Origin: Pseudobacteriovorax antillogorgiicola
GTDB taxonomy: Bacteria; Bdellovibrionota_B; Oligoflexia; Oligoflexales; Oligoflexaceae
DNA length: 64,000 nucleotides
Direction: 5' to 3'
NCBI RefSeq assembly: GCF_900177345.1
Contig: NZ_FWZT01000009.1
Location: 1 to 64,000 of the forward strand
Notes under the pieces: generated by a model
Told to the model about the DNA's origin: nothing
Database searches by the model: none
Seen by the model: only the letters and a program-made list of their open reading frames with translations
Made by a program: the position numbers and the translations under genes
Part shown: in pieces, positions 1 through 64,000 of the stretch
Layout of the letters: each line of letters begins with the position of its first letter
Position numbering within the stretch: the stretch's first letter is position 1

Positions 1-2
1 AA

Positions 3-164
3 ATCTGTTCTAGCTGTGAAGAGATTCCAGATAGCGCACCGAAAGGTGTGAAAGATCTTGGGGTGAGAGAGTGGGTGTGCAGCAGTTGTGGAGCGGTCCA
101 TGATCGTGATGTAAATGCTGCACTGAACATTCTCCGATTCGGGCGTGAATCGCTGGTGTCCTGA
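3..164 (+). CDS. tnpB: TnpB (IS200/IS605 OrfB) C-terminal end, partial
   Basis: Only the last 53 codons are inside the window; the gene begins upstream of it. The translated tail carries a four-cysteine zinc finger (CSSC, then CSSCG about 25 residues later) followed by [11 protein letters not shown], which is the RuvC-III region of TnpB proteins with its catalytic Asp. TnpB is the RNA-guided nuclease encoded by IS200/IS605 elements and the ancestor of Cas12. The reading frame is intact to its TGA at 162-164. Whether the whole protein is intact cannot be seen. Family assignment is secure; subgroup is not. Confidence 0.88.
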
Positions 165-224
165 AGTGGCCCAGGAATCCCGCATTATAGCCGCATCAGC
201 GGTTTAGTGGCGGGAGGACGTCAA
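165..224 (+). mobile_element. Putative right end of the IS200/IS605 element, with subterminal hairpin
   Basis: Just after the tnpB stop there is a nested stem-loop: an outer stem TCCCGC (178-183) with GCGGGA (210-215), and an inner stem CCGC/GCGG (191-194, 199-202) with an ATCA loop. IS200/IS605 right ends carry such subterminal hairpins recognised by the TnpA Y1 transposase. TCAA at 221-224 resembles the known right cleavage tetranucleotide of IS608, so the element probably ends there. The exact boundary is an inference, since the left end and tnpA are outside the window. Confidence 0.55.
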
Positions 225-1219
225 TTAATGATCGCGTTGTCTTTGCAAAATTGAGCACTGTCGTCAAAATCGAGGTAGTCAAGCGGCTCGTTCATCGCTT
301 CGAGGGAGCACTTGATCCAGCCGCGATAACTGGTTATATCCATCATGGTTCCGCTGCCGTCTTCGCAGCTGTAGTCAGAGGCTCGTCCTGGGCCTGTGGT
401 CGATCCCACGAGTTTTAGGTTGCCACTGCTATCGGCAATATAAGTGGGGCCTCCAGAGTCGCCAAAACAAGCTCCCTTGCCATTGACTTCAAGTTGAATC
501 TCTTGAAGGGCATTGATCTCTTCGATAAAGGTGTCGACCTGGGTCAGAGGGCGAACGTTTCTGTCATTTTGGCTATAGGCACCATATCCAGCGATGGTTA
601 CTCTTGGCTGGGATTGAAGCTCCGCTGGGGTCGCGATGTTCACTGGCGCAAATTCGGTGGGAAGAGTGCCGCTAAAGGTGATCAAGCCCACGTCGTAGTA
701 CACTCTCTCCAAATACCGGCCAGTTTCCGCATCACCAAGGATGCCTTCGTAGCAGGGGTGAACGACGAAGGACTCAACGGCCACATTCTGTAGAACCTGT
801 CCGTTAACACCCATTCCAATTTTTACAGAGTTGGCGCTGGTCAAAAATTTAAGCTGTGTCGCGTCGCTGCCTGACTCGAAGCAGTGAGCGGCAGTGACGA
901 TTTGATTTGGCCCAATAAGAGTGCCCGTACAATGGCCCCCTGGTAGGTATACTTTGACCGTGGAAGCGGTAACCGGGTCTTCGTTGCGAGCCACAGTACC
1001 CTGAACAATTCCAAACCCTTGTTGACCAGCCAAAGTGAGGGCCGACCGTGATGATTGGCATTGGGGGTTGAGAGCTGCGGTGGCATTGGAGCTTGATGTT
1101 TGGCTCGCGGACGTCGCAGATCCGCCCGCTGATTCGGTGCGGTAGCTCTTTGGCTCGGAGTTACATGAGATAATTGACAAAAGGATAGCAAAGCCTGCAG
1201 AAAGCCGAAATAACTCCAT
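221..1219 (-). CDS. Trypsin-like serine protease, lipoprotein
   Basis: S1-family protease of about 332 residues, predicted to be secreted and lipidated. The start at 1219 (MELFRLSAG...) is preferred over an in-frame ATG 22 codons upstream because it has a GGGGG ribosome site and gives a clean lipoprotein signal with the lipid Cys at residue 19. A Ser/Thr/Gly-rich linker follows. The catalytic triad is visible: His112 in TAAHC, Asp176 in YYDVGLITF, Ser255 in GDSGGP, so it should be active. Substrate is unknown. Its TGA stop lies on the TCAA that probably ends the neighbouring insertion element, so the original C-terminus may have been altered. A second lipobox-bearing trypsin is at 6635-7432. 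Confidence 0.9.
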   Translation of the reverse strand: MELFRLSAGFAILLSIISCNSEPKSYRTESAGGSATSASQTSSSNATAALNPQCQSSRSALTLAGQQGFGIVQGTVARNEDPVTASTVKVYLPGGHCTGTLIGPNQIVTAAHCFESGSDATQLKFLTSANSVKIGMGVNGQVLQNVAVESFVVHPCYEGILGDAETGRYLERVYYDVGLITFSGTLPTEFAPVNIATPAELQSQPRVTIAGYGAYSQNDRNVRPLTQVDTFIEEINALQEIQLEVNGKGACFGDSGGPTYIADSSGNLKLVGSTTGPGRASDYSCEDGSGTMMDITSYRGWIKCSLEAMNEPLDYLDFDDSAQFCKDNAIIN

Positions 1220-1322
1220 GAATGCCCCCGAAATAGACGTATGTGCAGTGACTATTCGGTAGATTCTAAAAATATATTTAGGCAAAAAGGAAAAAGGTCT
1301 TAAAGATACATGATATCAAAGG

Positions 1323-1351
1323 CTTGGCTGCCTAGTTGCTAGGTAGCCAAG
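1323..1351 (-). terminator. Strong stem-loop between glnII and the protease gene
   Basis: CTTGGCT-G-CCTAG, loop TTG, CTAGG-T-AGCCAAG forms a 13-pair stem with one wobble pair. It sits 31 bases after the glutamine synthetase stop and before the downstream protease gene, both on the minus strand. Only a short T run follows on that strand, so it may be a weak terminator or an mRNA-stabilising hairpin. Confidence 0.5.
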
Positions 1352-1382
1352 ACTCGATAACCATTGGTGAGAATCGCTAGGA

Positions 1383-2405
1383 CTAGCCGATTTTCGAGCA
1401 AACTGTCTCAGTGATGAGCTGAGTCACCTTGTAGGGATCACAGTTCGCGTTTGGTCGACGATCTTCGATGTAGCCCTTGCCATCCTGCTTAACTTGCCAG
1501 GGAATACGGATTGAAGCACCACGATCGGAAACTCCGTATTTGAACTCCTTGTAGGAGCAGGTCTCATGGAGACCAGTGAGTCGATCCTCAATGCCAGCAC
1601 CGTAATTTGCAATGTGGAGATCTGCTTTTTCGCCAAGTGCCTCGCAGGCCTCGACACACTTGTCAAACGATTCGCGCATGGCGTTGGTAGAGAAGTTGGT
1701 ATGGCATCCTGCGCCGTTCCAGTCACCTTTTACAGGCTTCGACGCGAAGCTTACTGAGACTCCATGCTCTTCGGCGATCCGGTCGAGCAGCCATCGAGCG
1801 ATGATGAGTTGGTCGGAAACTTCAAGGGGGCCTACCGGGCCTACTTGGAATTCCCATTGGCCAGGCATCACTTCCGCGTTGATTCCTGATACTGCAAGTC
1901 CAGCTGCAAGACACGCGTCAAGGTGCTCCTCAACGAGTTTTCTTCCTGCCACATTGTTGGCACCGACGCTGCAATAGTATGGGCCTTGTGGGCCAGGAAA
2001 GCCTTGATCCGGCCAGCCTAGAGGCTTGTTGCCGTCGAAAAGTGTGTATTCTTGCTCAAGCCCGAATAGTGGTTTTTGTGCGGAGTATTCTTCTGCTGTC
2101 GCTGCGCATTTGGCGCGAGTGTTGGAGGGGTGAACTTCCATGTCGACTGTCAGCACTTCGCAGACCACTAGCTTGTTGTCGCCGCCCCGAATCGGGTCGT
2201 GGCAAACATAGACCGGTTTCAGAACACAGTCTGAGGAGTCTCCAGGCGCTTGATTCGTGGAAGAGCCATCGAAGCCCCATAGTGGTGGCTCTTGACCGGC
2301 TTCTAAGATTTTTGTCTTTGAACGAAGCAAAGGGGTAGGCTCCGTACCGTCAACCCAAATATACTCGGCTTTGTAGCGGATGGCTTCGGTTTGATAACTG
2401 GTCAT
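1383..2405 (-). CDS. glnII: Glutamine synthetase, type II (eukaryote-like)
   Basis: ATP-dependent amidation of glutamate with ammonia, cytoplasmic. The 340-residue length and the start AEYIWVDG, then GFDGSSTNQAPG, place it in the short GSII family of eukaryotes, rhizobia and actinobacteria, not the ~470-residue GSI family. Visible signatures include the beta-grasp N-terminus, GLEQEYTLF (metal-binding Glu), NAEVMPGQWEFQ, GAGCHTNFST and the RGASIRIP glutamate-binding stretch. The start at 2405 (MTSYQTEAIRYK) follows AAGGAA; the ATG 12 codons upstream lacks this support. GSII lacks the GSI adenylylation loop, so control is expected at transcription, in line with the sigma54-type promoter upstream. 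Confidence 0.95.
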   Translation of the reverse strand: MTSYQTEAIRYKAEYIWVDGTEPTPLLRSKTKILEAGQEPPLWGFDGSSTNQAPGDSSDCVLKPVYVCHDPIRGGDNKLVVCEVLTVDMEVHPSNTRAKCAATAEEYSAQKPLFGLEQEYTLFDGNKPLGWPDQGFPGPQGPYYCSVGANNVAGRKLVEEHLDACLAAGLAVSGINAEVMPGQWEFQVGPVGPLEVSDQLIIARWLLDRIAEEHGVSVSFASKPVKGDWNGAGCHTNFSTNAMRESFDKCVEACEALGEKADLHIANYGAGIEDRLTGLHETCSYKEFKYGVSDRGASIRIPWQVKQDGKGYIEDRRPNANCDPYKVTQLITETVCSKIG

Positions 2406-2462
2406 AGGCTTGTTCCTTTTAACTGAGAATTCGGATACCATACTTGGAATCGATCGAGGAAA

Positions 2463-2479
2463 AGCAGATTTTGTGCCAA
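2463..2479 (-). promoter_or_regulatory. Sigma54 (RpoN) promoter of glnII
   Basis: On the minus strand the sequence reads TTGGCACAAAATCTGCT. It matches the -24/-12 consensus TTGGCAC-R-N4-TTGCW with one mismatch, and exactly 10 bases separate GG from GC. Transcription would begin near 2452, about 47 bases before the ATG. RpoN control of glutamine synthetase is well known in other bacteria. Confidence 0.8.
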
Positions 2480-2500
2480 TCTTTAATATATTTTTTTATT

Positions 2501-2513
2501 CCAATATTATTGG
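2501..2513. promoter_or_regulatory. Palindrome upstream of the sigma54 promoter
   Basis: CCAAT-ATT-ATTGG is a perfect inverted repeat centred about 55 bases upstream of the predicted glnII start site, within ACCAATAATATTGG on the minus strand. Its position suits an activator site, but it is not a good match to the enteric NtrC box. The stretch is AT-rich, so chance is possible. Confidence 0.35.
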
Positions 2514-2529
2514 TGGTTTAACTGGCTTA

Positions 2530-2828
2530 TTAAGTCTCCTCGACGGATGTAGATATTAGTAAAATCATACAATTTTGTAGTTTTATGGTTTTTAGAGGAC
2601 AATTCCGTAGGTTGGAAGTATGTCGATTCAGCTCTTGGTTCGGGGCTTTTCGATGCGGAGTGGCTGATGGCAAGAGTATCGAAGAGCCTAAGGAGTGGGA
2701 ACCGACAAAAAGCTACAAATATGTAGATTTAATTGCCGTGGTATCTCATGCTGTTTGCCTCTAGAATATGAAGGAAAAATACAGTATACCAACAGGTTCA
2801 TTGTTTGATTTTTCCAAAAGAGGATGCG
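2530..2828. other. Intergenic stretch with an imperfect long hairpin
   Basis: There is no gene in this gap between divergent glnII and the small membrane protein. TACAATTTTGTA near 2570 is a 12-base palindrome. At 2644-2654 and 2678-2688, GGCTTTTCGAT pairs with ATCGAAGAGCC (11 pairs, one wobble) around a 23-base loop. This could be leader structure or a small RNA; no promoter can be named with confidence. Confidence 0.35.
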
Positions 2829-3026
2829 ATGGCAGGACAATTTGATGCTAAACAGTATGTCGAAAAATGGGATCGTGTGATTATTCCGGTAATGCTTGTA
2901 GCGATTGTTGGGTCAATCGTAGCCGTGTTTGCATTAAATAGCGCCGCATCTCCAGAGTGCAAGCGTCATGAATATACGTTCTGCGGAACTGAGGCGGTAA
3001 GCCATCATGGAGACGATCATCACTAA
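2829..3026 (+). CDS. Small single-pass membrane protein with His-rich tail
   Basis: A 65-residue protein starting at MAGQFDAKQYVEKWDR. The ATG at 2829 is chosen because AGAGGA lies five bases upstream. A short polar N-terminus precedes one hydrophobic helix (about residues 17-37, IIPVMLVAIVGSIVAVFAL). The C-terminal part has two cysteines and ends in HHGDDHH, a likely metal-binding tail. Orientation is probably N-in, so the tail would face the periplasm. I do not recognise the family; a role next to a respiratory or metal-handling complex is possible but unproven. Confidence 0.65.
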   Translation: MAGQFDAKQYVEKWDRVIIPVMLVAIVGSIVAVFALNSAASPECKRHEYTFCGTEAVSHHGDDHH

Positions 3027-3063
3027 AGTAGTCTTCGGGGCTTTGGCAGCCCCTTTTGACCTT

Positions 3064-4080
3064 CTACGATCCCTTTTCTAAGCTGATGCTTGCACTTCGA
3101 ACGACCTGGCTTTGATGATCGTGTATTCTCAATGTGATTGATTTGGTCTCTGCATCGAAAACTAAGCTCCCAAAATTCAATTCTGCGAATACCGTCCCCA
3201 CTCGGTAGCGGTTTCGTTCTGACTCAAAGGCAATATAGCTATGGGTTAGGCCGCTGGACGTTATTTCCCAAAGCCCATGTTGGTTCTCAAGCTCTTCGCC
3301 GGGAATGTGTGATAGTTCGGCGATGTGCCGATCGCCACTGAGAACAATGGGAATCTGAAGCCTATGCTTCTTGATCAAGTCTAGGAACTTGGATCGTTCG
3401 TTGGCAAAGCGATTCCAAGACTCCCACGGGTGGTCTTGTGGCACTAGCTGGATGCTACTTACGAAAAGGTGGATCCCCTTGGAGTGCTGTTGGAGGCTTT
3501 CGTCTAGCCATTGCCATTGCTGTTCACCCAGAATATTTCCTTGTTCGGGCCCCCAAGGATCTTTGTGATACCGCGTGTCGAGGAGGTAGATATGCACTGG
3601 GCCTAAAGTTGAAGTAAAGTGGTAGTCTTGGTAAATCCCGTTTCGCTGCCTGCGCGGTGACTCATCCGGTTCATTGAGAAAGTCGAGGGTGACTTCTTGA
3701 GACGTCGATTTGTTTTTTGCGGTTCGGTCGGAATCATTTAATGCAAAGTCGTGGTCGTCCCACACTCCAATCACCGGCACCTGACTCACCAATGACTGGT
3801 AACCAGGATTTTCAAGTTGCTTGCTGTAAGCAGCCTGCCACTCTTTTTTCTGGTCGGTATCTGCATAAACCATATCACCGGCCCAGATCCACAAGTCAGG
3901 CTTAATGGCTTTGATGGGTTGCCATAAAGGTTGGGGCCTGTTTTGGTCGTTACATGAACCAAAAGCGAGGGTTTGCACGGTGCCAAGAGGCTTATCCGCA
4001 GGGTGCAGCGTTGGGTTAGTGCTGACACAGCCGCTCAGAATGCTGCCAAAAATCGTTGCAATGAGATGACGTTGATTCAA
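3064..4080 (-). CDS. PhoD-like metallophosphatase, lipoprotein
   Basis: Alkaline phosphatase D-like enzyme of 338 residues, exported and lipidated (ILSGC near residue 18). Metal-ligand motifs are present: GSCNDQ near the N-terminus, WIWAGDMVYAD, GVWDDHDFALND and SGDRHIAEL. Proteins of this fold hydrolyse phosphate mono- or diesters in the periplasm or on the cell surface. The start is a TTG at 4078-4080 with AGGAG eight bases upstream. It lies 11 bases behind the rhodanese gene on the same strand, so the two probably form an operon. Substrate is unknown; two other phosphoesterases occur in the window (8365-9753, 46276-47988). Confidence 0.88.
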   Translation of the reverse strand: MNQRHLIATIFGSILSGCVSTNPTLHPADKPLGTVQTLAFGSCNDQNRPQPLWQPIKAIKPDLWIWAGDMVYADTDQKKEWQAAYSKQLENPGYQSLVSQVPVIGVWDDHDFALNDSDRTAKNKSTSQEVTLDFLNEPDESPRRQRNGIYQDYHFTSTLGPVHIYLLDTRYHKDPWGPEQGNILGEQQWQWLDESLQQHSKGIHLFVSSIQLVPQDHPWESWNRFANERSKFLDLIKKHRLQIPIVLSGDRHIAELSHIPGEELENQHGLWEITSSGLTHSYIAFESERNRYRVGTVFAELNFGSLVFDAETKSITLRIHDHQSQVVRSASISLEKGS

Positions 4081-4091
4081 GTTCGAAACTC

Positions 4092-4454
4092 CTATTTGGG
4101 CCAGTCCTTCAAACCACCCATGTTAGTCACTTGAGAGAAGCCTAACCTGACTAGCTCAGCCTTCGCTCGGTTGGCCCGTCCTCCCACAGCACAGAAAACC
4201 ACTATGGGTTTGCTTTTGTCTCCCCCTTGCCACTTCAATATTTGATCGGCGCGATGACGAATATCGTGATGGGGAAGATGCTTAGCGCCGGGCAATGAGC
4301 CTGACTTATATTCGCGGTCGCTCCTTACGTCAAGGAGAAGTGCCCCTTGCTCTGTAACCATCTTTTTAGCCATTTTGGGATTGTAGTCTTCAAGGCCTTG
4401 GGCTATGCCAAGAGGTGTCAGTAAAACTACGAACAGGCAAATCATAAGCTTCAT
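4092..4454 (-). CDS. Periplasmic single-domain rhodanese
   Basis: A 120-residue protein with an N-terminal signal peptide (about 20 residues) and one rhodanese domain. LLDVRSDREYKSGSLPGAKHLPH is split across the usual core, and the active-site Cys88 lies in VVFCAVGGRA, the expected P-loop-like active site. Single-domain secreted rhodaneses (PspE type) transfer sulfane sulfur. It is the first gene of a probable two-gene operon with the downstream phosphatase. AAAGG lies upstream of the ATG; a second ATG three codons in is an alternative start. Confidence 0.88.
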   Translation of the reverse strand: MKLMICLFVVLLTPLGIAQGLEDYNPKMAKKMVTEQGALLLDVRSDREYKSGSLPGAKHLPHHDIRHRADQILKWQGGDKSKPIVVFCAVGGRANRAKAELVRLGFSQVTNMGGLKDWPK

Positions 4455-4544
4455 AAGGACAACCTTTGTTGATTGATGATAAAATCGATCGGATTCAGTA
4501 AAATACTACCATCGTTCCAGATTAAAACCACTTTTGGAGTCTCC

Positions 4545-4952
4545 ATGTCGGGAAAAGGGTACTTAATGCTCTGGATGATCTGCGGGGCCTGTGCGACCTC
4601 CTCGGGATCTGCTTATCGCGAGGAAATCCTAGGGCTCACCGATATGTCTCTAGAATATATTATGACGCAGTGGGGCGAGCCAGACTACAAACTCCCAAAA
4701 TCCAACGGCCAGTCTGTGAAATACGAAAGCGTGATGAGCGTGGACGAAGAGCCACTTTCTGGCGAGCTGATTAAAAAAATCTGCGTAGCGAACTTGGATA
4801 TCAATAAAGAAGGCTTGGTAGAAGACTGGGGCTATAGCGATTGCAAGGACTTGAACCCAAGGCCTCCAAAGCCTAGTGAAGCAGTGGATGAGGGCGACTT
4901 CGACGTTGATGACGATCGAAAGCTCCCCGATCTGCCCATGGCACCAGACTAG
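4545..4952 (+). CDS. Small lipoprotein-like protein, unknown function
   Basis: About 135 residues. The ATG at 4545 is chosen for its GGAG six bases upstream, giving MSGKGYLMLWMICGACATS, a hydrophobic leader with a Cys in a slightly non-standard lipobox. The middle part (ILGLTDMSLEYIMTQWGEP, then KYES) has the flavour of SmpA/OmlA-type small lipoproteins, but similarity by eye is weak. The tail is Pro- and Asp-rich. Its stop shares the bases CTAG with the stop of the convergent vWA gene. Confidence 0.7.
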   Translation: MSGKGYLMLWMICGACATSSGSAYREEILGLTDMSLEYIMTQWGEPDYKLPKSNGQSVKYESVMSVDEEPLSGELIKKICVANLDINKEGLVEDWGYSDCKDLNPRPPKPSEAVDEGDFDVDDDRKLPDLPMAPD

Positions 4953-6181
4953 TCCTGCTCTTCGCCTTGATCCTCATAGTCCGCTCCTGTTTCTTCCGGA
5001 GCTGAGTTCGGTGTGCTATAGATCACATCTACGGTGACAGGTACCTTAGGGTCAAGGCCAGATATAATGATGCTTTGTTTGTCTTCGTGAATTTCGTAGT
5101 CTTTTGTTTCAGTGCCATTGACTTTCACTTTAAGAACATCGCGGATGGGCTTGTTCAGAACAAACCTGGGCTCTGCAACTTGACTAGATTCCACCATCTT
5201 CTTTAAGAACTCGGTGTAGTCAGCCGTCACACACGAATCGGCCTTTTGGCCTTTGGCTGCGTCTACTAGAGTGTAGTAGGAAAGATCATACAAGTTTTCA
5301 CCACTGCATCTGGAAGCAGGTGCCATGGCATGAAACTTCAAACCTTGGATTTGATTAGATGCACGGGTTAGCTGATCCAGCTGATTAAAGTTTTTCCGGT
5401 TATCGATCAACTCCTGGCGATTAAAGCCGGGATCGTGGGTATCGGACACGTATATAATATTAACGATTGCGTTGGTCCGAAACGTTTGCTGGCCAGCATT
5501 TTTAAGCATGAGGTGTTCGTAAGCTGTAATCCCAGGCTCGCCGCCCAGAGCTGAAAACGTTGATTGGGTCGCGGCGATCAAACAGTAGTTTCCCGCTGCG
5601 TTCTTCTCGTTGGGCTTGAACCATCGATTGTTGCAACCATCCATAGCCCACTTGCCCGCCTGGCCTGGAACAAGGTCTCGATAGTTTTGGATAGCTCCTT
5701 GATAAACAAAGTCTAAGAAGCCTGGCTCGTATTCCATCCCGGTATAAGCTGAGAGAAGAGAGTTGGTCATATTAAAATTGTTTGGGTCGCCGATCATAGT
5801 TGACATGACTGCTACCTGAGAATTAGGTGGAAAAACATTGTCTGCTACCAGCGAGCTGAAGCCCTGCTGGACGAGGTTCAAAATAGAACCCATGGATACG
5901 GAGTTATCGATTACAAAAACATAATCGATCGCCGTATCTGGCTGACCATAAGCAAAGTTTTTTGCTTCGAGTTGATAGTCGAGGAGTTCAACAGATTCTA
6001 TAACCTCAATTGGATCCACCGGAATGTCTTCTGGAGGTGGCTCCGGTGTAGCATCTAAGTCCACCACAGGCTCAGCTTGATCGAGCTGTGACCCGTTGCT
6101 CCCAGAGAAGCTGGACTCATCAGCACAGGAGTGTAAGCCCAGCCCAAGCATAAGAGCTAAAATCTTACCAAAGTCTTTCAT
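4949..6181 (-). CDS. vWA-domain lipoprotein
   Basis: Predicted outer-membrane or surface lipoprotein of 410 residues with lipid Cys19 (GLHSC). The start at 6181 is set by AGGGGA upstream; an ATG seven codons earlier is less likely. An acidic Pro-rich linker precedes a von Willebrand A domain with the MIDAS motif D92-x-S94-x-S96 in FVIDNSVSMGS. Such domains bind ligands through a metal ion. Downstream text includes a conserved-looking Cys pair (CNNRWF, CLIA). The C-terminus is an Ig-like or beta-rich segment ending in an acidic tail. Partner and role are unknown. Confidence 0.82.
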   Translation of the reverse strand: MKDFGKILALMLGLGLHSCADESSFSGSNGSQLDQAEPVVDLDATPEPPPEDIPVDPIEVIESVELLDYQLEAKNFAYGQPDTAIDYVFVIDNSVSMGSILNLVQQGFSSLVADNVFPPNSQVAVMSTMIGDPNNFNMTNSLLSAYTGMEYEPGFLDFVYQGAIQNYRDLVPGQAGKWAMDGCNNRWFKPNEKNAAGNYCLIAATQSTFSALGGEPGITAYEHLMLKNAGQQTFRTNAIVNIIYVSDTHDPGFNRQELIDNRKNFNQLDQLTRASNQIQGLKFHAMAPASRCSGENLYDLSYYTLVDAAKGQKADSCVTADYTEFLKKMVESSQVAEPRFVLNKPIRDVLKVKVNGTETKDYEIHEDKQSIIISGLDPKVPVTVDVIYSTPNSAPEETGADYEDQGEEQD

Positions 6182-6634
6182 TTGATTCCCCTCACCTAAC
6201 ATTCTTGCGTAAAATTCTTATCGACGCTCATGTATCGCCAGTTGATAAAACTTTAAACAGGTAATGGTTTTCATAGCTTGAAACATTACATTTCGCGCAG
6301 GATCTAGGTTTGCAGGTATGTTTTCTGATAAACATGTGACTTCAAGGTAAAAATTTGTGAGTCTGCCATCCATTCCGTATCACCTGAGCATTTTTCGCGC
6401 ATATTGAGCTTCAACAACTTTACTACGAGAAGCATTTAGCATGCCATCAAGCACATCCCTACATTTCTGTTGGTTGGCTGGCCAATTATTTCCGCTTTCA
6501 CAAGAAATCTTAGGGATTTTCTATAGACGCGATTGGGGGACTTGCTTAAGCTTGGTCTTAGGTTATTCATCAAAAAGACTTGGAAATATAAGTATTTCTC
6601 AGTCGATAATGGGTTTCAGAAAAGGGAGTCATCC
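6182..6634. other. Divergent intergenic region between vWA and trypsin genes
   Basis: A stretch of 453 bases with no convincing gene. ATGTTT-TCTGAT-AAACAT (6318-6335) is a small perfect hairpin, and TTGGCTGGCCAA near 6473-6484 is a palindrome. An open frame from 6441 lacks a ribosome site and protein-like composition. It probably contains the two divergent promoters. Confidence 0.4.
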
Positions 6635-7432
6635 ATGACAAATCTACGTCAATTCGCAAAGGTATTTTCTCTATCCTTAGGCCTTGGCTTAGGGCTTAGC
6701 AACTGCGGCACGGACACGTCGTCCGACGTAAAAGTAGCAAACGGCATTGAAATTCCCGAAACAACATTTCCGTCGGTGGTCTTGCTTTATGATCAAGCAG
6801 GTTCGATCTGTACGGGAACATTTATCACAGAAGAGATCGTATTGACGGCAGCTCACTGCTCCATGAGCGGTGATGTGAACACCAGAACCGGTGAAGTCGA
6901 CCTAACTCTGGGCATCATTGAAATCGAAGATGCTGCTGAAGGCAAAGCCAAGTTGGTCGCACAATCGACAAAAATTTACCGCAATCCGTTGTGGGATAGC
7001 AACGGCCGCAATGTTAACCGATACGATCTTGGAGTGGTTTACTTTCCCAAAGGAACAGCGCGTGCGGTCAGTGACCTCACTGCTGGGTCAGCACGGTCTG
7101 GAGATGAGTTTACCATTGTCGGCTATGGCCTGAATCAGACGAACGATCTACAGGATGGCAGTAGCGCTGGAATCAAGCGTATTGGCTACAACACAGTTAG
7201 TAGCGTTTCCGGAGGCTTCATTCAGTTCACGGGACAAACTGAAACCACCAATGGAGATGGAAGTGATGCCTCGTCTAGCAGTGGCGATTCAGGTGGACCA
7301 CTATTCATTGATGGAGAGTTAGCTGGTGTAACCTCTGGCGGTGGCAATAGCTTTGGCCGAGCACGATCTCTTTATATCGATATCCACTCAAGCACCTCCA
7401 AGGATTTCTTGGGCCAGTTTGTGAATTACTAA
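6635..7432 (+). CDS. Trypsin-like serine protease, lipoprotein
   Basis: S1-family protease of 265 residues. The ATG at 6635 has AAGGGAG upstream and opens a lipoprotein signal with lipid Cys24 (GLSNC). The triad is complete: His74 in TAAHC, Asp131 in YDLGVVYF, Ser219 in SGDSGGP. Unlike the protease at 221-1219 it lacks the long Ser/Thr linker and is trypsin-sized. Probably anchored in the outer membrane and active outside the cytoplasm; substrate unknown. A rho-independent terminator follows. Confidence 0.92.
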   Translation: MTNLRQFAKVFSLSLGLGLGLSNCGTDTSSDVKVANGIEIPETTFPSVVLLYDQAGSICTGTFITEEIVLTAAHCSMSGDVNTRTGEVDLTLGIIEIEDAAEGKAKLVAQSTKIYRNPLWDSNGRNVNRYDLGVVYFPKGTARAVSDLTAGSARSGDEFTIVGYGLNQTNDLQDGSSAGIKRIGYNTVSSVSGGFIQFTGQTETTNGDGSDASSSSGDSGGPLFIDGELAGVTSGGGNSFGRARSLYIDIHSSTSKDFLGQFVNY

Positions 7433-7457
7433 GCGCTTAATCAAGCTACCAGTATGA

Positions 7458-7485
7458 AAGCCCTGCCGTAAGGTGGGGCTTTTTT
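7458..7485 (+). terminator. Rho-independent terminator after the trypsin gene
   Basis: AAGCCC pairs with GGGGCTT around a short loop and is followed directly by a T run (CTTTTTTG). It lies 26 bases after the stop. Confidence 0.8.
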
Positions 7486-7501
7486 GATCTGGGCAATGAG
7501 C

Positions 7502-8341
7502 CTATACAGCGGCTTTTCTGGTGCCTGGTACGGGAGTAGGCTCAAGGTTTCCTTCGTCCGAGCCTTTGCTTAGGGTGCGAGCTAAGGCAGCCATGAGGAT
7601 TGCAATTGGTACTAAGCCATTGGCGGCTCTGATAAGCATTGGGTCAAAACCATGGCTTGGGGAAAACATCAGCCTTACAGTGGCCGTCAGTAAGCCCCAG
7701 AAAGCCATGTATGCTAAGACATACTTGTTCTCTTGCCGAAGGATCACCACACCGAGGAAAATGTCGATCACTCCAATCGGTATGAGGAGGCTTTCCGCCA
7801 GCCCCTGGCTAACCTCAATATCAAGATAAGTTCTTGGAATTCGAATCAGAAAGTCGATGAACTTGGGGTTTAGGTAGATGGCTTCTATCCCGTGAGCAAT
7901 AAAGGTGATGGCGACTCCCCATCTCAATCCTATAAGCAAGTGCTCAAACCGAGACTCCTTATGTCCCAGATAGATTGCCAGAGATAACGGTAATCCGTAT
8001 CTGACTCCATGCGCGAAGGGGCTGTAGACGGCCCCAAAGCTGCCTCCATGGTAGAATGCATTGCATGCCAGGAAAAACACCCAAGCGGCTATGGCGGAAT
8101 AAATCCATCGTTTTTCGTAGACAAATCCAAGGAGAGTCAAACCTAGGATGATACCCATGGCGCCCTTGTCGACATACTTCGCTAGGTCTGAGTCGAGCCC
8201 TAAGTAGTACCAAAGGTTGGATGAAAACTTAGAGCCATAATTCCAGATTTGAGAGAACATGCCTGCAATTTGGAACAGAAGGATAACTTTGCAGAGTATG
8301 ACAATCTGATTTTGTTTGTTTTTACGTATGATGCTATCCAA
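7502..8341 (-). CDS. Multi-pass membrane protein, paralog of 24596-25408
   Basis: A 279-residue integral membrane protein with about seven hydrophobic helices and a polar C-terminal tail. Motifs GVRYGLPLSL, FIAHGIEAIYLNPKFIDFLI and GLLTATVRLMF recur in the second copy at 24596-25408 (MVRYMWPLLL, FVVHGVEALMMHPKFIDFII, GALTAGARVIF), so the two form a family. Overall layout recalls DoxX-type proteins, but this is only a resemblance. The start is TTG with GAGAGG eight bases upstream. It follows the phosphoesterase gene by 23 bases, so the two are probably co-transcribed. Function unknown. Confidence 0.8.
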   Translation of the reverse strand: MDSIIRKNKQNQIVILCKVILLFQIAGMFSQIWNYGSKFSSNLWYYLGLDSDLAKYVDKGAMGIILGLTLLGFVYEKRWIYSAIAAWVFFLACNAFYHGGSFGAVYSPFAHGVRYGLPLSLAIYLGHKESRFEHLLIGLRWGVAITFIAHGIEAIYLNPKFIDFLIRIPRTYLDIEVSQGLAESLLIPIGVIDIFLGVVILRQENKYVLAYMAFWGLLTATVRLMFSPSHGFDPMLIRAANGLVPIAILMAALARTLSKGSDEGNLEPTPVPGTRKAAV

Positions 8342-8364
8342 CGAGCTTACCTCTCAGGGTTTGG

Positions 8365-9753
8365 TTATCGATTTCTCTTTCTTAGAGTCAGTGGGTAGTG
8401 TGACGTGTTGTCATAGTAAACCTTGTATTCAATCTGTGGCGTGGCGCTATTCATTTGAAAACTTAAGGATTGAATGTGGTGTTGCCCGATGGCATAGCCT
8501 CCCTCAAAGTACCATTGGCCACTCTGTGATGCTCCTCGTTGAGCAACGCCCAAACCGCCTTCTCCCACGTAGACAATCCCTCTTTCGGGGTTGCACGCAT
8601 TGTTGAAAATAGGGCAGGTTTGTTTCAGAACGTGGCCATCTGATTCAAATACTAAATCCACTTGGTTTTGTTCAAAGATAGGAATCCAAGATGTCGTGCT
8701 TCCAGGTGACTTCTCGGCCGGCCAGGCAGGGCGATGGTAGCCGGCGATAATGAAAGTCGCTTGCTTAGCCAAAGAGTTCATGGTTGTCGTTAACCACTGG
8801 CGTTGGGTTCCTTCGACTGAAATTTCCGAATTAAGGATAATGAGATCAAGTGATCCTATCTTGGTATTGAAGTAGAATTTTTCCCCTCCCAGCGGGTCGC
8901 CAAAGAGAGCGGTGAACTGAGCTTCTCCACCAGATTCGTGGTTGCCAAAGGTTGCGACCACCGGTAGCACTCTACCTTTGCTTGTCATCGTCGACTGGTG
9001 GTTGTCTAGCCACGTGGACCATTGCTCGCAGTTAGAGCCAGATTCAATGAAGTCGCCGCCATGAATCAATGCCAGATAGCTTGAGTCTTGGCTAAGTAGC
9101 GAGCTGATCTGCCGATTCATGACCACTCGTTGGCCTGGATCGGATCGAGAGTCACCCCCCGAAAACAACTTGAAGGAAGTTGTGGAGTTCGCCGGTGCTG
9201 TGACGAAATGCATTTCTTGAGATTGCTGGCCATTGCTTTCGATCACATAGAAATAGGTTGTATTGGGCTTCAAGCCAGTCACGCGGCTTTGGAATATGGG
9301 AAGTTGACTGTTACAAGCTTGGTCCATTCCCGATTCCTGTGCCGGGACCTTCATCTCATAGAGGTTCAATTGACTGCCGTTCCGTTGCTGCTCACTTAAG
9401 TAGACATTATGTTGCGTATTTGCAATTAAATCGGGAAGGCTCCAGGAAATCGTTGCCTCTTGGGCTGGATTGGTTGTCCATACTAAAAGGTGTTTGTTGG
9501 GTGCAAGAGTGGGATCGTTGTAGCCAGCTGGGTAGGAATATGGTGTGGGTTCTTGATAATTGACTATTTCCGCTATGATACCTCCCTGCTGTGGAGACCC
9601 TGGGCTCACTTGACCATTTGGGTTGTTCACAGGATTCGATATCTGGTCGCTAACTCTTCTTGTAGTGTTATAGTTCGGCTGCGGTGGCGTCTGATTGCAG
9701 CCTATAAAAAGTAAGGCCGCTGCTCCGGGAACTATGAGATGATTGAGTTTCAT
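8365..9753 (-). CDS. Purple-acid-phosphatase-like metallophosphoesterase lipoprotein
   Basis: Calcineurin-like phosphoesterase of 462 residues with a lipoprotein signal (LLFIGC, near residue 19). An N-terminal fibronectin/PAP-like beta domain (TTNPAQEATISWSLPD; VTGLKPNTTYFYVIE) precedes the catalytic domain, with FSGGDSRSDPG, LIHGGDFIESG, ATFGNHESGG, IAGYHRPAW and ESDGHVLKQ as the metal-ligand blocks. GNHE and DGHV are the typical blocks of the family. The start at 9753 has AAGGAG upstream. First gene of a probable pair with the membrane protein downstream. Confidence 0.88.
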   Translation of the reverse strand: MKLNHLIVPGAAALLFIGCNQTPPQPNYNTTRRVSDQISNPVNNPNGQVSPGSPQQGGIIAEIVNYQEPTPYSYPAGYNDPTLAPNKHLLVWTTNPAQEATISWSLPDLIANTQHNVYLSEQQRNGSQLNLYEMKVPAQESGMDQACNSQLPIFQSRVTGLKPNTTYFYVIESNGQQSQEMHFVTAPANSTTSFKLFSGGDSRSDPGQRVVMNRQISSLLSQDSSYLALIHGGDFIESGSNCEQWSTWLDNHQSTMTSKGRVLPVVATFGNHESGGEAQFTALFGDPLGGEKFYFNTKIGSLDLIILNSEISVEGTQRQWLTTTMNSLAKQATFIIAGYHRPAWPAEKSPGSTTSWIPIFEQNQVDLVFESDGHVLKQTCPIFNNACNPERGIVYVGEGGLGVAQRGASQSGQWYFEGGYAIGQHHIQSLSFQMNSATPQIEYKVYYDNTSHYPLTLRKRNR

Positions 9754-9907
9754 ACCCACTCCTTCATGTTGTGTCGTCAACATTCAACTGATGCAATCCT
9801 GTAACCGAGGTTAATGAGCGAATCCCAGGCCAATAAGCTGAAATTTATTAATCGCTTAGCTCTTTAATTGTCTTGCAGCACTATTTTATTTGTTTTTACA
9901 GGCTGAG

Positions 9908-9935
9908 TTGATCCGTGGGTTCACGGTTGTATAAG
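9908..9935 (+). promoter_or_regulatory. Candidate sigma70-type promoter
   Basis: TTGATC (9908-9913) and TATAAG (9930-9935) are separated by 16 bases. It would start transcription near 9942, at the head of a structured non-coding stretch. A second -10-like TATAAT lies at 9955-9960. Confidence 0.4.
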
Positions 9936-9941
9936 CCTAAG

Positions 9942-10200
9942 AGAACATCGATCTTATAATCTTGTCGCACCATCTCCTGTAACACGGAGATACACTAACG
10001 AACATCTCAGGGGGAGAAGCCCTAAATCGCTTGGATTTTCACTGCTGAGATCTTCTAAGAAGCCCATGATCGTGAACGGTCAGCCGCATTCAAAGGCGAG
10101 GCGAATAAATTAGGATGGAGCCTTTCGAGCATGATAGACTGGTAGGCGTAGCTTAGCCAGATATGAAAGATTCACAGCTTCTGAAATAATGTTTCAGATA
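9942..10200 (+). ncRNA. Candidate structured RNA or long 5' leader
   Basis: There is no gene here, but several consecutive stems can be drawn. ATCTCC/GGAGAT pairs at 9972-9991. A three-way junction is closed by ATCTCAG/CTGAGAT (10004-10010 with 10045-10051) and holds GGG/CCC and AAATC/GATTT (10024-10038). CTTC/GAAG follows, then a GATCG-TGAA-CGGTC hairpin, then AAAGGC/GCCTTT (10092-10097 with 10120-10125). I cannot match it to 6S, tmRNA, SRP RNA, RNase P or a known riboswitch. It may be a small RNA or the leader of the lipoprotein gene at 10230. Confidence 0.3.
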
Positions 10201-10229
10201 CCAGGTTCATATCCTTCTGGAGTATTCTC

Positions 10230-10823
10230 ATGGGGCACCCATTCCTCCTTGCTTTTGTTTTACTCATATCCTCTTGCGCAAGTACTTCAAAACCTTGGAC
10301 CATGGGCGTGGTGCCGAAGCCAAACTCAGACGCGAGTGAAGAGCAAAGGCAAAAAATCTTCCAAAAGTATGAGATTGCAGATTGGGCAGGAGTCGATGGC
10401 ACTTATTTCTATCTGCTTGGATCAGCGAAAGAAGTTGATGGCTACAGTTTGAAGTCCCTACGCCCTACGATTGAAGACTTGGTCCCTACTTTGAGGCAGG
10501 ATCTCGATGAGATTGAGTCCTATGACAGGGCTGGGGATTATGCTTTCTATACAAGTGCGGGCTTTTTTGCTGTCACCGCCGTTGGCTATGGAATTGATGA
10601 GCCTGGGGTGTATAAGTCTGGCCAGACTTTAGGCCTTCTAAGCCTTTTTGCTTGGATCATTCTTGAGCAGTTTGAGTGGCAAGTGAAGGATCAGGTGCAG
10701 TTTCAGTACAATGAAGCCTTGCGAGAGAGACTAAAGATTCAAGAGGACTTTATCGATGTGTCGAAAAACGTGACTCCGGTGACTCCGCTTGGGGTCTTAC
10801 CAGTTTTGATGCAGTCGTTCTAA
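10230..10823 (+). CDS. Lipoprotein of unknown function
   Basis: A 197-residue protein with a short lipoprotein signal (LLISSCAS, lipid Cys16). The mature part is mostly helical and polar, with a hydrophobic stretch around residues 110-150 (FYTSAGFFAVTAVGYGI; LGLLSLFAWIILEQF) that looks like a membrane hairpin. No enzyme motif is evident. GGAG lies eight bases before the ATG. It stands alone, preceded by the structured intergenic stretch and convergent with the DAHP synthase gene. Confidence 0.72.
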   Translation: MGHPFLLAFVLLISSCASTSKPWTMGVVPKPNSDASEEQRQKIFQKYEIADWAGVDGTYFYLLGSAKEVDGYSLKSLRPTIEDLVPTLRQDLDEIESYDRAGDYAFYTSAGFFAVTAVGYGIDEPGVYKSGQTLGLLSLFAWIILEQFEWQVKDQVQFQYNEALRERLKIQEDFIDVSKNVTPVTPLGVLPVLMQSF

Positions 10824-10834
10824 GATAGTTCGTT

Positions 10835-10861
10835 CCCTGAGGCGGCTCGCCTGCCTCAAGG
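10835..10861. terminator. Convergent-gene hairpin without T run
   Basis: CCCTGAGGC and GCCTCAAGG pair with one mismatch around a nine-base loop, between the convergent lipoprotein and DAHP synthase genes. There is no strong T run on either side, so termination efficiency is uncertain. Confidence 0.4.
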
Positions 10862-10876
10862 TGAACTTGCTGCTTA

Positions 10877-12226
10877 TTAGGGGGTTTTTCCTTTGCCAAG
10901 CATCTTGGAAATCAAAAACGCCATCTCCAACGATTGGCTATAGTTAAGTCGCGGATCGCAGTATGTTTCATACTTCTGATCTAAGTCTTTGACTCCGATC
11001 CCAGCCGTGCCACCAATGCATTCTGTGACGTCTTCTCCTGTCAGCTCGAAGTGAATCCCAGCCAGGTTGCTAGGCTTACCACTATGAACTTCAAAAGAAT
11101 CGTTCACCTCAGAGAGGATGCTATCGAAGTTTCGTGTCTTTACCCCATCGTCTGTCTTGCTTGCATTACCGTGCATCGGGTCTGCACTCCACAAGACATT
11201 AAGCTTAGACTCGGTGATGGCATCGATCATCTTCGGCAGGTGCTCCTGAACCTTGCCTTCACCATAGCGAGTGATCAGGGTGACCTTGCCCTCTTCGTTA
11301 CTTGGATTCAAGGCCTGTACGATCTGGATAATCTCACGAGGATCAGCACTAGGGCCAACTTTAAGGCCCACGGGGTTGCGAATGCCACGGAAATACTCAA
11401 TGTGGGCTCCATCAAGCTGGCGGGTACGATCGCCAATCCATAGCATGTGAGCGCCTAGGTTGTACCATCCATTGTATTCTTCAACGTATTGGGTCAAGGC
11501 CTCTTCCATGGGGAGCAGTAGGCCTTCGTGAGAGGTATAAAACTCAACGGAGTGAAGCTTATCTTCCTTCGCTCCAAGCGACTCCATGAAAGTGATCGCG
11601 TCCTGGATACTGGATACAATCTGCTCATATTCCTGGCGCTTCGGGGCTTTGTTGACGAAGTCCAGGTCCCAATTTTGGGGATGATGGAGATCAGCGAATC
11701 CACCCTTGGTAAGAGCACGGATGTAGTTGAGGGTGGCTGTTGAGCGATAGAATGCCTGCAAGATGCGGCTAGGATCAGGCTTACGGGCATCTCCGTGGGC
11801 TTCAAACGAGTTGATAATATCGCCGCGGTAGACAGGAACTTCCTTGCCGTCCACAACCTCAGTGGGGTTCGAACGGGGTTTTGCATACTGACCTGCAATT
11901 CGCCCAATCCGAACGATGGGTTTTTTAGCTCCATAGCAAAGTACAACGGACATTTGGAGGAGTATTTTCAGTTTGGCAGTGATTGACAGCTCGTTGCAGT
12001 CTTGAAAACGCTCGGCACAGTCTCCCCCTTGCAGGATAAAGCACTCCCCGCGCCCTGCTTGGGCCATATTATTCTTTAAGGCTTCTATCTCACCCACAAA
12101 CACAAGGGGTGGTAGTGACTTGATCTGGCCAAGGACCTCATTCAGCTCATCCTGGGAATCATAATTGGGTTGTTGCTTGATAGGTTTGGACCGCCACGAA
12201 TCTAAGGTCCAAGGTATCTGGTTCAT
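10877..12226 (-). CDS. aroG: Class II 3-deoxy-D-arabino-heptulosonate 7-phosphate synthase
   Basis: First enzyme of the shikimate pathway (phosphoenolpyruvate plus erythrose 4-phosphate), cytoplasmic. The 449-residue length and motifs such as QGGDCAERFQDC, VRIGRIAGQYAKPRS, FYTSHEGLLLPMEEALTQ, GDRTRQLDGAH, RNPVGLKVGPSADP, ITRYGEGKV and WSADPMHGN mark the plant-type class II family, not the ~350-residue AroFGH type. AAGGAG lies six bases before the ATG. It is 10 bases behind sufE and probably co-transcribed with it. Class II enzymes often use N-terminal extensions for allosteric control; none can be read here. Confidence 0.95.
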   Translation of the reverse strand: MNQIPWTLDSWRSKPIKQQPNYDSQDELNEVLGQIKSLPPLVFVGEIEALKNNMAQAGRGECFILQGGDCAERFQDCNELSITAKLKILLQMSVVLCYGAKKPIVRIGRIAGQYAKPRSNPTEVVDGKEVPVYRGDIINSFEAHGDARKPDPSRILQAFYRSTATLNYIRALTKGGFADLHHPQNWDLDFVNKAPKRQEYEQIVSSIQDAITFMESLGAKEDKLHSVEFYTSHEGLLLPMEEALTQYVEEYNGWYNLGAHMLWIGDRTRQLDGAHIEYFRGIRNPVGLKVGPSADPREIIQIVQALNPSNEEGKVTLITRYGEGKVQEHLPKMIDAITESKLNVLWSADPMHGNASKTDDGVKTRNFDSILSEVNDSFEVHSGKPSNLAGIHFELTGEDVTECIGGTAGIGVKDLDQKYETYCDPRLNYSQSLEMAFLISKMLGKGKTP

Positions 12227-12236
12227 CTGCTTCTCC

Positions 12237-12659
12237 TTAACTTTGCGCCTTGAACGCTGTGGCGTAGGCCTGAATCATCTTGAGTACGTTGGCAAGGCCG
12301 TTGCGCCGATTCATGGACAGATGTTCGGTGACACCCACGTCTGCGAGAAAGCTGCCATCTTCCTGGAGCACTTCTTCGGGTGTGGCTTCGCTGTAGACTT
12401 GCAAGAGTATGGCGATGATGCCTTTTACGATCATCGCTTCTGAGTCTGCATGAAACAGGATGCGACCGTCTTTAAGCTGCGGAAAAAGCCAAGCTTTAGA
12501 TATGCAACCTTTCACTAGGAATTGGTCAATCTTAAATTTATCAGCCATAGGAGGCATGGCCTTTCCCTGCTCAATGATGAACTTTAATCGTTCGTCTTTG
12601 TTGGGAATTTGCTTTAATTTAGCAGTCAGCTCAGTTTTTTTTTCTTCCAGTGTTTGCAC
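12237..12659 (-). CDS. sufE: SufE-like cysteine-desulfuration protein
   Basis: A 140-residue SufE family protein that accepts persulfide sulfur from the cysteine desulfurase SufS for iron-sulfur cluster assembly. The catalytic Cys52 lies in VKGCISKAW, and the downstream block with HADSEAMIVKGIIAILL is typical of SufE. The start is a GTG at 12657-12659, with GGAG upstream at a rather long spacing. No other suf gene is adjacent; the downstream neighbour is the DAHP synthase gene 10 bases on. Confidence 0.9.
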   Translation of the reverse strand: MQTLEEKKTELTAKLKQIPNKDERLKFIIEQGKAMPPMADKFKIDQFLVKGCISKAWLFPQLKDGRILFHADSEAMIVKGIIAILLQVYSEATPEEVLQEDGSFLADVGVTEHLSMNRRNGLANVLKMIQAYATAFKAQS

Positions 12660-12876
12660 GGGGTCTACAGCTCCAAATGTCCTAAAAACTCCAATGGATT
12701 GCTATATCCCATGGATGTCGAATTTACAAGTTAGCCTAAATGGCTGATGTCGTTAGGAGACCTTCTTATAAAATTAAGTACAGTATTATTGGCTAGCTAG
12801 CAATTTGGTCCGCAATCCCTGGCGATGGCTGCCGATAGATAATTAGAAAATTCCGGTGAATGACGAGGAGTGGAGC

Positions 12877-13602
12877 TTGTCTGAGCAAAATAAAACCAAG
12901 AAGCCTCCGACGATGTCGCAGAGGATTCAAGCGGAACGCCATCGGAGTGAGCCATCAGCGGCGGGATCGGCGATGCCACCCCCGGTGCCTCGGCCAGATG
13001 GAGAGTCAGTAGCAGGCTCTCCAGTAGTGCCACCTCCGCAAAGAAAGAAGTCACTTGCCCGAACCCAAGTCGCTGCGCAGGCCCCAAAGTACGGTATCAA
13101 TGAAGCCATCGCTTTGATGAGAAAGCTACCCAAGGGGGACATGCGTATTTTAGCAGCAGTGATCAAGGAAACTCTTGAATCAACCAACATCAATGTGTCA
13201 CAAATTATCGCAGATGCTGATGAAAAAGAGTCAAAGTTAGAGAGCAAGATTCAAACCTTGGATACTGAGATCGAAACGTACGAATCCCAGATTAAACAGC
13301 GCAAAGAAGCCATAGCTATCTATCTCGAAGATCTTGAAGAAACTCGCAATGTGAAAAACAACTTGGCGTTGGCCGCAGAAGACGTTGTCGAAGGCGACGA
13401 TGGGTCTCATCCAGAGCAGGCCGACGAGCCATCGTCTAGAACCGCTGAGAGCCAAAGCTTACAGGAAGAAAATGACGCTAACAGAGAAGGCCACGAGGCC
13501 CCTTCCGAGCAAGACAGTGAAAATCTTGACGGGGAGGAACGAACCAAATCCATCCTTTTGGACGCACTATTTGGGGAAGATGACTCGAAAAAGTCCTCAT
13601 AG
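12877..13602 (+). CDS. Coiled-coil protein of unknown function
   Basis: About 241 residues if the TTG at 12877 is used, which has GAGGAG six bases upstream and gives MSEQNKTKK. A GTG seven codons upstream and an ATG at 12913 are alternatives. The N-terminal third is Pro/Ser-rich and basic. A short helical domain follows (YGINEAIALMRKLPKGDMRIL), then a coiled coil of about 60 residues (ESKLESKIQTLDTEIETYES). The C-terminal 80 residues are strongly acidic. No signal peptide, so probably cytoplasmic. Family not recognised. Confidence 0.7.
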   Translation: MSEQNKTKKPPTMSQRIQAERHRSEPSAAGSAMPPPVPRPDGESVAGSPVVPPPQRKKSLARTQVAAQAPKYGINEAIALMRKLPKGDMRILAAVIKETLESTNINVSQIIADADEKESKLESKIQTLDTEIETYESQIKQRKEAIAIYLEDLEETRNVKNNLALAAEDVVEGDDGSHPEQADEPSSRTAESQSLQEENDANREGHEAPSEQDSENLDGEERTKSILLDALFGEDDSKKSS

Positions 13603-13769
13603 TTTCCCTGGCCGAACATTTCAAATTATCGCCCCACTTCGCTAGGCATGTCCAGTAATTCCCTGGTTTAACTAACTATGATAATTCAGCTAGTTTCGAT
13701 TCCTCAGCTTAGCTTCGCCAAGTTACGATGGCTTATTAGGACAGAGACTCCCCAAGTAGAGAACTGTAG

Positions 13770-13810
13770 TTCCGGGTCACGCAACCAAATTTGGTTAGCA
13801 TGACCCGGAA
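13770..13810. repeat. 41-bp near-perfect palindrome
   Basis: TTCCGGGTCA (13770-13779) is exactly inverted at 13801-13810 (TGACCCGGAA). Between them lies AACCAAATTTGGTT (13783-13796), itself a perfect 14-bp palindrome flanked by pairing GC dinucleotides. Only single-base mismatches interrupt the symmetry. There is no T run on either side, so it does not look like a terminator. GAACTGTAGTTC (13761-13772) is a further small palindrome next to it. It ends 48 bases before the small basic gene. Confidence 0.8.
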
Positions 13811-13858
13811 ATTCAAGCGATAATGTAAAGATGTTTCCTATCGTTTGAAGGAGCCGTT

Positions 13859-14113
13859 ATGACTTTTAGACATGCAAAAAAAACGATCCGTCTCGATGAA
13901 TCACCCGCCTTAGGCAGGCACCTGATTCGTGTCCGTCATCGAAAATATGGCACTATGCAAGCCTGCCGTCGGCTTCGGCGTCGCCACCAAGGGGCAACGG
14001 CCATCTTGGGGCTAGGATTTGGCAAAGGTAAGGCTCTTGTCTCTATGTCTTTGTTGCGAAAACCAGCAAACCGACCCATAGCTCGGATGCCTGCTCCAAA
14101 AAGAAGCCGATAA
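13859..14113 (+). CDS. Small, highly basic protein, unknown
   Basis: An 84-residue protein with AAGGAG five bases before its ATG, so translation is likely. It is extremely rich in Arg, Lys and His (RVRHRKYGTMQACRRLRRRH) and contains a Gly-rich hydrophobic patch (ATAILGLGFGKGKAL). No signal peptide or known motif. The charge suggests nucleic-acid binding. The gene is flanked by two strong inverted repeats (13770-13810 and 14132-14155). I do not recognise the family. Confidence 0.6.
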   Translation: MTFRHAKKTIRLDESPALGRHLIRVRHRKYGTMQACRRLRRRHQGATAILGLGFGKGKALVSMSLLRKPANRPIARMPAPKRSR

Positions 14114-14131
14114 ACAGCTGATTAAAGTTTA

Positions 14132-14155
14132 GGCACTTTTCTTCTAAAAAGTGCC
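14132..14155. repeat. Perfect 9-bp stem-loop after the small basic gene
   Basis: GGCACTTTT, loop CTTCTA, AAAAGTGCC. It begins 18 bases after the stop of the small basic gene. No T run follows on the plus strand, although the stem itself contains T4. It could act as a weak terminator. Confidence 0.55.
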
Positions 14156-14229
14156 AATAATTCAGCCCCTTCCTCAGGTTTAGCCCTTGCAAGTTTCCCC
14201 CCGAGACCTTGTCCGAACGCGGAGATAAA

Positions 14230-15162
14230 ATGATATTGAGTCAATGGAACCTATTAAAGCTAGCAAGAGAAACGTTTGCGCCAGAAGTCGATCGTATTGC
14301 CGGAGAAACTGGAGAAGCCATGGCCCTGGCTTCAGCCCGAAAGGCACTCCGCAAGCTTTCCTGTCAGTCGACGGTTTTGGAGTCAGTGAGAGTTCCTAAG
14401 GCCAAAGGCAAGGGCAAGCTAGAGATTGATTTGCTCGTCGTTAGCGCCTACGGAGTACTGGCTCTAGAGGTAAAACACTGGGGAGGAAATCTGAATGCCC
14501 AAGGCCAGACATGGCTCCAGACCCGTCGCGATCACGATAAATCCTTGAAGAACCCCTTGCCCCTTATGGAAGAACGGGAAGCAGCCTTGCAAACTTGGCT
14601 CAAACAAAGGGGCTTGGTGATTCCAAAAAGCCGTATTCATTCTCTCTTGGTTTTGAGCAATCCAAATGTCCAGCTAGGGCGCAAGCTAAGCTCTCTAAAA
14701 TCCATCGTGCGACTCGAAGACCTAGAGCAGCAGATTGTAGCCCGCTGCGATGCTCCAAAAAAGAAGTTTTGGCAAAAGCGCTCCAAGGGATCTTGGGACT
14801 TTTCAGGCCTGATCTCTCTTTTGGGTCAACTTCCCACCTGGGATGAGCTTGTTCTCCACGGCGGTCGGCGCTATTGGGGCGATATCTTGGGCTTCAAAAT
14901 CGAGCAGCAGGGCAAGGCTGCACTGCAACGTGGGGATGTCCAATTCCTTAAGGTTAAAGCTCCCCGCAGCTTTTGGAGCCTTTGGCGAGCACCCTCAATG
15001 AAGTTTAAGGACTGGGATGGGAACGTCTCATCGGTCTCATTTGCTCCACAGGCAAAACTGATCCTTCGCCATGCAGGACAGCAACGGGATGAGGAAATCG
15101 ATCTTATTCATATTGACACGATAAAACTGGGTTGGAAGAATCAAAGATACTATGATCATTGA
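14230..15162 (+). CDS. NERD-domain protein
   Basis: A 310-residue protein whose N-terminal half has a nuclease-related domain: EIDLLVVSAYGVLALEVKHW gives the Asp...Glu-x-Lys core, followed by WLQT. NERD domains belong to the PD-(D/E)xK nuclease-like fold and occur in DNA-processing and plasmid proteins. The C-terminal part (from about residue 190) is basic and of unknown fold. No signal peptide. The ATG at 14230 has GCGGAG five bases upstream; the TTG seven codons earlier has no such support. Nuclease activity is inferred, not shown. Confidence 0.78.
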   Translation: MILSQWNLLKLARETFAPEVDRIAGETGEAMALASARKALRKLSCQSTVLESVRVPKAKGKGKLEIDLLVVSAYGVLALEVKHWGGNLNAQGQTWLQTRRDHDKSLKNPLPLMEEREAALQTWLKQRGLVIPKSRIHSLLVLSNPNVQLGRKLSSLKSIVRLEDLEQQIVARCDAPKKKFWQKRSKGSWDFSGLISLLGQLPTWDELVLHGGRRYWGDILGFKIEQQGKAALQRGDVQFLKVKAPRSFWSLWRAPSMKFKDWDGNVSSVSFAPQAKLILRHAGQQRDEEIDLIHIDTIKLGWKNQRYYDH

Positions 15163-15270
15163 TTTTTTACTCATCGCTTTGACCTGAGCCTGCCAAAAAA
15201 ATCTAGGCCTTGACTTCACCGGGGACCAGGGTATCTTAACGAGTCCTTCATACTGCTTCGGAGCTAGTCA

Positions 15271-16485
15271 ATGGAACGATTCATGAGCTTTTTAGGCCTC
15301 TTTGTGATGATGGGGATCGCATGGTCGCTATCAAGCAATCGCAAGAAGATGGATTTTCGAGTCATCGGCGGTGGTATTGCTCTTCAGTTCGTCCTAGCCT
15401 TCGTTATCATGAAAACAGGTTTTGGAAAGTCGTTTTTCATTTGGTCGAAAGACCTGGTCACAGCAATTATCGAAATGTCCGACGCGGGAGCGGAATTTCT
15501 TTTTGGAGCGTCCTACAAAGATCACTTTTTTGCCTTCAAAGTTTTGCCAACAATCATATTCGCATCGACTCTATCTTATATTCTGTTCTATCTCGGCGTG
15601 ATGCAGAAGGTGGTGGAAGGCTTGGCTTGGGTTATGAAAAAAGTCATGAATATTTCCGGTGCCGAATCTCTTGTCACAGCTGCCAACGTTTTTATTGGTC
15701 AAACAGAAGCTCCGTTATTCATCAAGCCGTATCTCAAATCTATGACCCAGTCCGAGATTATGGTGATGATGACTGGTGGCATGGCGACGGTTGCCGGTGG
15801 AGTCCTTGCAGCCTACGTAGGCTTTGGGGTGTCCGCTGGTCATTTGCTTGCTGCTTCGATCATGTCAGCTCCAGCAGCTATTGTTCTTGCTAAGATTATG
15901 TTTCCAGAAACGGAAATCTCACCCACGTTAGGAACAGTTCGTATTACCCTTGAAAAAGACGAAGTGAACGTTTTCGAAGCTGCTTGCAAGGGAGCTGCTG
16001 AAGGCTTAAAACTTGCTTTAAATGTCGGTGCCATGCTGATCGCCTTCATTTCCCTAGTCAAGCTTATCAATGTTGGTCTCGGAGAGATTGGAAACTTATT
16101 TGGCTGGACCATCAGTCTTGAAATCCTGCTGGGATTTATTTTTCAACCTCTAGCATTCTTTATGGGGATTAGCTGGGAAGAGAGCTTTATCGTCGGTCAG
16201 ATGCTCGGTACAAAGGTTGTCGTAAACGAATTTTTATCATTCATTCAGCTCGGAGAATATATCAACGGCGATAAAGTTGGCCAGCTTTCGGAAAGAGCCA
16301 TCACCATCACAACCTATGCTCTTTGTGGATTCGCAAACTTTTCGTCGATTGCCATTCAGGTGGGTGGTATCGGGGCGATCGAGCCAGGACGCAAGAAAGA
16401 CTTCGCACGCCATGGACTGAAGGCAATGATCGGCGGTACCCTTGCTGCCTTTATGACAGCATGTATCGCGGGAATGATTTTATGA
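15271..16485 (+). CDS. nupC: Concentrative nucleoside transporter (CNT/NupC family)
   Basis: Inner-membrane symporter of 404 residues that takes up nucleosides with protons or sodium. Family hallmarks are visible: GQTEAPLFIKPYL (nucleoside-binding segment), MTGGMATVAGGVLAAYVGFG, and the C-terminal TKVVVNEFLSF and YALCGFANFSSIAIQVGGIG. Length is normal for bacterial CNTs. GGAG lies seven bases before the ATG. The stop overlaps the globin start by ATGA, so the two are translationally coupled. Confidence 0.95.
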   Translation: MERFMSFLGLFVMMGIAWSLSSNRKKMDFRVIGGGIALQFVLAFVIMKTGFGKSFFIWSKDLVTAIIEMSDAGAEFLFGASYKDHFFAFKVLPTIIFASTLSYILFYLGVMQKVVEGLAWVMKKVMNISGAESLVTAANVFIGQTEAPLFIKPYLKSMTQSEIMVMMTGGMATVAGGVLAAYVGFGVSAGHLLAASIMSAPAAIVLAKIMFPETEISPTLGTVRITLEKDEVNVFEAACKGAAEGLKLALNVGAMLIAFISLVKLINVGLGEIGNLFGWTISLEILLGFIFQPLAFFMGISWEESFIVGQMLGTKVVVNEFLSFIQLGEYINGDKVGQLSERAITITTYALCGFANFSSIAIQVGGIGAIEPGRKKDFARHGLKAMIGGTLAAFMTACIAGMIL

Positions 16486-16952
16486 AACAGAAGAAAGATT
16501 TTTTCCGCTCCAAAAATGACCCGCTTCATATCCCACCAGGAGGTCCCGGAGCCTCCCCTTCACCGCCCCGAGTGTACGACCAAATGGGGGAGCAGAGTAT
16601 CCAGCTGATGCTAAAAGACTTTTACAAGTTGCTAGGCTCATCTGAGATCGCACCAATGTTTCCGCAAGAGCTAGAGCAAGCTGCGGCTAAGTCCGCCTTA
16701 TTCTTTATTGGCTTACTTGGTGGGCCACCTCTCTATCACCAAACGTACGGCCCCCCTCGGATGCGTATGCGTCATTTGCCTTTTAAGATTACTGAATCAC
16801 ATCGCCAAGTTTGGCTAGCATGCTTTTACAAGGTTCTAGAAAACTCGGAGCGCTATCGGTTCCCCGATCAGGAAATTCCCGCTTTTAAGGCATTTTTAGA
16901 GGGGTTTTCTGGCTGGATGGTGAATAGTGAAGACACCGCAATGCCTAGCTAG
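16482..16952 (+). CDS. Truncated haemoglobin, group II
   Basis: A 156-residue heme protein, with a Pro/Gly-rich N-terminal extension of about 35 residues. The globin core shows DFYKLLGSS (helix B region), LGGPPLYHQTYGPPRMRMRH with the proximal His and the TrpG8 block ESHRQVWLACFYKVL. Group II truncated globins bind oxygen or nitric oxide. It starts inside the stop of the nucleoside transporter gene (ATGA). The pairing with a nucleoside transporter is unexpected. Its TAG stop shares bases with the stop of the convergent gene. Confidence 0.9.
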   Translation: MKQKKDFFRSKNDPLHIPPGGPGASPSPPRVYDQMGEQSIQLMLKDFYKLLGSSEIAPMFPQELEQAAAKSALFFIGLLGGPPLYHQTYGPPRMRMRHLPFKITESHRQVWLACFYKVLENSERYRFPDQEIPAFKAFLEGFSGWMVNSEDTAMPS

Positions 16953-17646
16953 CCTTTGGGGTATGAGCTTGTCGGCTAACCTGTACCAACTGATCGAGAA
17001 GTTCACTCATCTTTGTTAGCGAGGCTCCATGAGCTGTCTGTCCTGCTGCGAGTTCCCGACTTTCGTCAGATCCTTCAGCCAGCATTTTCACTAGCCGCGC
17101 GCTGGCTTGGCTATTCTGCCGATGACTGGCTAATGCCTTGTGGCAATGCTCGGAAAGCTGATTTAGAATTTGGATCAATGATGAGCCGTCCTCTTGAAAG
17201 GAATCAAGCTGGGCCATCTCGGTGGCTAGTTTGCCATTGGCGAGGCGCATTCTCTTGGTGAGGACTGCCGCAGCTCCTTTGTAGAAGCCGCTCGCAAGAG
17301 CGGAGTCTTGTTTAAGCCGAGCTTCGAATTTTTCCTTGTGCACAAAAATAAGCTTTGTTTGATCCACTGCAGCTCGAATGGTTGCCGAAGCCTTGGCTTG
17401 ATCGATCAACGACATTTCACCAAAGACTTCACCTTCGGGAAACTGGAATGTGGGCTCTTTATCATTGCCGACAAATATATCAACTTTACCGGCCACTAGG
17501 ATGAATAAGCCAGGAGTTGGCTCATCCCGAAGTAAGATAGGTTGACCCTGATCCTTCACGATGAGCTGTGAGCATTCGTTCAAATGATGAGCGAGGTCTT
17601 GATCAACATACTTAAAGATTGGGATTTCGGTCAACTTTACTTTCAT
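16945..17646 (-). CDS. Cyclic nucleotide-binding domain protein
   Basis: A 233-residue cytoplasmic protein. The first 120 residues form a cNMP-binding (CAP_ED) domain: RDEPTPGLFILVAGKVDIF, FPEGEVFGEMSLIDQAKASATIRA (phosphate-binding cassette with Gly-Glu and a basic residue further on) and KLIFVHKEKFEARL. The C-terminal part is a long helix without a helix-turn-helix, so it is unlikely to be a CRP-type transcription factor. The start at 17646 gives MKVKLTEIPIFK; it lies one base after the stop of the mltD-like gene, so the two are co-transcribed. Output is unknown. Confidence 0.85.
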   Translation of the reverse strand: MKVKLTEIPIFKYVDQDLAHHLNECSQLIVKDQGQPILLRDEPTPGLFILVAGKVDIFVGNDKEPTFQFPEGEVFGEMSLIDQAKASATIRAAVDQTKLIFVHKEKFEARLKQDSALASGFYKGAAAVLTKRMRLANGKLATEMAQLDSFQEDGSSLIQILNQLSEHCHKALASHRQNSQASARLVKMLAEGSDESRELAAGQTAHGASLTKMSELLDQLVQVSRQAHTPKAS

Positions 17647-17647
17647 G

Positions 17648-19006
17648 TCAGCCCCTAGGTCTAACTTTAAGTATCTGACCAGCATAGATGCGGGTCGACT
17701 TTAGATTATTCAGACGTTTGATATTTCGGACACTGGTATTAAACTTTCGTGCAATAAGATTTAAGTTATCACCGCGACGGACTCGATATCGTTCAGTACT
17801 TTTGCTGTCACGAATGATAAGTCGGCTCCCTGCATAGATACGGTTTGAGCGGAGACCGTTTCGTGCCTTCAATTGTCTGATTGTAAGACCGTAGCGTCGA
17901 GAGATGGATGCCAAGGTTTCGCCCCGTCTCACGCGATGATAGCGTCTTGCCACCTTGCGTTGAGAAGATGATATTTTGAGTCGGTGAGTCTTGAGCCCAT
18001 CTTGGACGGCTAGCACTTGCGCGCGCTCGTATTCAGGAACCCAAAGGCGGTATTCTTTAAGGCCTGGGGGGGTCATGTTGCGTCGGATATGAGGGTTGTT
18101 TTCTTTAAGCTCTTTTAGCGACACGCCGCTTAGTTTAGCTATTTGGTCAAGCTTGACTGGAGACGGGACCTTGACGCTGACGAGTGGTGGAATATCTGTG
18201 GCTGGTTCGATAGTAAACCCATATTTTTCGGGGTTGCTACCAATAGTTAGCGCCGCTAGGAATTTAGGGATATAGTTCATGGTTTCATCAGGGAGGTAGT
18301 TGCCTCGGGCAAGCTGCCAAAAGTCCCTCGTCTTCGCTTTCATAATAGCCCGCAAAATTCTTAGCTCCCCTGCATTGTAAGCTGCCATTGCCAGGTACCA
18401 AGAGTCGAAGACATTATTTAGATCATTCAGATACATGGATGCTGAAATGGTGGCACGAATTGGATCGCGGCGTTCGTCCACGTAGCGATCAATGCGGAGA
18501 CCGTAGCGTTTGCCAGTTCCAGCAATAAACTGCCAAAGGCCTAAAGCCTTGGCATGGGAGTAAGCGTGAGTGCTGAATCCACTTTCGATCATTGCTAGGT
18601 AGTAGAGTTCGGTGGGAACTCCCTGGTCGCGCAGTGTAGTTATGATCATAGGTTTAAAACGTTCCCCGCGATTAAGATAGCGCTGAAACATATCCCGGTG
18701 GCTGCCCGTAAAGACTTCGATCCAACGCTGAACTTCGGCGTTGATCTCTAGCGGAATGCCTTGCTCCAATGACTCATTAATTTCATCTTTTTCGGTGCCA
18801 ATGGGGGGAGGAGGCTCTGTCCTTGGTTTCTCAACGGTGGATTCAATCACTTCATCGATCTCATCGGGGACAACTTCGGGCTCGTCACCGTGCAACTCTT
18901 GAGGCTTCTCTAAAAAGGGCTCCATCGGCTGACTATCGAGCTGGGAAGTGCAGGAAAAGTGGGTCAATAATAGGAATGGGCTGATAATCTGTAAACTATG
19001 CTTCAT
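17648..19006 (-). CDS. mltD: MltD-like lytic transglycosylase with two LysM repeats
   Basis: Peptidoglycan-cleaving lipoprotein of 452 residues (lipid Cys near residue 19, THFSC). An acidic Pro-rich linker precedes the SLT domain with the catalytic Glu in AMIESGFSTHAYSHAKALG, then GLWQFIAGTGKRYGL and AMAAYNAGE. Two C-terminal LysM repeats (YHRVRRGETLASISRRYG; RYRVRRGDNLNLIARKFN) anchor it to the wall. This order matches MltD. It is followed within one base by a cyclic-nucleotide-binding protein gene. Confidence 0.93.
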   Translation of the reverse strand: MKHSLQIISPFLLLTHFSCTSQLDSQPMEPFLEKPQELHGDEPEVVPDEIDEVIESTVEKPRTEPPPPIGTEKDEINESLEQGIPLEINAEVQRWIEVFTGSHRDMFQRYLNRGERFKPMIITTLRDQGVPTELYYLAMIESGFSTHAYSHAKALGLWQFIAGTGKRYGLRIDRYVDERRDPIRATISASMYLNDLNNVFDSWYLAMAAYNAGELRILRAIMKAKTRDFWQLARGNYLPDETMNYIPKFLAALTIGSNPEKYGFTIEPATDIPPLVSVKVPSPVKLDQIAKLSGVSLKELKENNPHIRRNMTPPGLKEYRLWVPEYERAQVLAVQDGLKTHRLKISSSQRKVARRYHRVRRGETLASISRRYGLTIRQLKARNGLRSNRIYAGSRLIIRDSKSTERYRVRRGDNLNLIARKFNTSVRNIKRLNNLKSTRIYAGQILKVRPRG

Positions 19007-19338
19007 GTCACGCTCTTTAGTTGTGGCATTACGACTAAACTCGCCATTTTTGCTGGCGATCTTACCAACCTACAAACATCTGAAATCTAAGACAAGCCAT
19101 AGTTGAAGTGTCCATTAGGTCGTCTAGGTAGGATTGGCTTGATAGCAATCATTATACAACGTTTTGAGCTAGTGATCACGCCCTGCCGGGGTCAAGGCTT
19201 GGAAACCTTGCTATTAAAGGCTTGTAGGGCTCTCAGAGATTGATAGGGAATCGCGACATAGGCACACTAGCTATCGCAAATCCACAAAAAAGCTGCTAAA
19301 GAATGCCGATCTTGACCAATGTACAAAGGAGCCACAGA
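19007..19338. other. Intergenic region, divergent promoters expected
   Basis: About 330 bases between mltD (minus) and the TSUP permease (plus). TCGCCA-TTTTTGC-TGGCGA near 19040 is a small perfect hairpin. No gene or known RNA is visible. Confidence 0.4.
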
Positions 19339-20103
19339 TTGGAGCTTTCGTTTCTTGAACTTGGCGTTATGTTCGCTCTCATCGGTTTTGCTGGCTTCGT
19401 GGATTCCATTGCGGGGGGCGGTGGGATGATTACGATTCCTACTTACCTGGCTCTTGGTGTTCCCCCAGATCTCGTGCTGGGGACTAATAAAACGGTTAGT
19501 ACAACCGGGACTAGCATCGCTGTTTTTCGATTTGCAAAAAACAAGGCAATCCTCTGGAAGCTGATGGCCGGTGCCATTGTGCTATCGATGCTGGGTTCCT
19601 ACATCGGGGCAAGCCTTTCGAAGTATCTCTCTCGTTCCATGATGACGGGAATCCTTCTTGTGGTCATTCCAGCGATTCTTCTAATCCAGCGAAAAATTGA
19701 TATCCGAGCCAAGGCTTCCGAAGGCGTTAAGGGTTTCGATCGAACCCTGGCTATCAAGGCCGCTGTGATTGGTTTTGTCATAGGTGGCTATGATGGGCTA
19801 TTTGGTCCTGGCACGGGAACTTTTTTGTTAATAGCTTTTGTCCTCTTTGTAAATATGGACTATCGCCAGGCTAGTGCCAATGGACGAATTATCAACTATA
19901 TCTCAAATCTTTCTGCCTTTTTTGTCTTTCTATATGAGGGGCGCATCTACTGGCCTGTGGTGGGTGTGGCCCTAATTGCTGCTATGATCGGCAACTACCT
20001 GGGCAGCGGGATGGTTTTGAATAACGCTGAGAAAGTCGTTCGGCCTGTTTTTCAGGTGGTTTTGATCGCGCTCCTGGCGAAGTGTGTTTATGATCTCATT
20101 TGA
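19339..20103 (+). CDS. TSUP (TauE/SafE) family permease
   Basis: A 254-residue inner-membrane protein with about eight helices. Both family repeats are present: GFVDSIAGGGGMITIPTYLALG with GTNKTVSTTGT, and GGYDGLFGPGTGTFLLIAF with NGRIINYISNL. These proteins export or take up sulfite, sulfonates or other small anions; the substrate here is unknown. The TTG at 19339 is preferred as start because AAAGGAG lies seven bases upstream; an ATG at 19303 in the same frame has no ribosome site. Confidence 0.9.
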   Translation: MELSFLELGVMFALIGFAGFVDSIAGGGGMITIPTYLALGVPPDLVLGTNKTVSTTGTSIAVFRFAKNKAILWKLMAGAIVLSMLGSYIGASLSKYLSRSMMTGILLVVIPAILLIQRKIDIRAKASEGVKGFDRTLAIKAAVIGFVIGGYDGLFGPGTGTFLLIAFVLFVNMDYRQASANGRIINYISNLSAFFVFLYEGRIYWPVVGVALIAAMIGNYLGSGMVLNNAEKVVRPVFQVVLIALLAKCVYDLI

Positions 20104-20159
20104 CGTCTCGTCGATAGAAACTCATTTGGGGTAATCACTCTCTTATGCTTTTCAATCAG

Positions 20160-21197
20160 CTAGATCAGAGTTTGCTCATGAAGGAAACTCAAAATACGAT
20201 TAAGATAGAGGTTACGAATCGACTCAGCTTCCAGAAATATCTCATGCTTAGAGCTTGGAATTGATACCAGCTCGCATTGGGGAGCCCGTTCGCACAGCTC
20301 TTCTTGAGGAACGTTCTGCACCCAGCTATCAAGCTCCGCTTGCAACAAAAGAATGGGCTTGGTCATCTTTCTGATTTGCTCATCATCGTTGATCTCACGA
20401 ATCCCCTGAAACGCTGCATTGATATAGCCTACGGTCACACCGCCTCGCTGCATTTTGCTCAGGTCGGGCCTAAAGAAGGTGCTACGATGGTAGTCGAAGC
20501 GCAGTCGGGATGAAGTGTTCGCTGTTTCGTAGTTCCAATCGTCTTTGGGAAGCTCTTGGCCAGGGGCTAGGAATGTGTTCAATCCAGCGAGTTCAGCAAC
20601 TTTTGCCATGATCTGAGCTAGCCATTCTGGAAACGGTGTGGTTTTAATTCGGATCATGGGAGCGCTGAGAATACTTCCGTCCACAAGATTGGGGTACCGT
20701 TGTAAAAAACTAGTGGTGACAGCGCCACCGACCGAATGCCCCAAAATAAAAAGTGGTTGCTTAGCCTGTGGCCTGATCGTTTCAACAAATGTCTTTAAGT
20801 CTTCGACGTAGTGGTTAAAGTCTTCTACATAGACGGATTGGTCTTTTAGCAAATAGGAACTGCCATGGCCTCTCTGGTTAAACATGAATACTGAATAAGA
20901 GCTTTGGTAGAGGTCGTAGATCAGCTCCTGGTACTTATAGTAGTTCCCTGTATAACCGTGAACAATGAACACAGAGCCCCGTGCTTCGGGGTGGCGGAAA
21001 GCCTTGTATTCAAGCTGAACCGCTTGATCTTGATAAGGCTGGGCTTCAAAGTGTTGGACAGGTGCTGATGCAAACAGTGCTTCGAACTGCCTAACTTTGT
21101 CTTTGTATTCTTGTTCGCTAAGATCGATGATCTGAGCTGGTGCGGTCCCGCAAATAATCAGCGCCAACCATACGAGAGTAAGCCGTAGAGCTTCCAT
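20160..21197 (-). CDS. Secreted alpha/beta hydrolase (lysophospholipase-like)
   Basis: A 345-residue hydrolase with a signal peptide (about 21 residues). FIVHGYTGNYYKYQEL is the oxyanion region, FNQRGHGSS a typical block of monoglyceride-lipase/PldB proteins, and the nucleophile lies in LGHSVGGA. Asp in LLQAELDSWV and His in SSKHEIFLE complete the triad. Paralog of 37552-38553 with the same layout, including a matching block after the nucleophile (LSAPMIRIKTTPFPEWLAQI). Probably acts on lipids in the periplasm or outside. Confidence 0.9.
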   Translation of the reverse strand: MEALRLTLVWLALIICGTAPAQIIDLSEQEYKDKVRQFEALFASAPVQHFEAQPYQDQAVQLEYKAFRHPEARGSVFIVHGYTGNYYKYQELIYDLYQSSYSVFMFNQRGHGSSYLLKDQSVYVEDFNHYVEDLKTFVETIRPQAKQPLFILGHSVGGAVTTSFLQRYPNLVDGSILSAPMIRIKTTPFPEWLAQIMAKVAELAGLNTFLAPGQELPKDDWNYETANTSSRLRFDYHRSTFFRPDLSKMQRGGVTVGYINAAFQGIREINDDEQIRKMTKPILLLQAELDSWVQNVPQEELCERAPQCELVSIPSSKHEIFLEAESIRNLYLNRILSFLHEQTLI

Positions 21198-21301
21198 GGT
21201 TCTCCCTGGTTTAATGTGTCATTTAAGCAGGAATTGCTCGATAGACCACGATCATAACAGGCTCGTAGGACTTGATGAAGATATTTTTCTTTAGATCATA
21301 A

Positions 21302-21330
21302 GAAAAAGAGGCATTTGAGCCTCTCTTTCT
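21302..21330 (-). terminator. Rho-independent terminator of the pullulanase gene
   Basis: On the minus strand AGAGGC pairs with GCCTCT around a six-base loop and is followed by TTTTTC. It starts 20 bases after the stop. The A-rich flank could also make it work on the other strand. Confidence 0.75.
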
Positions 21331-21349
21331 AGTGCTAAATAGCACGTAG

Positions 21350-24304
21350 TTAGGGGCGGTAGAGGAGCGTCACGGCAGTTCCAGCGGCTTTGATAACTCC
21401 TTGCACGGGGCGGTCACGGGTGGAGATGCCTTGCTCAATCGCCGCTGTCCAAAGGCCAGGCGGCAGGATGTAATCCCTGTCAGGCCCGGAGTTGAGTAAG
21501 ATCAACAGCTCATGTCTAGAGGTGCCATCCCCCCGGATCGAGACCTCAATCAAGCCATAGCCGCGGTCATAGACCCTAACAGCTTGGTTTATCTCATCTT
21601 CAGTTCCTAGGCGTAGGCCTTCAAATCGCTTGCGATTGTGGATGACATGGCGATACATGTCAAACACGGGCCAATGTTCAGCCTTCCGTCTCCAATCAAT
21701 ACGGTTAATCAAGTCTCCAGCCTGGTAGCTATTGGCGACACCGTTCTTGCTTCTAAGCAGTTCCGCTCCGCTGTGAATGAACGGTACTCCCTGGGACATC
21801 AGGACGATACTATTTGCGAAGGCAGAAATTCTAGCCTTATAGCCCGTCGAGATAAAGCGACCCTGGCTTACAGCCCATGCACTAATCTTGTCATAGAGAG
21901 TCAGGTTATCATGGGACGAAACATAGTTGATGGTTTGTGCAGGGTCGATTGCGAATTCGCTGGCGAGATAGTTGCTGCGACCAATGCTCCCTCTGAGGCC
22001 GTTCATGATCGTTCGGCTGCTCGTAATTTGATTGAATGCGAAGCCGCCGCCGCCTCCCCAGTCGTTAAATCCCTTGATGGCTTCCCGGAAAGGAAAATTA
22101 AAGCCCCCGAAATGGGAGAATCGTCCCTGACGGTCAAACATTTGAGGCATGTGATAGAGTCGGAAGTGATCTGGATTCGGATCATCGAGGGCAGTCCATG
22201 GTTCGCCATAAAGCAGAAGTTTCTTGTCTGGAAATCGCTCTTGTAACGCGGTAGCCCAGCGACTGATGATCTGGTGGTCGAAGACACCGGCTAGATCAAA
22301 TCGAAAGCCATCCACGTGATAGGTTTCAATCCAATAAATAAGGGAGTCCAAAATAAACTGGTCTACCATGGGGTTGCGGCTGGGGTCGACAGTGTTACCT
22401 GTGCCAGTGAGCTGATAGCCAAAGCCTTCCTCATCTTGAAGAAAGTATTGGCCAGTGATGTCGCCAAGTACTTTTTCTCCTTCGTCGGTTTCACGCCAAG
22501 GCCTTACCCAGGTATGGTTGTAAACAACATCCATGACAACTGAGATACCGGCTTTATGAAATTCGTTGACCATAGTCTGGAACTCTTGCACACGGAATTC
22601 ATAGTCGTCGGGGCGGAGGCTATAGCGTTCTTCAGGAATATTGAAGTTTTCTGGGTCATAGCCCCAGTTATAGCAACTATCAGAGTTTTGAGGATCTTTC
22701 GCCGAGCATGTAGCGTAGTCGAATACTGGCAGAAGCTGAACGTGGGTGATGCCAAGTTCTTTCAAATGATCGATACCGGTAGAAATTCTTGGATTTTCCT
22801 GAAACCCACCTTTGAATAAGTGAGTTCCTGATTCAACGGCTCCAAGAAAGCGCCCTCTATGGTCTGGATTCACTCCAGAACTTGGGTCCCAGGTAAAATC
22901 ACGAATATTCATTTCATAGATGATCGCGTCTTCCCGCTTGTTGAGATGAGGGCTTCCATGCCAGCCGCCCTCTGGTTCGATACCGCTAGTATTCATCACA
23001 ATATTAAAGTCTGTGCCTGGCTGCACCATGGTTCCGTAGGGGTCTCGGACTGTAACACCATCGATCACAAAGTTATAAGGCTTGAGCTTGTAGTCTCCGG
23101 CTACAGTCACGGCCCAGATACCTGGCTTATTAACAGCATCACCGATGTAGCCCATTGGAATCGTGCGCCCATCGAGCCAGAGTTCTACGGAGCTTCTGTC
23201 AGGAGACCAGATGGAAAATGTTGTTTCATTGGTGGAGTATACTGCTCCCAGCTTCTTAAACTTACTAGGATCTCCAGCCCAAAAATGAAAGCAGCGATTG
23301 TGCCCATAATTTTCAGCAGTGAGGGCGGCTAGGCAGAGGTCAACTTCGCCTTGCTTAGTGATTGCCGGACCTATAGATATGGACTGAGACGATGAGGCCA
23401 TGGGGTCTGTTGCTTGGGCCAAGCGGCCTTCAAGATTGTAGAAGAGTTGCGTATTCTCAGCTCCCTGACTACGAATCCTTACCGTTGCCTGACTCGCATA
23501 AATCGGCCCTCCGGGTGCTTCCACCACAGCTCTTAGGGGCTTGAAGAATGCAGGGCAGTTGTTGGGCGAATCCCAACGACCATCAATGACCTTATTTGAT
23601 GGATCCCCTAGATAGCGATTGTAGGCCAGAAAACAGCCGTTACCATGGATCATATCACGAGTCTGTTCACCACGATCAGGGTTGCTGAACACCATCCTAA
23701 CTGGCTGGGGTTTCAGCGGGGTATCAGGAAACTCCTGATGATTATCAAAGCGCGGCAGCTTTGCCTTAAACCAACCCGGCATCCCTTCAACAGCTTCCAT
23801 AGCAGGGCCAGGCCAGGCCCCCAAGCTTTGACTGAACGCAGCTGGCCACGGCTCTCCCGTGGGATCACGGCCTGTGATATCCGCGCCGCCTTGTAAGTAC
23901 CAATACCAGATGTGCGCCTTTTGCCAATTTCTTGGAGCCTGGAGGTAAATTTCGAAAGGCTTAGCTACCACCGACAGGCTAAATTCCGCTTCCATACCAA
24001 GGTCAGGTGCTATTGCTTTGATTCTGGCATCTCCTTCGCCAAGTCCTTTCACCCAGCCATCTTTAGAGACGCTAGCGAGACTTGGGGTTAGGGACTGCCA
24101 TTCCACCTTGCCTCTAAAAAAATAGCTCGTACCATTGTCACGGAGGCTAATCACCCGCAGGCGCTGGCTTTGGTCGAGACCTAGCGCAGCCACTCGGCTG
24201 GGTTCGATCGCTATCCGAAATGCTTGTGACTGGCCCCATACGGTGCCTACCAACCCAAATAATTGGCAAAAAAGTATCCATCGTCGCAAAGGCTTACTCA
24301 ACAT
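21350..24304 (-). CDS. pulA: Secreted pullulanase-type GH13 enzyme
   Basis: A debranching enzyme of 984 residues cutting alpha-1,6 bonds in pullulan, starch or glycogen outside the cytoplasm. A signal peptide is followed by a BIG2/Ig-like domain (about residues 25-110), a starch-binding module of CBM25/26 type (HIWYWYLQGG, AWPGPAM), a beta-rich segment, a CBM48-like domain and the GH13 barrel. The barrel has YNWGYDP (pullulanase signature), MDVVYNHTW, DGFRFDLAG (nucleophile Asp), LLYGEPW (acid/base Glu) and SSHDNLTLYD. The start at 24304 is chosen for AAGGGG six bases upstream; two ATGs lie 5 and 18 codons earlier. Confidence 0.93.
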   Translation of the reverse strand: MLSKPLRRWILFCQLFGLVGTVWGQSQAFRIAIEPSRVAALGLDQSQRLRVISLRDNGTSYFFRGKVEWQSLTPSLASVSKDGWVKGLGEGDARIKAIAPDLGMEAEFSLSVVAKPFEIYLQAPRNWQKAHIWYWYLQGGADITGRDPTGEPWPAAFSQSLGAWPGPAMEAVEGMPGWFKAKLPRFDNHQEFPDTPLKPQPVRMVFSNPDRGEQTRDMIHGNGCFLAYNRYLGDPSNKVIDGRWDSPNNCPAFFKPLRAVVEAPGGPIYASQATVRIRSQGAENTQLFYNLEGRLAQATDPMASSSQSISIGPAITKQGEVDLCLAALTAENYGHNRCFHFWAGDPSKFKKLGAVYSTNETTFSIWSPDRSSVELWLDGRTIPMGYIGDAVNKPGIWAVTVAGDYKLKPYNFVIDGVTVRDPYGTMVQPGTDFNIVMNTSGIEPEGGWHGSPHLNKREDAIIYEMNIRDFTWDPSSGVNPDHRGRFLGAVESGTHLFKGGFQENPRISTGIDHLKELGITHVQLLPVFDYATCSAKDPQNSDSCYNWGYDPENFNIPEERYSLRPDDYEFRVQEFQTMVNEFHKAGISVVMDVVYNHTWVRPWRETDEGEKVLGDITGQYFLQDEEGFGYQLTGTGNTVDPSRNPMVDQFILDSLIYWIETYHVDGFRFDLAGVFDHQIISRWATALQERFPDKKLLLYGEPWTALDDPNPDHFRLYHMPQMFDRQGRFSHFGGFNFPFREAIKGFNDWGGGGGFAFNQITSSRTIMNGLRGSIGRSNYLASEFAIDPAQTINYVSSHDNLTLYDKISAWAVSQGRFISTGYKARISAFANSIVLMSQGVPFIHSGAELLRSKNGVANSYQAGDLINRIDWRRKAEHWPVFDMYRHVIHNRKRFEGLRLGTEDEINQAVRVYDRGYGLIEVSIRGDGTSRHELLILLNSGPDRDYILPPGLWTAAIEQGISTRDRPVQGVIKAAGTAVTLLYRP

Positions 24305-24595
24305 CTTGAACCCCTTCATGATGAAACGTGAAGATTGCAATTGAAAAATTTTTCGCATTATTGAGAAATTCGAAATCGGAATGCAATAGAGGAGTGGCTG
24401 ACTTTAGAATACTTAAGTGCGCCATAGCTTGTCCCTTCAAGGCAGACCTTCCCCTTAAAGACCTTGAGAAACTACCGTGTGGAAGTACGTACTTATGAGG
24501 GACTATTTTTTGATGACTTGCCAATTTGTAGGGGACGAGTATTCTTCCTAGGAATGCTAAAAACTCTATCTAGTGAAAAATGGGCCGGGGGTGTC

Positions 24596-25408
24596 ATGCT
24601 AGCTCAAAAACTCATCGTTCGATTAATCGTGCTGCTTCAGTGCTTAGGCTTGGGAGCAATTGCGATTCTCGATGGTACCGCAGTCGGGACCTATCTGTTT
24701 CTGTATACAGGACTCGAAGAGGTTTTTTCCTATGCCTTAAACTACGCCATAGCCATCGTTCTTTTAGGAGTGGCCATGGCAACTCTGAAAGAGGTGCGCG
24801 CTTGGCCTCTTCTCGTAATGGGGTTTGTGTTTATAACTGAGGCTTTTTTTAAGACAGTTTTAGGTGGGCAGTTTGCAAGCAATCTCACTCTAGGTGCCCA
24901 CATGGTTCGCTATATGTGGCCCCTATTGCTGGGCTTGTCTTTAAGCTTCGATTCCACGGGGCAAAGCCTGAAACGTCGGGATGTCCTGTTCTTCCTGCGG
25001 CTTGCGATTTCGGGCACTTTTGTGGTCCACGGTGTTGAGGCGCTTATGATGCATCCTAAGTTTATCGATTTTATTATCGTCGCCAATACGAAATTTCCAT
25101 GGCTTCCAGCCACAGAAGGTTTCGCTCGCAATGCCCTGATTGCTATCGGGCTCATCGATATCGTCGTGGCTATGCTCGTGATGATGAGGCCATCCCTATG
25201 GTCTTTAGGCTATATGGCAATTTGGGGGGCACTAACAGCAGGGGCCCGTGTTATTTTTGCTGACATACAGGGGATTCCTGATATGATTCTCCGAGCCCCT
25301 CATTGGGGAATCCCCTTGCTGCTGATGGTTCTAATGTGGAAGCGTCGGCCACAGAAACGAGCAACCGATCAGGCAAAAGGTGAGCAAGTCAGTGCGGCCC
25401 CATCATGA
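24596..25408 (+). CDS. Multi-pass membrane protein, paralog of 7502-8341
   Basis: A 270-residue membrane protein with about seven helices. The shared signature with the other copy is FVVHGVEALMMHPKFIDFII, then AIGLIDIVVA and IWGALTAGARVIF. It ends in a basic tail. The ATG at 24596 follows GGGGG; in-frame starts further upstream (24554, 24464) are less supported. It overlaps the DNA polymerase IV gene by 29 bases. Function unknown; the family resembles DoxX-like proteins in outline only. Confidence 0.78.
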   Translation: MLAQKLIVRLIVLLQCLGLGAIAILDGTAVGTYLFLYTGLEEVFSYALNYAIAIVLLGVAMATLKEVRAWPLLVMGFVFITEAFFKTVLGGQFASNLTLGAHMVRYMWPLLLGLSLSFDSTGQSLKRRDVLFFLRLAISGTFVVHGVEALMMHPKFIDFIIVANTKFPWLPATEGFARNALIAIGLIDIVVAMLVMMRPSLWSLGYMAIWGALTAGARVIFADIQGIPDMILRAPHWGIPLLLMVLMWKRRPQKRATDQAKGEQVSAAPS

Positions 25409-26522
25409 GATCCACCCATCTCTGACGAAGCGTAAAATAATCCATATTGACATGGATGCATTCTACGCCTCGATCGAGGTGCGTGATGACCCTAGCTTAA
25501 GGGGAAAGCCCATAGCGGTGGGAGGAAGCCGTGAGGGCCGCGGGGTGATCTCGACATGTAGCTATGAAGCTCGGGCTTTTGGAGTTCACAGTGCGATGCC
25601 CACCAGCCGCGCCCTAAGGCTTTGCCCTCAGTTAATTCTGAGACCCTCGCGCTTTGATGTCTATCGTCAAGTTTCGCAGCAGATTCGCGACGTGTTTCAT
25701 TCTTACAGCTCTTTAGTCGAACCCCTATCCCTTGATGAAGCCTTTGTTGATGTGACTCATCATCAGGGGATCACTGCAACTAAGATCGCTCTAGAAATGA
25801 AGGCAAGGATCTTGGAGGTCACTAAACTCACCGCCTCCACCGGTGTAGGGCCGAACAAAATGATTGCCAAGATCGCATCCGATTTGCGCAAGCCTGATGG
25901 AATCACGATTGTGCCACCTGAGAACGTGTTTCTTTTCATGCAAGGGATGCCGGTGAAAAAGATTCCCGGAATCGGACCAAAGTCAGCAGAGCGTCTCGCA
26001 AGGAAAGGGATTCATCAATGCCGAGATGTGTTAACCGTTGGGCAAATCAAACTGGTGGAGTGGTTTGGGCAACGCTTTGGTGAGTGGCTGTTTTTAAGAG
26101 CCCAGGGTATTGATGAGAGAGCGGTGGAAACCGATCGCAAGCGCAAGAGCTTGGGGGCTGAGACAACGTTTTCAAAAGATATCACAGATGCAGACGATCT
26201 CTTCGAGCGACTTAAGCATGTGGTTGATGAGGTTTGCCGACGTTTGGAAAAAGCGCGGGTCCGTGGCAAAACCTTAACCCTTAAAGTCAAATACGGGGAC
26301 TTCAAGCAGATCACCCGCTCCTTAAGCCTGCCTCATGGAATAGCTAATTCCCAGCAGATTCTCGAACACCTCCAAGAGCTAATCCTTAAAACGGAGTGGG
26401 GGCGTCGGCCGGTACGCTTAGTTGGAGTTTCCTTGTCTCATCTGGAGGGTTATGATGAGAGCAGTGGAACTAGAAGCGTTTTTCAACCTCAGTTGTTTTC
26501 TTCTAGTTCGTTGTCAGATTGA
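25380..26522 (+). CDS. dinB: DNA polymerase IV (Y family)
   Basis: Translesion polymerase of about 380 residues. The catalytic carboxylates are in HIDMDAFYAS and PLSLDEAFVDV; SYEARAFGVHSAMP, TASTGVGPNKMIAKIASDLRKP and IPGIGPKSAERL (HhH motif) are typical DinB blocks. The little-finger domain follows, ending in FQPQLF, which resembles the C-terminal clamp-binding motif QxxLF. The GTG at 25380 is the first plausible start; it overlaps the end of the membrane protein gene, suggesting coupling. No LexA box can be named with confidence. Confidence 0.93.
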   Translation: MSKSVRPHHEIHPSLTKRKIIHIDMDAFYASIEVRDDPSLRGKPIAVGGSREGRGVISTCSYEARAFGVHSAMPTSRALRLCPQLILRPSRFDVYRQVSQQIRDVFHSYSSLVEPLSLDEAFVDVTHHQGITATKIALEMKARILEVTKLTASTGVGPNKMIAKIASDLRKPDGITIVPPENVFLFMQGMPVKKIPGIGPKSAERLARKGIHQCRDVLTVGQIKLVEWFGQRFGEWLFLRAQGIDERAVETDRKRKSLGAETTFSKDITDADDLFERLKHVVDEVCRRLEKARVRGKTLTLKVKYGDFKQITRSLSLPHGIANSQQILEHLQELILKTEWGRRPVRLVGVSLSHLEGYDESSGTRSVFQPQLFSSSSLSD

Positions 26523-26626
26523 TTCATTTTCGCAGTAAAGTGTTTTATCTATCTCTAACTTTAAGCTATCCGTCTCCCGTGGTACAAGTCACAGACTACA
26601 ACAAATAATTTGGATGAGGAGTGGAC

Positions 26627-27460
26627 ATGAAGTTCTCAAAGATGCGATGGAGTGCGACGATATCTATGGTTATGGCTTTTCAAGGGCAAACTTTGAAAGC
26701 CGATGTGCCGAGTTTTTCCTACTGTCAGAATGGAAGCTGTGAAATCGTAGAGGATATCAAAGCATTTCGCAGTAAGCCGATCGCCAGTGTTAACGGTGGA
26801 ACTTTTGTACGTTTTAAAGGAGCCCACTTCCACTGTCAGGCAAACGATCAGTATGCGCTTACCTTTGACGATGGGCCAAGTCACCTAGCTCCGAAGGTTC
26901 TCGATATTCTTCGCACGTATAAAATTCCTGCGACCTTTTTCGTCTTAGGAAACCATCTCCAATCGACTCAGCAAAAATCCTTATTGCAACGGGCCTTCCA
27001 AGAAGGGCATATGATTGCGAATCATACCATGTCACACCCAAGCTTAATTTCTCTAAGTCCCGAACAAGCCTTGGAGCAGCTCGATCAAACCAGAGCTGTC
27101 ATTCAGGATATTCTAGGACCTTTCGGATATAGCGGTGAGGAAAGCTACTTTTATCGACCGCCCTACGGAGAGATTGATGATACGGTGGGGGAAACCTTGA
27201 GAGATGCAGGTTACACGGCTGTGATTTGGAATTCAGATCGCTATGACTGGCAAGACATTGGTTCAGTACGAGTGATTGACCGCCTCAATCAACATCTGGA
27301 CTTACAGGAATCTTCTAGGTTGGGGAATCGGTCGATTCTAGATCTGAATCACGATCGTAGCTCTTCGACTTTGGGTGCGCTGGAGACGCTGATCAAAAAT
27401 GTACGGTCAGCTGGTTATCGATTCGTTTCTGTGCGAGACTGTATTGACTCCAGATCTTAG
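26627..27460 (+). CDS. Secreted polysaccharide deacetylase (NodB family)
   Basis: Carbohydrate esterase family 4 enzyme of 277 residues with a signal peptide. All motifs are present: TFDDGPS (motif 1, metal-binding Asp), NHTMSHPSL (motif 2, His-x3-His), RPPYGEI (motif 3), DRYDWQDI (motif 4 region) and LNHDRS (motif 5). Such enzymes deacetylate peptidoglycan, chitin or other N-acetylated glycans outside the cytoplasm. The ATG at 26627 has GAGGAG five bases upstream. Substrate cannot be told. Confidence 0.92.
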   Translation: MKFSKMRWSATISMVMAFQGQTLKADVPSFSYCQNGSCEIVEDIKAFRSKPIASVNGGTFVRFKGAHFHCQANDQYALTFDDGPSHLAPKVLDILRTYKIPATFFVLGNHLQSTQQKSLLQRAFQEGHMIANHTMSHPSLISLSPEQALEQLDQTRAVIQDILGPFGYSGEESYFYRPPYGEIDDTVGETLRDAGYTAVIWNSDRYDWQDIGSVRVIDRLNQHLDLQESSRLGNRSILDLNHDRSSSTLGALETLIKNVRSAGYRFVSVRDCIDSRS

Positions 27461-27539
27461 TGTTAGAGGGGCTTCTCCATATGAAGGGTCTCAACACGCA
27501 GGACGTTTCAACGATTTCTGTAAATCGAAAGGAAAACCA

Positions 27540-27899
27540 ATGAAATACGTCGATGGATTCTTGGCAGCTGTACCAAAAGAAAATAGAGATAAGTTTATTG
27601 AACACTCTAAGGCCTGTACCGAGGTTCTCATGAACTGCGGTGCTCTCTCAGTGGTTGACTGCTGGGGTGATGATGTCCCTGACGGCAAAGTCACCTCGAT
27701 GCCATTAGCGGTGCAAAAGAAAGATGACGAGGTGATCGTCTTCTCATGGATTACCTGGCCTTCAAAGGCTATTAGAGACGAGGGGATGAAGAAATTTGTG
27801 GAGGACCCTGCAATGACACCGGAGAATAACCCAATGCCGTTTGATGGTAAGAGGTTAATCTATGGGGGATTTGAAGTTGTTCATTCCCATGGTGATTAA
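27540..27899 (+). CDS. DUF1428 family protein
   Basis: A 119-residue cytoplasmic protein beginning MKYVDGFLAAVPKENRDKF, with WGDDVPDGKVTSM, VFSWITWPSKAIRD and PFDGKRLIYGGFEV, which together define the DUF1428 family (dimeric alpha/beta ferredoxin-like fold). Function is unknown in the family. AAAGGA lies six bases before the ATG. It follows the deacetylase gene but with an 79-base gap, so co-transcription is uncertain. Confidence 0.92.
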   Translation: MKYVDGFLAAVPKENRDKFIEHSKACTEVLMNCGALSVVDCWGDDVPDGKVTSMPLAVQKKDDEVIVFSWITWPSKAIRDEGMKKFVEDPAMTPENNPMPFDGKRLIYGGFEVVHSHGD

Positions 27900-28002
27900 A
27901 ACGTATAGTGGAATGCTAAGTCGAAAGTTTCGCCTAACTATGATGCTATTCAATAGTATCAGAGCAAGCCTCGCCTAGGCCACTACAATTGAAGACTCAG
28001 AA

Positions 28003-28024
28003 ACTTGAGCCTCTTGGCTCAAGT
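28003..28024. terminator. Perfect 9-bp stem-loop between convergent genes
   Basis: ACTTGAGCC, loop TCTT, GGCTCAAGT. It lies between the DUF1428 gene and the convergent gene at 28082. Flanking T runs are weak, so it may terminate only partly or protect mRNA ends. Confidence 0.5.
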
Positions 28025-28081
28025 ATGGATCAATGAGTAGTTTTGAGGAAAGCCTTTGCACGACTTCATGACATCGAGAGC

Positions 28082-28735
28082 TTAGTCTAACGTTAAACCA
28101 ATTGTGACAGCACCAACAAATTGACCTTTTTCTACAATTGGATAACTCACCTGTATAGACACACTATTCGAGCTTTTGTCCTTCTTCAATTCTCCCTGAT
28201 GAACCTTGCGTGTCGATCGAGGAATTTGAAACTTAGCTTCATCCCCCTGATCAAAGTCTGACGTGGGTTCAATTGTACAGCTGGTCCCACCTAGGCGATC
28301 CATTACGAAGATTTCTGCTACATTGGATTTATTTTTAGTCTTTTGAGCGAGATACTTTGAGCAATCATTATCTAGGACTTGTTTAATCCAGTCTGGGGTC
28401 TTGCCCTTAGACTTCTTACCTTTTGGGTTTCTAAAGGATTCGCTCCACGCTCGCCACTCAGTATCCATTGTGTCGAAGTTTTGCCCACGAGGAGTGGATT
28501 TGTCAGTGCGCTCAAGGCCCTTAGGATACCTGCGATTGACTTTTTCAAGATGATCGATAATGATGCTCCAGTCTCCGGATTGCAAGCTCTTAAGCACTGC
28601 ATCAGCTTCTTTTTTTAGGGCCACTTTCTGCTTGTAATAGGCATCCATTAAGCTGTCGGTCTCAGTAGCCAGCACTATTTCCGTAGGCCCCATCGAGAAA
28701 GAGAGGCTGGCAAAAATAGTAATAAAAACTCTCAT
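28082..28735 (-). CDS. Exported PDC/Cache-like protein
   Basis: A 217-residue protein with a signal peptide (about 23 residues). The rest looks like a stand-alone sensor-type alpha/beta domain: FVMDRLGGTSCTIEPTSDFDQGDEAKF and SIQVSYPIVEKGQFVGAVTIGL match the strand pattern of PDC/Cache domains that normally sit in chemoreceptors or kinases. Here no transmembrane anchor or signalling domain follows, so it would be a soluble periplasmic ligand-binding protein. GAGG lies five bases before the ATG. Assignment is by pattern only. Confidence 0.65.
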   Translation of the reverse strand: MRVFITIFASLSFSMGPTEIVLATETDSLMDAYYKQKVALKKEADAVLKSLQSGDWSIIIDHLEKVNRRYPKGLERTDKSTPRGQNFDTMDTEWRAWSESFRNPKGKKSKGKTPDWIKQVLDNDCSKYLAQKTKNKSNVAEIFVMDRLGGTSCTIEPTSDFDQGDEAKFQIPRSTRKVHQGELKKDKSSNSVSIQVSYPIVEKGQFVGAVTIGLTLD

Positions 28736-28900
28736 TTTTACCTCAACTTTTGAATCACTTTACGGCAATGTTAGCATATTGTCTTTTTGAGAGCACACTA
28801 CTATTTATGGTGCCACCATCTTCATCAGGTTGGGGGATGTAGGGCGATGTCTTCAAATATAGCAATAAAACTTGCGATGGGATTTGATGTAGGACCGAAA

Positions 28901-29263
28901 CTAGGGGGTGTTGACTCCTGGGGACTTCTTAAAAACAAAAGGCAGGCTCTTAGCGCCAAACCGCTTGCCGAGTACTTGCTCAACGTCCCAAACACAGCTA
29001 GCTGAACTAATCTTATCACCTAGAGCGAAATCCAACGCCTCCTGGGCGCTGGATTTTTCGTCATAGATAGCTACGTAGAGGCTTTTCTTCGGGTCTGACT
29101 TTCGAATTGACTCAAGGCAGGAACTGCACCATGATGCAAAAAAAACAATCGACTTAGCACCTGCAACAGCCTTCTCGTGCACGGATTTTTGAAACGGCTG
29201 GCAGTCTGCACCATAGCTTGATCCAGAAATAAGACTTATCGTTAAAGCCAGAATAAATCTCAA
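28901..29263 (-). CDS. Periplasmic thioredoxin-like protein
   Basis: A 120-residue protein with a signal peptide of about 19 residues and a CxxC site, Cys46 and Cys49, in FFASWCSSCLES. KSLPFVF near the C-terminus has the position of the cis-Pro loop. It is shorter than normal TlpA/DsbE proteins. The start is TTG, four bases overlapping the stop of the beta-barrel gene (TTGA) and preceded by GAGGGG, so translation is coupled. Likely maintains cysteines of its operon partners in the reduced state; this is an inference. Confidence 0.8.
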   Translation of the reverse strand: MRFILALTISLISGSSYGADCQPFQKSVHEKAVAGAKSIVFFASWCSSCLESIRKSDPKKSLYVAIYDEKSSAQEALDFALGDKISSASCVWDVEQVLGKRFGAKSLPFVFKKSPGVNTP

Positions 29264-30147
29264 AGAAAGCCCCTCATATATGATATGGTTAAAGACTGAG
29301 CTTGGATACTATTTTTTCCCGGCTCAAACATTCCCTGGCGGACTAGATTCAAGCGAAGATTGCCCCATGGTAGACTAAGGGTTTCGATTGTGACGAACAG
29401 GTCTCGTTGGTAGCGATCGCTGCGAGCCACTCGTTGACCGTCATCCTTGATTCCCCCTTGATCCATGGCGATCAATCCCCCAATGAACTTGGTATTCCAC
29501 GCAACAGTACCCAATGTCAAGATCCGAGTCCAGCGAGCCCCAGGCTGTAGTTGGGTGTCGTTATGCCTTGCATCATGAACATGAGTGTAGAGCACAGTGC
29601 CTCCAAACTTAAAGGGCAAGTTACCAAACCAAAGATCCACCCCAGCACTGCTTTCTTTAAAACCACTGCCGAAGACGTCGATCATGTTCAGCGCCGAACT
29701 GTCATGAATAGAACGCCCGACCGCCAGTTTGTGGCTCGCAACGACCTGGACCTGGGGCCTTAGGGGCGAGGTAAAACTTTGGGAAATGATGTTGTAGCGC
29801 CATGCGAATAATGGGTCTGTTTGGCCGGAGTCCTCTCGATTCCCCTTGGTATTACGCTGCCAGCCACTGGTTAGGCTAAGGGTCATTGCTGCGCTTAGCC
29901 TTAACCCTCCCGACAGTGTCAGGCGTTGCTTCACATCGGGACCAAAGCTATCAACCAGCTCGCCATCCGCATTATAATCTCTGAAGCCTCGCTGATCGCT
30001 GAGTCCTAAGTAAAACTTATAGTTTTCATTAGGAAACAAGATGATCGGATCGGCTGCACCACTGCCACAACTGGAGCATGCCAAACTCTGCTGGTAGGCT
30101 AGCAAACCGATCCCAAGGCCAATGATGAGTCGCACTAGTGGAATCAC
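29260..30147 (-). CDS. Outer-membrane beta-barrel-like protein with N-terminal Cys cluster
   Basis: A 295-residue exported protein. After the signal peptide the mature chain begins with CSSCGSGAADP, then runs of alternating hydrophobic and polar residues ending in a hydrophobic-aromatic C-terminus (SLTISYMRGFL), as in outer-membrane barrels. The Cys cluster suggests metal or disulfide chemistry. GTG start, overlapping the stop of the upstream His-rich lipoprotein (GTGA); its own stop overlaps the thioredoxin-like gene. Family not named with certainty. Confidence 0.72.
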   Translation of the reverse strand: MIPLVRLIIGLGIGLLAYQQSLACSSCGSGAADPIILFPNENYKFYLGLSDQRGFRDYNADGELVDSFGPDVKQRLTLSGGLRLSAAMTLSLTSGWQRNTKGNREDSGQTDPLFAWRYNIISQSFTSPLRPQVQVVASHKLAVGRSIHDSSALNMIDVFGSGFKESSAGVDLWFGNLPFKFGGTVLYTHVHDARHNDTQLQPGARWTRILTLGTVAWNTKFIGGLIAMDQGGIKDDGQRVARSDRYQRDLFVTIETLSLPWGNLRLNLVRQGMFEPGKNSIQAQSLTISYMRGFL

Positions 30148-30656
30148 TGAGTCACATCCTGGATAACGGGGAGATGAACTTCATCTTCAGTGCCATCGAC
30201 AGTGAACTTGACTTTGATGATCCAGTCTCCAGCACTACCGGCCATGGAAAACTTGATACCCATGATCATCCACATCTGACCCATGTCGTCGTGCTGCTGA
30301 AACATCAACTCATCATCGTTTGAGCCATGGCCGTGAACCTGCATCCATGGAGTGACCTCGGTGATTGTTACGTTGTGAAGCATAGCTCCTTCACTATCAA
30401 AAAAGCTAACCATGAGCTCGTGGGTCTGATCCCCAGCAACAAGAGTTTCCGATTGCCAAGCACCCTTTGCCTGGTATCCAGAACTTAATGAAGCAACTTG
30501 ATCGGAAAGCTCGCCGCCTTCCATATTGTGATCGCCATGGTCGTGAGCACTGTGGTCATGATCCATCTGAGCACCATCGCCCATGCTGTTGTCATCAGAA
30601 CTTTCGTTGCAAGCTGTGAATAGTAGAGCTGTCATAAGTAAAGTAATTATTTTCAT
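30144..30656 (-). CDS. His-rich lipoprotein with FixH/YtkA-like domain
   Basis: A 170-residue lipoprotein (lipid Cys16, LLFTAC). Just after the anchor comes a His/Asp/Met-rich segment (MDHDHSAHDHGDHNMEGG), a typical copper- or zinc-binding type. A beta-sandwich domain follows (ELMVSFFDSEGAMLHNVTI, MQVHGHGSNDDE, GDWIIKVKFTVDG) that resembles YtkA/FixH-like domains, with further His and Met residues. First gene of a three-gene overlapping operon with a Cys-cluster barrel and a thioredoxin-like protein. A role in metal handling is inferred. Confidence 0.78.
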   Translation of the reverse strand: MKIITLLMTALLFTACNESSDDNSMGDGAQMDHDHSAHDHGDHNMEGGELSDQVASLSSGYQAKGAWQSETLVAGDQTHELMVSFFDSEGAMLHNVTITEVTPWMQVHGHGSNDDELMFQQHDDMGQMWMIMGIKFSMAGSAGDWIIKVKFTVDGTEDEVHLPVIQDVTQ

Positions 30657-30920
30657 TGTCTATCCCTAGTGTTGTAGTTGAGTGATATATGTTCTTTTAT
30701 CGCGTTTCAGACGCACTTGTGCCAGACAGAGCAAAAATCTGATCTGCAAATCTTAAAGCACTGGATAAAGCTAAGATTAAGTCTACTTGGTATTCGAAAG
30801 TCCTGATTGCTTTAGGAAAACTCATGTGACCCCTAGCCGAGCTTGGCATGCAGAGGCATCTAAGTTATCGGAAATGGCAAAACTAAAGCTTTCGAACACC
30901 ATTTAAAAAGCACGGAAAAA

Positions 30921-31304
30921 TTAGGCGAAACGTGGTGGTGGAGTATCTAACTCCAAGTGAACAGTTGGGATGGTACGAGCATAGGAAGACTGGTAGACCA
31001 ATGGCTTGGTCACTTGTTTTTGATCAATAGAGCGAATGGAGTCCTTCGGAACTGTCATCACAAAGTTCAGCAGTTCACACTCACAAAAGCGCTTATTAGA
31101 AATCATTGGGCCAGGAGTCTTGTGCTCGTCAGAAGGTTCGACGTGGTGGCAGCTGCTCTCGTGGGCGAAGCTCGCAATGTGCTGGCTGATTGTATTTGCA
31201 GCGGAAAAAATAAATCCGCAACGGGGTAGAGAACAAATAAATACATTACCAATCAAATATAGAATGGCAAATGTAGATATAAAGCGTGTGAGCTTGTGTC
31301 TCAT
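30921..31304 (-). CDS. Small Cys/His-containing exported protein
   Basis: A 127-residue protein with an N-terminal hydrophobic segment (FISTFAILYLIGNVFIC) and several cysteines and histidines: SLPRCGF, SSCHHVEPSDEH, CECELL. The pattern recalls small proteins found beside copper-resistance genes, but I cannot name the family. AAGGGGA lies six bases before the ATG. It precedes the His-rich lipoprotein operon on the same strand with a 264-base gap, so it is probably a separate unit with a related role. Confidence 0.6.
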   Translation of the reverse strand: MRHKLTRFISTFAILYLIGNVFICSLPRCGFIFSAANTISQHIASFAHESSCHHVEPSDEHKTPGPMISNKRFCECELLNFVMTVPKDSIRSIDQKQVTKPLVYQSSYARTIPTVHLELDTPPPRFA

Positions 31305-31592
31305 GCGTAGTCCCCTTCGTAGGCAAGATCGGCATTGCCAAAGTCAAACTTGAGTCTAATTGCCGAAAACCTGTTTACAGTTTAAAAATTAGTGGCTTAT
31401 GAGGATCTTTAAATCCATCAAATAAATTATGGCTTTCGAAGCAGCAGGGGTTTTAGGTGAAAATAATTGAAATGACTGCATAATTAAGAGAATTTCGTTG
31501 ATATTAGAAAAATTCTCAAATTGTAAGGACTGCTCACCGATAGGAAAAGTAAGCTTTTCAATTAATTTTTAGGTAAGTTGGGAGTGACTTCC

Positions 31593-31994
31593 GTGAGTAT
31601 CTATTTTAGAAATCGCGAATTATCAGAGCCCCTTTATAAAAACAAAGACTATCTCACCCAGCAGAGCCAGTTCATCACCATCCTTCGGATGAAGACAAGC
31701 TCGTTTTCTATGAAGGTAGGTACACTGCATATTCATAGAAATGCTGGTAAACGAGAAGAGCTAGGTTATCTTCATATTGACCTCAAGGACCTCAAGAACG
31801 TCAAAGTTGGTTTTCCCGATACCGGCGAGAGAATCTGCATCCACGAACTATTCAAAGTGTGGTCAGCAAATCGCGAGGCTGAAATGCACACCTTGCCAAC
31901 AGGCTACAGAACTTGCAATTTAGAAGAGTTTTTAGGTACAGCCCACGATATTCTCACGGTGAAGTTCCGTGATGACTGGAAACGAGCGGGCTAA
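31593..31994 (+). CDS. Conserved-looking protein of unknown function
   Basis: A 133-residue protein, no signal peptide, starting at GTG 31593 (GGGAG eight bases upstream; a TTG five codons earlier is an alternative). Visible stretches include YLTQQSQFITILRMKTSSF, GYLHIDLKDLKNVKVGFP and WKRAG. Mixed alpha/beta composition, likely cytoplasmic. A hairpin (GGCCTGC-CCCTTC-GCAGGCC, 32008-32027) follows its stop. Family not recognised. Confidence 0.62.
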   Translation: MSIYFRNRELSEPLYKNKDYLTQQSQFITILRMKTSSFSMKVGTLHIHRNAGKREELGYLHIDLKDLKNVKVGFPDTGERICIHELFKVWSANREAEMHTLPTGYRTCNLEEFLGTAHDILTVKFRDDWKRAG

Positions 31995-32187
31995 AGAAGC
32001 CCCGTCAGGCCTGCCCCTTCGCAGGCCCAGCTCCCTCACATTTCGACCTCTCCTCCCATCGCGGGTCTAAAAGTCTTTAATTTTAAGCCGGATACATCTT
32101 TTCTATTGCAAAGATGCCAGAATGGTATATAGAGGCTGTGGGTGCTATTACCCTGTAAGCTGCTGTTGATGTGGAAAAGGAGCTGTG

Positions 32188-32556
32188 ATGACTATTTTGA
32201 AGCGAATGCTCATGGGCGCCGCGTTTCTATTTTTGGTGAGCTGTATTTGCGATAAGGCCCTGGCAAAATCGAATGCCCACCACCTAATTGTCGATTTAAA
32301 AGCTATCAGCAAGAGTGGGTTGGTGGAAGTGGCGGTTGAAAATCGCTTGCCTTATACCATAGGCTGGATGAGTTTTACGATCGATACTTTAAACGAAACT
32401 GGAAGTCTTAATTTTGAAAATTTGGCATCTGGAAAGCGTGAAGGTAAAAAACTTAGAATGCGGTCTCTCAAGCAACTCAAGGTACGTGATGTAACAGTAG
32501 TTGATGATCAAGCAAATACCCGTCAACCAAAGGTTTTAGTTCGCTTGAAGCGCTGA
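32188..32556 (+). CDS. Small exported protein of unknown function
   Basis: A 122-residue protein with a hydrophobic signal (MGAAFLFLVSCICDKALA) that could be cleaved at ALA or lipidated at Cys. The mature part is beta-rich and basic (SGLVEVAVENRLPYTIGWMSFTIDT). AAGGAG lies five bases before the ATG at 32188. Its 3' end overlaps the convergent gene by 21 bases. Family not recognised. Confidence 0.65.
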   Translation: MTILKRMLMGAAFLFLVSCICDKALAKSNAHHLIVDLKAISKSGLVEVAVENRLPYTIGWMSFTIDTLNETGSLNFENLASGKREGKKLRMRSLKQLKVRDVTVVDDQANTRQPKVLVRLKR

Positions 32557-33789
32557 TGCTTGCCGTTCGAAGCTAGTGAAGCATAGAGTTTTATCTCGCT
32601 CTTTGCACGGCAAACAAGTGAGCTGAACTTTACTCTCCGAAGCAAGAAAGCCTTCACCATCCTTTAATTCACGAAACTCCTCTAGAATACTAGAAAGTTC
32701 GCGATGGCTGCGCTTCTTGTCTTGGGGTGGCGTTAGGAAAATGGGGGTGGCTTCGGGGATGGTGATTTTTGGGCCAATTCTTGTTTCGTTACCATTTTGA
32801 ATCTTGGTTTGAAATGTAGCCTGACACATAAGCCAATGACTTTGAAAGTTGGTGATCTCGACCCTTAATCCTACGCTTTTTAGCTTACGGCCACGACGCT
32901 CAACTTCATGAATCAGGATAGCGGCAGGTTCAACCTCATATTCAGAATAGCCTAGCTTCTCGACAATAATCTTATCTTCAAACTTGGTGTTGGCCTCACA
33001 GTGAGCCTGTTCTTGAAGATCTACGCCATCTCCACGAGCTTTATTGATCAAGGCCAAGTTATCGGGATGAACTCCCATCGCTGGGTTTTGAAACAAGGTG
33101 GCTTCTTGCTTGAATAGCTCGATGTTTTGGCACCAGCGCAAGGTGCCGAAAGCCAAGAGTTGCAACTCGGCGAGATAGGAGTTCATAATATCAACCCCCG
33201 TACGATTGTAGTTTTTGTAATCTCGATGAGGTTGATCCAGCTCGGGTTTATAGCTGGTGATTAAGGCGATGCGCATGTCCTCCAGCTCGCTGGAGTTTCG
33301 TGGGTCGAGATCCAAGAGCTCTGATAGAAGGATTCCGTCGGTGGAGGGGGCTTCGGAGTGACCAACAGCGAGTTGAAGATCGCGCATTCCGCCGAGATTT
33401 TGTGCTGATGAATCTCCCAAAAACTGGATCTTAACAATTGAACCCTCGGCGTCAGCCTTCAATAGTTTGACCTCGGCAGATGCTTGCTCTTGATTTACAA
33501 TACGCCAGTAAAATGGGCCTTGATCGGTAGCCTGAGATAGGACGCGACATGTGATCTGGCCTTTCGGATCGGTCTTACTAGGCACAAGATCGACACGACA
33601 GTCGATTTTCGGTGGAGGCTGTGACGAATGCATGGGTGGCTCATCAGCTGCGTTTGGGGGCTCTTCTTGTACAGGTACTTGAACTCGGGAATCAGGGCTT
33701 GGCTGATCCTGATCGGATACCGGGGCTACTGTCGTACAGCTTAAGCAAAGGCACAGCCAAGGCAGTTTTAAAAAAACGTGGCGTAGCAT
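32536..33789 (-). CDS. Large lipoprotein of unknown function
   Basis: A 417-residue lipoprotein (LCLCLSC, lipid Cys near residue 18), with a Pro-rich linker of about 40 residues. The body has mixed alpha/beta composition and several cysteines (CRVDLVPS, CQNIELF, CEANTKF, CLPCKERDKTLC), which may form disulfides. No enzyme motif recognised. GAGGA lies just before the ATG. Its last 21 bases overlap the end of the convergent small exported protein gene. Confidence 0.72.
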   Translation of the reverse strand: MLRHVFLKLPWLCLCLSCTTVAPVSDQDQPSPDSRVQVPVQEEPPNAADEPPMHSSQPPPKIDCRVDLVPSKTDPKGQITCRVLSQATDQGPFYWRIVNQEQASAEVKLLKADAEGSIVKIQFLGDSSAQNLGGMRDLQLAVGHSEAPSTDGILLSELLDLDPRNSSELEDMRIALITSYKPELDQPHRDYKNYNRTGVDIMNSYLAELQLLAFGTLRWCQNIELFKQEATLFQNPAMGVHPDNLALINKARGDGVDLQEQAHCEANTKFEDKIIVEKLGYSEYEVEPAAILIHEVERRGRKLKSVGLRVEITNFQSHWLMCQATFQTKIQNGNETRIGPKITIPEATPIFLTPPQDKKRSHRELSSILEEFRELKDGEGFLASESKVQLTCLPCKERDKTLCFTSFERQASALQAN

Positions 33790-33847
33790 AGGATCCTCGT
33801 GTTCTTCGTGCTACTCATTATGGTACAGGGCAAATGATGAGGTTTAC

Positions 33848-34396
33848 ATGGGTATATTTACGAGAGCTAAAGAAAGTTTGCAGTCCAAGATCTGGTGGCG
33901 TCGTCTTGGAATCAATATTCTCTGGCTTCTAACAATTATTTTTGCGGCTGAGTGGTTTCAGGCTAGAAATCACCCATCGGGGCAGTTAGACCCCATATTT
34001 CTCAAACCTTTAGCAAGGCTCGATGGTGCAAGCTCTCCCTTGATCGAAAGTCAAGATCCTCTGACCTTAGTTTACGCCTTTGCTCCATGGTGTGGTGTTT
34101 GTCGCATGACCGCCGAAGATTTGAACGACTTAGGTGGAGTGGTAACGGTAAAGCCCCTTGCGTTGTCCTGGGAGTCTCAGGAGTCTATCAAGCAGTTCGT
34201 TACCGAAGCTTCCTTAAGTGCTCCGGTTTTTCTCGGTGATGATAGGATCCACGGCAGAAACTTGAAGATCGAGGCCTTTCCCAGTTACTACCTGGTGGAT
34301 GCCAAAGGAAAAGTTCTTTACTCTTGGGTAGGTTACAGCACAACTTGGGGGATCATCTCGAAGTCTCTGCTGTTTAAGAACTTTCTGATCGACTAG
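33848..34396 (+). CDS. Membrane-anchored thioredoxin-like protein (TlpA/DsbE type)
   Basis: A 182-residue protein with one N-terminal helix (about 22-38) that anchors the domain in the inner membrane facing the periplasm. The active site is Cys82-Cys85 in FAPWCGVCRMTAED, and the cis-Pro lies in EAFPSYYLVDAKGKVLYSWVGY. This layout matches TlpA/ResA/DsbE reductases that serve cytochrome c maturation or scavenge disulfides. It precedes the small Cys-rich protein gene at 34514, a possible substrate; that link is only contextual. Confidence 0.87.
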   Translation: MGIFTRAKESLQSKIWWRRLGINILWLLTIIFAAEWFQARNHPSGQLDPIFLKPLARLDGASSPLIESQDPLTLVYAFAPWCGVCRMTAEDLNDLGGVVTVKPLALSWESQESIKQFVTEASLSAPVFLGDDRIHGRNLKIEAFPSYYLVDAKGKVLYSWVGYSTTWGIISKSLLFKNFLID

Positions 34397-34513
34397 ATTT
34401 TTGGCAGTTTGTTCAAGCAACGCACAGTTTCGCCTTGTGGCAATAAGAAAATTGCTTGTTTAGATCTGGAATTTCCCTTGCATGGCAAAAACTATAAGCG
34501 GGGGAATAGCACA

Positions 34514-34849
34514 ATGAAAAAAACGACGATCATTATCTTACAATCATGGCTTTGGTTCGTTGGGTCAGCAGCTGCTGCTGAGTGTCCAGCGGGCAATTTC
34601 GCCGATGGCTTAGGGGCCTGTCAGCAATGTCCGGCGGGAACTTACGCAGAAGAGCCGGGCTCAGAGCAGTGCACTGTCGCTCAACCAGGAGCATACGTTC
34701 CTCACGAGGGTGAACGGCTAACCTACCTTTGCCCAGAAGGAACATATTCAGAGGTGTTTGGAGCTGTAAGCTGCAAGCCCTGCGAACATGCTCAGGGTCT
34801 GGGTAATTTTCGTTGTCAGAAACCTGACTATGGTTTGGCTGCCCATTAA
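34514..34849 (+). CDS. Small secreted Cys-rich protein with GCC2/GCC3-type repeats
   Basis: A 111-residue protein with a signal peptide (cut after AAA, about residue 22) and eight cysteines (24, 36, 39, 53, 73, 87, 90, 101). The repeats CPAGNFADGLGACQQCPAGT and LCPEGTYSEVFGAVSCKPC follow the GCC2/GCC3 (ephrin-receptor-like) pattern, which is common in eukaryotes and predators or symbionts but unusual in a small bacterial protein. Disulfide pairing is expected. The ATG at 34514 has GGGG upstream. Function unknown. Confidence 0.75.
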   Translation: MKKTTIIILQSWLWFVGSAAAAECPAGNFADGLGACQQCPAGTYAEEPGSEQCTVAQPGAYVPHEGERLTYLCPEGTYSEVFGAVSCKPCEHAQGLGNFRCQKPDYGLAAH

Positions 34850-34926
34850 TCAATTAAAAAGAGCTTAACTTTTCAGCTTAAATGTCGATCATCGCTCTAT
34901 CTAAGAGACGATGATGGCAGAGTAAT

Positions 34927-36156
34927 ATGAAACGGTTAAGGTGGATACTCACAGCATGCCTCTTGTTGGCAAGTCCCTACAGTCTGGCCGTTGACGCCCA
35001 GAGGCAATTTAATATCCTCTCGAACATTGAGCAGCACACAGCCCAGCTCAAGCAAGACATGACGACTCAAACTAATGATAAGGACATCATCGCGCTGCGG
35101 GATTTCCATCGTCAAGTTCTGAAAACCTCTGAGGTTGATCCAACTCAGGGCCAGTGGAAGGGGGACTTTGTGCGGTCATTGAAAGATCGCCGGAGTGTCG
35201 AAGGCAATTGGAGTCAGATCAAAAAAATCCTTGCGGGTTATCCCCAGGGTGTTGGTTTTAAACCTTACCAACAAGCCGTTGAGCAGTACCTAACTCATCG
35301 TAAAGACGGATCTTATGATGAGTCTATCCGCCTAGCCCAGGGCACGCACTTCCAATCTCTTTATAGAAACTTACTCAAAGGAATGAAACACAGCCAGGAC
35401 TCGAAAAAAACCCTCGATGAAGAGCAGTTAGCCGCCTACGTTTTGAATCTTAGAGACCTTTTGCAAGATTTAGAGAAAATGAGCCAACCACCGCCTGAAA
35501 AGCTGGAACCGAACGTTGCCATGAGCTTATCAGCAAAATCGGGAATCAGAGATAATCCACGTAATGCAGACAAAGCAGGTGACATGGCCGACTCAAAAGC
35601 CATGTTTCTGGTATTTGGCTTTCTACTTTGTGTTCTAGTTTTGGGGCTAGGTGTTTATAAACGTCTCCAACAGGATGCTCCGCCTCGGGCGGTGGTTATT
35701 AAGAAGAGCGAACTTGGAAGTCCAGAATCAGCGAGTAAGCCAGCAGCTGCAAGAAAGACTTCATCGAAGACCACTCGGCTACCTAAAAGCTATTCCCTAA
35801 AGGTCGAATGCATTCATCGGTTGAGTGATCAGTCTTTTCAAAACAGTCTGCTGCAATGCTTGAAGCCTCTGGACCCTCATTCGAGTGAGTATGCTTCATC
35901 GAAGAATATTATCCTTACACGGGTCAACGGAATTATCACGGATATATCCCAGTGTCGCGACGATGATTGGGAAGATTTGCGAACTCATCTCAAGGCTAAT
36001 TTTAAAACTCTTCAGTCCTATGTAAAGGCCCTCAGAACAGGACCTGAAATTTCGCAGGCCAACACCTCCATCATCGCTGCGTTTAGGCTGATTCTCGGTG
36101 TTCTGCGAGATCTTGGACAAGATTTGAAGCAGAACACCGGTGATACAGCAGCGTGA
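34927..36156 (+). CDS. Single-pass membrane protein with periplasmic and cytoplasmic domains, unknown
   Basis: A 409-residue protein with a signal peptide, a helical domain of about 200 residues, one transmembrane helix near 230-245 (FLVFGFLLCVLVLGLGVY) and a cytoplasmic domain of about 160 residues after a Ser/Ala/Lys-rich linker. The C-terminal domain includes SYSLKVECIHRLSDQ and a helical end. No catalytic motif seen. The topology resembles a signalling or scaffold protein, but this is an inference. Convergent with the MFS gene 12 bases on. Confidence 0.7.
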   Translation: MKRLRWILTACLLLASPYSLAVDAQRQFNILSNIEQHTAQLKQDMTTQTNDKDIIALRDFHRQVLKTSEVDPTQGQWKGDFVRSLKDRRSVEGNWSQIKKILAGYPQGVGFKPYQQAVEQYLTHRKDGSYDESIRLAQGTHFQSLYRNLLKGMKHSQDSKKTLDEEQLAAYVLNLRDLLQDLEKMSQPPPEKLEPNVAMSLSAKSGIRDNPRNADKAGDMADSKAMFLVFGFLLCVLVLGLGVYKRLQQDAPPRAVVIKKSELGSPESASKPAAARKTSSKTTRLPKSYSLKVECIHRLSDQSFQNSLLQCLKPLDPHSSEYASSKNIILTRVNGIITDISQCRDDDWEDLRTHLKANFKTLQSYVKALRTGPEISQANTSIIAAFRLILGVLRDLGQDLKQNTGDTAA

Positions 36157-36168
36157 TCTAACAGTTGG

Positions 36169-37416
36169 CTACTGTCGCGATTCAGTGGGAACTTGCACGA
36201 GTAAGCCTGTGAGTGCAGCGCTGAGAAAAATGATGGTAGCAATCATCCAGAAAAGCTCCTGTGGAGCGAATTGGGTTTCCAAGGCCCAAACACCTAAAAA
36301 TGGGGCGATCACTCCGCGGACTCCCGTTAAGAAGGTATGGATCGAAAGATAGGTCGAGGACTGGCCCTCAGGGGCAAAATCGAGGATACCAATGCTCCAA
36401 GCAAGCTGGCCTCCACCTCGGCCAATACCCCAGATAATCGAGCCAATGAAGGCACCCCAAAAACCAAACAGTGGATAAAATATAAAACCTAAGCCAATCA
36501 CAATGCTGGTGATGACACGATATTGCACGATGTTGATACGATCGAAGATCCCGCCCCAGAAACGAATGCTTAGAAACATTGCAAGGGGTGGTAGCACCCC
36601 AGCTAGTAGAGCGGCTTTATCAGGGGATAGGCCTAAAAAGCCCTTATCATTAATGTAAACCTGAAACACAGCTACTCCTGAAATGTTGGCGATTCCTAAA
36701 AGAAACTGAAAGGCCATGAACAGACTAAATTTACGGTCCTTGAAAAGAATCTGAAGATAGTTCAAAAATGAGGGGCGCTCGATCTTTGGAACCTTAACGA
36801 AACCAGTATCGATGGACATAAATAGAAAGCAGGTGATGAAGCCTAAGATTCCAGCCAAGACATAGGCGGGGTGATATGATTCGGGGCTGACGTCTATTAA
36901 ATGACCTAAAAGCCACGATAAGCCCATGACTAGAAATAATTGCCATTGCTTGATCCGACCGACCAAAGTACCACGCACCTGAGGCTCGTAGATCTGCTGG
37001 TATAAAACACCCTGGCAGGGGCTACTGATATGAAACAAAGCCAAAGCAAGAAAGACCAAAAGTGAAAACCAGAGAGCATCTCCAGCAAAGCCAGCTAAGA
37101 TCATGGCGATCCAAGCTAAAACCTGTGGCAGGGCGTAGTCCTTCTGTGGAAGAGAAGTGGAAAGGTATTTAGTGTAAGGCAATGATAGCAAAAGCCCAGC
37201 CATAGAACCGGCTTGAATGAGTGCGACTTGTTGATTGCTGCCATCTAAAACTTGCTTGATGATAATAACGGCAATGGCTCCCAGGAGCGGTTGCGAGGAA
37301 CCAAGCAGCAGTTGGTAACTAAGGTCCTTATAATAGTTTCGTGGCACCGAGACAGGCGCTGGAGGACCTAACAATCTTTTGGCAAGGGAGTGGAGTTTGG
37401 TCAAGGTAGGGCTCAC
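36169..37416 (-). CDS. Major facilitator superfamily transporter
   Basis: A 415-residue inner-membrane protein with about 12 hydrophobic helices in two halves linked by a polar region near residue 205 (DTGFVKVPKIERPSF). Loop patterns such as GRIKQWQL and GGIFDRINIV have MFS character. The substrate cannot be told. The start is a GTG at 37414-37416 with a poor ribosome site, so a slightly later start is possible. Divergent from the hydrolase gene at 37552. Confidence 0.82.
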   Translation of the reverse strand: MSPTLTKLHSLAKRLLGPPAPVSVPRNYYKDLSYQLLLGSSQPLLGAIAVIIIKQVLDGSNQQVALIQAGSMAGLLLSLPYTKYLSTSLPQKDYALPQVLAWIAMILAGFAGDALWFSLLVFLALALFHISSPCQGVLYQQIYEPQVRGTLVGRIKQWQLFLVMGLSWLLGHLIDVSPESYHPAYVLAGILGFITCFLFMSIDTGFVKVPKIERPSFLNYLQILFKDRKFSLFMAFQFLLGIANISGVAVFQVYINDKGFLGLSPDKAALLAGVLPPLAMFLSIRFWGGIFDRINIVQYRVITSIVIGLGFIFYPLFGFWGAFIGSIIWGIGRGGGQLAWSIGILDFAPEGQSSTYLSIHTFLTGVRGVIAPFLGVWALETQFAPQELFWMIATIIFLSAALTGLLVQVPTESRQ

Positions 37417-37496
37417 TTTCTAATGACTAAGATAACTAGGCTCATCCATAGCAAAACACGGGAAGACCAGCAAACCAAAGTCATTTATGTGTTTTT

Positions 37497-37545
37497 TTGG
37501 CTTGGTCTTGCAGACCTGTGTATAATGACATAAGGCAATAGGAGG
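37497..37545 (+). promoter_or_regulatory. Promoter and ribosome site of the hydrolase gene
   Basis: TTGGCT (37497-37502) and TATAAT (37521-37526) are 18 bases apart, placing the start near 37533. A perfect AGGAGG (37540-37545) lies six bases before the ATG, so the leader is only about 20 bases. Confidence 0.65.
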
Positions 37546-37551
37546 TCCGCT

Positions 37552-38553
37552 ATGCAAAGGCTTACAATCTTTATTTTAATGCTATCATCCAGTTTAGCAT
37601 CGGCAATTTCTGAGGTGAATTACGATCAGGTTTACCAGCAAGAAGTTATGCCATTTTTTAAGTCGCAAGCGGAGTGGGGCAAGTTTCAGACTCCCGATGG
37701 GATTACCATCAGCCATGTGTTCTATCAGCATCCTGAGCCCGTGGCAGACGTTGTGATACTCCCAGGCTGGACGGAAGCCGGGCAAAAGTATGCCGAACTG
37801 ATCTTTGACCTCTATCAATTCAAGTTCAACATCCATCTTCTAGAGTGGCGAGGGCAGGGCTATTCAGAACGAATTTCGTCTCACCCTGAACGAACCCATG
37901 TGACTACCTACGAAGAGTACGTGATTGACCTGGATACCTTTCTCAAAACTGTTGTCAAGCCCCGAGCTGAAGGCCGGCGGATTGTAGGGATTGCCCATTC
38001 TATGGGAGCAAACATCACCTCGATCTATCTTAGTAAGGGCAAGTCTATTCTGGATAAGGTGGTGTTCTCGTCGCCTATGCTTGACATAAAAACTGCGCCT
38101 TATCCAGAGTGGGTGGCTTGGCTGATTGCCCGTGTGATGGAACTTATGGGGCAGGGAGATAGTTTTCTTCCCGGCCATGGACCGTTTGTTAAAGAAGATG
38201 TCGTGAATATCTCTACCCGAAGTGAGACTCGCTACTGGAAAACGGTAAACTATAAAGCACAGAATCCTGAGACGATCACCAACGGCGCTAGCTTCTCCTG
38301 GCTACGATCCAGCCTCGAAGCTACCTGGTATATGAAGCGCAATGCTCATCTGATCACAGTCCCGGTTTTGATGTTACAAGCAGGAGATGACTTTTATGTG
38401 GATACTGAGGGGCAGGATATGGTCTGTAAAAATGCCAAGAATTGCTTTAAGATCGTATTTCCCTCGGCGTTTCATGAAGTTTACAATGATGGCGACCTGG
38501 TCCGCAGCAAAGCTGTCAAAGAGACAGTAGAGTTCATTCTGGATCACTTCTAG
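37552..38553 (+). CDS. Secreted alpha/beta hydrolase (lysophospholipase-like)
   Basis: A 333-residue hydrolase with a signal peptide of about 18 residues. The nucleophile lies in GIAHSMGANI, LPGWTEAGQKYAEL is the oxyanion region, EWRGQGYSE the conserved block of the family, and Asp (LMLQAGDDFYV) and His (SAFHEVYND) complete the triad. Paralog of 20160-21197: SSPMLDIKTAPYPEWVAWLI aligns with LSAPMIRIKTTPFPEWLAQI. A consensus promoter and AGGAGG site suggest good expression. Confidence 0.9.
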   Translation: MQRLTIFILMLSSSLASAISEVNYDQVYQQEVMPFFKSQAEWGKFQTPDGITISHVFYQHPEPVADVVILPGWTEAGQKYAELIFDLYQFKFNIHLLEWRGQGYSERISSHPERTHVTTYEEYVIDLDTFLKTVVKPRAEGRRIVGIAHSMGANITSIYLSKGKSILDKVVFSSPMLDIKTAPYPEWVAWLIARVMELMGQGDSFLPGHGPFVKEDVVNISTRSETRYWKTVNYKAQNPETITNGASFSWLRSSLEATWYMKRNAHLITVPVLMLQAGDDFYVDTEGQDMVCKNAKNCFKIVFPSAFHEVYNDGDLVRSKAVKETVEFILDHF

Positions 38554-38675
38554 CTGATAACTAGTTGTAAATATAAGGAATAATAGATAAATTTTTTAAT
38601 GGAAATACGCCAAAAAATCATGTAATCTCCGTCCTCTAGTTGCCTTCGCATCCGAACCTAAAATTGGGGATTTAC

Positions 38676-40313
38676 ATGGCCGTTCTTATCAAACAGCTCA
38701 CCGTTCCTGTCGTCGATAAAGACCCAGATCAACATATTACCCAGGCTCTTGTTCAAGAGTACGGGCTCAAGCCAAGTGATATTCACGGCTTCCGCATTAA
38801 GAAAAAGTCTCTAGATGCTCGTCGCAAGCGCCGGATCGTCTATCACTATCAAGTAGAGGCAAAGATTGCCAATGAGCAGCATCTCTTGAACCACCACAGT
38901 AGTACCGTAACTCCCATCCCCGATGCCAAGCTCTACGATCCTCTTGAGGGTTTGCCACTCAAAGGCAAATCCATGAAGCGCAAACCTATAATCATCGGTA
39001 CAGGACCAGCGGGGATTTTTGCTGCCCATGTGCTTGCTGAAGCGGGGCAACAGAGCCTTGTCATCGAACGTGGTGAACCCGTTGAAGATCGCCTCCGTAC
39101 TGTAAACCGTTTGCGACGAACTGGAGAGTTTTCAGAGCGTAGCAACTACTGCTTTGGCGAAGGCGGTGCCGGAACGTTCTCAGACGGTAAACTAACCTGT
39201 GGACGAAATCATCCTCTGATTAAATATCTCTTTCAAGAGTGGGTCCGATTTGGTGCTCCTGAAGAGATCCTATATGATGCCCATCCTCATATTGGTACAG
39301 ATTTTCTGATGGTGATAGCCAAGCGCATGCGGGATTACCTGAAGCAAGCCGGTACAGAGTTTCGTTTCAATACTATTTTTAAAGGCTTCCGTCCGGGAAA
39401 ATCAAGCCGCTACGAAGTTTTGCTTGATGGTGGTGAAGTGTTGGAAACCGATCACCTGATCATTGCCATTGGTCACTCAGCCCGCGATACCTACCAGCTT
39501 TTGTTGGATCAAGGTTTAGCTATTGGCCCCAAGCCCTTTGCCATCGGCGCGCGATTCGAGCATCCCCAAGAAGTGATTGATCAGATCCAATTTGGATCTT
39601 GCAGCCTCCTACCGGCAGCGGAGTACAAGTTAGCAGCTCGGGCCGGAGAGCGAGGGATCTGGACTTTTTGCATGTGTCCTGGTGGGCAACTTTTGCCGAC
39701 CAACGCCCAAGCGGAGCACCTTGCTATCAACGGAATGAGCTACCATGCGCGAAATAGTGGCTTTGCCAATGCTGCTGTGGTTGTGAATATCAATCGGGAA
39801 GATTTTTTTAAGGGCCACGTTCTTGATGGCATGAGGTTCCAAGAATCGATCGAGCGCAAGGCTTTCCAGGCAGGGGGCGGAAACTATTTTACCCCCGCCC
39901 AGCGTCTTGGAGACTTTTTGAAAGGTCGTGCTAGCAAGGGTGAACTCAAGTCTACCTATAAACCTGGGGTCACTCCCGCGCGGTTAGACAAGGTTTTGCC
40001 AGACTTTGTTGTGGAAGCCCTGCAAGGTGCTCTTTTTGAATACAATAAAAAAATGCGAGGCTATATCAGCCATGAAGCGATCGTAGCCGGAGTGGAAACC
40101 AAAACTTCCTCTCCAATTGTTATGATGCGCGACAAAAGCCTTCAATCACAAAGCCACCCTGGTATCTTCCCTACAGGAGAGGGTGCTGGATTTGCTGGAG
40201 GCATCGTCAGCGCAGCACTCGACGGCCTTAAGGTCGGGCGAGCTGTTCTTGAAGACGCCGTATCCGAAAGCTTTCTTGAGTCCAAGCAGGCTTCAAGCGC
40301 GCCTCTATCCTAA
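38676..40313 (+). CDS. FAD-dependent dehydrogenase (COG2509 type)
   Basis: A 545-residue cytoplasmic flavoprotein. An N-terminal domain of about 95 residues precedes the Rossmann motif GTGPAGIFAAHVLAEAG, then VIERGEPVEDR, NYCFGEGGAGTFSDGKLTCG and AIGHSARDTY. The C-terminus has PTGEGAGFAGGIVSAALDG, the typical flavin-binding end of the family. The reaction is unknown for the family. The ATG at 38676 has GGGGA five bases upstream; an in-frame start 12 codons earlier is less likely. Not obviously linked to the efflux genes downstream. Confidence 0.9.
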   Translation: MAVLIKQLTVPVVDKDPDQHITQALVQEYGLKPSDIHGFRIKKKSLDARRKRRIVYHYQVEAKIANEQHLLNHHSSTVTPIPDAKLYDPLEGLPLKGKSMKRKPIIIGTGPAGIFAAHVLAEAGQQSLVIERGEPVEDRLRTVNRLRRTGEFSERSNYCFGEGGAGTFSDGKLTCGRNHPLIKYLFQEWVRFGAPEEILYDAHPHIGTDFLMVIAKRMRDYLKQAGTEFRFNTIFKGFRPGKSSRYEVLLDGGEVLETDHLIIAIGHSARDTYQLLLDQGLAIGPKPFAIGARFEHPQEVIDQIQFGSCSLLPAAEYKLAARAGERGIWTFCMCPGGQLLPTNAQAEHLAINGMSYHARNSGFANAAVVVNINREDFFKGHVLDGMRFQESIERKAFQAGGGNYFTPAQRLGDFLKGRASKGELKSTYKPGVTPARLDKVLPDFVVEALQGALFEYNKKMRGYISHEAIVAGVETKTSSPIVMMRDKSLQSQSHPGIFPTGEGAGFAGGIVSAALDGLKVGRAVLEDAVSESFLESKQASSAPLS

Positions 40314-40345
40314 ACTCATCTATCTCGCCGATTAGGAACGTATTT

Positions 40346-40407
40346 GCCTAGCCCTATGCCTTATAATTAGGGCGTAGGCTCTCTAGCTGTCTTGGGAGAC
40401 AAGCTAG
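40346..40407 (+). promoter_or_regulatory. Two tandem stem-loops ahead of the efflux operon
   Basis: First hairpin: GCCTA-GCCCTA (40346-40356) pairs with TAGGGC-G-TAGGC (40368-40379), one bulge. Second: CTAGCTGTCT (40383-40392) pairs with AGAC-A-AGCTAG (40397-40407), loop TGGG. No T run follows either. They may terminate the upstream gene or shape the leader of the efflux mRNA. Confidence 0.5.
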
Positions 40408-40465
40408 GCGGAGTTCTATCCCGCATGTCTCTTGTAAAACTGTTGTTATCAATGGATTTGATCCT

Positions 40466-41935
40466 ATGGATGTCAAACTGCGATTGCTCACAGCAATCTT
40501 AGCGGCTTTCTTCTTAATAGACGCCCCCAACGGGGTACAAGCTCGACCGATTGAACTTTCTGAAGAGGTGCTAAAGTCGTATCTCAAGGATGGTGTTCCT
40601 CAGTATGATCAAGTGAATCTAAATCACCACAAGGCAACTACAGCGCTATCACAATTCAATGATCAATACGTTTTAGGGATTGGCGCTGAAACTACTTTGA
40701 GCGAGTCAGACGATCCCAGAGAGTCAATCTGGGTGAAGCAGCAGCAGATCGGCGTGCAGCAGACCTTGCCTTATGGTGTTTCTGGTGGTTTAGCCTATAT
40801 TTATCGCTACGAAAAATTCAGTGCCTTTTTTGGCCCTGAGTACGGTTTAAAAAAGTTCTATTTACCTTCACTGGCTTTGACTTTCGAGATGGATCTTTGG
40901 AAGAACCTTTTGGGTTCCCTCGATAGCACCAAAGTCAGGCATATTAAGGCCATGATCGACAAATCTAAGCTCAATAAGAAGCTTGAACTCAAGAAGCTCC
41001 ATAATCACATGCGAGCACTTTACTGGCGTCTGGTTGCTCAAGATCGCCGGATACAGATCTTTAAGAACCTCGTAGCTACTGCTAGGCGTGGCTATCGCAA
41101 TATGAAACGTCGCGAGGCAGATAGTATCGCCGATGACGGTGCTGTTGCTGAAATGGCGGCTAATCTATCTAGTGCAGAGGCAAACTTTCGAAAATCAACC
41201 ATCGATCGAAATTTCTTAGAACGTGATTTGAAGGTTCTTGTGCCAACGTTACAAACCTACACTATAAGAGTTCGAGATAACTACGTGGGAGTCCGGCGTG
41301 CTGTAGCTGAATCGGTCAATTGCTCAAGAGCGATTGGCCGCATGACATCAATCCCCTATGATTATACGGAATATGATGAACTCATTCGCGCTGTGGATGA
41401 CGAGCTGCGCCTTAAATCAGAAGAGCTTGATAGCTACGATGATCCAGATGTAAAACTAAGTTTTGTTGGGCGAGGGTTTGGGCTTGATGAAGAGTGGTCG
41501 GAGGCGGCAGGGCAGCCTTTCGCCCTTGAAAAAAGCGCTTATGAGGCTGTCCTCAGTGTAAGTGTTCCGTTGGGACTAGACGATACAGAGAAGCAACTTG
41601 TCCGCAATGAAAAGATGAATGCCTCGATCCTGAGAGTGAGGCTTGCTGCCGAATTTAAGGCGTCTCACTCTAATTTACAAAAGAACTTCGCTCCATTGGC
41701 TGAGGCTGTGGATCTTTACCACAAAAGCATTCGGGATCAGGAAGATGCATTCAAAACTACCGAACGCAAGTTCCGCCAGGGGCGAATTTCGGTATTTGAC
41801 TATATTTCTAGCCAGAATACTTTGCTCAACTCCAAGCTCCAAGTCTTGGGCCTAGAAGAGCGTTTGATTCTTGAAATGCTGACTTACTATTCCATATTTA
41901 ATCAAGCGCCCTGTTCTTTTAATAGGAAGTCATGA
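40466..41935 (+). CDS. TolC-like outer-membrane efflux protein
   Basis: A 489-residue exported protein with a signal peptide of about 26 residues. Long helical stretches with heptad character (KKLELKKLHNHMRALYWRL; FKTTERKFRQGRISVFDYIS) fit the outer-membrane efflux protein family, whose trimers form the exit duct of tripartite pumps; the KFRQGRISVFDY block is typical. The stop overlaps the RND gene by ATGA, so both are made together. The family usually also needs a periplasmic adaptor, which is not encoded nearby. Confidence 0.88.
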   Translation: MDVKLRLLTAILAAFFLIDAPNGVQARPIELSEEVLKSYLKDGVPQYDQVNLNHHKATTALSQFNDQYVLGIGAETTLSESDDPRESIWVKQQQIGVQQTLPYGVSGGLAYIYRYEKFSAFFGPEYGLKKFYLPSLALTFEMDLWKNLLGSLDSTKVRHIKAMIDKSKLNKKLELKKLHNHMRALYWRLVAQDRRIQIFKNLVATARRGYRNMKRREADSIADDGAVAEMAANLSSAEANFRKSTIDRNFLERDLKVLVPTLQTYTIRVRDNYVGVRRAVAESVNCSRAIGRMTSIPYDYTEYDELIRAVDDELRLKSEELDSYDDPDVKLSFVGRGFGLDEEWSEAAGQPFALEKSAYEAVLSVSVPLGLDDTEKQLVRNEKMNASILRVRLAAEFKASHSNLQKNFAPLAEAVDLYHKSIRDQEDAFKTTERKFRQGRISVFDYISSQNTLLNSKLQVLGLEERLILEMLTYYSIFNQAPCSFNRKS

Positions 41936-44900
41936 TGAAGGCTCTGATCCATTTCTTTCTCAAAAACCATAAATTCACCGTTATTATCATGGTGATGATC
42001 ACGATGATTGGCCTTCGTGGCATTTTAAGTCTTAACAGCGAGTCTTACCCCACTGTTGATCTTGGGGTTGCCATTGTGGTGACACCCTATCCAGGGGCAG
42101 CACCAGAAGATGTCGAGGCCGATGTTACCAAACCTATAGAAGAAGAAGTCCGCAAGGTAAGGGGCCTTAAGGAAGTTAAATCTGTTAGCCAGATTGGGCT
42201 AAGCCGGATCGTGATCAAGGCAGATATTGATAACTATGATGTGGCAACGGTGATGGATGACATTGAGAGTGCTGTAAAAAGCGTCTCAGACCTTCCTCCC
42301 GGTATACCTGCACCAAAGTATGTTGAAGTCAAATCTGAAGAATTTCCTGCCCTAGAAATCGGTGTTGTGGGCGATAACCAGAACCGCAAGCGTGATCGTT
42401 TTGCGGATTATTTGAAAGAGGCCGTTGAGGATCTAAAAGGTGTCTTGAAGGTAGAGCTTAATGGCTATCGAGAACGAGAGTTTTCAATCTACCTTAACCA
42501 ACGCAAGCTGAACAAGTTTCATGTGGGTGCTGACGAAGTCATTCAAACCTTGAGTGCTCGAAACTTGAGTATTCCTGCGGGAGACTTGGTCGGTGACAAG
42601 GAGCAGCTTCTTGTCAGGCTAGATGGCAAAACTGATAATGTCGATGAGCTACTAGCGACCCCCATTCGAACCAATTACTCTGGGAAGCAGGTGCTCCTGG
42701 GGGACGTTGCTGAAGTCTATGATGGGCAGGAGGATGCGGTGCGCTTGACTTCAGTCAATGGTCAAGCAGCAACCTTACTAGTTGTCACCAAGCGCGGCGG
42801 AGCTGACACCATTGCTCTTGTTGGACATATCGAGGAGCTTCTTGAGTCGGTTGCAGTCCCTGAGGGTCTAGAGGTTAAAGTTTACTTTAATGAGGCTGAG
42901 AAAGTTAAGAACCGGACTGAAGTTCTCATCTCAAATGCCTATATTGGTTTAGCCCTAGTTATTGTCTTTATGTTGATTTTCCTGCCAGGAAAAGTGGGTA
43001 TCGTAGCATCCTTATCCCTACCGCTGGCACTTATCGCGACCTTTGGTGTTATGCCGATCCTGGAGATGAACCTTAACGTCATTACCATCTGTGCACTTGT
43101 CATCGCGCTCGGCATGCTAGTTGATAACTCCGTAGTCATTGCAGAAAACTATGTGAGGCTCAGGGAGGATGGGCTTGAGTCCCACGCTGCGGCATTGAAG
43201 GCTGCTCATCAGTTTTGGCTACCGATCACCTGTACAGCTATGACGACCATTGCTGGTTTTCTACCCATGTTGGTTACCAAGGGCGTGTTGGGGCAGTTTA
43301 TTCGCTATATTCCAATCATTGTGACTCTTTCTCTAATTGGCAGTTTGATAGAAAGCTTCTTTCTTTTGCCCATGCGCTTGCGGGCTGTAGACTCGAAGCC
43401 AGCCAAGAAAAACAAGGACTCTGATTGGTTTAAAATCATGGTGAAGAAGTTTGAGTCCTTCATGGATGTCATGATCCGCAAACGGTATCTGGTGGCAATC
43501 GGTTTTAGCTTTGTTCTCTTCGGCTCTGGTTACCTGCTATTCGGAGTGAACAAGTTTATTCTCTTTCCCTCAGAACAAACAGAGATCTATACGGCTCGTT
43601 TCGAGATGAAAAAAGGCACCACTCTTGAAGCCAGCCAGAAGGCGTCAGAACGCCTGTCGAAGCAGATCAAAGAGGCCCTAGGTGACGATGTCGAGTATAT
43701 TGTGGCTGTTTCTGGAAAGTCTGAGCAGGATATCTCTGATCCTAAGTCAAAAGAAGGTGACAACGTCGGTATCCTAAAAATTTATGTCACCCAAGAAGCA
43801 TCTTTTTCTCTTTACTACACTGATGCACTAGAAAAGATGAGAGCCATCGATACTAGCTATCTCGATTCGGTTACCTATAATACCGTGATTAATGGGCCGC
43901 CTGTTGGAGCTCCTGTAAACTTAACTCTTCGTTCTCATAACTCAGAGCAGCTCCAGGCCTTGAGCTATAAACTGCTGGAAAAAGTGAAAAAGCTGGACGG
44001 AGTCGAAAATCCTGAAATCAACGACACCTATGGGGACGACGAGGTGGAAGTGCTTTTGAATCATTCAAAAATACAGAGACTAGGGCTCAGTGTTGGGCAG
44101 ATTGGGTCTACCATTAAGGATCTCCTCGATGGGCGTGTTATTTCTGAGCTTAACTTGAAAAACAAAAAGTTCAATATTCGCCTTCGCCTTCGAGATTCTG
44201 ATAAGAGTTCGATTCGGAATCTGGAAAACATCAAGATTATGGATCGTCGAGGCAATTTAATCAGACTTTCTAATCTTGCTCAATTAAAGAAAAAGAGTGG
44301 CTCTCTTGTGATCAAGCGCTATGACTATCAACGATCGAAAACCCTAACAGCGGATATCGATGCAGCTCTCACCACCAGTGGTGAAGCAAACAAGCGGGCT
44401 ATTGCTATATTCCAAGAGTTAAATCAAAAATATCCCGAAGTGAGTCTTGCCATTGGTGGCGAGGAAGAAAGCACCCGAGAATCCATGCAGAGTTTAGCCC
44501 AAGCCCTAGGTCTTGCGATTCTGGGGATTTTTGGGGTCTTGGTGTTCCTTTTCAGCTCTTATCTAAGGCCATTGATTATCATGTCCACCATCCCATTAGG
44601 GATTACTGGCGTTTCAATCGCTTTTCTAATCCATGATAAGCCCGTAAGCTTTCTGGCAATGATTGGCATCATTGGTTTGGCAGGGATAATCGTAAACTCG
44701 GGTATTGTTCTTATCAGCTTTATTGACGAGCTGCGGGATGAAAGTGGAGAGCGACTCCATGATGTACTAGTTAAGGCCAGTGGGCTACGCCTAAAGGCAG
44801 TCATGGTGACATCTTTAACCACAATCAGTGGGCTCCTGCCGACAGCTTATGGCTGGGGTGGGGCAGATCTCATCTTAATGCCAATGACCTTGGCCATGGC

Positions 44901-45003
44901 TTGGGGCTTGGTGACTGGCACTATTCTTACTCTTATCTGGGTTCCCTGCGCCTACGCTTTGTTAGAAGACTTTACTGCGCTATTCAAGCGTGCCTTGCGA
45001 TAA
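41932..45003 (+). CDS. RND efflux transporter (HAE1/AcrB type)
   Basis: A proton-driven inner-membrane pump of 1023 residues with the usual 12-helix, two-large-loop layout: TM1 near residues 15-30, then the periplasmic block TPYPGAAPEDVEADVTKPIEEE, TM2-6, and the second half after about residue 530. The TM4 relay block reads LGMLVDNSVVIAEN, one Asp where AcrB has two. Late helices include GIIGLAGIIVNSGIVLISF. Substrates cannot be predicted. ATGA overlap with the TolC-like gene; a terminator at 45147 ends the unit. Confidence 0.93.
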   Translation: MMKALIHFFLKNHKFTVIIMVMITMIGLRGILSLNSESYPTVDLGVAIVVTPYPGAAPEDVEADVTKPIEEEVRKVRGLKEVKSVSQIGLSRIVIKADIDNYDVATVMDDIESAVKSVSDLPPGIPAPKYVEVKSEEFPALEIGVVGDNQNRKRDRFADYLKEAVEDLKGVLKVELNGYREREFSIYLNQRKLNKFHVGADEVIQTLSARNLSIPAGDLVGDKEQLLVRLDGKTDNVDELLATPIRTNYSGKQVLLGDVAEVYDGQEDAVRLTSVNGQAATLLVVTKRGGADTIALVGHIEELLESVAVPEGLEVKVYFNEAEKVKNRTEVLISNAYIGLALVIVFMLIFLPGKVGIVASLSLPLALIATFGVMPILEMNLNVITICALVIALGMLVDNSVVIAENYVRLREDGLESHAAALKAAHQFWLPITCTAMTTIAGFLPMLVTKGVLGQFIRYIPIIVTLSLIGSLIESFFLLPMRLRAVDSKPAKKNKDSDWFKIMVKKFESFMDVMIRKRYLVAIGFSFVLFGSGYLLFGVNKFILFPSEQTEIYTARFEMKKGTTLEASQKASERLSKQIKEALGDDVEYIVAVSGKSEQDISDPKSKEGDNVGILKIYVTQEASFSLYYTDALEKMRAIDTSYLDSVTYNTVINGPPVGAPVNLTLRSHNSEQLQALSYKLLEKVKKLDGVENPEINDTYGDDEVEVLLNHSKIQRLGLSVGQIGSTIKDLLDGRVISELNLKNKKFNIRLRLRDSDKSSIRNLENIKIMDRRGNLIRLSNLAQLKKKSGSLVIKRYDYQRSKTLTADIDAALTTSGEANKRAIAIFQELNQKYPEVSLAIGGEEESTRESMQSLAQALGLAILGIFGVLVFLFSSYLRPLIIMSTIPLGITGVSIAFLIHDKPVSFLAMIGIIGLAGIIVNSGIVLISFIDELRDESGERLHDVLVKASGLRLKAVMVTSLTTISGLLPTAYGWGGADLILMPMTLAMAWGLVTGTILTLIWVPCAYALLEDFTALFKRALR

Positions 45004-45146
45004 TATCCTTCCATCTCGATTCTCCAGAGTCCTGCGAAAAGGCCAGACCGTGCAGGATTGCGGGTTCCCATGGCAATGAGCTTCCCCTAGAATGATGATG
45101 AGTCTTGAGGCTCCAGATTGGAATATGAAGAATAGCAAATGATCAG

Positions 45147-45178
45147 GCCATCCGAAGCGAAATCGGATGCCGTTTTTT
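45147..45178 (+). terminator. Rho-independent terminator after the efflux operon
   Basis: CATCCGA, loop AGCGAAA, TCGGATG, then CCG and six T. It lies about 145 bases after the RND stop and ends just 13 bases before the NagD-like start, so it must act before that gene's own ribosome site. Confidence 0.85.
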
Positions 45179-45191
45179 GAGTGAGGTTATG

Positions 45192-45989
45192 ATGAACAAA
45201 GGTTTTCTTATAGATATGGATGGTGTGGTCTACCGGGGTAGTGAACTCATTGCTGGTGCAGTGGAATTCATAGATCGCCTTGTGGAGCGTAAGATTCCCT
45301 TTATGTTTCTTACCAATAATAGCCAGCGTACTCCTATTGATATAGCGACACGCCTGCAGCGACTCGGATTTAAGGTGAGTGCTGAGCATGTCTACACAAG
45401 TGCCATGGCGACAGCATCCTACCTTGCCCATCAAAACCCTCAAGGCACTGCCTATGTGATTGGCGAAGGTGGGTTACTGACTGCTCTCAATGGCGAGGGC
45501 TACGCTGTGGTTGATTCCAATCCAGATTATGTTGTGATCGGTGAGGGGCGAACCATGACTCTTGAAAATATGGAGAAGGCTGTACAGATGGTCGCCGATG
45601 GAGCGCGACTCATTGCTACAAATCTCGATCCGAGCTGCCCGACTCAGGATGGTGGTGTGCGCCCTGGCTGTGGCGCCTATGTCCGCACGATTGAGGAGGC
45701 GACGGGATTCAAAGCCTTTAGTCCTGGCAAGCCTAGCCCCGTGATCTTCCGTGAGGCCCGTAAGCAACTGGATCTGCGATCTGGGGAAACCATTATGATA
45801 GGCGATACGATGGAAACTGATATCCTCGGTGCGGTGCAATTAGGGTATACCGGGATCTTGGTCCTTAGTGGGGGGACTCAAGAGATGGACCTTCGAAAGT
45901 TTGCCTACAAGCCAGACTACGTAGTTCAGTCTGTAGCGAATATCGATGATAAAATGCTTGAGGTACTTCTTTCTGACGATAAAGATTAA
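45192..45989 (+). CDS. nagD: HAD-family phosphatase, NagD type
   Basis: A 265-residue cytoplasmic phosphatase. HAD motifs are LIDMDGVVYRG (nucleophile Asp8, Asp10), LTNNSQRT (motif II), GKPSPVIF (motif III Lys) and IGDTMETDILG (motif IV). The type II cap and overall length match NagD/PGP phosphatases acting on nucleotides or small phospho-metabolites. The ATG at 45192 has GAGG five bases upstream; the preceding ATG is too close to it. The terminator directly upstream implies either read-through or a promoter close to it. Confidence 0.92.
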   Translation: MNKGFLIDMDGVVYRGSELIAGAVEFIDRLVERKIPFMFLTNNSQRTPIDIATRLQRLGFKVSAEHVYTSAMATASYLAHQNPQGTAYVIGEGGLLTALNGEGYAVVDSNPDYVVIGEGRTMTLENMEKAVQMVADGARLIATNLDPSCPTQDGGVRPGCGAYVRTIEEATGFKAFSPGKPSPVIFREARKQLDLRSGETIMIGDTMETDILGAVQLGYTGILVLSGGTQEMDLRKFAYKPDYVVQSVANIDDKMLEVLLSDDKD

Positions 45990-46023
45990 TTTCCTTGGCA
46001 ATAATTTATGGGAAAATTTATAT

Positions 46024-46038
46024 TCTGTGAATCACAGA
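46024..46038. promoter_or_regulatory. 15-bp perfect inverted repeat
   Basis: TCTGTGA-A-TCACAGA, 35 bases after the nagD stop and about 240 bases before phoD. The half-sites resemble CRP/FNR halves but with a one-base spacer in place of six, so another dimeric regulator is more likely. The rest of the 45990-46275 gap holds nothing recognisable. Confidence 0.45.
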
Positions 46039-46275
46039 CTATAAGAGTTTTTAAGATCTATTATGGGACTTGATTCCCAACTATAAACCGGCTATAGCAC
46101 TCGAAGCATTCAATAGAAGACATACTACGAGGCTGTCTGAAGAGTTTAAGATCAAGGCTAAATGACGATACCAGGCGGATTTTGGATGTTCCAAATGAAG
46201 TCTTCGATCGAGGTACAGCGCGGAGATTGGATCTAAAAGGCAGCCTCTAAGCCCATTCGAGAAGGAGCCAAGCCA

Positions 46276-47988
46276 ATGTCGGTTTTTAACACCCGCCGTG
46301 ATTTTTTTAAGCTTTCAGCCCTGGGATTCGGTGCCGCCGTTTTCGCATCAGGGATCTCTGCTTGCGATGATGTTTTGGATGACGGAATCCGATTTAAGGA
46401 TGGGGTTGCTAGTGGCGACCCACTTGCCGATCGTGTCATTCTCTGGACTCGCGTAACTCCTGATGATCCTGCAACGGCCGAAGCCTATACGGTTGCTTTT
46501 GAAGTGGCTACTGATCAAAACTTTCAGAATATTGTTGTAGCTGGTGTTTTCGATACCAATAGAGATCGTGATTATACTGTTAAAGTTGATGTCGGTGGGC
46601 TATCACCAGCGACAAGTTACTTTTATCGATTCCGAAGTAGCGATACCTTGTCTCCCGCTGGACGAACTAAAACCCTTCCAGTTGGCAGTGTGAGCCAGGT
46701 GAAACTTGCAGCAGTATCTTGTAGTAACTATCCTGCTGGACGATTCTATGTGTATCGTGAACTTGCAAAACAGGATGATCTAGATGCCATCTTGCATCTC
46801 GGTGACTATATCTACGAGTACCAACGAGGTGGCTACGCTTCTGAGAATGCACCTGAACTAGGGAGAGAGTCACAGCCTGAGCTTGAGCTGCTAAAGTTAG
46901 ACGATTATCGCCAACGTTACCAGCAATATCGCAGTGATCGGGATCTCCAGGCGGTGCATCAAGCTCATCCCTTCATCGTTGTTTGGGATGATCATGAAGT
47001 TGCCAACGATGCCTGGCGAAACGGTGCAGAAAATCATCAAGAGGACGAAGGCGAGTTCTCAGTTCGAAAGCTGGCGGCCCTACAAGCCTATGCTGAGTGG
47101 ATGCCGATTCGTCCTGCATCAGCAGAAGATAACGAGACGATCTACCGCTCCTTCGCGTTTGGTAACCTTGTCGACCTTCATATGCTTGATACCCGCATCA
47201 TCGGTCGTGATGAGCCCCTGGAATATGGAAACTTTGTGGGAGAGGAAGGCTTAGACTTTGCTGCAGCACTACAAGCGATCGCAGATCCTGAGCGAACCCT
47301 TCTCGGTGCTGAGCAACGGGATTGGTTGCTGGGCAAGTTAAAGCGTAACAAGGCGACCTGGCAGGTATTAGGGCAGCAAGTCCTCATGGGGCGGATGTAT
47401 CTACCTGGAGCGGTAGCAACCCAGCAGATCAGCATTGCTGACTTTGCGCGACTAGCGACCCTAGCCCAACGAGCTGCTGCTGGAGACACTCTTACCGCAG
47501 AGGAGCTAAAGTTTCTGCAAGACAATCAGGCCTTGCTTGCGATTCCCAGACTTCCTTACAACCTTGATGCTTGGGATGCCTTTGATGCCGAGCGGCAACT
47601 GATCTTGAATACAGCAAAAGAGTCAGGCGCTAACCTTATCGTTCTTGCAGGTGACACCCATAATGCTTGGGCAAATCAGCTGAAGAGTCTAGAGGGTGAC
47701 CTATGCGGCATGGAGTTTGCGACCTCTTCTGTGACGTCACCTGGCTTGGAGTCTTATCTAGGAATTCCAGATGCAGCCATTCCTCAAACAGAAGCCCAAT
47801 TGGTAGCATTGGTTGAAGGACTACAATATTGCAACAGCAAGGATCGAGGCTTTCTAACACTTACCTTTAGCCCGGAAAAGGTGAGTGCTCGCTTTAGCTT
47901 TGTCAGTTCTATCTTGGATAGCGACTACACCTTATTGAGCGATAGAGAGTTTGTTACTGATTTAGATGCAGTCGGTTCTAAGAGCTAG
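46276..47988 (+). CDS. phoD: Tat-exported PhoD alkaline phosphatase
   Basis: A 570-residue phosphatase/phosphodiesterase. The N-terminus carries a twin-arginine signal (NTRRDFFKLSALGFGAAVFA) ending at GISAC. An N-terminal Ig-like domain is followed by the PhoD catalytic domain: AVSCSNYPAG, LHLGDYIYEYQ, VWDDHEVANDAW, LDTRIIGR and LAGDTHNAW provide the metal ligands. PhoD enzymes use iron and calcium and release phosphate from mono- and diesters. AAGGAG lies eight bases before the ATG. Its stop is three bases from the convergent gene's stop. Confidence 0.95.
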   Translation: MSVFNTRRDFFKLSALGFGAAVFASGISACDDVLDDGIRFKDGVASGDPLADRVILWTRVTPDDPATAEAYTVAFEVATDQNFQNIVVAGVFDTNRDRDYTVKVDVGGLSPATSYFYRFRSSDTLSPAGRTKTLPVGSVSQVKLAAVSCSNYPAGRFYVYRELAKQDDLDAILHLGDYIYEYQRGGYASENAPELGRESQPELELLKLDDYRQRYQQYRSDRDLQAVHQAHPFIVVWDDHEVANDAWRNGAENHQEDEGEFSVRKLAALQAYAEWMPIRPASAEDNETIYRSFAFGNLVDLHMLDTRIIGRDEPLEYGNFVGEEGLDFAAALQAIADPERTLLGAEQRDWLLGKLKRNKATWQVLGQQVLMGRMYLPGAVATQQISIADFARLATLAQRAAAGDTLTAEELKFLQDNQALLAIPRLPYNLDAWDAFDAERQLILNTAKESGANLIVLAGDTHNAWANQLKSLEGDLCGMEFATSSVTSPGLESYLGIPDAAIPQTEAQLVALVEGLQYCNSKDRGFLTLTFSPEKVSARFSFVSSILDSDYTLLSDREFVTDLDAVGSKS

Positions 47989-47990
47989 AT

Positions 47991-49460
47991 CTAGGCTAGA
48001 CCTTGATTGCCGTCGTCCTCGTTGAGGTTCCCGTTGCGGGGGCGACGACGATCTTGCATGGGCTGCTGGAGCGACTCTTGCTCTAGGCGCTGCTTTTCCG
48101 CCTGATTGAGAATCGCTACCAACTGATCTGCCACGGCACGCTTGAATAAAAATTCAAAGTGGGCGTAGCGATGCATAGGGATAAGCTTGACATTGCTAGG
48201 GTGATGAAAGACTCCTGCAGTGCCGGTAGCAACTCCATCGCGATCCGAATAAATATTGTATATAGTTAGCTTGTCTTGTGGTGGACTTTCATGAAGCTCT
48301 CTTAAGAACCTTGAACCTGGCCGCATCTGCCAAACGTCTTTCCAGAAAAACCCTAGTGGGGTAAACAGAGCGAGATAGGTGAGGCGACTGCCTTTAAATG
48401 GAGTACCCATAGTGATCACATGATCGCAGTACTTGTGCCCTCCCATACGTAGAATCCACCATAATGCAACTAAACCGCCTTTTGAGTGACTGACGATATA
48501 TATCTTATTAAAGCCGTGGCGCTGAATCTGGCGCCGAATCTTACGATCGATGAAATCGGCTGTTTCTTCGATTCCACGGGTGAAAAAGGTACCTAAAACA
48601 CCGCCAAGATTGAAGGTCATCACCTGGTAGCCGCGAACATTCATCAGGCGCTCCATGACTCCAAGGGTTCGCCGCGATGAAAAGAAGCCGTAAAGAATTA
48701 TCACCGGTGGCTTTTGATTGGTGAATACCTGCTTTTTCTTGATCTCGTTGTTGACTTGAACTTCATAGAAAACTTCATAATAGACCCGCTTTAACTGATG
48801 CCAAAGACTAGTTCCTCGCCGTCGGTATACATATTCATAGCCAAGAAGAGGCAGCGAGGTGATCAAACTAAAAGCGAGGATTTGCAAAAAGCCATTGCCG
48901 ATAGCTTGGTTGCTTGGGCTGGCTAGATTGCTGAACAACCATACTTCGGGAATGATTCCGAGAAAAGAGAACATCACCAAGCGACTGGCGTGGAAGTTTG
49001 CAGCGCCAAATAAAAAGGACATGAGGTCGAAAGGGAATAACGGTACCCAGCGGGTGATAAATATAAGCTTGAAATCCTGAGACCTTATGAGACTCCAGGT
49101 GCTAGGAAGATTGGTCATTAGCCAAGGCCGAACTAGCTTCTTGCCGAGGTAATATCCAGGCAGGTAAAAAACAAGAGCTGATAGCGCGGTGGCAGCAGCA
49201 GTGAGCAGGGTTGCTAGTAGCGGCCCAAAATTGCTGCCCCCAATCATCGCTGGCACCATAATCGGGGTAAAAAAGAATGGTCGTAACAAGGCCAGGATCA
49301 GAAACCTATGAGGTGAATAGTTTTGATCGCCCATACAGCCTCGCATCGACCCGTCACAGGTAATCGATATAAAGCTAGTCCCTAAGACGATCATCAAGGT
49401 GATGACGATAACTTCGATCACCAATACTGTCTTAAATTGTCGACCAGTTATTTTCGGCAT
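47991..49460 (-). CDS. VTT (DedA/TVP38-like) membrane domain fused to an alpha/beta hydrolase
   Basis: A 489-residue fusion. Residues about 50-215 form a VTT/SNARE-associated membrane domain with the family motif near 137-153 (RWVPLFPFDLMSFLFGA). From about 250 on, a lipase-type hydrolase follows: PPVIILYGFFSSRR, nucleophile Ser326 in IVSHSKGGL, a likely Asp in IYSDRDGVA and His in MHRYAHFEF. VTT proteins include lipid scramblases; the hydrolase part resembles lipases or PGAP1-like acyl-hydrolases. The fusion implies membrane-lipid remodelling. Start MPKITG has a weak ribosome site. Confidence 0.82.
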   Translation of the reverse strand: MPKITGRQFKTVLVIEVIVITLMIVLGTSFISITCDGSMRGCMGDQNYSPHRFLILALLRPFFFTPIMVPAMIGGSNFGPLLATLLTAAATALSALVFYLPGYYLGKKLVRPWLMTNLPSTWSLIRSQDFKLIFITRWVPLFPFDLMSFLFGAANFHASRLVMFSFLGIIPEVWLFSNLASPSNQAIGNGFLQILAFSLITSLPLLGYEYVYRRRGTSLWHQLKRVYYEVFYEVQVNNEIKKKQVFTNQKPPVIILYGFFSSRRTLGVMERLMNVRGYQVMTFNLGGVLGTFFTRGIEETADFIDRKIRRQIQRHGFNKIYIVSHSKGGLVALWWILRMGGHKYCDHVITMGTPFKGSRLTYLALFTPLGFFWKDVWQMRPGSRFLRELHESPPQDKLTIYNIYSDRDGVATGTAGVFHHPSNVKLIPMHRYAHFEFLFKRAVADQLVAILNQAEKQRLEQESLQQPMQDRRRPRNGNLNEDDGNQGLA

Positions 49461-49753
49461 TCTGTTCTATTCATCAATTGGAGGAACGGGAGGTCACAAT
49501 AGGGTGATCGCTTTGAAGCTCGCACCACTATTTATTTTAGCTCAAGGGGTCCGAACACAGCTCGGCAAATAGTTCTGCTAATTGAACGACCGAGTTCAAG
49601 TTCGGGTTAATCAGATGTTCAGCCCCCTGGAGACAGTGTCAATTCTTTGACGAAAACTTATTGATAAATCACTGAATTTACGTTGCCACAAAATGGTACA
49701 TTCGTTGCTTTACTAAAGGTAAAGCTTTAAGCCTACACACCTGGAGTGATTAA

Positions 49754-50005
49754 ATGTTGAAATTCTTGTTGCCGGTACTAATGGGATTGTTTTCTGTGTC
49801 GTGTATATCCACACCTGAAGAGGTCATCTACGAATATGAAGGTGAAGAATCTTTCAGCGAGGAAGATTTGGATAAAAAACTTCAGCTTGATATTGCCTCG
49901 TGCAATCAGGCAGGCTTACAAACACGGGATGATCTCTTATTGCAAGAGAAAAATCATCAGCGATGTATGTATCAGCTGGGTTGGAAGGCGAAGTACTTGT
50001 TTTAG
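49754..50005 (+). CDS. Small lipoprotein of unknown function
   Basis: An 83-residue lipoprotein (lipid Cys17, FSVSC). The mature part is acidic at first (YEYEGEESFSEEDLD), then has two cysteines (IASCNQAG, HQRCMYQLGW) that could form a disulfide. GGAG lies seven bases before the ATG. The preceding 49461-49753 gap shows no gene. It is convergent with aspS. Family not recognised. Confidence 0.72.
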   Translation: MLKFLLPVLMGLFSVSCISTPEEVIYEYEGEESFSEEDLDKKLQLDIASCNQAGLQTRDDLLLQEKNHQRCMYQLGWKAKYLF

Positions 50006-50025
50006 TACTCCCGCCTCTGGCATCC

Positions 50026-51780
50026 TTAATCTGGCTTTTTAAACTTGATTTGAAGCTCCTCAAGCTGATCTGGAGAGGCTTCTGCTGGTGATCCATCAAG
50101 AGGGAAGATACCCTGGTTGTTACAGGGGTAGGCTATCACTTCACGAATGCTATCTTCGCCACAGAGAAGCGCGACGAGCCGATCAAACCCCACTGCACTA
50201 CCACCATGGGGAGGTGCTCCGTATTTGAAAGCATTCATCAAAAAGCCAAACTTGCCTTCGGACTCCTCGCGAGGCATCTCAACGATATCTAAAACCTTCT
50301 GCTGCAGTTCTGGAGTATTAATCCGGATACTGCCAGACAACAGCTCGACACCATTCAGCACCAAGTCATAGAGTTTTCCGCGCACCTTACTAGGGTCGCT
50401 GTCGAGGTATTGCATGTCTTCGTCTTTGGGGTGAGTGAATAGGTGGTGCATCGCGATCCACTTTCCGCTCTCATCATCCTGCTCAAAAAGTGGGAAATCA
50501 TTCACCCAAAGGAACTTATACTCACTATGATCGATGAGATCGAGCTTCTTACCCAACTCCAACCGAACTGCAGAAAGAGCTGCACAAGCGACCTTATAGC
50601 TATCCGCAACGAACAGGATGAGAGTACCTTCCTTGACATCGTCTAGGCTCATCAAAGTATCTTTGAGCGGGGCTAAAAATTTCCCTACACCACCAGATAA
50701 TTCGCCGTCTTTAACTCTTGTCCAAGCGAGGCCTTTAGCGCCATAAATCTTCGCCTTATCAAGCAAGGTTGTGTCGATATCCTTGCGCGACACCTGGGAG
50801 CCTTCTTCAATGACGATGCAGCGAACGGATTCAGCTTCAGCGAAAACTTTGAAGTCAGTTTGCTTGGCTTGCTCCGTGATGGTCTTTAGCTCCATTGCAA
50901 AGCGCATATCAGGCTTATCGTTCCCAAAGCGCTCCATAGCTTCGGCATAAGGCATGGCTAGGAACTTATCCTCCAGCTCGACACCTTTTACGTCTTTAAA
51001 GATTCGTTTCATCATGGTTTCAACGGCATGATGCACATCTTCCTGATCGACAAAGCTCATCTCCATATCGATCTGGGTGTGGACAGGCACGCGATCTGCC
51101 CGCAAGTCTTCGTCCCTAAAAGCCGGAGCAAACTGAAAATAGCGATCCATACCTGAGATCATTAGCATCTGCTTGTAGAGTTGAGGGCTCTGTGGCAAGG
51201 CATAGAACTTTCCTGGGTGTAGCCGTGAAGGCACCACGAAGTCTCTGGCGCCCTCAGGTGTGGAGCGGATCAGCAAAGGAGTTTCAATTTCTAAGAAGCC
51301 CATCTCGCAGAGAGCATCCCGAGCTGCTTGCAAAGTCTTGTGTCGGGTTTGCATATTTTTCTGCATCCGCGACCGCCGTAGGTCAAGGTAGCGATATTTG
51401 AGCCGCAAGTCGTCTGAGACGTTGATATCGTCGCGAACCTGCACGGGGAGCACTTCCGAGGTATTGAGGACTTTGACTGTCTCAATGACAATTTCTACAG
51501 CTCCAGTTGAGAGTTCACTGTTGATATCCTTAGCGTTGCGCTTTCGCACTGCACCAGTGACTTGGACGCAGTATTCGTTAGCCAAACTTTTTAGCGAGGA
51601 CATGGTGGAATCATTGCTGTCCGAGCTTTCGTAGACGCACTGTGTCAAGCCGTAACGGTCGCGCAGATTCAGAAAGAATAGCTGACCTAAATCTCTGACG
51701 CGGTCAACCCAGCCTGCCAATGTAACCGTTTTATTAACATCTTGTTCGGTCAGCTGACCTGCCGTGTGAGTGCGTAGCAT
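50026..51780 (-). CDS. aspS: Aspartyl-tRNA synthetase
   Basis: Class II synthetase of 584 residues that charges tRNA-Asp. An OB-fold anticodon-binding domain (about 1-110: TVTLAGWVDRVRDLGQLFFL) is followed by the catalytic core: FLEIETPLLIRSTPEGARDF, FYALPQSPQLYKQ (motif 1-2 region), FRDEDLRADRVPVHTQIDMEMSF (motif 2 and Asp-binding), an inserted bacterial GAD-type domain, and GSAVGFDRLVALLCG (motif 3). This is the bacterial type. GGAG lies upstream of the ATG. Whether it is discriminating or not cannot be decided by eye. Confidence 0.97.
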   Translation of the reverse strand: MLRTHTAGQLTEQDVNKTVTLAGWVDRVRDLGQLFFLNLRDRYGLTQCVYESSDSNDSTMSSLKSLANEYCVQVTGAVRKRNAKDINSELSTGAVEIVIETVKVLNTSEVLPVQVRDDINVSDDLRLKYRYLDLRRSRMQKNMQTRHKTLQAARDALCEMGFLEIETPLLIRSTPEGARDFVVPSRLHPGKFYALPQSPQLYKQMLMISGMDRYFQFAPAFRDEDLRADRVPVHTQIDMEMSFVDQEDVHHAVETMMKRIFKDVKGVELEDKFLAMPYAEAMERFGNDKPDMRFAMELKTITEQAKQTDFKVFAEAESVRCIVIEEGSQVSRKDIDTTLLDKAKIYGAKGLAWTRVKDGELSGGVGKFLAPLKDTLMSLDDVKEGTLILFVADSYKVACAALSAVRLELGKKLDLIDHSEYKFLWVNDFPLFEQDDESGKWIAMHHLFTHPKDEDMQYLDSDPSKVRGKLYDLVLNGVELLSGSIRINTPELQQKVLDIVEMPREESEGKFGFLMNAFKYGAPPHGGSAVGFDRLVALLCGEDSIREVIAYPCNNQGIFPLDGSPAEASPDQLEELQIKFKKPD

Positions 51781-51901
51781 TGTTTTTACTCCATCCGTCG
51801 CATACTAAGTCAATATACCTAATTTTGGAGGCTGGAGTATAACCTTTGCGTCTTGGGATGTAAACTCGAACTCCCTTAAGGGATAAGACATTCCAATGGG
51901 A

Positions 51902-52888
51902 CTAGGAAGCGGTGATGAGCTCTTTGGCAAGAGCTTTTTCGCTTCCTTGCTCGGTCGAGAAAAAGTGAAGGCTAGAATAAAGGCGGTTTCGGTCCCTGGG
52001 TGACGAGGTTAAGTCGAAAATCCCTATGAACTCGGATCGTTTGTCCGGATGTACGTTGATGATGAAGGAGTTGGCGGCTGTGAAGCAGAAGTAGAGTCCT
52101 AATCCCGCTCCGCCACCATCGCTCAAATTGGCGATCTTTCGGTTGCCTGAAAAACACCGCGCAAGATATCTTTGAACAACTTCCCAGGTAATGCCTCCGA
52201 AAGGGTCCGATACGGAGACAACCAGTTTTTCGCCATCACAGGCAAACTCCATGCGGGCTGCGTCCCGTGGCTTCAAAATCACCCGATCTTTCCGAGAAAT
52301 TCTGCCGTATAGTTCGTTGCCATCGCTGTCGCGTGGAGCGTCATAGATGGCGTTCATAAGTAGCTCTTCACAGAAAAGCTCAACGGATTGAATGGTTGAC
52401 GTTCTGAGGTGAAACCGGTTGCAGAATTCTCGAACTGTATCGATGTACTCGGATCGTTGATCTGAATCACGAATGTGGTAAACCTCGGACTCGGTACCGT
52501 AATTTACATAATGTTTGACGCCGAAAATGTCTTGATTGAAGATTTTTCGAACGGTGGTTACCAACTCCCTCGGGTTCAACTGGCCATCCTTGCCCTTAGC
52601 CAAGATGTTTGTGGAATGCTCCTTGCTGAAATAACGATGGAGTTCCTTGATTTTTGATTGAGAAAGTAAGATTGTTGCCGCATGAAGGTTCTGCTTACTC
52701 ATCCGAAGAACGACTTCGTGATATTCGATGGGATAAACGAGCAGGTCGAATTTCGATAATTTTAATATGTCCATGAACTCTTTTTCGTTTTTTGGAATAA
52801 GAGTTCTACAGTCCGCCACAGCTAAGGTTGTTGCAGCTGATCGTCTATTAAAATTTACATTGTCGTAAAACAGAACTGTCTTGGTCAC
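51902..52888 (-). CDS. Pseudo-receiver/HATPase protein (RsbW-like)
   Basis: A 328-residue cytoplasmic protein. The first ~120 residues follow receiver-domain strand order, but the phosphoacceptor position after strand 3 reads FDLLVYP (47-53) with no Asp; the Lys in ILAKGK (98) is kept. The C-terminal half is a GHKL ATPase: N-box near FCEELLMNAIYDAP (Asn179), VSDPFGG (Asp228) and DGGGAGLGLYF (258-265). There is no DHp His domain, so it looks like an anti-sigma/RsbW-type serine kinase, not a histidine kinase. GTG start. Partner unknown; an OmpR-type regulator lies nearby. Confidence 0.75.
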   Translation of the reverse strand: MTKTVLFYDNVNFNRRSAATTLAVADCRTLIPKNEKEFMDILKLSKFDLLVYPIEYHEVVLRMSKQNLHAATILLSQSKIKELHRYFSKEHSTNILAKGKDGQLNPRELVTTVRKIFNQDIFGVKHYVNYGTESEVYHIRDSDQRSEYIDTVREFCNRFHLRTSTIQSVELFCEELLMNAIYDAPRDSDGNELYGRISRKDRVILKPRDAARMEFACDGEKLVVSVSDPFGGITWEVVQRYLARCFSGNRKIANLSDGGGAGLGLYFCFTAANSFIINVHPDKRSEFIGIFDLTSSPRDRNRLYSSLHFFSTEQGSEKALAKELITAS

Positions 52889-53165
52889 GATTTCAACCCA
52901 TTCACTGTAGATCCAATCAACTCATTGAACAGACGGCGATTTCTTTGATCAACGTTCTCGTTCTTCGTTCTTCTAAAGGCGGGATCGGTCCACGATGACA
53001 AAACTTGAGAGAGGCTCTACAGATCTTCCCCCATGCCCAAAAACTGGAACGAGTTCAGTTAGTTCTCATCTGCTAAATTATTCAATGAGAAGCACATTCC
53101 CATGGAGAGTCACAAATGAAACTTAAAAAAATCCGATAAATTCTGCCCTGAGGTAACAGAACCTT

Positions 53166-53381
53166 TTAGTTTTTGGGCAAGATATTGCAAGTACTTGTCT
53201 CTCGATCGAAGATCAGCACGGCGAGGCCCGATTCTAGCTGCTGACGAACCTGTGTCACCTTTTCTTGAAGGGTGTAATCTATTTCGCCGTAGTCTGTTCC
53301 TTCACGACTCACAAACTCCTCGATGACCCGGTTAAGGGTGTCACGGTCCATGCGTTCGACTGGAATCTCAATTGAGTCCAC
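53166..53381 (-). CDS. yheU: YheU family (UPF0270) protein
   Basis: A 71-residue protein matching YheU in length and core: IPVERMDRDTLNRVIEEFV, SREGTDYGEIDYTLQEKV, then LESGLAVLIFDRE and a NILPKN end comparable to NIMP in E. coli. Function is unknown in the family. Start is GTG with AAAGGAG five bases upstream. It stands between the HATPase gene and the response regulator, both with gaps of about 280 bases. Confidence 0.9.
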   Translation of the reverse strand: MDSIEIPVERMDRDTLNRVIEEFVSREGTDYGEIDYTLQEKVTQVRQQLESGLAVLIFDRETSTCNILPKN

Positions 53382-53670
53382 TTAAGCTCCTTTAAGTCTC
53401 TTTGTGGCCTGTGACTGCAAATCATAGCGGCCTTGGGTGGGTTCTGCTAGAACAATCGGAGCTGTGTGAGATAAGAGGGGCCATGGTTACATTTCAAGGT
53501 TAATAAAAATAAGTTTCTTTCTAAGTTACTTTAACCACGAGGATTTTATCCTAGGATTACGTTCCTTATTTGACAGCAATTGATTTAAAGGTTAAAGAAT
53601 CTTCTACTAGCGCATACATACTATGGGTTTCGGCTCTTAGTACATTAGTGTTCTTATTGTGGTGGGCAAT

Positions 53671-54411
53671 ATGTTTCAAACCGTGACGGGCGAAGAAAAC
53701 GATTCGATCCTGAAGCTCAAGAGGAAAATTCCTTTTTGGATTCTCGAAGACGATGATGGCTGTAATTTCATCTACGAAGAGATTCTACAGCACAAGTATA
53801 ACTATCGGATATTTAAGACTCTTGAGGAGTTCCGCACCGAGTACTTTCGGGAGGGTGTAGAGCGGCCCCAGTTGGTGCTAGCCGATCTTCGCTTGCCAGA
53901 TGGTTCCTTCGTTAGCTTTCTAAACGAGGTTCCTCAAGAAGAGTTAGGAAAGCTTTCCATTGTAATCGTTTCGGTTTGCGATGATCTCGATATTATTCGC
54001 TACTGCCTCGGCGAAGGGGTTGTCGATTACATCACGAAGCCTTTTAATCGGTCTGAGCTACTCGTCAAGATTGAGCGGTCGCTGAGCCGGGTAGCTCGGG
54101 TTGAGGATGAACTGTCTGTGGATCCCTTGCGACGGAGAGTCATCACTAAAGACAATCTACAGACCGAACTGACTTCCAAAGAACTTATGATCTTCGATAT
54201 GATCAATACGTCTCCCAATCGCCAGATTAAGCGCGGAGACCTGATCAATAAGGTGTGGAAGGATGTATCCGTAGGTGCGAAAACCCTCGATGTTCATATC
54301 TTCAATATCCGTCGTAAGCTAGCGAAACTTAATGTTAAAATTAAGTACACACCGCCTCAAACCTACAGCATTATGATGGAAGGTAGCACAGCCGGTGAGC
54401 TTCATAGCTAA
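53671..54411 (+). CDS. OmpR-type response regulator
   Basis: A 246-residue DNA-binding regulator. The receiver has acidic pocket residues in ILEDDDG, the phosphoacceptor Asp72 in LADLRLPDG, Ser101 in VIVSVC and Lys123 in YITKPF. A winged-helix C-terminal domain follows (LTSKELMIFDMI, RGDLINKVWKD, TLDVHIFNIRRKLAKL). No histidine kinase is adjacent; the HATPase protein at 51902 is the nearest signalling partner. The ATG at 53671 is chosen; a GTG four codons upstream is possible. Targets unknown. Confidence 0.9.
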   Translation: MFQTVTGEENDSILKLKRKIPFWILEDDDGCNFIYEEILQHKYNYRIFKTLEEFRTEYFREGVERPQLVLADLRLPDGSFVSFLNEVPQEELGKLSIVIVSVCDDLDIIRYCLGEGVVDYITKPFNRSELLVKIERSLSRVARVEDELSVDPLRRRVITKDNLQTELTSKELMIFDMINTSPNRQIKRGDLINKVWKDVSVGAKTLDVHIFNIRRKLAKLNVKIKYTPPQTYSIMMEGSTAGELHS

Positions 54412-54486
54412 GCCACAATTATGCGGTTTGCGTTTAGGAACGGCTCTGCTATAAATCTCTCCAATGATTTGCGGTTGGAGGACATT

Positions 54487-54987
54487 ATGCATCCGTCGAT
54501 TCCTTACAAAGCTAGTGAAAGCCAGAAGAAAAGCAATTATCAAGACGTTCTGGATCGTATTGATGCGCTGCTGCTCAACGAAGACGATTGGGTTGCTGCT
54601 ATGGCGACTGTCGTGTGCGAGCTTCATCATAGCTTCGACTATTACAATTGGACAGGCTTTTACCGAACCGTTGCCGATGGAGTCTTAAAAATCGGCCCCT
54701 ATCAAGGTGGTCATGGTTGCTTGTTAATCCCATTTGAAAAAGGTGTCTGCGGCGCTGCTGCTCGCGAGCAAGAGACTCAATTGGTCGATGATGTCAATCA
54801 ATTCCCTGGGCATATTGCATGTGCAGCGTCGACTCAAAGTGAGATTGTCGTTCCCGTGATCGACAGTCAGGGCAAGACGGTTGCTGTGCTTGATGTGGAC
54901 TCAGATGATCCAGCAGCTTTTAGCCAGGCCGATCGGGAAGCTTTGGAAGCTCTGACTGCCAAATTAGGGACTAAGTATTTCACTTAG
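54487..54987 (+). CDS. msrC: Free methionine-R-sulfoxide reductase (GAF domain)
   Basis: A 166-residue cytoplasmic enzyme that reduces free Met-(R)-sulfoxide. The three active-site cysteines, 78, 88 and 112, have the same spacing (10 and 24) as in E. coli fRMsr: YQGGHGCLLI, EKGVCGAAA and PGHIACAASTQSEIVVPV. One nearby Asp of the usual ACD block is Ala here. The ATG at 54487 has GGAGG five bases upstream; an ATG 22 codons earlier has no such site. It follows the response regulator by 75 bases and may share its transcript. Confidence 0.92.
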   Translation: MHPSIPYKASESQKKSNYQDVLDRIDALLLNEDDWVAAMATVVCELHHSFDYYNWTGFYRTVADGVLKIGPYQGGHGCLLIPFEKGVCGAAAREQETQLVDDVNQFPGHIACAASTQSEIVVPVIDSQGKTVAVLDVDSDDPAAFSQADREALEALTAKLGTKYFT

Positions 54988-55088
54988 GTGACCCATAGGC
55001 ACTTTTTCAAGAATTTGAAATCTAAGCTAAAGATTTTCATGATTTAGCCGATAAGAGCCCCAAGATTTTTAGATTCTGGGGGATCGGC

Positions 55089-55682
55089 ATGCTTTGGATT
55101 CGAGTACTTGCGCTTTATCTGAGCCTAAGCTCTTGTAACAATGAGCAGGTCGCGGAAAGTCGAGATCCTGCTGTCGCGGAGGCTACGAATCAAGACTCAA
55201 GCCCGGAGACACCCTCGGTTGAGCTTCCCACCGAATTGGTGACCTATGCCAGTCATGTGAAACCTATCATCGATGAGTACTGTATCAGCTGTCATAATGC
55301 TGAGGCGGCGGAGGCCAATGGCAAGCCCGACTCTGATTTTTCTACATTCGAGGCAGCTCGCCCTTACGGCTCGTTGATGCCAACTTTTCGGCTGTTCGCC
55401 GACCTGAGCGCCGAAGACCAGCAGACAATCAATGACTGGATCGATAACGGTTTAACTGAAGCTGACTACCTTGCTGGAGTTAAGGAAGTTTTAGATACTA
55501 ATTGTGTATCTTGCCACCCAGCAGGAGCAGAAGCCCGAAAAGACCTCCCTCACACAGACTTCACCCAGGAGCAGGTGGTGAAGCTTTGGGGTTCCCAACT
55601 ACCTCCCTTTGGTCGCTTGAAGAAAGTGACTTCTGACCAACAGGCGATTTTAGAAGCCTGGATTCGAGACGGCTTGCAATAG
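55089..55682 (+). CDS. Diheme-type c-cytochrome lipoprotein
   Basis: A 197-residue lipoprotein (lipid Cys16, LSSC) with an Asn/Glu/Pro-rich linker and two similar halves, each with a CxxCH heme site: CISCH 65-69 after VKPIIDEY, and CVSCH 139-143 after VKEVLDTN. Each half ends in a matching segment (SAEDQQTINDWIDNGLTE; TSDQQAILEAWIRDGL), so the gene arose by internal duplication. The halves resemble planctomycete-type cytochrome C domains, as in the protein at 61805. An electron carrier at the outer membrane is likely; the partner is unknown. Confidence 0.85.
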   Translation: MLWIRVLALYLSLSSCNNEQVAESRDPAVAEATNQDSSPETPSVELPTELVTYASHVKPIIDEYCISCHNAEAAEANGKPDSDFSTFEAARPYGSLMPTFRLFADLSAEDQQTINDWIDNGLTEADYLAGVKEVLDTNCVSCHPAGAEARKDLPHTDFTQEQVVKLWGSQLPPFGRLKKVTSDQQAILEAWIRDGLQ

Positions 55683-55755
55683 TTTGTCCATCTCCACTTG
55701 CATCTTGATAGAGAAGCCTTGCACAATGGTAGGGGCTTAATAATTGAGAGATGTG

Positions 55756-56316
55756 ATGGACTACGTTGCCGACCCGAAAAAAATATCAAAATTGCTTGAA
55801 GTGTCGTTCGCAAAGCTAACTCCTGTTTTTGAAGATGATCACGAAACCCAAACTGTTCGGGTTTATGACGTGCGAGGCTTCACCTTCGACCAGACGATCC
55901 TTAAGGCAGTTCGATCGGTTTTTGGCCTTGTTCAAAATCGAAAGGAAGAACTGCTTTTGGTAGACCACCCCAAACGTGGCTGGGAAGTCTGTGGCGGACA
56001 CCTGAATGCTGAGGAAGTGGTTAGCACTGACATTCGTTCTGGATTGCATCGGGAAGTACTTGAAGAAAGTGGACACACCGTCGAAGATGATAGTTTAGCC
56101 TTTCTAGGTCACATCCATAACAAGGAAGAGGCTATCAATCGCGAGCTTCAGTGCCCCTATCCCCAGGAAACCGTGATGGCGATCTTCACTTGCTATGCAA
56201 GAGAAAAGGTGAGTGATGAGTTGCATGACGATATCAAGCAAGTGGGCTTCTTTTCTAAAGAGGAAGCCCTCTCCTTAGTTCGATCTAGGAATCGGGCTTT
56301 GATCAATGCTCTTTAA
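55756..56316 (+). CDS. Nudix hydrolase family protein with an expanded Nudix box
   Basis: A 186-residue cytoplasmic protein. The Nudix box starts GGHLNAE (G-x5-E) and ends HREVLEESGH (REUxEExGU), but 12 residues lie between E and R in place of seven. The catalytic Glu pair is present. The N-terminal ~70 residues are additional. Substrate unknown. The ATG at 55756 has GAGAG upstream; a TTG four codons earlier is possible. Its stop overlaps that of the convergent methyltransferase gene in TTAA. Confidence 0.78.
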   Translation: MDYVADPKKISKLLEVSFAKLTPVFEDDHETQTVRVYDVRGFTFDQTILKAVRSVFGLVQNRKEELLLVDHPKRGWEVCGGHLNAEEVVSTDIRSGLHREVLEESGHTVEDDSLAFLGHIHNKEEAINRELQCPYPQETVMAIFTCYAREKVSDELHDDIKQVGFFSKEEALSLVRSRNRALINAL

Positions 56317-57686
56317 AATTGTCGTCCCTTGAGCCTATCATCAAAGAACTTTGTCAGCACATTTTGAATGATGAGCACCGCGTTTTCAGGTGGTACACCT
56401 AAAAACGTGGCTTCCTGAGCCATATCTTGGATCGACCGCTTACCATCAACGAGTTGAAATAGATTTTGCAGAGTATTGTGCACCATAGTCTGCTGTTGGA
56501 CTTCCTGGCTTAAAGGGACTGCTAAGTTAGTATCTCGTAGCCAATCGGCGCGGAAATTGAAGGCTTGCTCCGGCTGCTCTACATCATTAACCTTGCGGGC
56601 GCTAAAGCAAAGAACTCTTTCATAACGTTTCTGACAGCTATAAGGAGAATGTAAGTAGGGTATCTCTTCGTGGCTATAGCTCTCAATTTCAAAGCCTGCT
56701 TCCTTGGCAATATCCAAGGTTTCTTCCAAACTATAACAAATCAGGCTATCTCGATGAAAGAACGCTAACGAGCCGAAGTTTATCCAGCGACCTCCTAGCT
56801 GCAGGAGGCGATTGTAGCGTCGGAACTGGTCCCGAATATCCTGGTGAACAATATCAATAAGCCATGGTGTTAGAAGAGTGTTGAATGCTTCAGCTTGAAA
56901 GCTAGGGTTCATAGCATCCGAAAGAAGGAAGTGGAAGCCGTCTTTGATAGTTTCTGGTGCCTTGCATTTAAGCTTCACGGCAACACTTTCTAAGTTCTTA
57001 GGGGCCATGGGGAACTCATATAGATTGACAGCCTTCCCCGCTACCAAGCGTTGGGCCACAAAAAAAAGAAATGGGTTGATATCAATATTGAGTGTTAGAT
57101 CGGCTTCAAAATTTCGATGGATGTCGTAGGCCAAACGGCAGGCTCCTGACCCCAGCACCGCCAGCTTGCCTAAACTCCTATTATCACCTAAAACATTCGC
57201 AATGGTATCCAAGCAGATCTTGTTTTCCTCGTCACCATAGCTCCAATCCCGGCAAATGTTATCATAATAAGACATGAGAGCCTGGGTTTCGGGTAGTTTT
57301 GTCCCAGCAGCTAGGTGGATCGCGGGATCACCATCTTCATCGCTGACGATGGGTTCGATAGCCTTGGAAACTTCTCGTCCATGCTCAATCTTGCTCTGAA
57401 TCAGCTTGCTCAATCGTTTCTTAGTATTATCAAGCAAGTGGGGGGCCTGCTGCTGGATCTTTAACTTCTGCACCTCCAAGCGATTCATCTGAAGGAAGTA
57501 GTCGAATCTGTTCTTCCAATCCGCTCTCATATAATGAGGTTCTTCGAAGAGCCAGATGATGTTGCCAAATTCGGGATAGAGGGAATTGCAATCCTCGCAG
57601 GCGACTCCACCATCCGATGCTTCCCTTAGTTTTCCTTGGCACTTAGGGCATTGCGCTAAGTCTAAAACCACGTTGGTGTGCTTCAT
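56313..57686 (-). CDS. Zinc-ribbon SAM-dependent methyltransferase (N2227-like)
   Basis: A 457-residue protein in three parts. A zinc ribbon (Cys13, 16, 30, 33; QCPKCQGKL, VACEDCNSLYPE) of Trm112-like type comes first. The methyltransferase core follows, with AVLGSGACRLAYDIHR (SAM motif I), LTLNIDINPFLFFVAQ (motif II) and WINFGSLAFFH. The closing segment (FQLVDGKRSIQDMAQEATFLG) resembles PqqD-like winged domains. NIDINPF and the overall order suggest the N2227/carnosine N-methyltransferase-like family. Substrate unknown. The start at 57686 has GGGGAAG upstream. Confidence 0.75.
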   Translation of the reverse strand: MKHTNVVLDLAQCPKCQGKLREASDGGVACEDCNSLYPEFGNIIWLFEEPHYMRADWKNRFDYFLQMNRLEVQKLKIQQQAPHLLDNTKKRLSKLIQSKIEHGREVSKAIEPIVSDEDGDPAIHLAAGTKLPETQALMSYYDNICRDWSYGDEENKICLDTIANVLGDNRSLGKLAVLGSGACRLAYDIHRNFEADLTLNIDINPFLFFVAQRLVAGKAVNLYEFPMAPKNLESVAVKLKCKAPETIKDGFHFLLSDAMNPSFQAEAFNTLLTPWLIDIVHQDIRDQFRRYNRLLQLGGRWINFGSLAFFHRDSLICYSLEETLDIAKEAGFEIESYSHEEIPYLHSPYSCQKRYERVLCFSARKVNDVEQPEQAFNFRADWLRDTNLAVPLSQEVQQQTMVHNTLQNLFQLVDGKRSIQDMAQEATFLGVPPENAVLIIQNVLTKFFDDRLKGRQF

Positions 57687-58033
57687 ATTTTTTCTTCCCC
57701 AATTGTTTGTCTTCAATTTTACCACTTTCTCTAAATCCTGCGAGCCTGCTTCGCCGAAGAGAGGGCTGGAAAGAGAAGGGGTTAGCAATTTCTGTTAAAG
57801 TAGTTGTCCCATTTTTCGTACAAATCGCCGTTTTTTAACGTAGAATCGCGATCATTTACTTTTTGTAATTATCAAAAATTCAAGCCCGGCAACTACTTAT
57901 CATTCCTAACAGTTTTATTTAACTTTCCTTCTTCTCTAAAGAAAATTGGCAAAAAACCGATATAGAGGGCTAAGGCAGTACTAAGTATTTCTGTGCTTTG
58001 GGAAAAGCTAGAAGACATAGGGGATGAGAACAG
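57687..58033. other. Intergenic region upstream of the four-gene block
   Basis: About 350 AT-rich bases between divergent genes. TTTTTG-TAATTAT-CAAAAA (57860-57878) is a perfect AT-rich inverted repeat. GGGGATGAG lies just before the ATG at 58034. No convincing -35/-10 pair can be chosen by eye. Confidence 0.4.
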
Positions 58034-59290
58034 ATGAAAAAATTAATGGCCGTTGGGTTATTGACTGGGTTTTTAGGTTTGCCTGCGCAGCTGAACGCAC
58101 AGGACGCTGACAAGTTAAAGGTTGCTCGAGCAAAGGTTTCGACAGTCTATAAAAGACTTGCAAGTGTTCCCGCTACATCGGCTGAAATAGAGACATGGGC
58201 AGGAGAGTACGCAGCTGCAACTGATGCCGCTGGAAAACGTGCAGCACTTGCTAAGGTAGCCGCCGCAGCTGTAGCGAATGATAACTTCTACTCGAAGACC
58301 GTCATGAACTTTGCTGACCCAGAAACAAACGAAGGTGAAGAAATTCTTGCTCAAAACTTGAGTGACTACACCGCAACTATTGTTGGTTTCATTAAGGACG
58401 AACTTGACTACCGTCGGATCCTCCATGATGACATCATGTACACAGCTACTCCAACTGTAACAGTTACAGTGCCAGATCCTGCGGATGACGGCAACGTGGC
58501 TGCGGTACAGCTTGGGCCATATAGCCCAACAGATAACTTCGCATTCCAACGCTTGGAAGAGGGTGTGAAGCGTGGTCAGGTAGAGCTTGCAGCTAGCTTG
58601 ACTCAGGTTGCTCAGTCGGCGACCACTGGATACGCTATCCAAGCTGGTATCTACTCACTTCGTGGATACGGATCTGTATTCTATAACGATGGTACCAACC
58701 GATCACCACTTCGTTACACTTTCATCAACTATCTATGTCGCGACATGGAAGAGCTTTCCGATGTTACGCGTCCTGATATCTACGTAAGACGAGACGTTGA
58801 CCGAACTCCTGGTGGAGACGGTGAAAAGTTCCGAACTGAGTGTGTTGGTTGTCATGCTGGTATGGACCCGATGACAAAGGCCTTTGCTTTTGTTGACTTC
58901 GATCCAGATGCAGCTCAGATCACTTATGGAGCGACTCCTGTAGCTAAGGTTAACCGAAACAACGACACCTTTCCAAACGGTGCGGTTGTTGAGGACGATG
59001 CTTGGCAGAACATATGGTTAGAAGGAACGAACGCGGGTCTTGGCTGGTCCAAGGAAATCACAAGCGGTAACGGTCCAAAATCCTGGGGACAAGCGATGTC
59101 TGAAACTGAAATGTTCCCAGAGTGTATGGCAGAGCGAGTGTACGAGGTTGTTTGTCTTCGAGACTCATCAACCAACAAGGCGAAAGCCGACATCAGTTCA
59201 CTTGCCGGTCAGTTCGTACAAGATGGCTATAACATGAAGGCGCTGTTTATGAACGCAGCGGTGACATGTGGCGAAGATCTTAACTTATAG
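58034..59290 (+). CDS. Exported CxxCH protein of DUF1592/DUF1588 flavour
   Basis: A 418-residue exported protein with a signal peptide (cut after NAQ, about 22) and one heme-type site, CVGCH at 270-274, followed by AGMDPMTKAFAFVDFD. That block parallels the CxxCH-x-x-IDP-x-G-x-x-x-ENFD signature of planctomycete DUF1588-type domains. Upstream, FVRRDVDR and helical segments fit the same group. Heme binding is inferred from the motif only. First gene of a block of four; C/T-ending codons (AAC, TTC, TAC) and CGA/CGT for Arg are notably frequent, unlike neighbours. Confidence 0.72.
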   Translation: MKKLMAVGLLTGFLGLPAQLNAQDADKLKVARAKVSTVYKRLASVPATSAEIETWAGEYAAATDAAGKRAALAKVAAAAVANDNFYSKTVMNFADPETNEGEEILAQNLSDYTATIVGFIKDELDYRRILHDDIMYTATPTVTVTVPDPADDGNVAAVQLGPYSPTDNFAFQRLEEGVKRGQVELAASLTQVAQSATTGYAIQAGIYSLRGYGSVFYNDGTNRSPLRYTFINYLCRDMEELSDVTRPDIYVRRDVDRTPGGDGEKFRTECVGCHAGMDPMTKAFAFVDFDPDAAQITYGATPVAKVNRNNDTFPNGAVVEDDAWQNIWLEGTNAGLGWSKEITSGNGPKSWGQAMSETEMFPECMAERVYEVVCLRDSSTNKAKADISSLAGQFVQDGYNMKALFMNAAVTCGEDLNL

Positions 59291-59371
59291 CATAGGACGT
59301 TACCCCCCCTCTTTTGGGGACCAACATAACACACAATACCTTTTTAATTTAGAGAAAGGAAAGAGGGACGT

Positions 59372-60031
59372 ATGAGACTAGTATCAAAAAAATTCAGTAT
59401 TTTAGCGGTTGTTGCAGGTCTAGCCTTTATGGGTAACGCTTGTAGCGGTAAGAAAAAAGTTAGTGGCAATGGAGGTACCGCAGAGGTTACTGAACCTGAA
59501 GTGACTCCTCCAGGTACAACTGAGGAAGAAGTAGGGCAAGAAGACGAATTCGCATCATCTTACGGTTTAATGAACTTCCGTCAGTTGGCAGCAACTTTCG
59601 AAAGCCTTACTGGTGTAACTCTTGACAACGAAGAAGTTCTTGCAGAGTATGAGAAGCAGCTTGCCTCTCTACCCAAGAGCTTCGATCCTGCAGCGATCTC
59701 TGCTGCGAAAGTATCCGCAGCGACTAAGCTTGCTGCTTCTTACTGTGACGTTCTAAGTTTGGACGACGCCCTTCTAACAGCTAAGTTCGGTTCTGGTATC
59801 GACGGACTTGGCGCTGCAACTCCAGGTGAGATGGCAGCCCAGATGTTAGACGCTTTCTACGGACCTGAGACTGCATTGCAAGGCGATCGCGTGATCGACA
59901 CTGCTACAGTTACTGGTTTGGTTACAGATCTACGAGCAGTTCAGGTGAACAACGCTGCTGCTCCAGCTTCTTCAGTATTCATGGGAACATGTGCAGCGAT
60001 TCTATCAAGCGCTGAATTCTACATGTACTAA
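59372..60031 (+). CDS. Lipoprotein of unknown function
   Basis: A 219-residue lipoprotein (lipid Cys24, GNACSG) with a Glu/Thr/Pro-rich linker to about residue 60. The mature part is helical and Ala-rich: SSYGLMNFRQLAATFESLTG, LASLPKSFDPAAISAAKVSA, and two cysteines late in the chain. FRQLAATFESLTGV resembles the start of DUF1592-type heme proteins, where a similar element precedes the rest of the chain. GAGGG lies four bases before the ATG. It shares the codon habit of its neighbours and is probably co-transcribed. Confidence 0.7.
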   Translation: MRLVSKKFSILAVVAGLAFMGNACSGKKKVSGNGGTAEVTEPEVTPPGTTEEEVGQEDEFASSYGLMNFRQLAATFESLTGVTLDNEEVLAEYEKQLASLPKSFDPAAISAAKVSAATKLAASYCDVLSLDDALLTAKFGSGIDGLGAATPGEMAAQMLDAFYGPETALQGDRVIDTATVTGLVTDLRAVQVNNAAAPASSVFMGTCAAILSSAEFYMY

Positions 60032-60110
60032 GAATTACGGTTAGAAAGTATTTTTAGGGACTCAATTTACAACGACACGAAAAACAAGACTTAAATAGGG
60101 ATACTAAACT

Positions 60111-61685
60111 ATGAAATTCAAGAACAGAAAAGAAGAAGCAATGGCAAGATTCGCTGCGAAGGAAGCTGAAAGAGCTAACGAAGCAGCTTGGAAGCAGCAG
60201 CTTCAGATTATGAAAGAAATGAAGACTCCTCTTCTTCACCCTGATCACAAACTTCCGTCCACTCGTCGTGAGTTGGTTGGTGCTGGTTTGATGACTGGTC
60301 TGAGCTACGCTGTAGTACCAGGAATTCTTTCTGCGATCACGCAGAAGGCTTACGGTATCGATGCGGAGAAGTGTAAGGCTGATGCCAATGCTGGAGACGC
60401 TGCTGCTGCTCCTGCTGGTTACCTACACATCGAGCTTTCCGGTGGTGCTTCACTTGCTGGTAACATGGTTTTCGGTAAGCAGTCTGCGGGCGCTCCTATC
60501 GAGTACCTTGCTGATTACTCAACTCTAGGTTTCGGTAACGATATCAAGCCTGGTACAGTAGAGCCAAATACAACTTTTGGTGCACCTTTCCATCCTGAAA
60601 GCCGAATCCTACAAGGTATGCTTTCTGTAATGTCAGCAGAAGCTGCAGCTAAAACTAGAGCTGCCGGTGGTGCTGGTACATCAGGTGATGACTCTCGAAA
60701 CAACCCTCTGAACCCGATTCAGCTTGCAGTTAAGACCCGTTCAAACGGTGCCTTGACTACTATGGCAATCCAGGCTGATGGTCGAAACTCAGGTGGACGA
60801 ACCGCTCCACTTGATCTAGGTGATGATCCGTCAATTGCTAAGGCAATCGTTTCTGACGAGGCCTCTCTAGCAAACCTGGTTGACCCTGGATTGATCGCTG
60901 AGCGTCTTTCTGTCGACGCCGCTGTAAAGATTTCTGAAGCTGCTGGTAAGCTTTCCGAATCTAAGCTTGCACGATTTAACGCGCAGGATCTACCGACTCA
61001 GGTTCAGGAGCTTGTAGCTTGTGGATACCTCGGCTCAAAAGATCTTCTTACAGAGTTTACTGCTGATAGGCTTGCGCCAAGTTCAGATGCAATGATTACT
61101 GGAGCTCCTTACGGTGCTTTGACTTTGAACCAGATCAATGCTGATGAGAACCAGCAGCGCTCGATCATCATGTCGAAGCTTCTAACAGACAACCTAGCTT
61201 CTGGTGGTACGATCGAGATGGGTGGTTATGACTACCACGGCCGTGGACGTCAGGCACAGAACGATCGTGATCAGGAAGTCGGTGTTGTGATCGGACTAGC
61301 ACTTGAAACAGCTCACCGTAAAGGTCAGCCACTTTTCATCGCTATAACGTCTGACGGTTCGACTGCTGCACAGCAGGGTGGAACGGGCCACGTAGCTCAC
61401 CGAGCTGACTCAGGTGCTCGGGGATCTTGCTTGATGTTTGCAATTGGTGCAGCCGCTGCTCCAGACATGATCCAAAACCAAATTGGTAAGTTCAACGATC
61501 AAGGTGCGGTTGATACTAGCTACCTTGTTACAAGTAACTCGCCGAACCTTCAGGCACTTATGATTGCGTACAACTATGCTGCTTTCTCTGGCAACATGGC
61601 TGCATTCGACACTCAAGTCGCTTCTGCAGGCGGAACGAATCCTTTCAATGAAAAGGAATACCTAGCTTTCGCTCCTAAGGCGTAA
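60111..61685 (+). CDS. DUF1501-like exported protein
   Basis: A 524-residue protein. After a charged 50-residue leader comes a Tat-like signal STRRELVGAGLMTGLSYAVV. The body shows features of DUF1501 (alkaline-phosphatase-fold) proteins: HIELSGGASLAG in the place of the usual LxGGPS element, GGYDYHGRG (compare GGWDTH), then ALETAHRKGQPLFIAITSDGST and a Gly-rich C-terminal part. Metal-ligand completeness cannot be judged by eye. The long leader before the RR motif is unusual. It probably acts outside the cytoplasm with the flanking heme-type proteins. Confidence 0.68.
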   Translation: MKFKNRKEEAMARFAAKEAERANEAAWKQQLQIMKEMKTPLLHPDHKLPSTRRELVGAGLMTGLSYAVVPGILSAITQKAYGIDAEKCKADANAGDAAAAPAGYLHIELSGGASLAGNMVFGKQSAGAPIEYLADYSTLGFGNDIKPGTVEPNTTFGAPFHPESRILQGMLSVMSAEAAAKTRAAGGAGTSGDDSRNNPLNPIQLAVKTRSNGALTTMAIQADGRNSGGRTAPLDLGDDPSIAKAIVSDEASLANLVDPGLIAERLSVDAAVKISEAAGKLSESKLARFNAQDLPTQVQELVACGYLGSKDLLTEFTADRLAPSSDAMITGAPYGALTLNQINADENQQRSIIMSKLLTDNLASGGTIEMGGYDYHGRGRQAQNDRDQEVGVVIGLALETAHRKGQPLFIAITSDGSTAAQQGGTGHVAHRADSGARGSCLMFAIGAAAAPDMIQNQIGKFNDQGAVDTSYLVTSNSPNLQALMIAYNYAAFSGNMAAFDTQVASAGGTNPFNEKEYLAFAPKA

Positions 61686-61706
61686 CTAGAACGAACACAA
61701 GATTTG

Positions 61707-61726
61707 CTTGGGCCTTCGGGCCCAAG
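61707..61726 (+). terminator. Stem-loop between the DUF1501-like and heme lipoprotein genes
   Basis: CTTGGGCC, loop TTCG, GGCCCAAG: a perfect 8-bp stem with a stable tetraloop, 21 bases after the stop and 79 bases before the next start. Only TTT follows, so partial termination or mRNA protection is likely, lowering expression of the fourth gene. Confidence 0.55.
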
Positions 61727-61804
61727 TTTGTGTGAGAGCATACGGGATCATTGGGACGATAAAGAGAACATAACGTGAACTAAGGTTTGCAACTAGGGTG
61801 GATC

Positions 61805-63127
61805 ATGAAGACTATTAAACGAGGGACCATAATTGGAGCTATCAGCCTACTGGTGCTTGCCGTAGGCTGTTCAAAGCCGCCAAAAATATCTGGCTCTGCA
61901 GGTGGAGCCGCTTCAGGTGATCAAGTTCCCGAAGTGGAAGGGTTACCGTCAGAATCTCTAGAACTATTCACTTCTAATGTTTATGAGCCTATATCAGGGC
62001 AATTCTGTAATAGTTGTCACCACGAAGAGAGTGGTCACCACGAAAGTGCTGAAAACTCTCATAACTACTTTCTTGAACGTGGTGCTGACTTCACAAAAGT
62101 TGAGTCATCTTCAACAGTGGTTCGAGTTCGCGGTGGACACAGCTGCTGGGGAAGCGACTGTAACGAAGATGCGGACATTCTTCAAGCGGGGATCCAGGCT
62201 TGGCTTGATGAGCTAGTTGCGAGAGGCTTTGAGCTTCCAGAGCAAGAGTTTGGTGCGAAAGCCAAGGCAACAACGGCCTTTGCAGATTCGACGGACCACA
62301 CTCTGGTTGTCAACCCTGCTGAGTACATGGGTGGTGCAATTTCCGCTGCTACAACAACCAATACTTGGGCAACTCCAGTGATGGATTCACCTGATGGTGC
62401 TATCAATGGTTACGTGACAGCTCCGGCAGGTGGCAACCCGCGAAACGCGAATGATGCTGCTGCTGGTACGGCTGCCTACAACATCGAAGTCGCCACTGCT
62501 GGGGTTCACTATGTATGGGTTCGAGCGATGCTTCCTGATGATGACCAGAATGAGTTCTTCGTCAATGATGGTGCCAATGATTTTACATTAATTGGCGATC
62601 CGACTGTCGATCAATGGGCATGGCGTCAGTTGATGACTGAAGATGATGAGCCTGTGCCGCAGGAAGTTACGCTGGCTGCTGGCCCACAGACGATCACCCT
62701 TCGTGAGCGTGAAGGTGGAGCCCGTTTGAGCTATGTGCTTGTAACACCTCGCATGGATCCAAATACAGAGATCTTTGCTGTCAAACTCTACGATGTAGAA
62801 GTTGATATCTCTGATGTTGCTGGAACCAACGCATCTATCATCGCGACAGTTTGGGAAAAAGCCCAGGGTGAAGATCAGAAGAAGGTGATCGGTGTGAAAG
62901 AGCTTCGTGTGAAATCTGACAAGCCATTGACTATCAAAGGGATCTACCCTCTCATTGATAACTACTATGCTTCGAGTCACGCGACTTACTCCCTTGTTGA
63001 AGGTACCTTTGGTACTCCAGAAGGAGAGGTTGTTGCGACAGGCGGTGCTACTGGATCGACCTGGCTCGCTGAGTTTGCTACGGCTAACTTAGGGTTTGCT
63101 TTTGACTCTGTAAGTGTCGCGCAATAG
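61805..63127 (+). CDS. Heme-motif lipoprotein with CBM-like domain
   Basis: A 440-residue lipoprotein (lipid Cys22, LAVGCS). A cytochrome-like domain carries CNSCHH at 68-73 and a His-rich stretch, then HSCWGSDCNED and DILQAGIQAWLDEL, the pattern of planctomycete cytochrome C domains. From about 175 to 325 a CBM6/35-like beta-sandwich follows: YNIEVATAGVHYVWVRAMLP, EFFVNDGANDF, EVTLAAGPQTITLREREGGA. The C-terminal ~110 residues are another beta domain. The ATG at 61805 has GGTGGA upstream. Last gene of the four-gene block. Confidence 0.78.
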   Translation: MKTIKRGTIIGAISLLVLAVGCSKPPKISGSAGGAASGDQVPEVEGLPSESLELFTSNVYEPISGQFCNSCHHEESGHHESAENSHNYFLERGADFTKVESSSTVVRVRGGHSCWGSDCNEDADILQAGIQAWLDELVARGFELPEQEFGAKAKATTAFADSTDHTLVVNPAEYMGGAISAATTTNTWATPVMDSPDGAINGYVTAPAGGNPRNANDAAAGTAAYNIEVATAGVHYVWVRAMLPDDDQNEFFVNDGANDFTLIGDPTVDQWAWRQLMTEDDEPVPQEVTLAAGPQTITLREREGGARLSYVLVTPRMDPNTEIFAVKLYDVEVDISDVAGTNASIIATVWEKAQGEDQKKVIGVKELRVKSDKPLTIKGIYPLIDNYYASSHATYSLVEGTFGTPEGEVVATGGATGSTWLAEFATANLGFAFDSVSVAQ

Positions 63128-63149
63128 TAGTAGCTTGTTTATAAAATAA

Positions 63150-63180
63150 AAAAGAGGAAGGCTTTTTGCCTTCCTCTTTT
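63150..63180. terminator. Strong bidirectional terminator
   Basis: AAAAGAGGAAGGC (63150-63162), loop TTTTT, GCCTTCCTCTTTT (63168-63180). The A-rich and T-rich flanks make it a good terminator for both the four-gene block and the convergent gene, whose stop begins at 63179. Confidence 0.92.
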
Positions 63181-64000
63181 AGTATTCGACACAAAAATTG
63201 GATAGATCCTTGTGGTTTACCCGAAGAAAAACTTCGAAAAACTGACATCCTCTCAGGAAGAGGTTGCGAGTCTTCATCGAAAAATGGACTGTATCTACCG
63301 AACCACCTACTACAATATAGTCTTGCAATGATACTTTTACTGCGTTTATCGAGTTAGTGCCCTTTTGAACTTCAAGTATATCTAAAAACTTTTTACCGCT
63401 AAAAGGATTCCAAGCTTGAAGAGTTGCATCAGTACTAACAGATAGTCCGATTTTTTGTCGCTGTGCGAGACTGATAGCTCTTACCCCTCCAACATGCCCA
63501 GAATATATTGTTGTAAAAGATAGATCTGAAGAGTTCCAAGCCTTAACTTCTTGATCTCGACCAGCGGTATAGAGTATCGTCTCAGCTAGAAGTGCGTCAT
63601 TAATCACACTCGAATGAGCATTCTTCTTAACTCGAACATTAGGTTGCTTAGTCTTGGCGCCTTCTACTAAATAAATCGCCTTGTCAAAGCCTCCGGCGTA
63701 GAGTCTATCATTCTTTGGATCGTATTGGATCCACCTAACAACCCTTTCACCAATTTCTTTGTCTTTACTTGAAAGCGTTGTTCCCACATCGAGCCTAGCT
63801 AGTTCTACTGACTCGTTATTTGACAGGTTCACTTTCTTAACATAGCCATCCGTATCGCCAATAAATACTAGGTTCCCTGATAGGTGAAACGTGGTAATGG
63901 TCGTGGATCCATAATCTAATAGTACTTCCTTCGTACCTTGATCGACTCTATACTTTATTAGACTTACTTGCCTTGAACCCTGATTATCCTGGCTTTCAGT
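63179..64000 (-). CDS. WD40-type beta-propeller protein, partial
   Basis: The 3' part of a gene that continues beyond the right edge; the frame stays open to base 64000 and no start is needed inside the window. The visible 273 residues contain WD-like repeats: LSGNLVFIGDTDGYVKKV, DRLYAGGFDKAIYLV, ILYTAGRDQEVKAW, SGHVGGVRAISLA and GLSVSTDATLQAW. Such propellers are protein-interaction platforms. Function and cellular location cannot be judged without the N-terminus. Confidence 0.82.
   Translation of the reverse strand, partial: TESQDNQGSRQVSLIKYRVDQGTKEVLLDYGSTTITTFHLSGNLVFIGDTDGYVKKVNLSNNESVELARLDVGTTLSSKDKEIGERVVRWIQYDPKNDRLYAGGFDKAIYLVEGAKTKQPNVRVKKNAHSSVINDALLAETILYTAGRDQEVKAWNSSDLSFTTIYSGHVGGVRAISLAQRQKIGLSVSTDATLQAWNPFSGKKFLDILEVQKGTNSINAVKVSLQDYIVVGGSVDTVHFSMKTRNLFLRGCQFFEVFLRVNHKDLSNFCVEY

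Follow-up and report, generated by a model that had tools for sequence, protein, structure and literature searches.

Pseudobacteriovorax antillogorgiicola encoded, on a single polypeptide of 489 amino acids, a VTT/DedA-type membrane domain and a lipase-fold serine hydrolase with an invariant Ser-Asp-His triad. Of the 43 genomes sampled from its order, its own included, 40 encoded the same two-domain protein. By its named relatives the order is Oligoflexales, as Pseudobacteriovorax and Oligoflexus assemblies, both Oligoflexales in the NCBI taxonomy, were among the carriers. Retention of the pair in nearly every sampled member suggests that the halves work as one lipid-handling unit. We tentatively propose an inner-membrane protein whose putative activity couples lipid translocation to lipid hydrolysis, a reading that has a reasonable chance of being correct. 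Positions below refer to the window, the whole stretch of 64,000 nucleotides that was analyzed.

Gene and protein organization

The fusion gene lay on the minus strand, with its ATG at 49460 and a TAG ending at 47991, and the frame had no internal stop. Both domains exceeded their Pfam cut-offs: VTT_dom (PF09335) matched residues 66-177 with 50.5 bits (cut-off 33.9) and Abhydrolase_1 (PF00561) matched residues 251-372 with 30.5 bits (cut-off 25.8). The fusion that the original prediction had placed at 47991-49460 was thus real, its coordinates exact and its 489-residue frame open throughout. The features of the gene and protein were as follows.

47991..49460, minus strand: whole gene, VTT/DedA–alpha/beta-hydrolase fusion of 489 aa (open frame and 40-member family)
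49359..49445, minus strand: residues 6-34, first membrane helix (mean hydrophobicity of the 40 members; AlphaFold2 model)
49335..49358, minus strand: loop predicted to be periplasmic, C35 and C42 being invariant (40/40 members; side predicted from charge)
49227..49313, minus strand: residues 50-78, first of two re-entrant-like regions with a broken helix, R60 and P66 being invariant (model break at 58-68; alignment with E. coli DedA proteins)
48930..49265, minus strand: VTT domain, residues 66-177 (PF09335 match)
49002..49106, minus strand: residues 119-153, second region with a broken helix; its RWVPLFPFD...G includes the invariant R137, D145 and G152 (alignment and model)
48822..48902, minus strand: residues 187-213, membrane helix that closes the VTT half (hydrophobicity and model)
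48744..48806, minus strand: linker helix, residues 219-239, following a basic stretch and predicted to be cytosolic (charge and model)
48087..48713, minus strand: alpha/beta-hydrolase domain with lipase fold, residues 250-458 (Pfam; PDB match 5h6b)
48474..48491, minus strand: nucleophile elbow SHSKGG, residues 324-329, nucleophile S326 (S326, K327 and G328 in 40/40)
48237..48239, minus strand: D408, predicted catalytic acid of the triad (40/40 fused members, 30/30 aligned stand-alone domains)
48159..48161, minus strand: H434, predicted catalytic histidine (40/40 fused members, 29/30 stand-alone domains, the other, L102, having a gap)

A PhoD-like phosphatase gene (46276-47988, plus strand) was arranged tail to tail with the fusion gene, the two stops lying two bases apart, and aspS (50026-51780) was upstream on the same strand as the fusion gene. 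Between aspS and the fusion gene, an 83-aa frame on the plus strand (49754-50005) had a lipoprotein-like start (LFSVSC) and no Pfam match.

Distribution and origin of the fusion

The other 39 homologues were full-length, each in one open frame, with 32-65% identity to the window protein (alignment A1), and both Pfam models matched all 40 members at E 0.001. An artefact of sequencing or annotation, which the original prediction had named as grounds for abandoning the fusion, was thereby ruled out, and frame read-through was rejected likewise, as each of the 40 genomes carried the fusion as a single open frame. Three Oligoflexales genomes had no fusion gene. In one (G023) the EF-P gene was also without a match at E 1e-10, so the assembly may lack this region; in G005 (72% complete) and G015 the EF-P region was present and the fusion gene absent.

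Outside the order, the fusion was absent from all 15 other genomes of its class. Nor was it found in 325 sampled genomes outside the phylum (E 1e-15; at most four candidates scored per genome), where matches at this threshold covered the VTT half alone or the hydrolase half alone and none covered both. Among 72,556 plasmid records, none held 80% of the fusion protein, and in the surroundings of matches to a stand-alone hydrolase or to VTT (16 stretches) there was no split pair with the stand-alone hydrolase beside a VTT gene. In a tree of hydrolase domains, a branch with full support separated the 40 fused domains from the others, of which the stand-alone hydrolases L095, L096 and L097 were their nearest neighbors (SH-aLRT 87 for the join). 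As the fused domains formed a single clade, the fusion would fit one origin followed by descent, and the sequence comparison did not contradict a single origin. The fused protein was one of several VTT proteins in its own genome, which had seven VTT-domain matches, six of them above the cut-off.

The VTT half resembles putative phospholipid scramblases

Residues C35, C42, R60, P66, R137, D145 and G152 were invariant in all 40 members. Among E. coli proteins, a profile built from the VTT halves of the fused members scored highest against YdjX (58.1 bits) and YdjZ (56.5), followed by DedA (25.7), YqjA (19.2), YghB (7.0) and YqaA (6.7). Both the proximity to YdjX and YdjZ and, in the alignment, a first re-entrant helix without acidic residues are features of COG0398. 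In the second re-entrant helix one of two basic residues, the second, was absent. Alignment with YghB, YqjA and DedA showed that the COG0586 hallmark, a Glu or Asp in the first re-entrant helix and two Arg in the second, was lacking. Undecaprenyl-phosphate flipping has been tied to these acidic residues and to the missing second basic residue, and the COG0398 group, which has neither, has been argued, from reasoning and not from an assay, to scramble phospholipids like its eukaryotic relatives (PMC10127716, in part). By these sequence features, the VTT half resembles the COG0398 type, the putative phospholipid-scramblase subfamily. Models of mean pLDDT 86-87 had membrane-length helices and helix breaks at 58-68 and 138-144; among solved structures the VTT half had no sequence match and no fold match at E 0.001, the best being VIA (Z 5.2).

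These residues bear on whether the protein serves a polyprenyl-phosphate carrier, with the VTT half as an undecaprenyl-phosphate flippase and the hydrolase trimming a lipid-linked precursor. COG0586 VTT/DedA proteins are held to flip such carriers, a PAP2 phosphatase being part of the polypeptide in some of them (PMC10127716, in part), and an NlpC/P60-like gene was a neighbor in 12 of 21 stretches around the fused gene. Against this, the VTT half scored as COG0398, its re-entrant helices were without the acidic residues (first helix) and the second basic residue (second helix), and a serine hydrolase does not dephosphorylate. We regard a carrier-related role as highly improbable.

Alternatively, the VTT half might be a mere membrane anchor and dimerizer, leaving an ordinary inner-leaflet esterase or lipase and no lipid moved. 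As the nearest stand-alone hydrolases have no VTT partner, nor an adjacent VTT gene in the stretches examined, the hydrolase fold does not need VTT, and other relatives carry a PilZ domain instead. Yet a single helix would suffice as an anchor, which needs no invariant polar residues, whereas R60, R137 and D145 were conserved in 40/40 members and R137 aligns with an Arg needed in YqjA/YghB-type proteins (PMC10127716, in part). An anchor is in our view unlikely.

Triad and lipase fold of the hydrolase

The original prediction depended on conservation of the SHSKGG nucleophile, and this was borne out: S326, K327 and G328 were invariant in all 40 members, as were D408 and H434, and only the first letter of the motif varied (A in 34, S in 3, G in 3). 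S326, D408 and H434 aligned with the triad of 7x2p, and the Ser-Asp-His triad was intact. Among 30 rows of stand-alone hydrolase domains from elsewhere (L109 contributing one row and L112 two), Ser and Asp were present in 30/30 and His in 29/30, the exception being a gap. The Lys after the nucleophile was found among these 30 only in L095, L096 and L097.

The AlphaFold2 model of the fusion protein (mean pLDDT 86.3, pTM 0.78) aligned over residues 241-457 with a Streptomyces lipase, 5h6b (Z 22.8, rmsd 2.8, 211 residues aligned). Further lipase-type matches were MAJ1 (Z 22.1), BlEst2 (21.6) and the phospholipase PlaB (20.5), and lower in the ranking came the thioesterase PPT2 (1pja, Z 19.1) and PhaZ7 (about 19). 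The best solved relative by sequence was 7x2p (E 1e-20), deposited as a 'putative lipase', for which a literature search found no paper. MAJ1, BlEst2, 5h6b, PlaB and 7x2p share the lipase fold with the fusion protein, and none of them is fused to VTT. The modeled hydrolase half is thus of lipase fold, with lipid-ester cleavage as its putative activity; the fold does not fix the substrate, since it is common to esterases, thioesterases and PHB depolymerases.

The hydrolase might be a thioesterase or protein deacylase, similar to palmitoyl-thioesterases, or act on another acyl compound, with the VTT half moving that lipid or product. Two of the nearest stand-alone relatives, L095 and L096, matched Palm_thioest (PF02089) with 38.1 and 40.1 bits (cut-off 26.8), and PPT2 was among the structure matches. 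However, PF02089 was not one of the ten families matched by any of the 40 fused members at E 0.001 and lipases ranked above PPT2 in the structure comparison, and we consider such a substrate quite unlikely. As a separate observation, two very long proteins (L116:1554-6017 and L115:3548-7000) each had three tandem lipase-like domains.

Topology and proposed mechanism

Averaged over the family, basic residues clustered at 1-10, 101-131 and 211-245 and the cysteine-pair loop was acidic, a distribution that by the positive-inside rule would put the hydrolase in the cytosol and the cysteine pair in the periplasm. The three nearest stand-alone hydrolases had no hydrophobic leader (best 15-residue mean 0.28-0.43, versus 2.9 for TM1). 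From the charge distribution together with these leaderless relatives, we infer that the hydrolase sits in the cytosol. C35 and C42 are a possible disulfide. An amphipathic character of the linker helix was also considered and dropped: residues 219-237 of the window protein fell short of significance, with 0.084 of shuffles scoring as high, and linker amphipathicity was in the top 5% of shuffles in only 7 of 40 members.

We postulate that the COG0398-type VTT domain would let a lipid, either a glycerophospholipid or a lysophospholipid, change leaflets in the cytoplasmic membrane, while the short linker would hold the C-terminal serine hydrolase at the cytosolic face. There the hydrolase might deacylate the lipid on its arrival in the inner leaflet. 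Deacylation would pull the net flow of lipid inward, and the products, a fatty acid and a more polar remnant, could be recycled in the cytosol. The suggestion that emerging lipids could be cut by a linked hydrolase agrees with this anatomy, to which the predicted topology would add a side, the cytosolic face. A stronger version of this proposal, possible though more tentative, is that the protein is the first described covalent scramblase-phospholipase, in which VTT passes membrane lipid straight to the active site of a cytosolic lipase for one-way retrieval and cutting of outer-leaflet phospholipids, fixed by descent in one order.

As the cargo of bacterial COG0398 VTT proteins, phospholipids have been proposed without an assay (PMC10127716, in part). 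That a whole order has kept its VTT domain on one chain with a lipid-hydrolase fold suggests that the cargo is a lipid. The hydrolase could report which lipid reaches the inner leaflet, and point mutants could separate the two steps.

Comparison with known systems

With COG0398 VTT/DedA proteins (E. coli YdjX and YdjZ, and the eukaryotic TMEM41B/VMP1 relatives), the fusion protein shares the VTT domain, the second re-entrant motif RL-P-FP and the acid-free first re-entrant helix. The C-terminal hydrolase, invariant R60 and the C35/C42 pair set it apart from the aligned E. coli proteins. VTT fusions on record include PAP2 and rhodanese (COG0586) and pyridine-nucleotide oxidoreductase (COG0398), and a hydrolase of the present kind is not named among the fusions in the part of PMC10127716 consulted. 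The fusion protein resembles these in joining VTT and an enzyme on one polypeptide, and PAP2 and phospholipase D families also act on phospholipids; it differs in that the partner is a lipase-fold serine hydrolase at the C terminus. The PAP2 domain (PF01569) was absent from the protein and its family.

Other fusions turned up among the sampled genomes. A 746-aa protein (L107:218-2458) had two PLDc stretches and a C-terminal VTT, its phospholipase D part thus being N-terminal in contrast to the hydrolase here; a literature search for a fusion of phospholipase D and VTT found nothing. A VTT-pyridine-nucleotide oxidoreductase occurred in the same class (L052), and a 548-aa protein (L106:3828-5474) had iron-sulfur/cysteine-rich (CCG) domains fused to VTT. 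Together with a PilZ-hydrolase fusion described below, these indicate that VTT has fused with several enzymes and that this hydrolase, too, has had several partners. The searched literature held no description of a VTT fusion with a lipase-like hydrolase, in agreement with the original prediction, which knew of no described enzyme of this architecture. What stood of that proposal was a conserved polypeptide combining a scramblase-type (COG0398-like) VTT domain and a hydrolase of lipase fold whose triad is intact; fusion of VTT to an enzyme is in itself nothing new. As far as sequence comparison goes, the kind of fusion was already known and the new element appears to be the lipase-fold serine hydrolase as partner.

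LplT-Aas combines an MFS transporter with acyltransferase and acyl-ACP synthetase domains, none of which had a Pfam match in the fusion protein. LplT flips lysophospholipid inward and Aas acylates it at the cytosolic surface, the pair being fused in some bacteria (PMC11416262, in part). The likeness is one of layout only, with a lipid enzyme placed at the cytosolic face and attached to a flipper in the membrane; the folds are unrelated, and whereas Aas acylates, the present hydrolase would be expected to deacylate. MprF likewise unites a lipid enzyme and a lipid scramblase in one bifunctional protein, though its synthase and scramblase are from other families and it works outward, in defense (PMC11980842, in part).

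Gene neighborhood and link to PilZ

We compared 21 stretches, the window and those of 20 relatives. Recurrent neighbors were efp (15 stretches), accC (13), the NlpC/P60-like gene (12) and accB (11), mostly divergent from the fused gene, and a PLP-dependent decarboxylase family was nearby in 7 of 21. In many relatives the fused gene was divergent to efp-accB-accC (acetyl-CoA carboxylase), a weak link between the fusion and lipid metabolism; in the genome of the window the acc genes were not beside it. That genome carried PilZ-like, NlpC/P60-like and EF-P genes together on contig 2 (L136) without the fused gene, with 55 bases separating the PilZ-like and NlpC/P60-like genes. By this synteny the fused gene seems to have been relocated beside aspS and then kept. 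In G001, a methyltransferase gene occupied the old site and the fused gene was elsewhere.

In 6 of the stretches from the 20 relatives (L062-L066 and L079), the fused gene was followed directly by a PilZ-like gene in the same orientation; of the four scanned with Pfam, L066 and L079 were above the PilZ cut-off, L064 was below it and L062 was unrecognized. Such a PilZ (cyclic-di-GMP) partner might gate lipid release by the hydrolase, making the fusion part of a signaling unit. Beside the downstream genes, a PilZ-hydrolase fusion within the same hydrolase family (L100) favors this; against it, no PilZ gene lay beside the window's own fusion gene, and the PilZ-like homologue of that genome is at the old site on another contig and unrecognized by Pfam. 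We hold signaling to be improbable, and continue to prefer coupled lipid translocation and hydrolysis. The PilZ-hydrolase protein itself (L100:5536-6612) had an N-terminal PilZ domain, above the Pfam cut-off, fused to a relative of the hydrolase, and PilZ was weak in L101 and L102. With the PilZ-like gene following the VTT fusion in several Oligoflexales, the link of PilZ to this hydrolase family is a repeated one. The NlpC/P60-like protein (L064:7035-7886 and L136:4139-4867) looked secreted and had a Cys-rich stretch just before its presumed catalytic cysteine.
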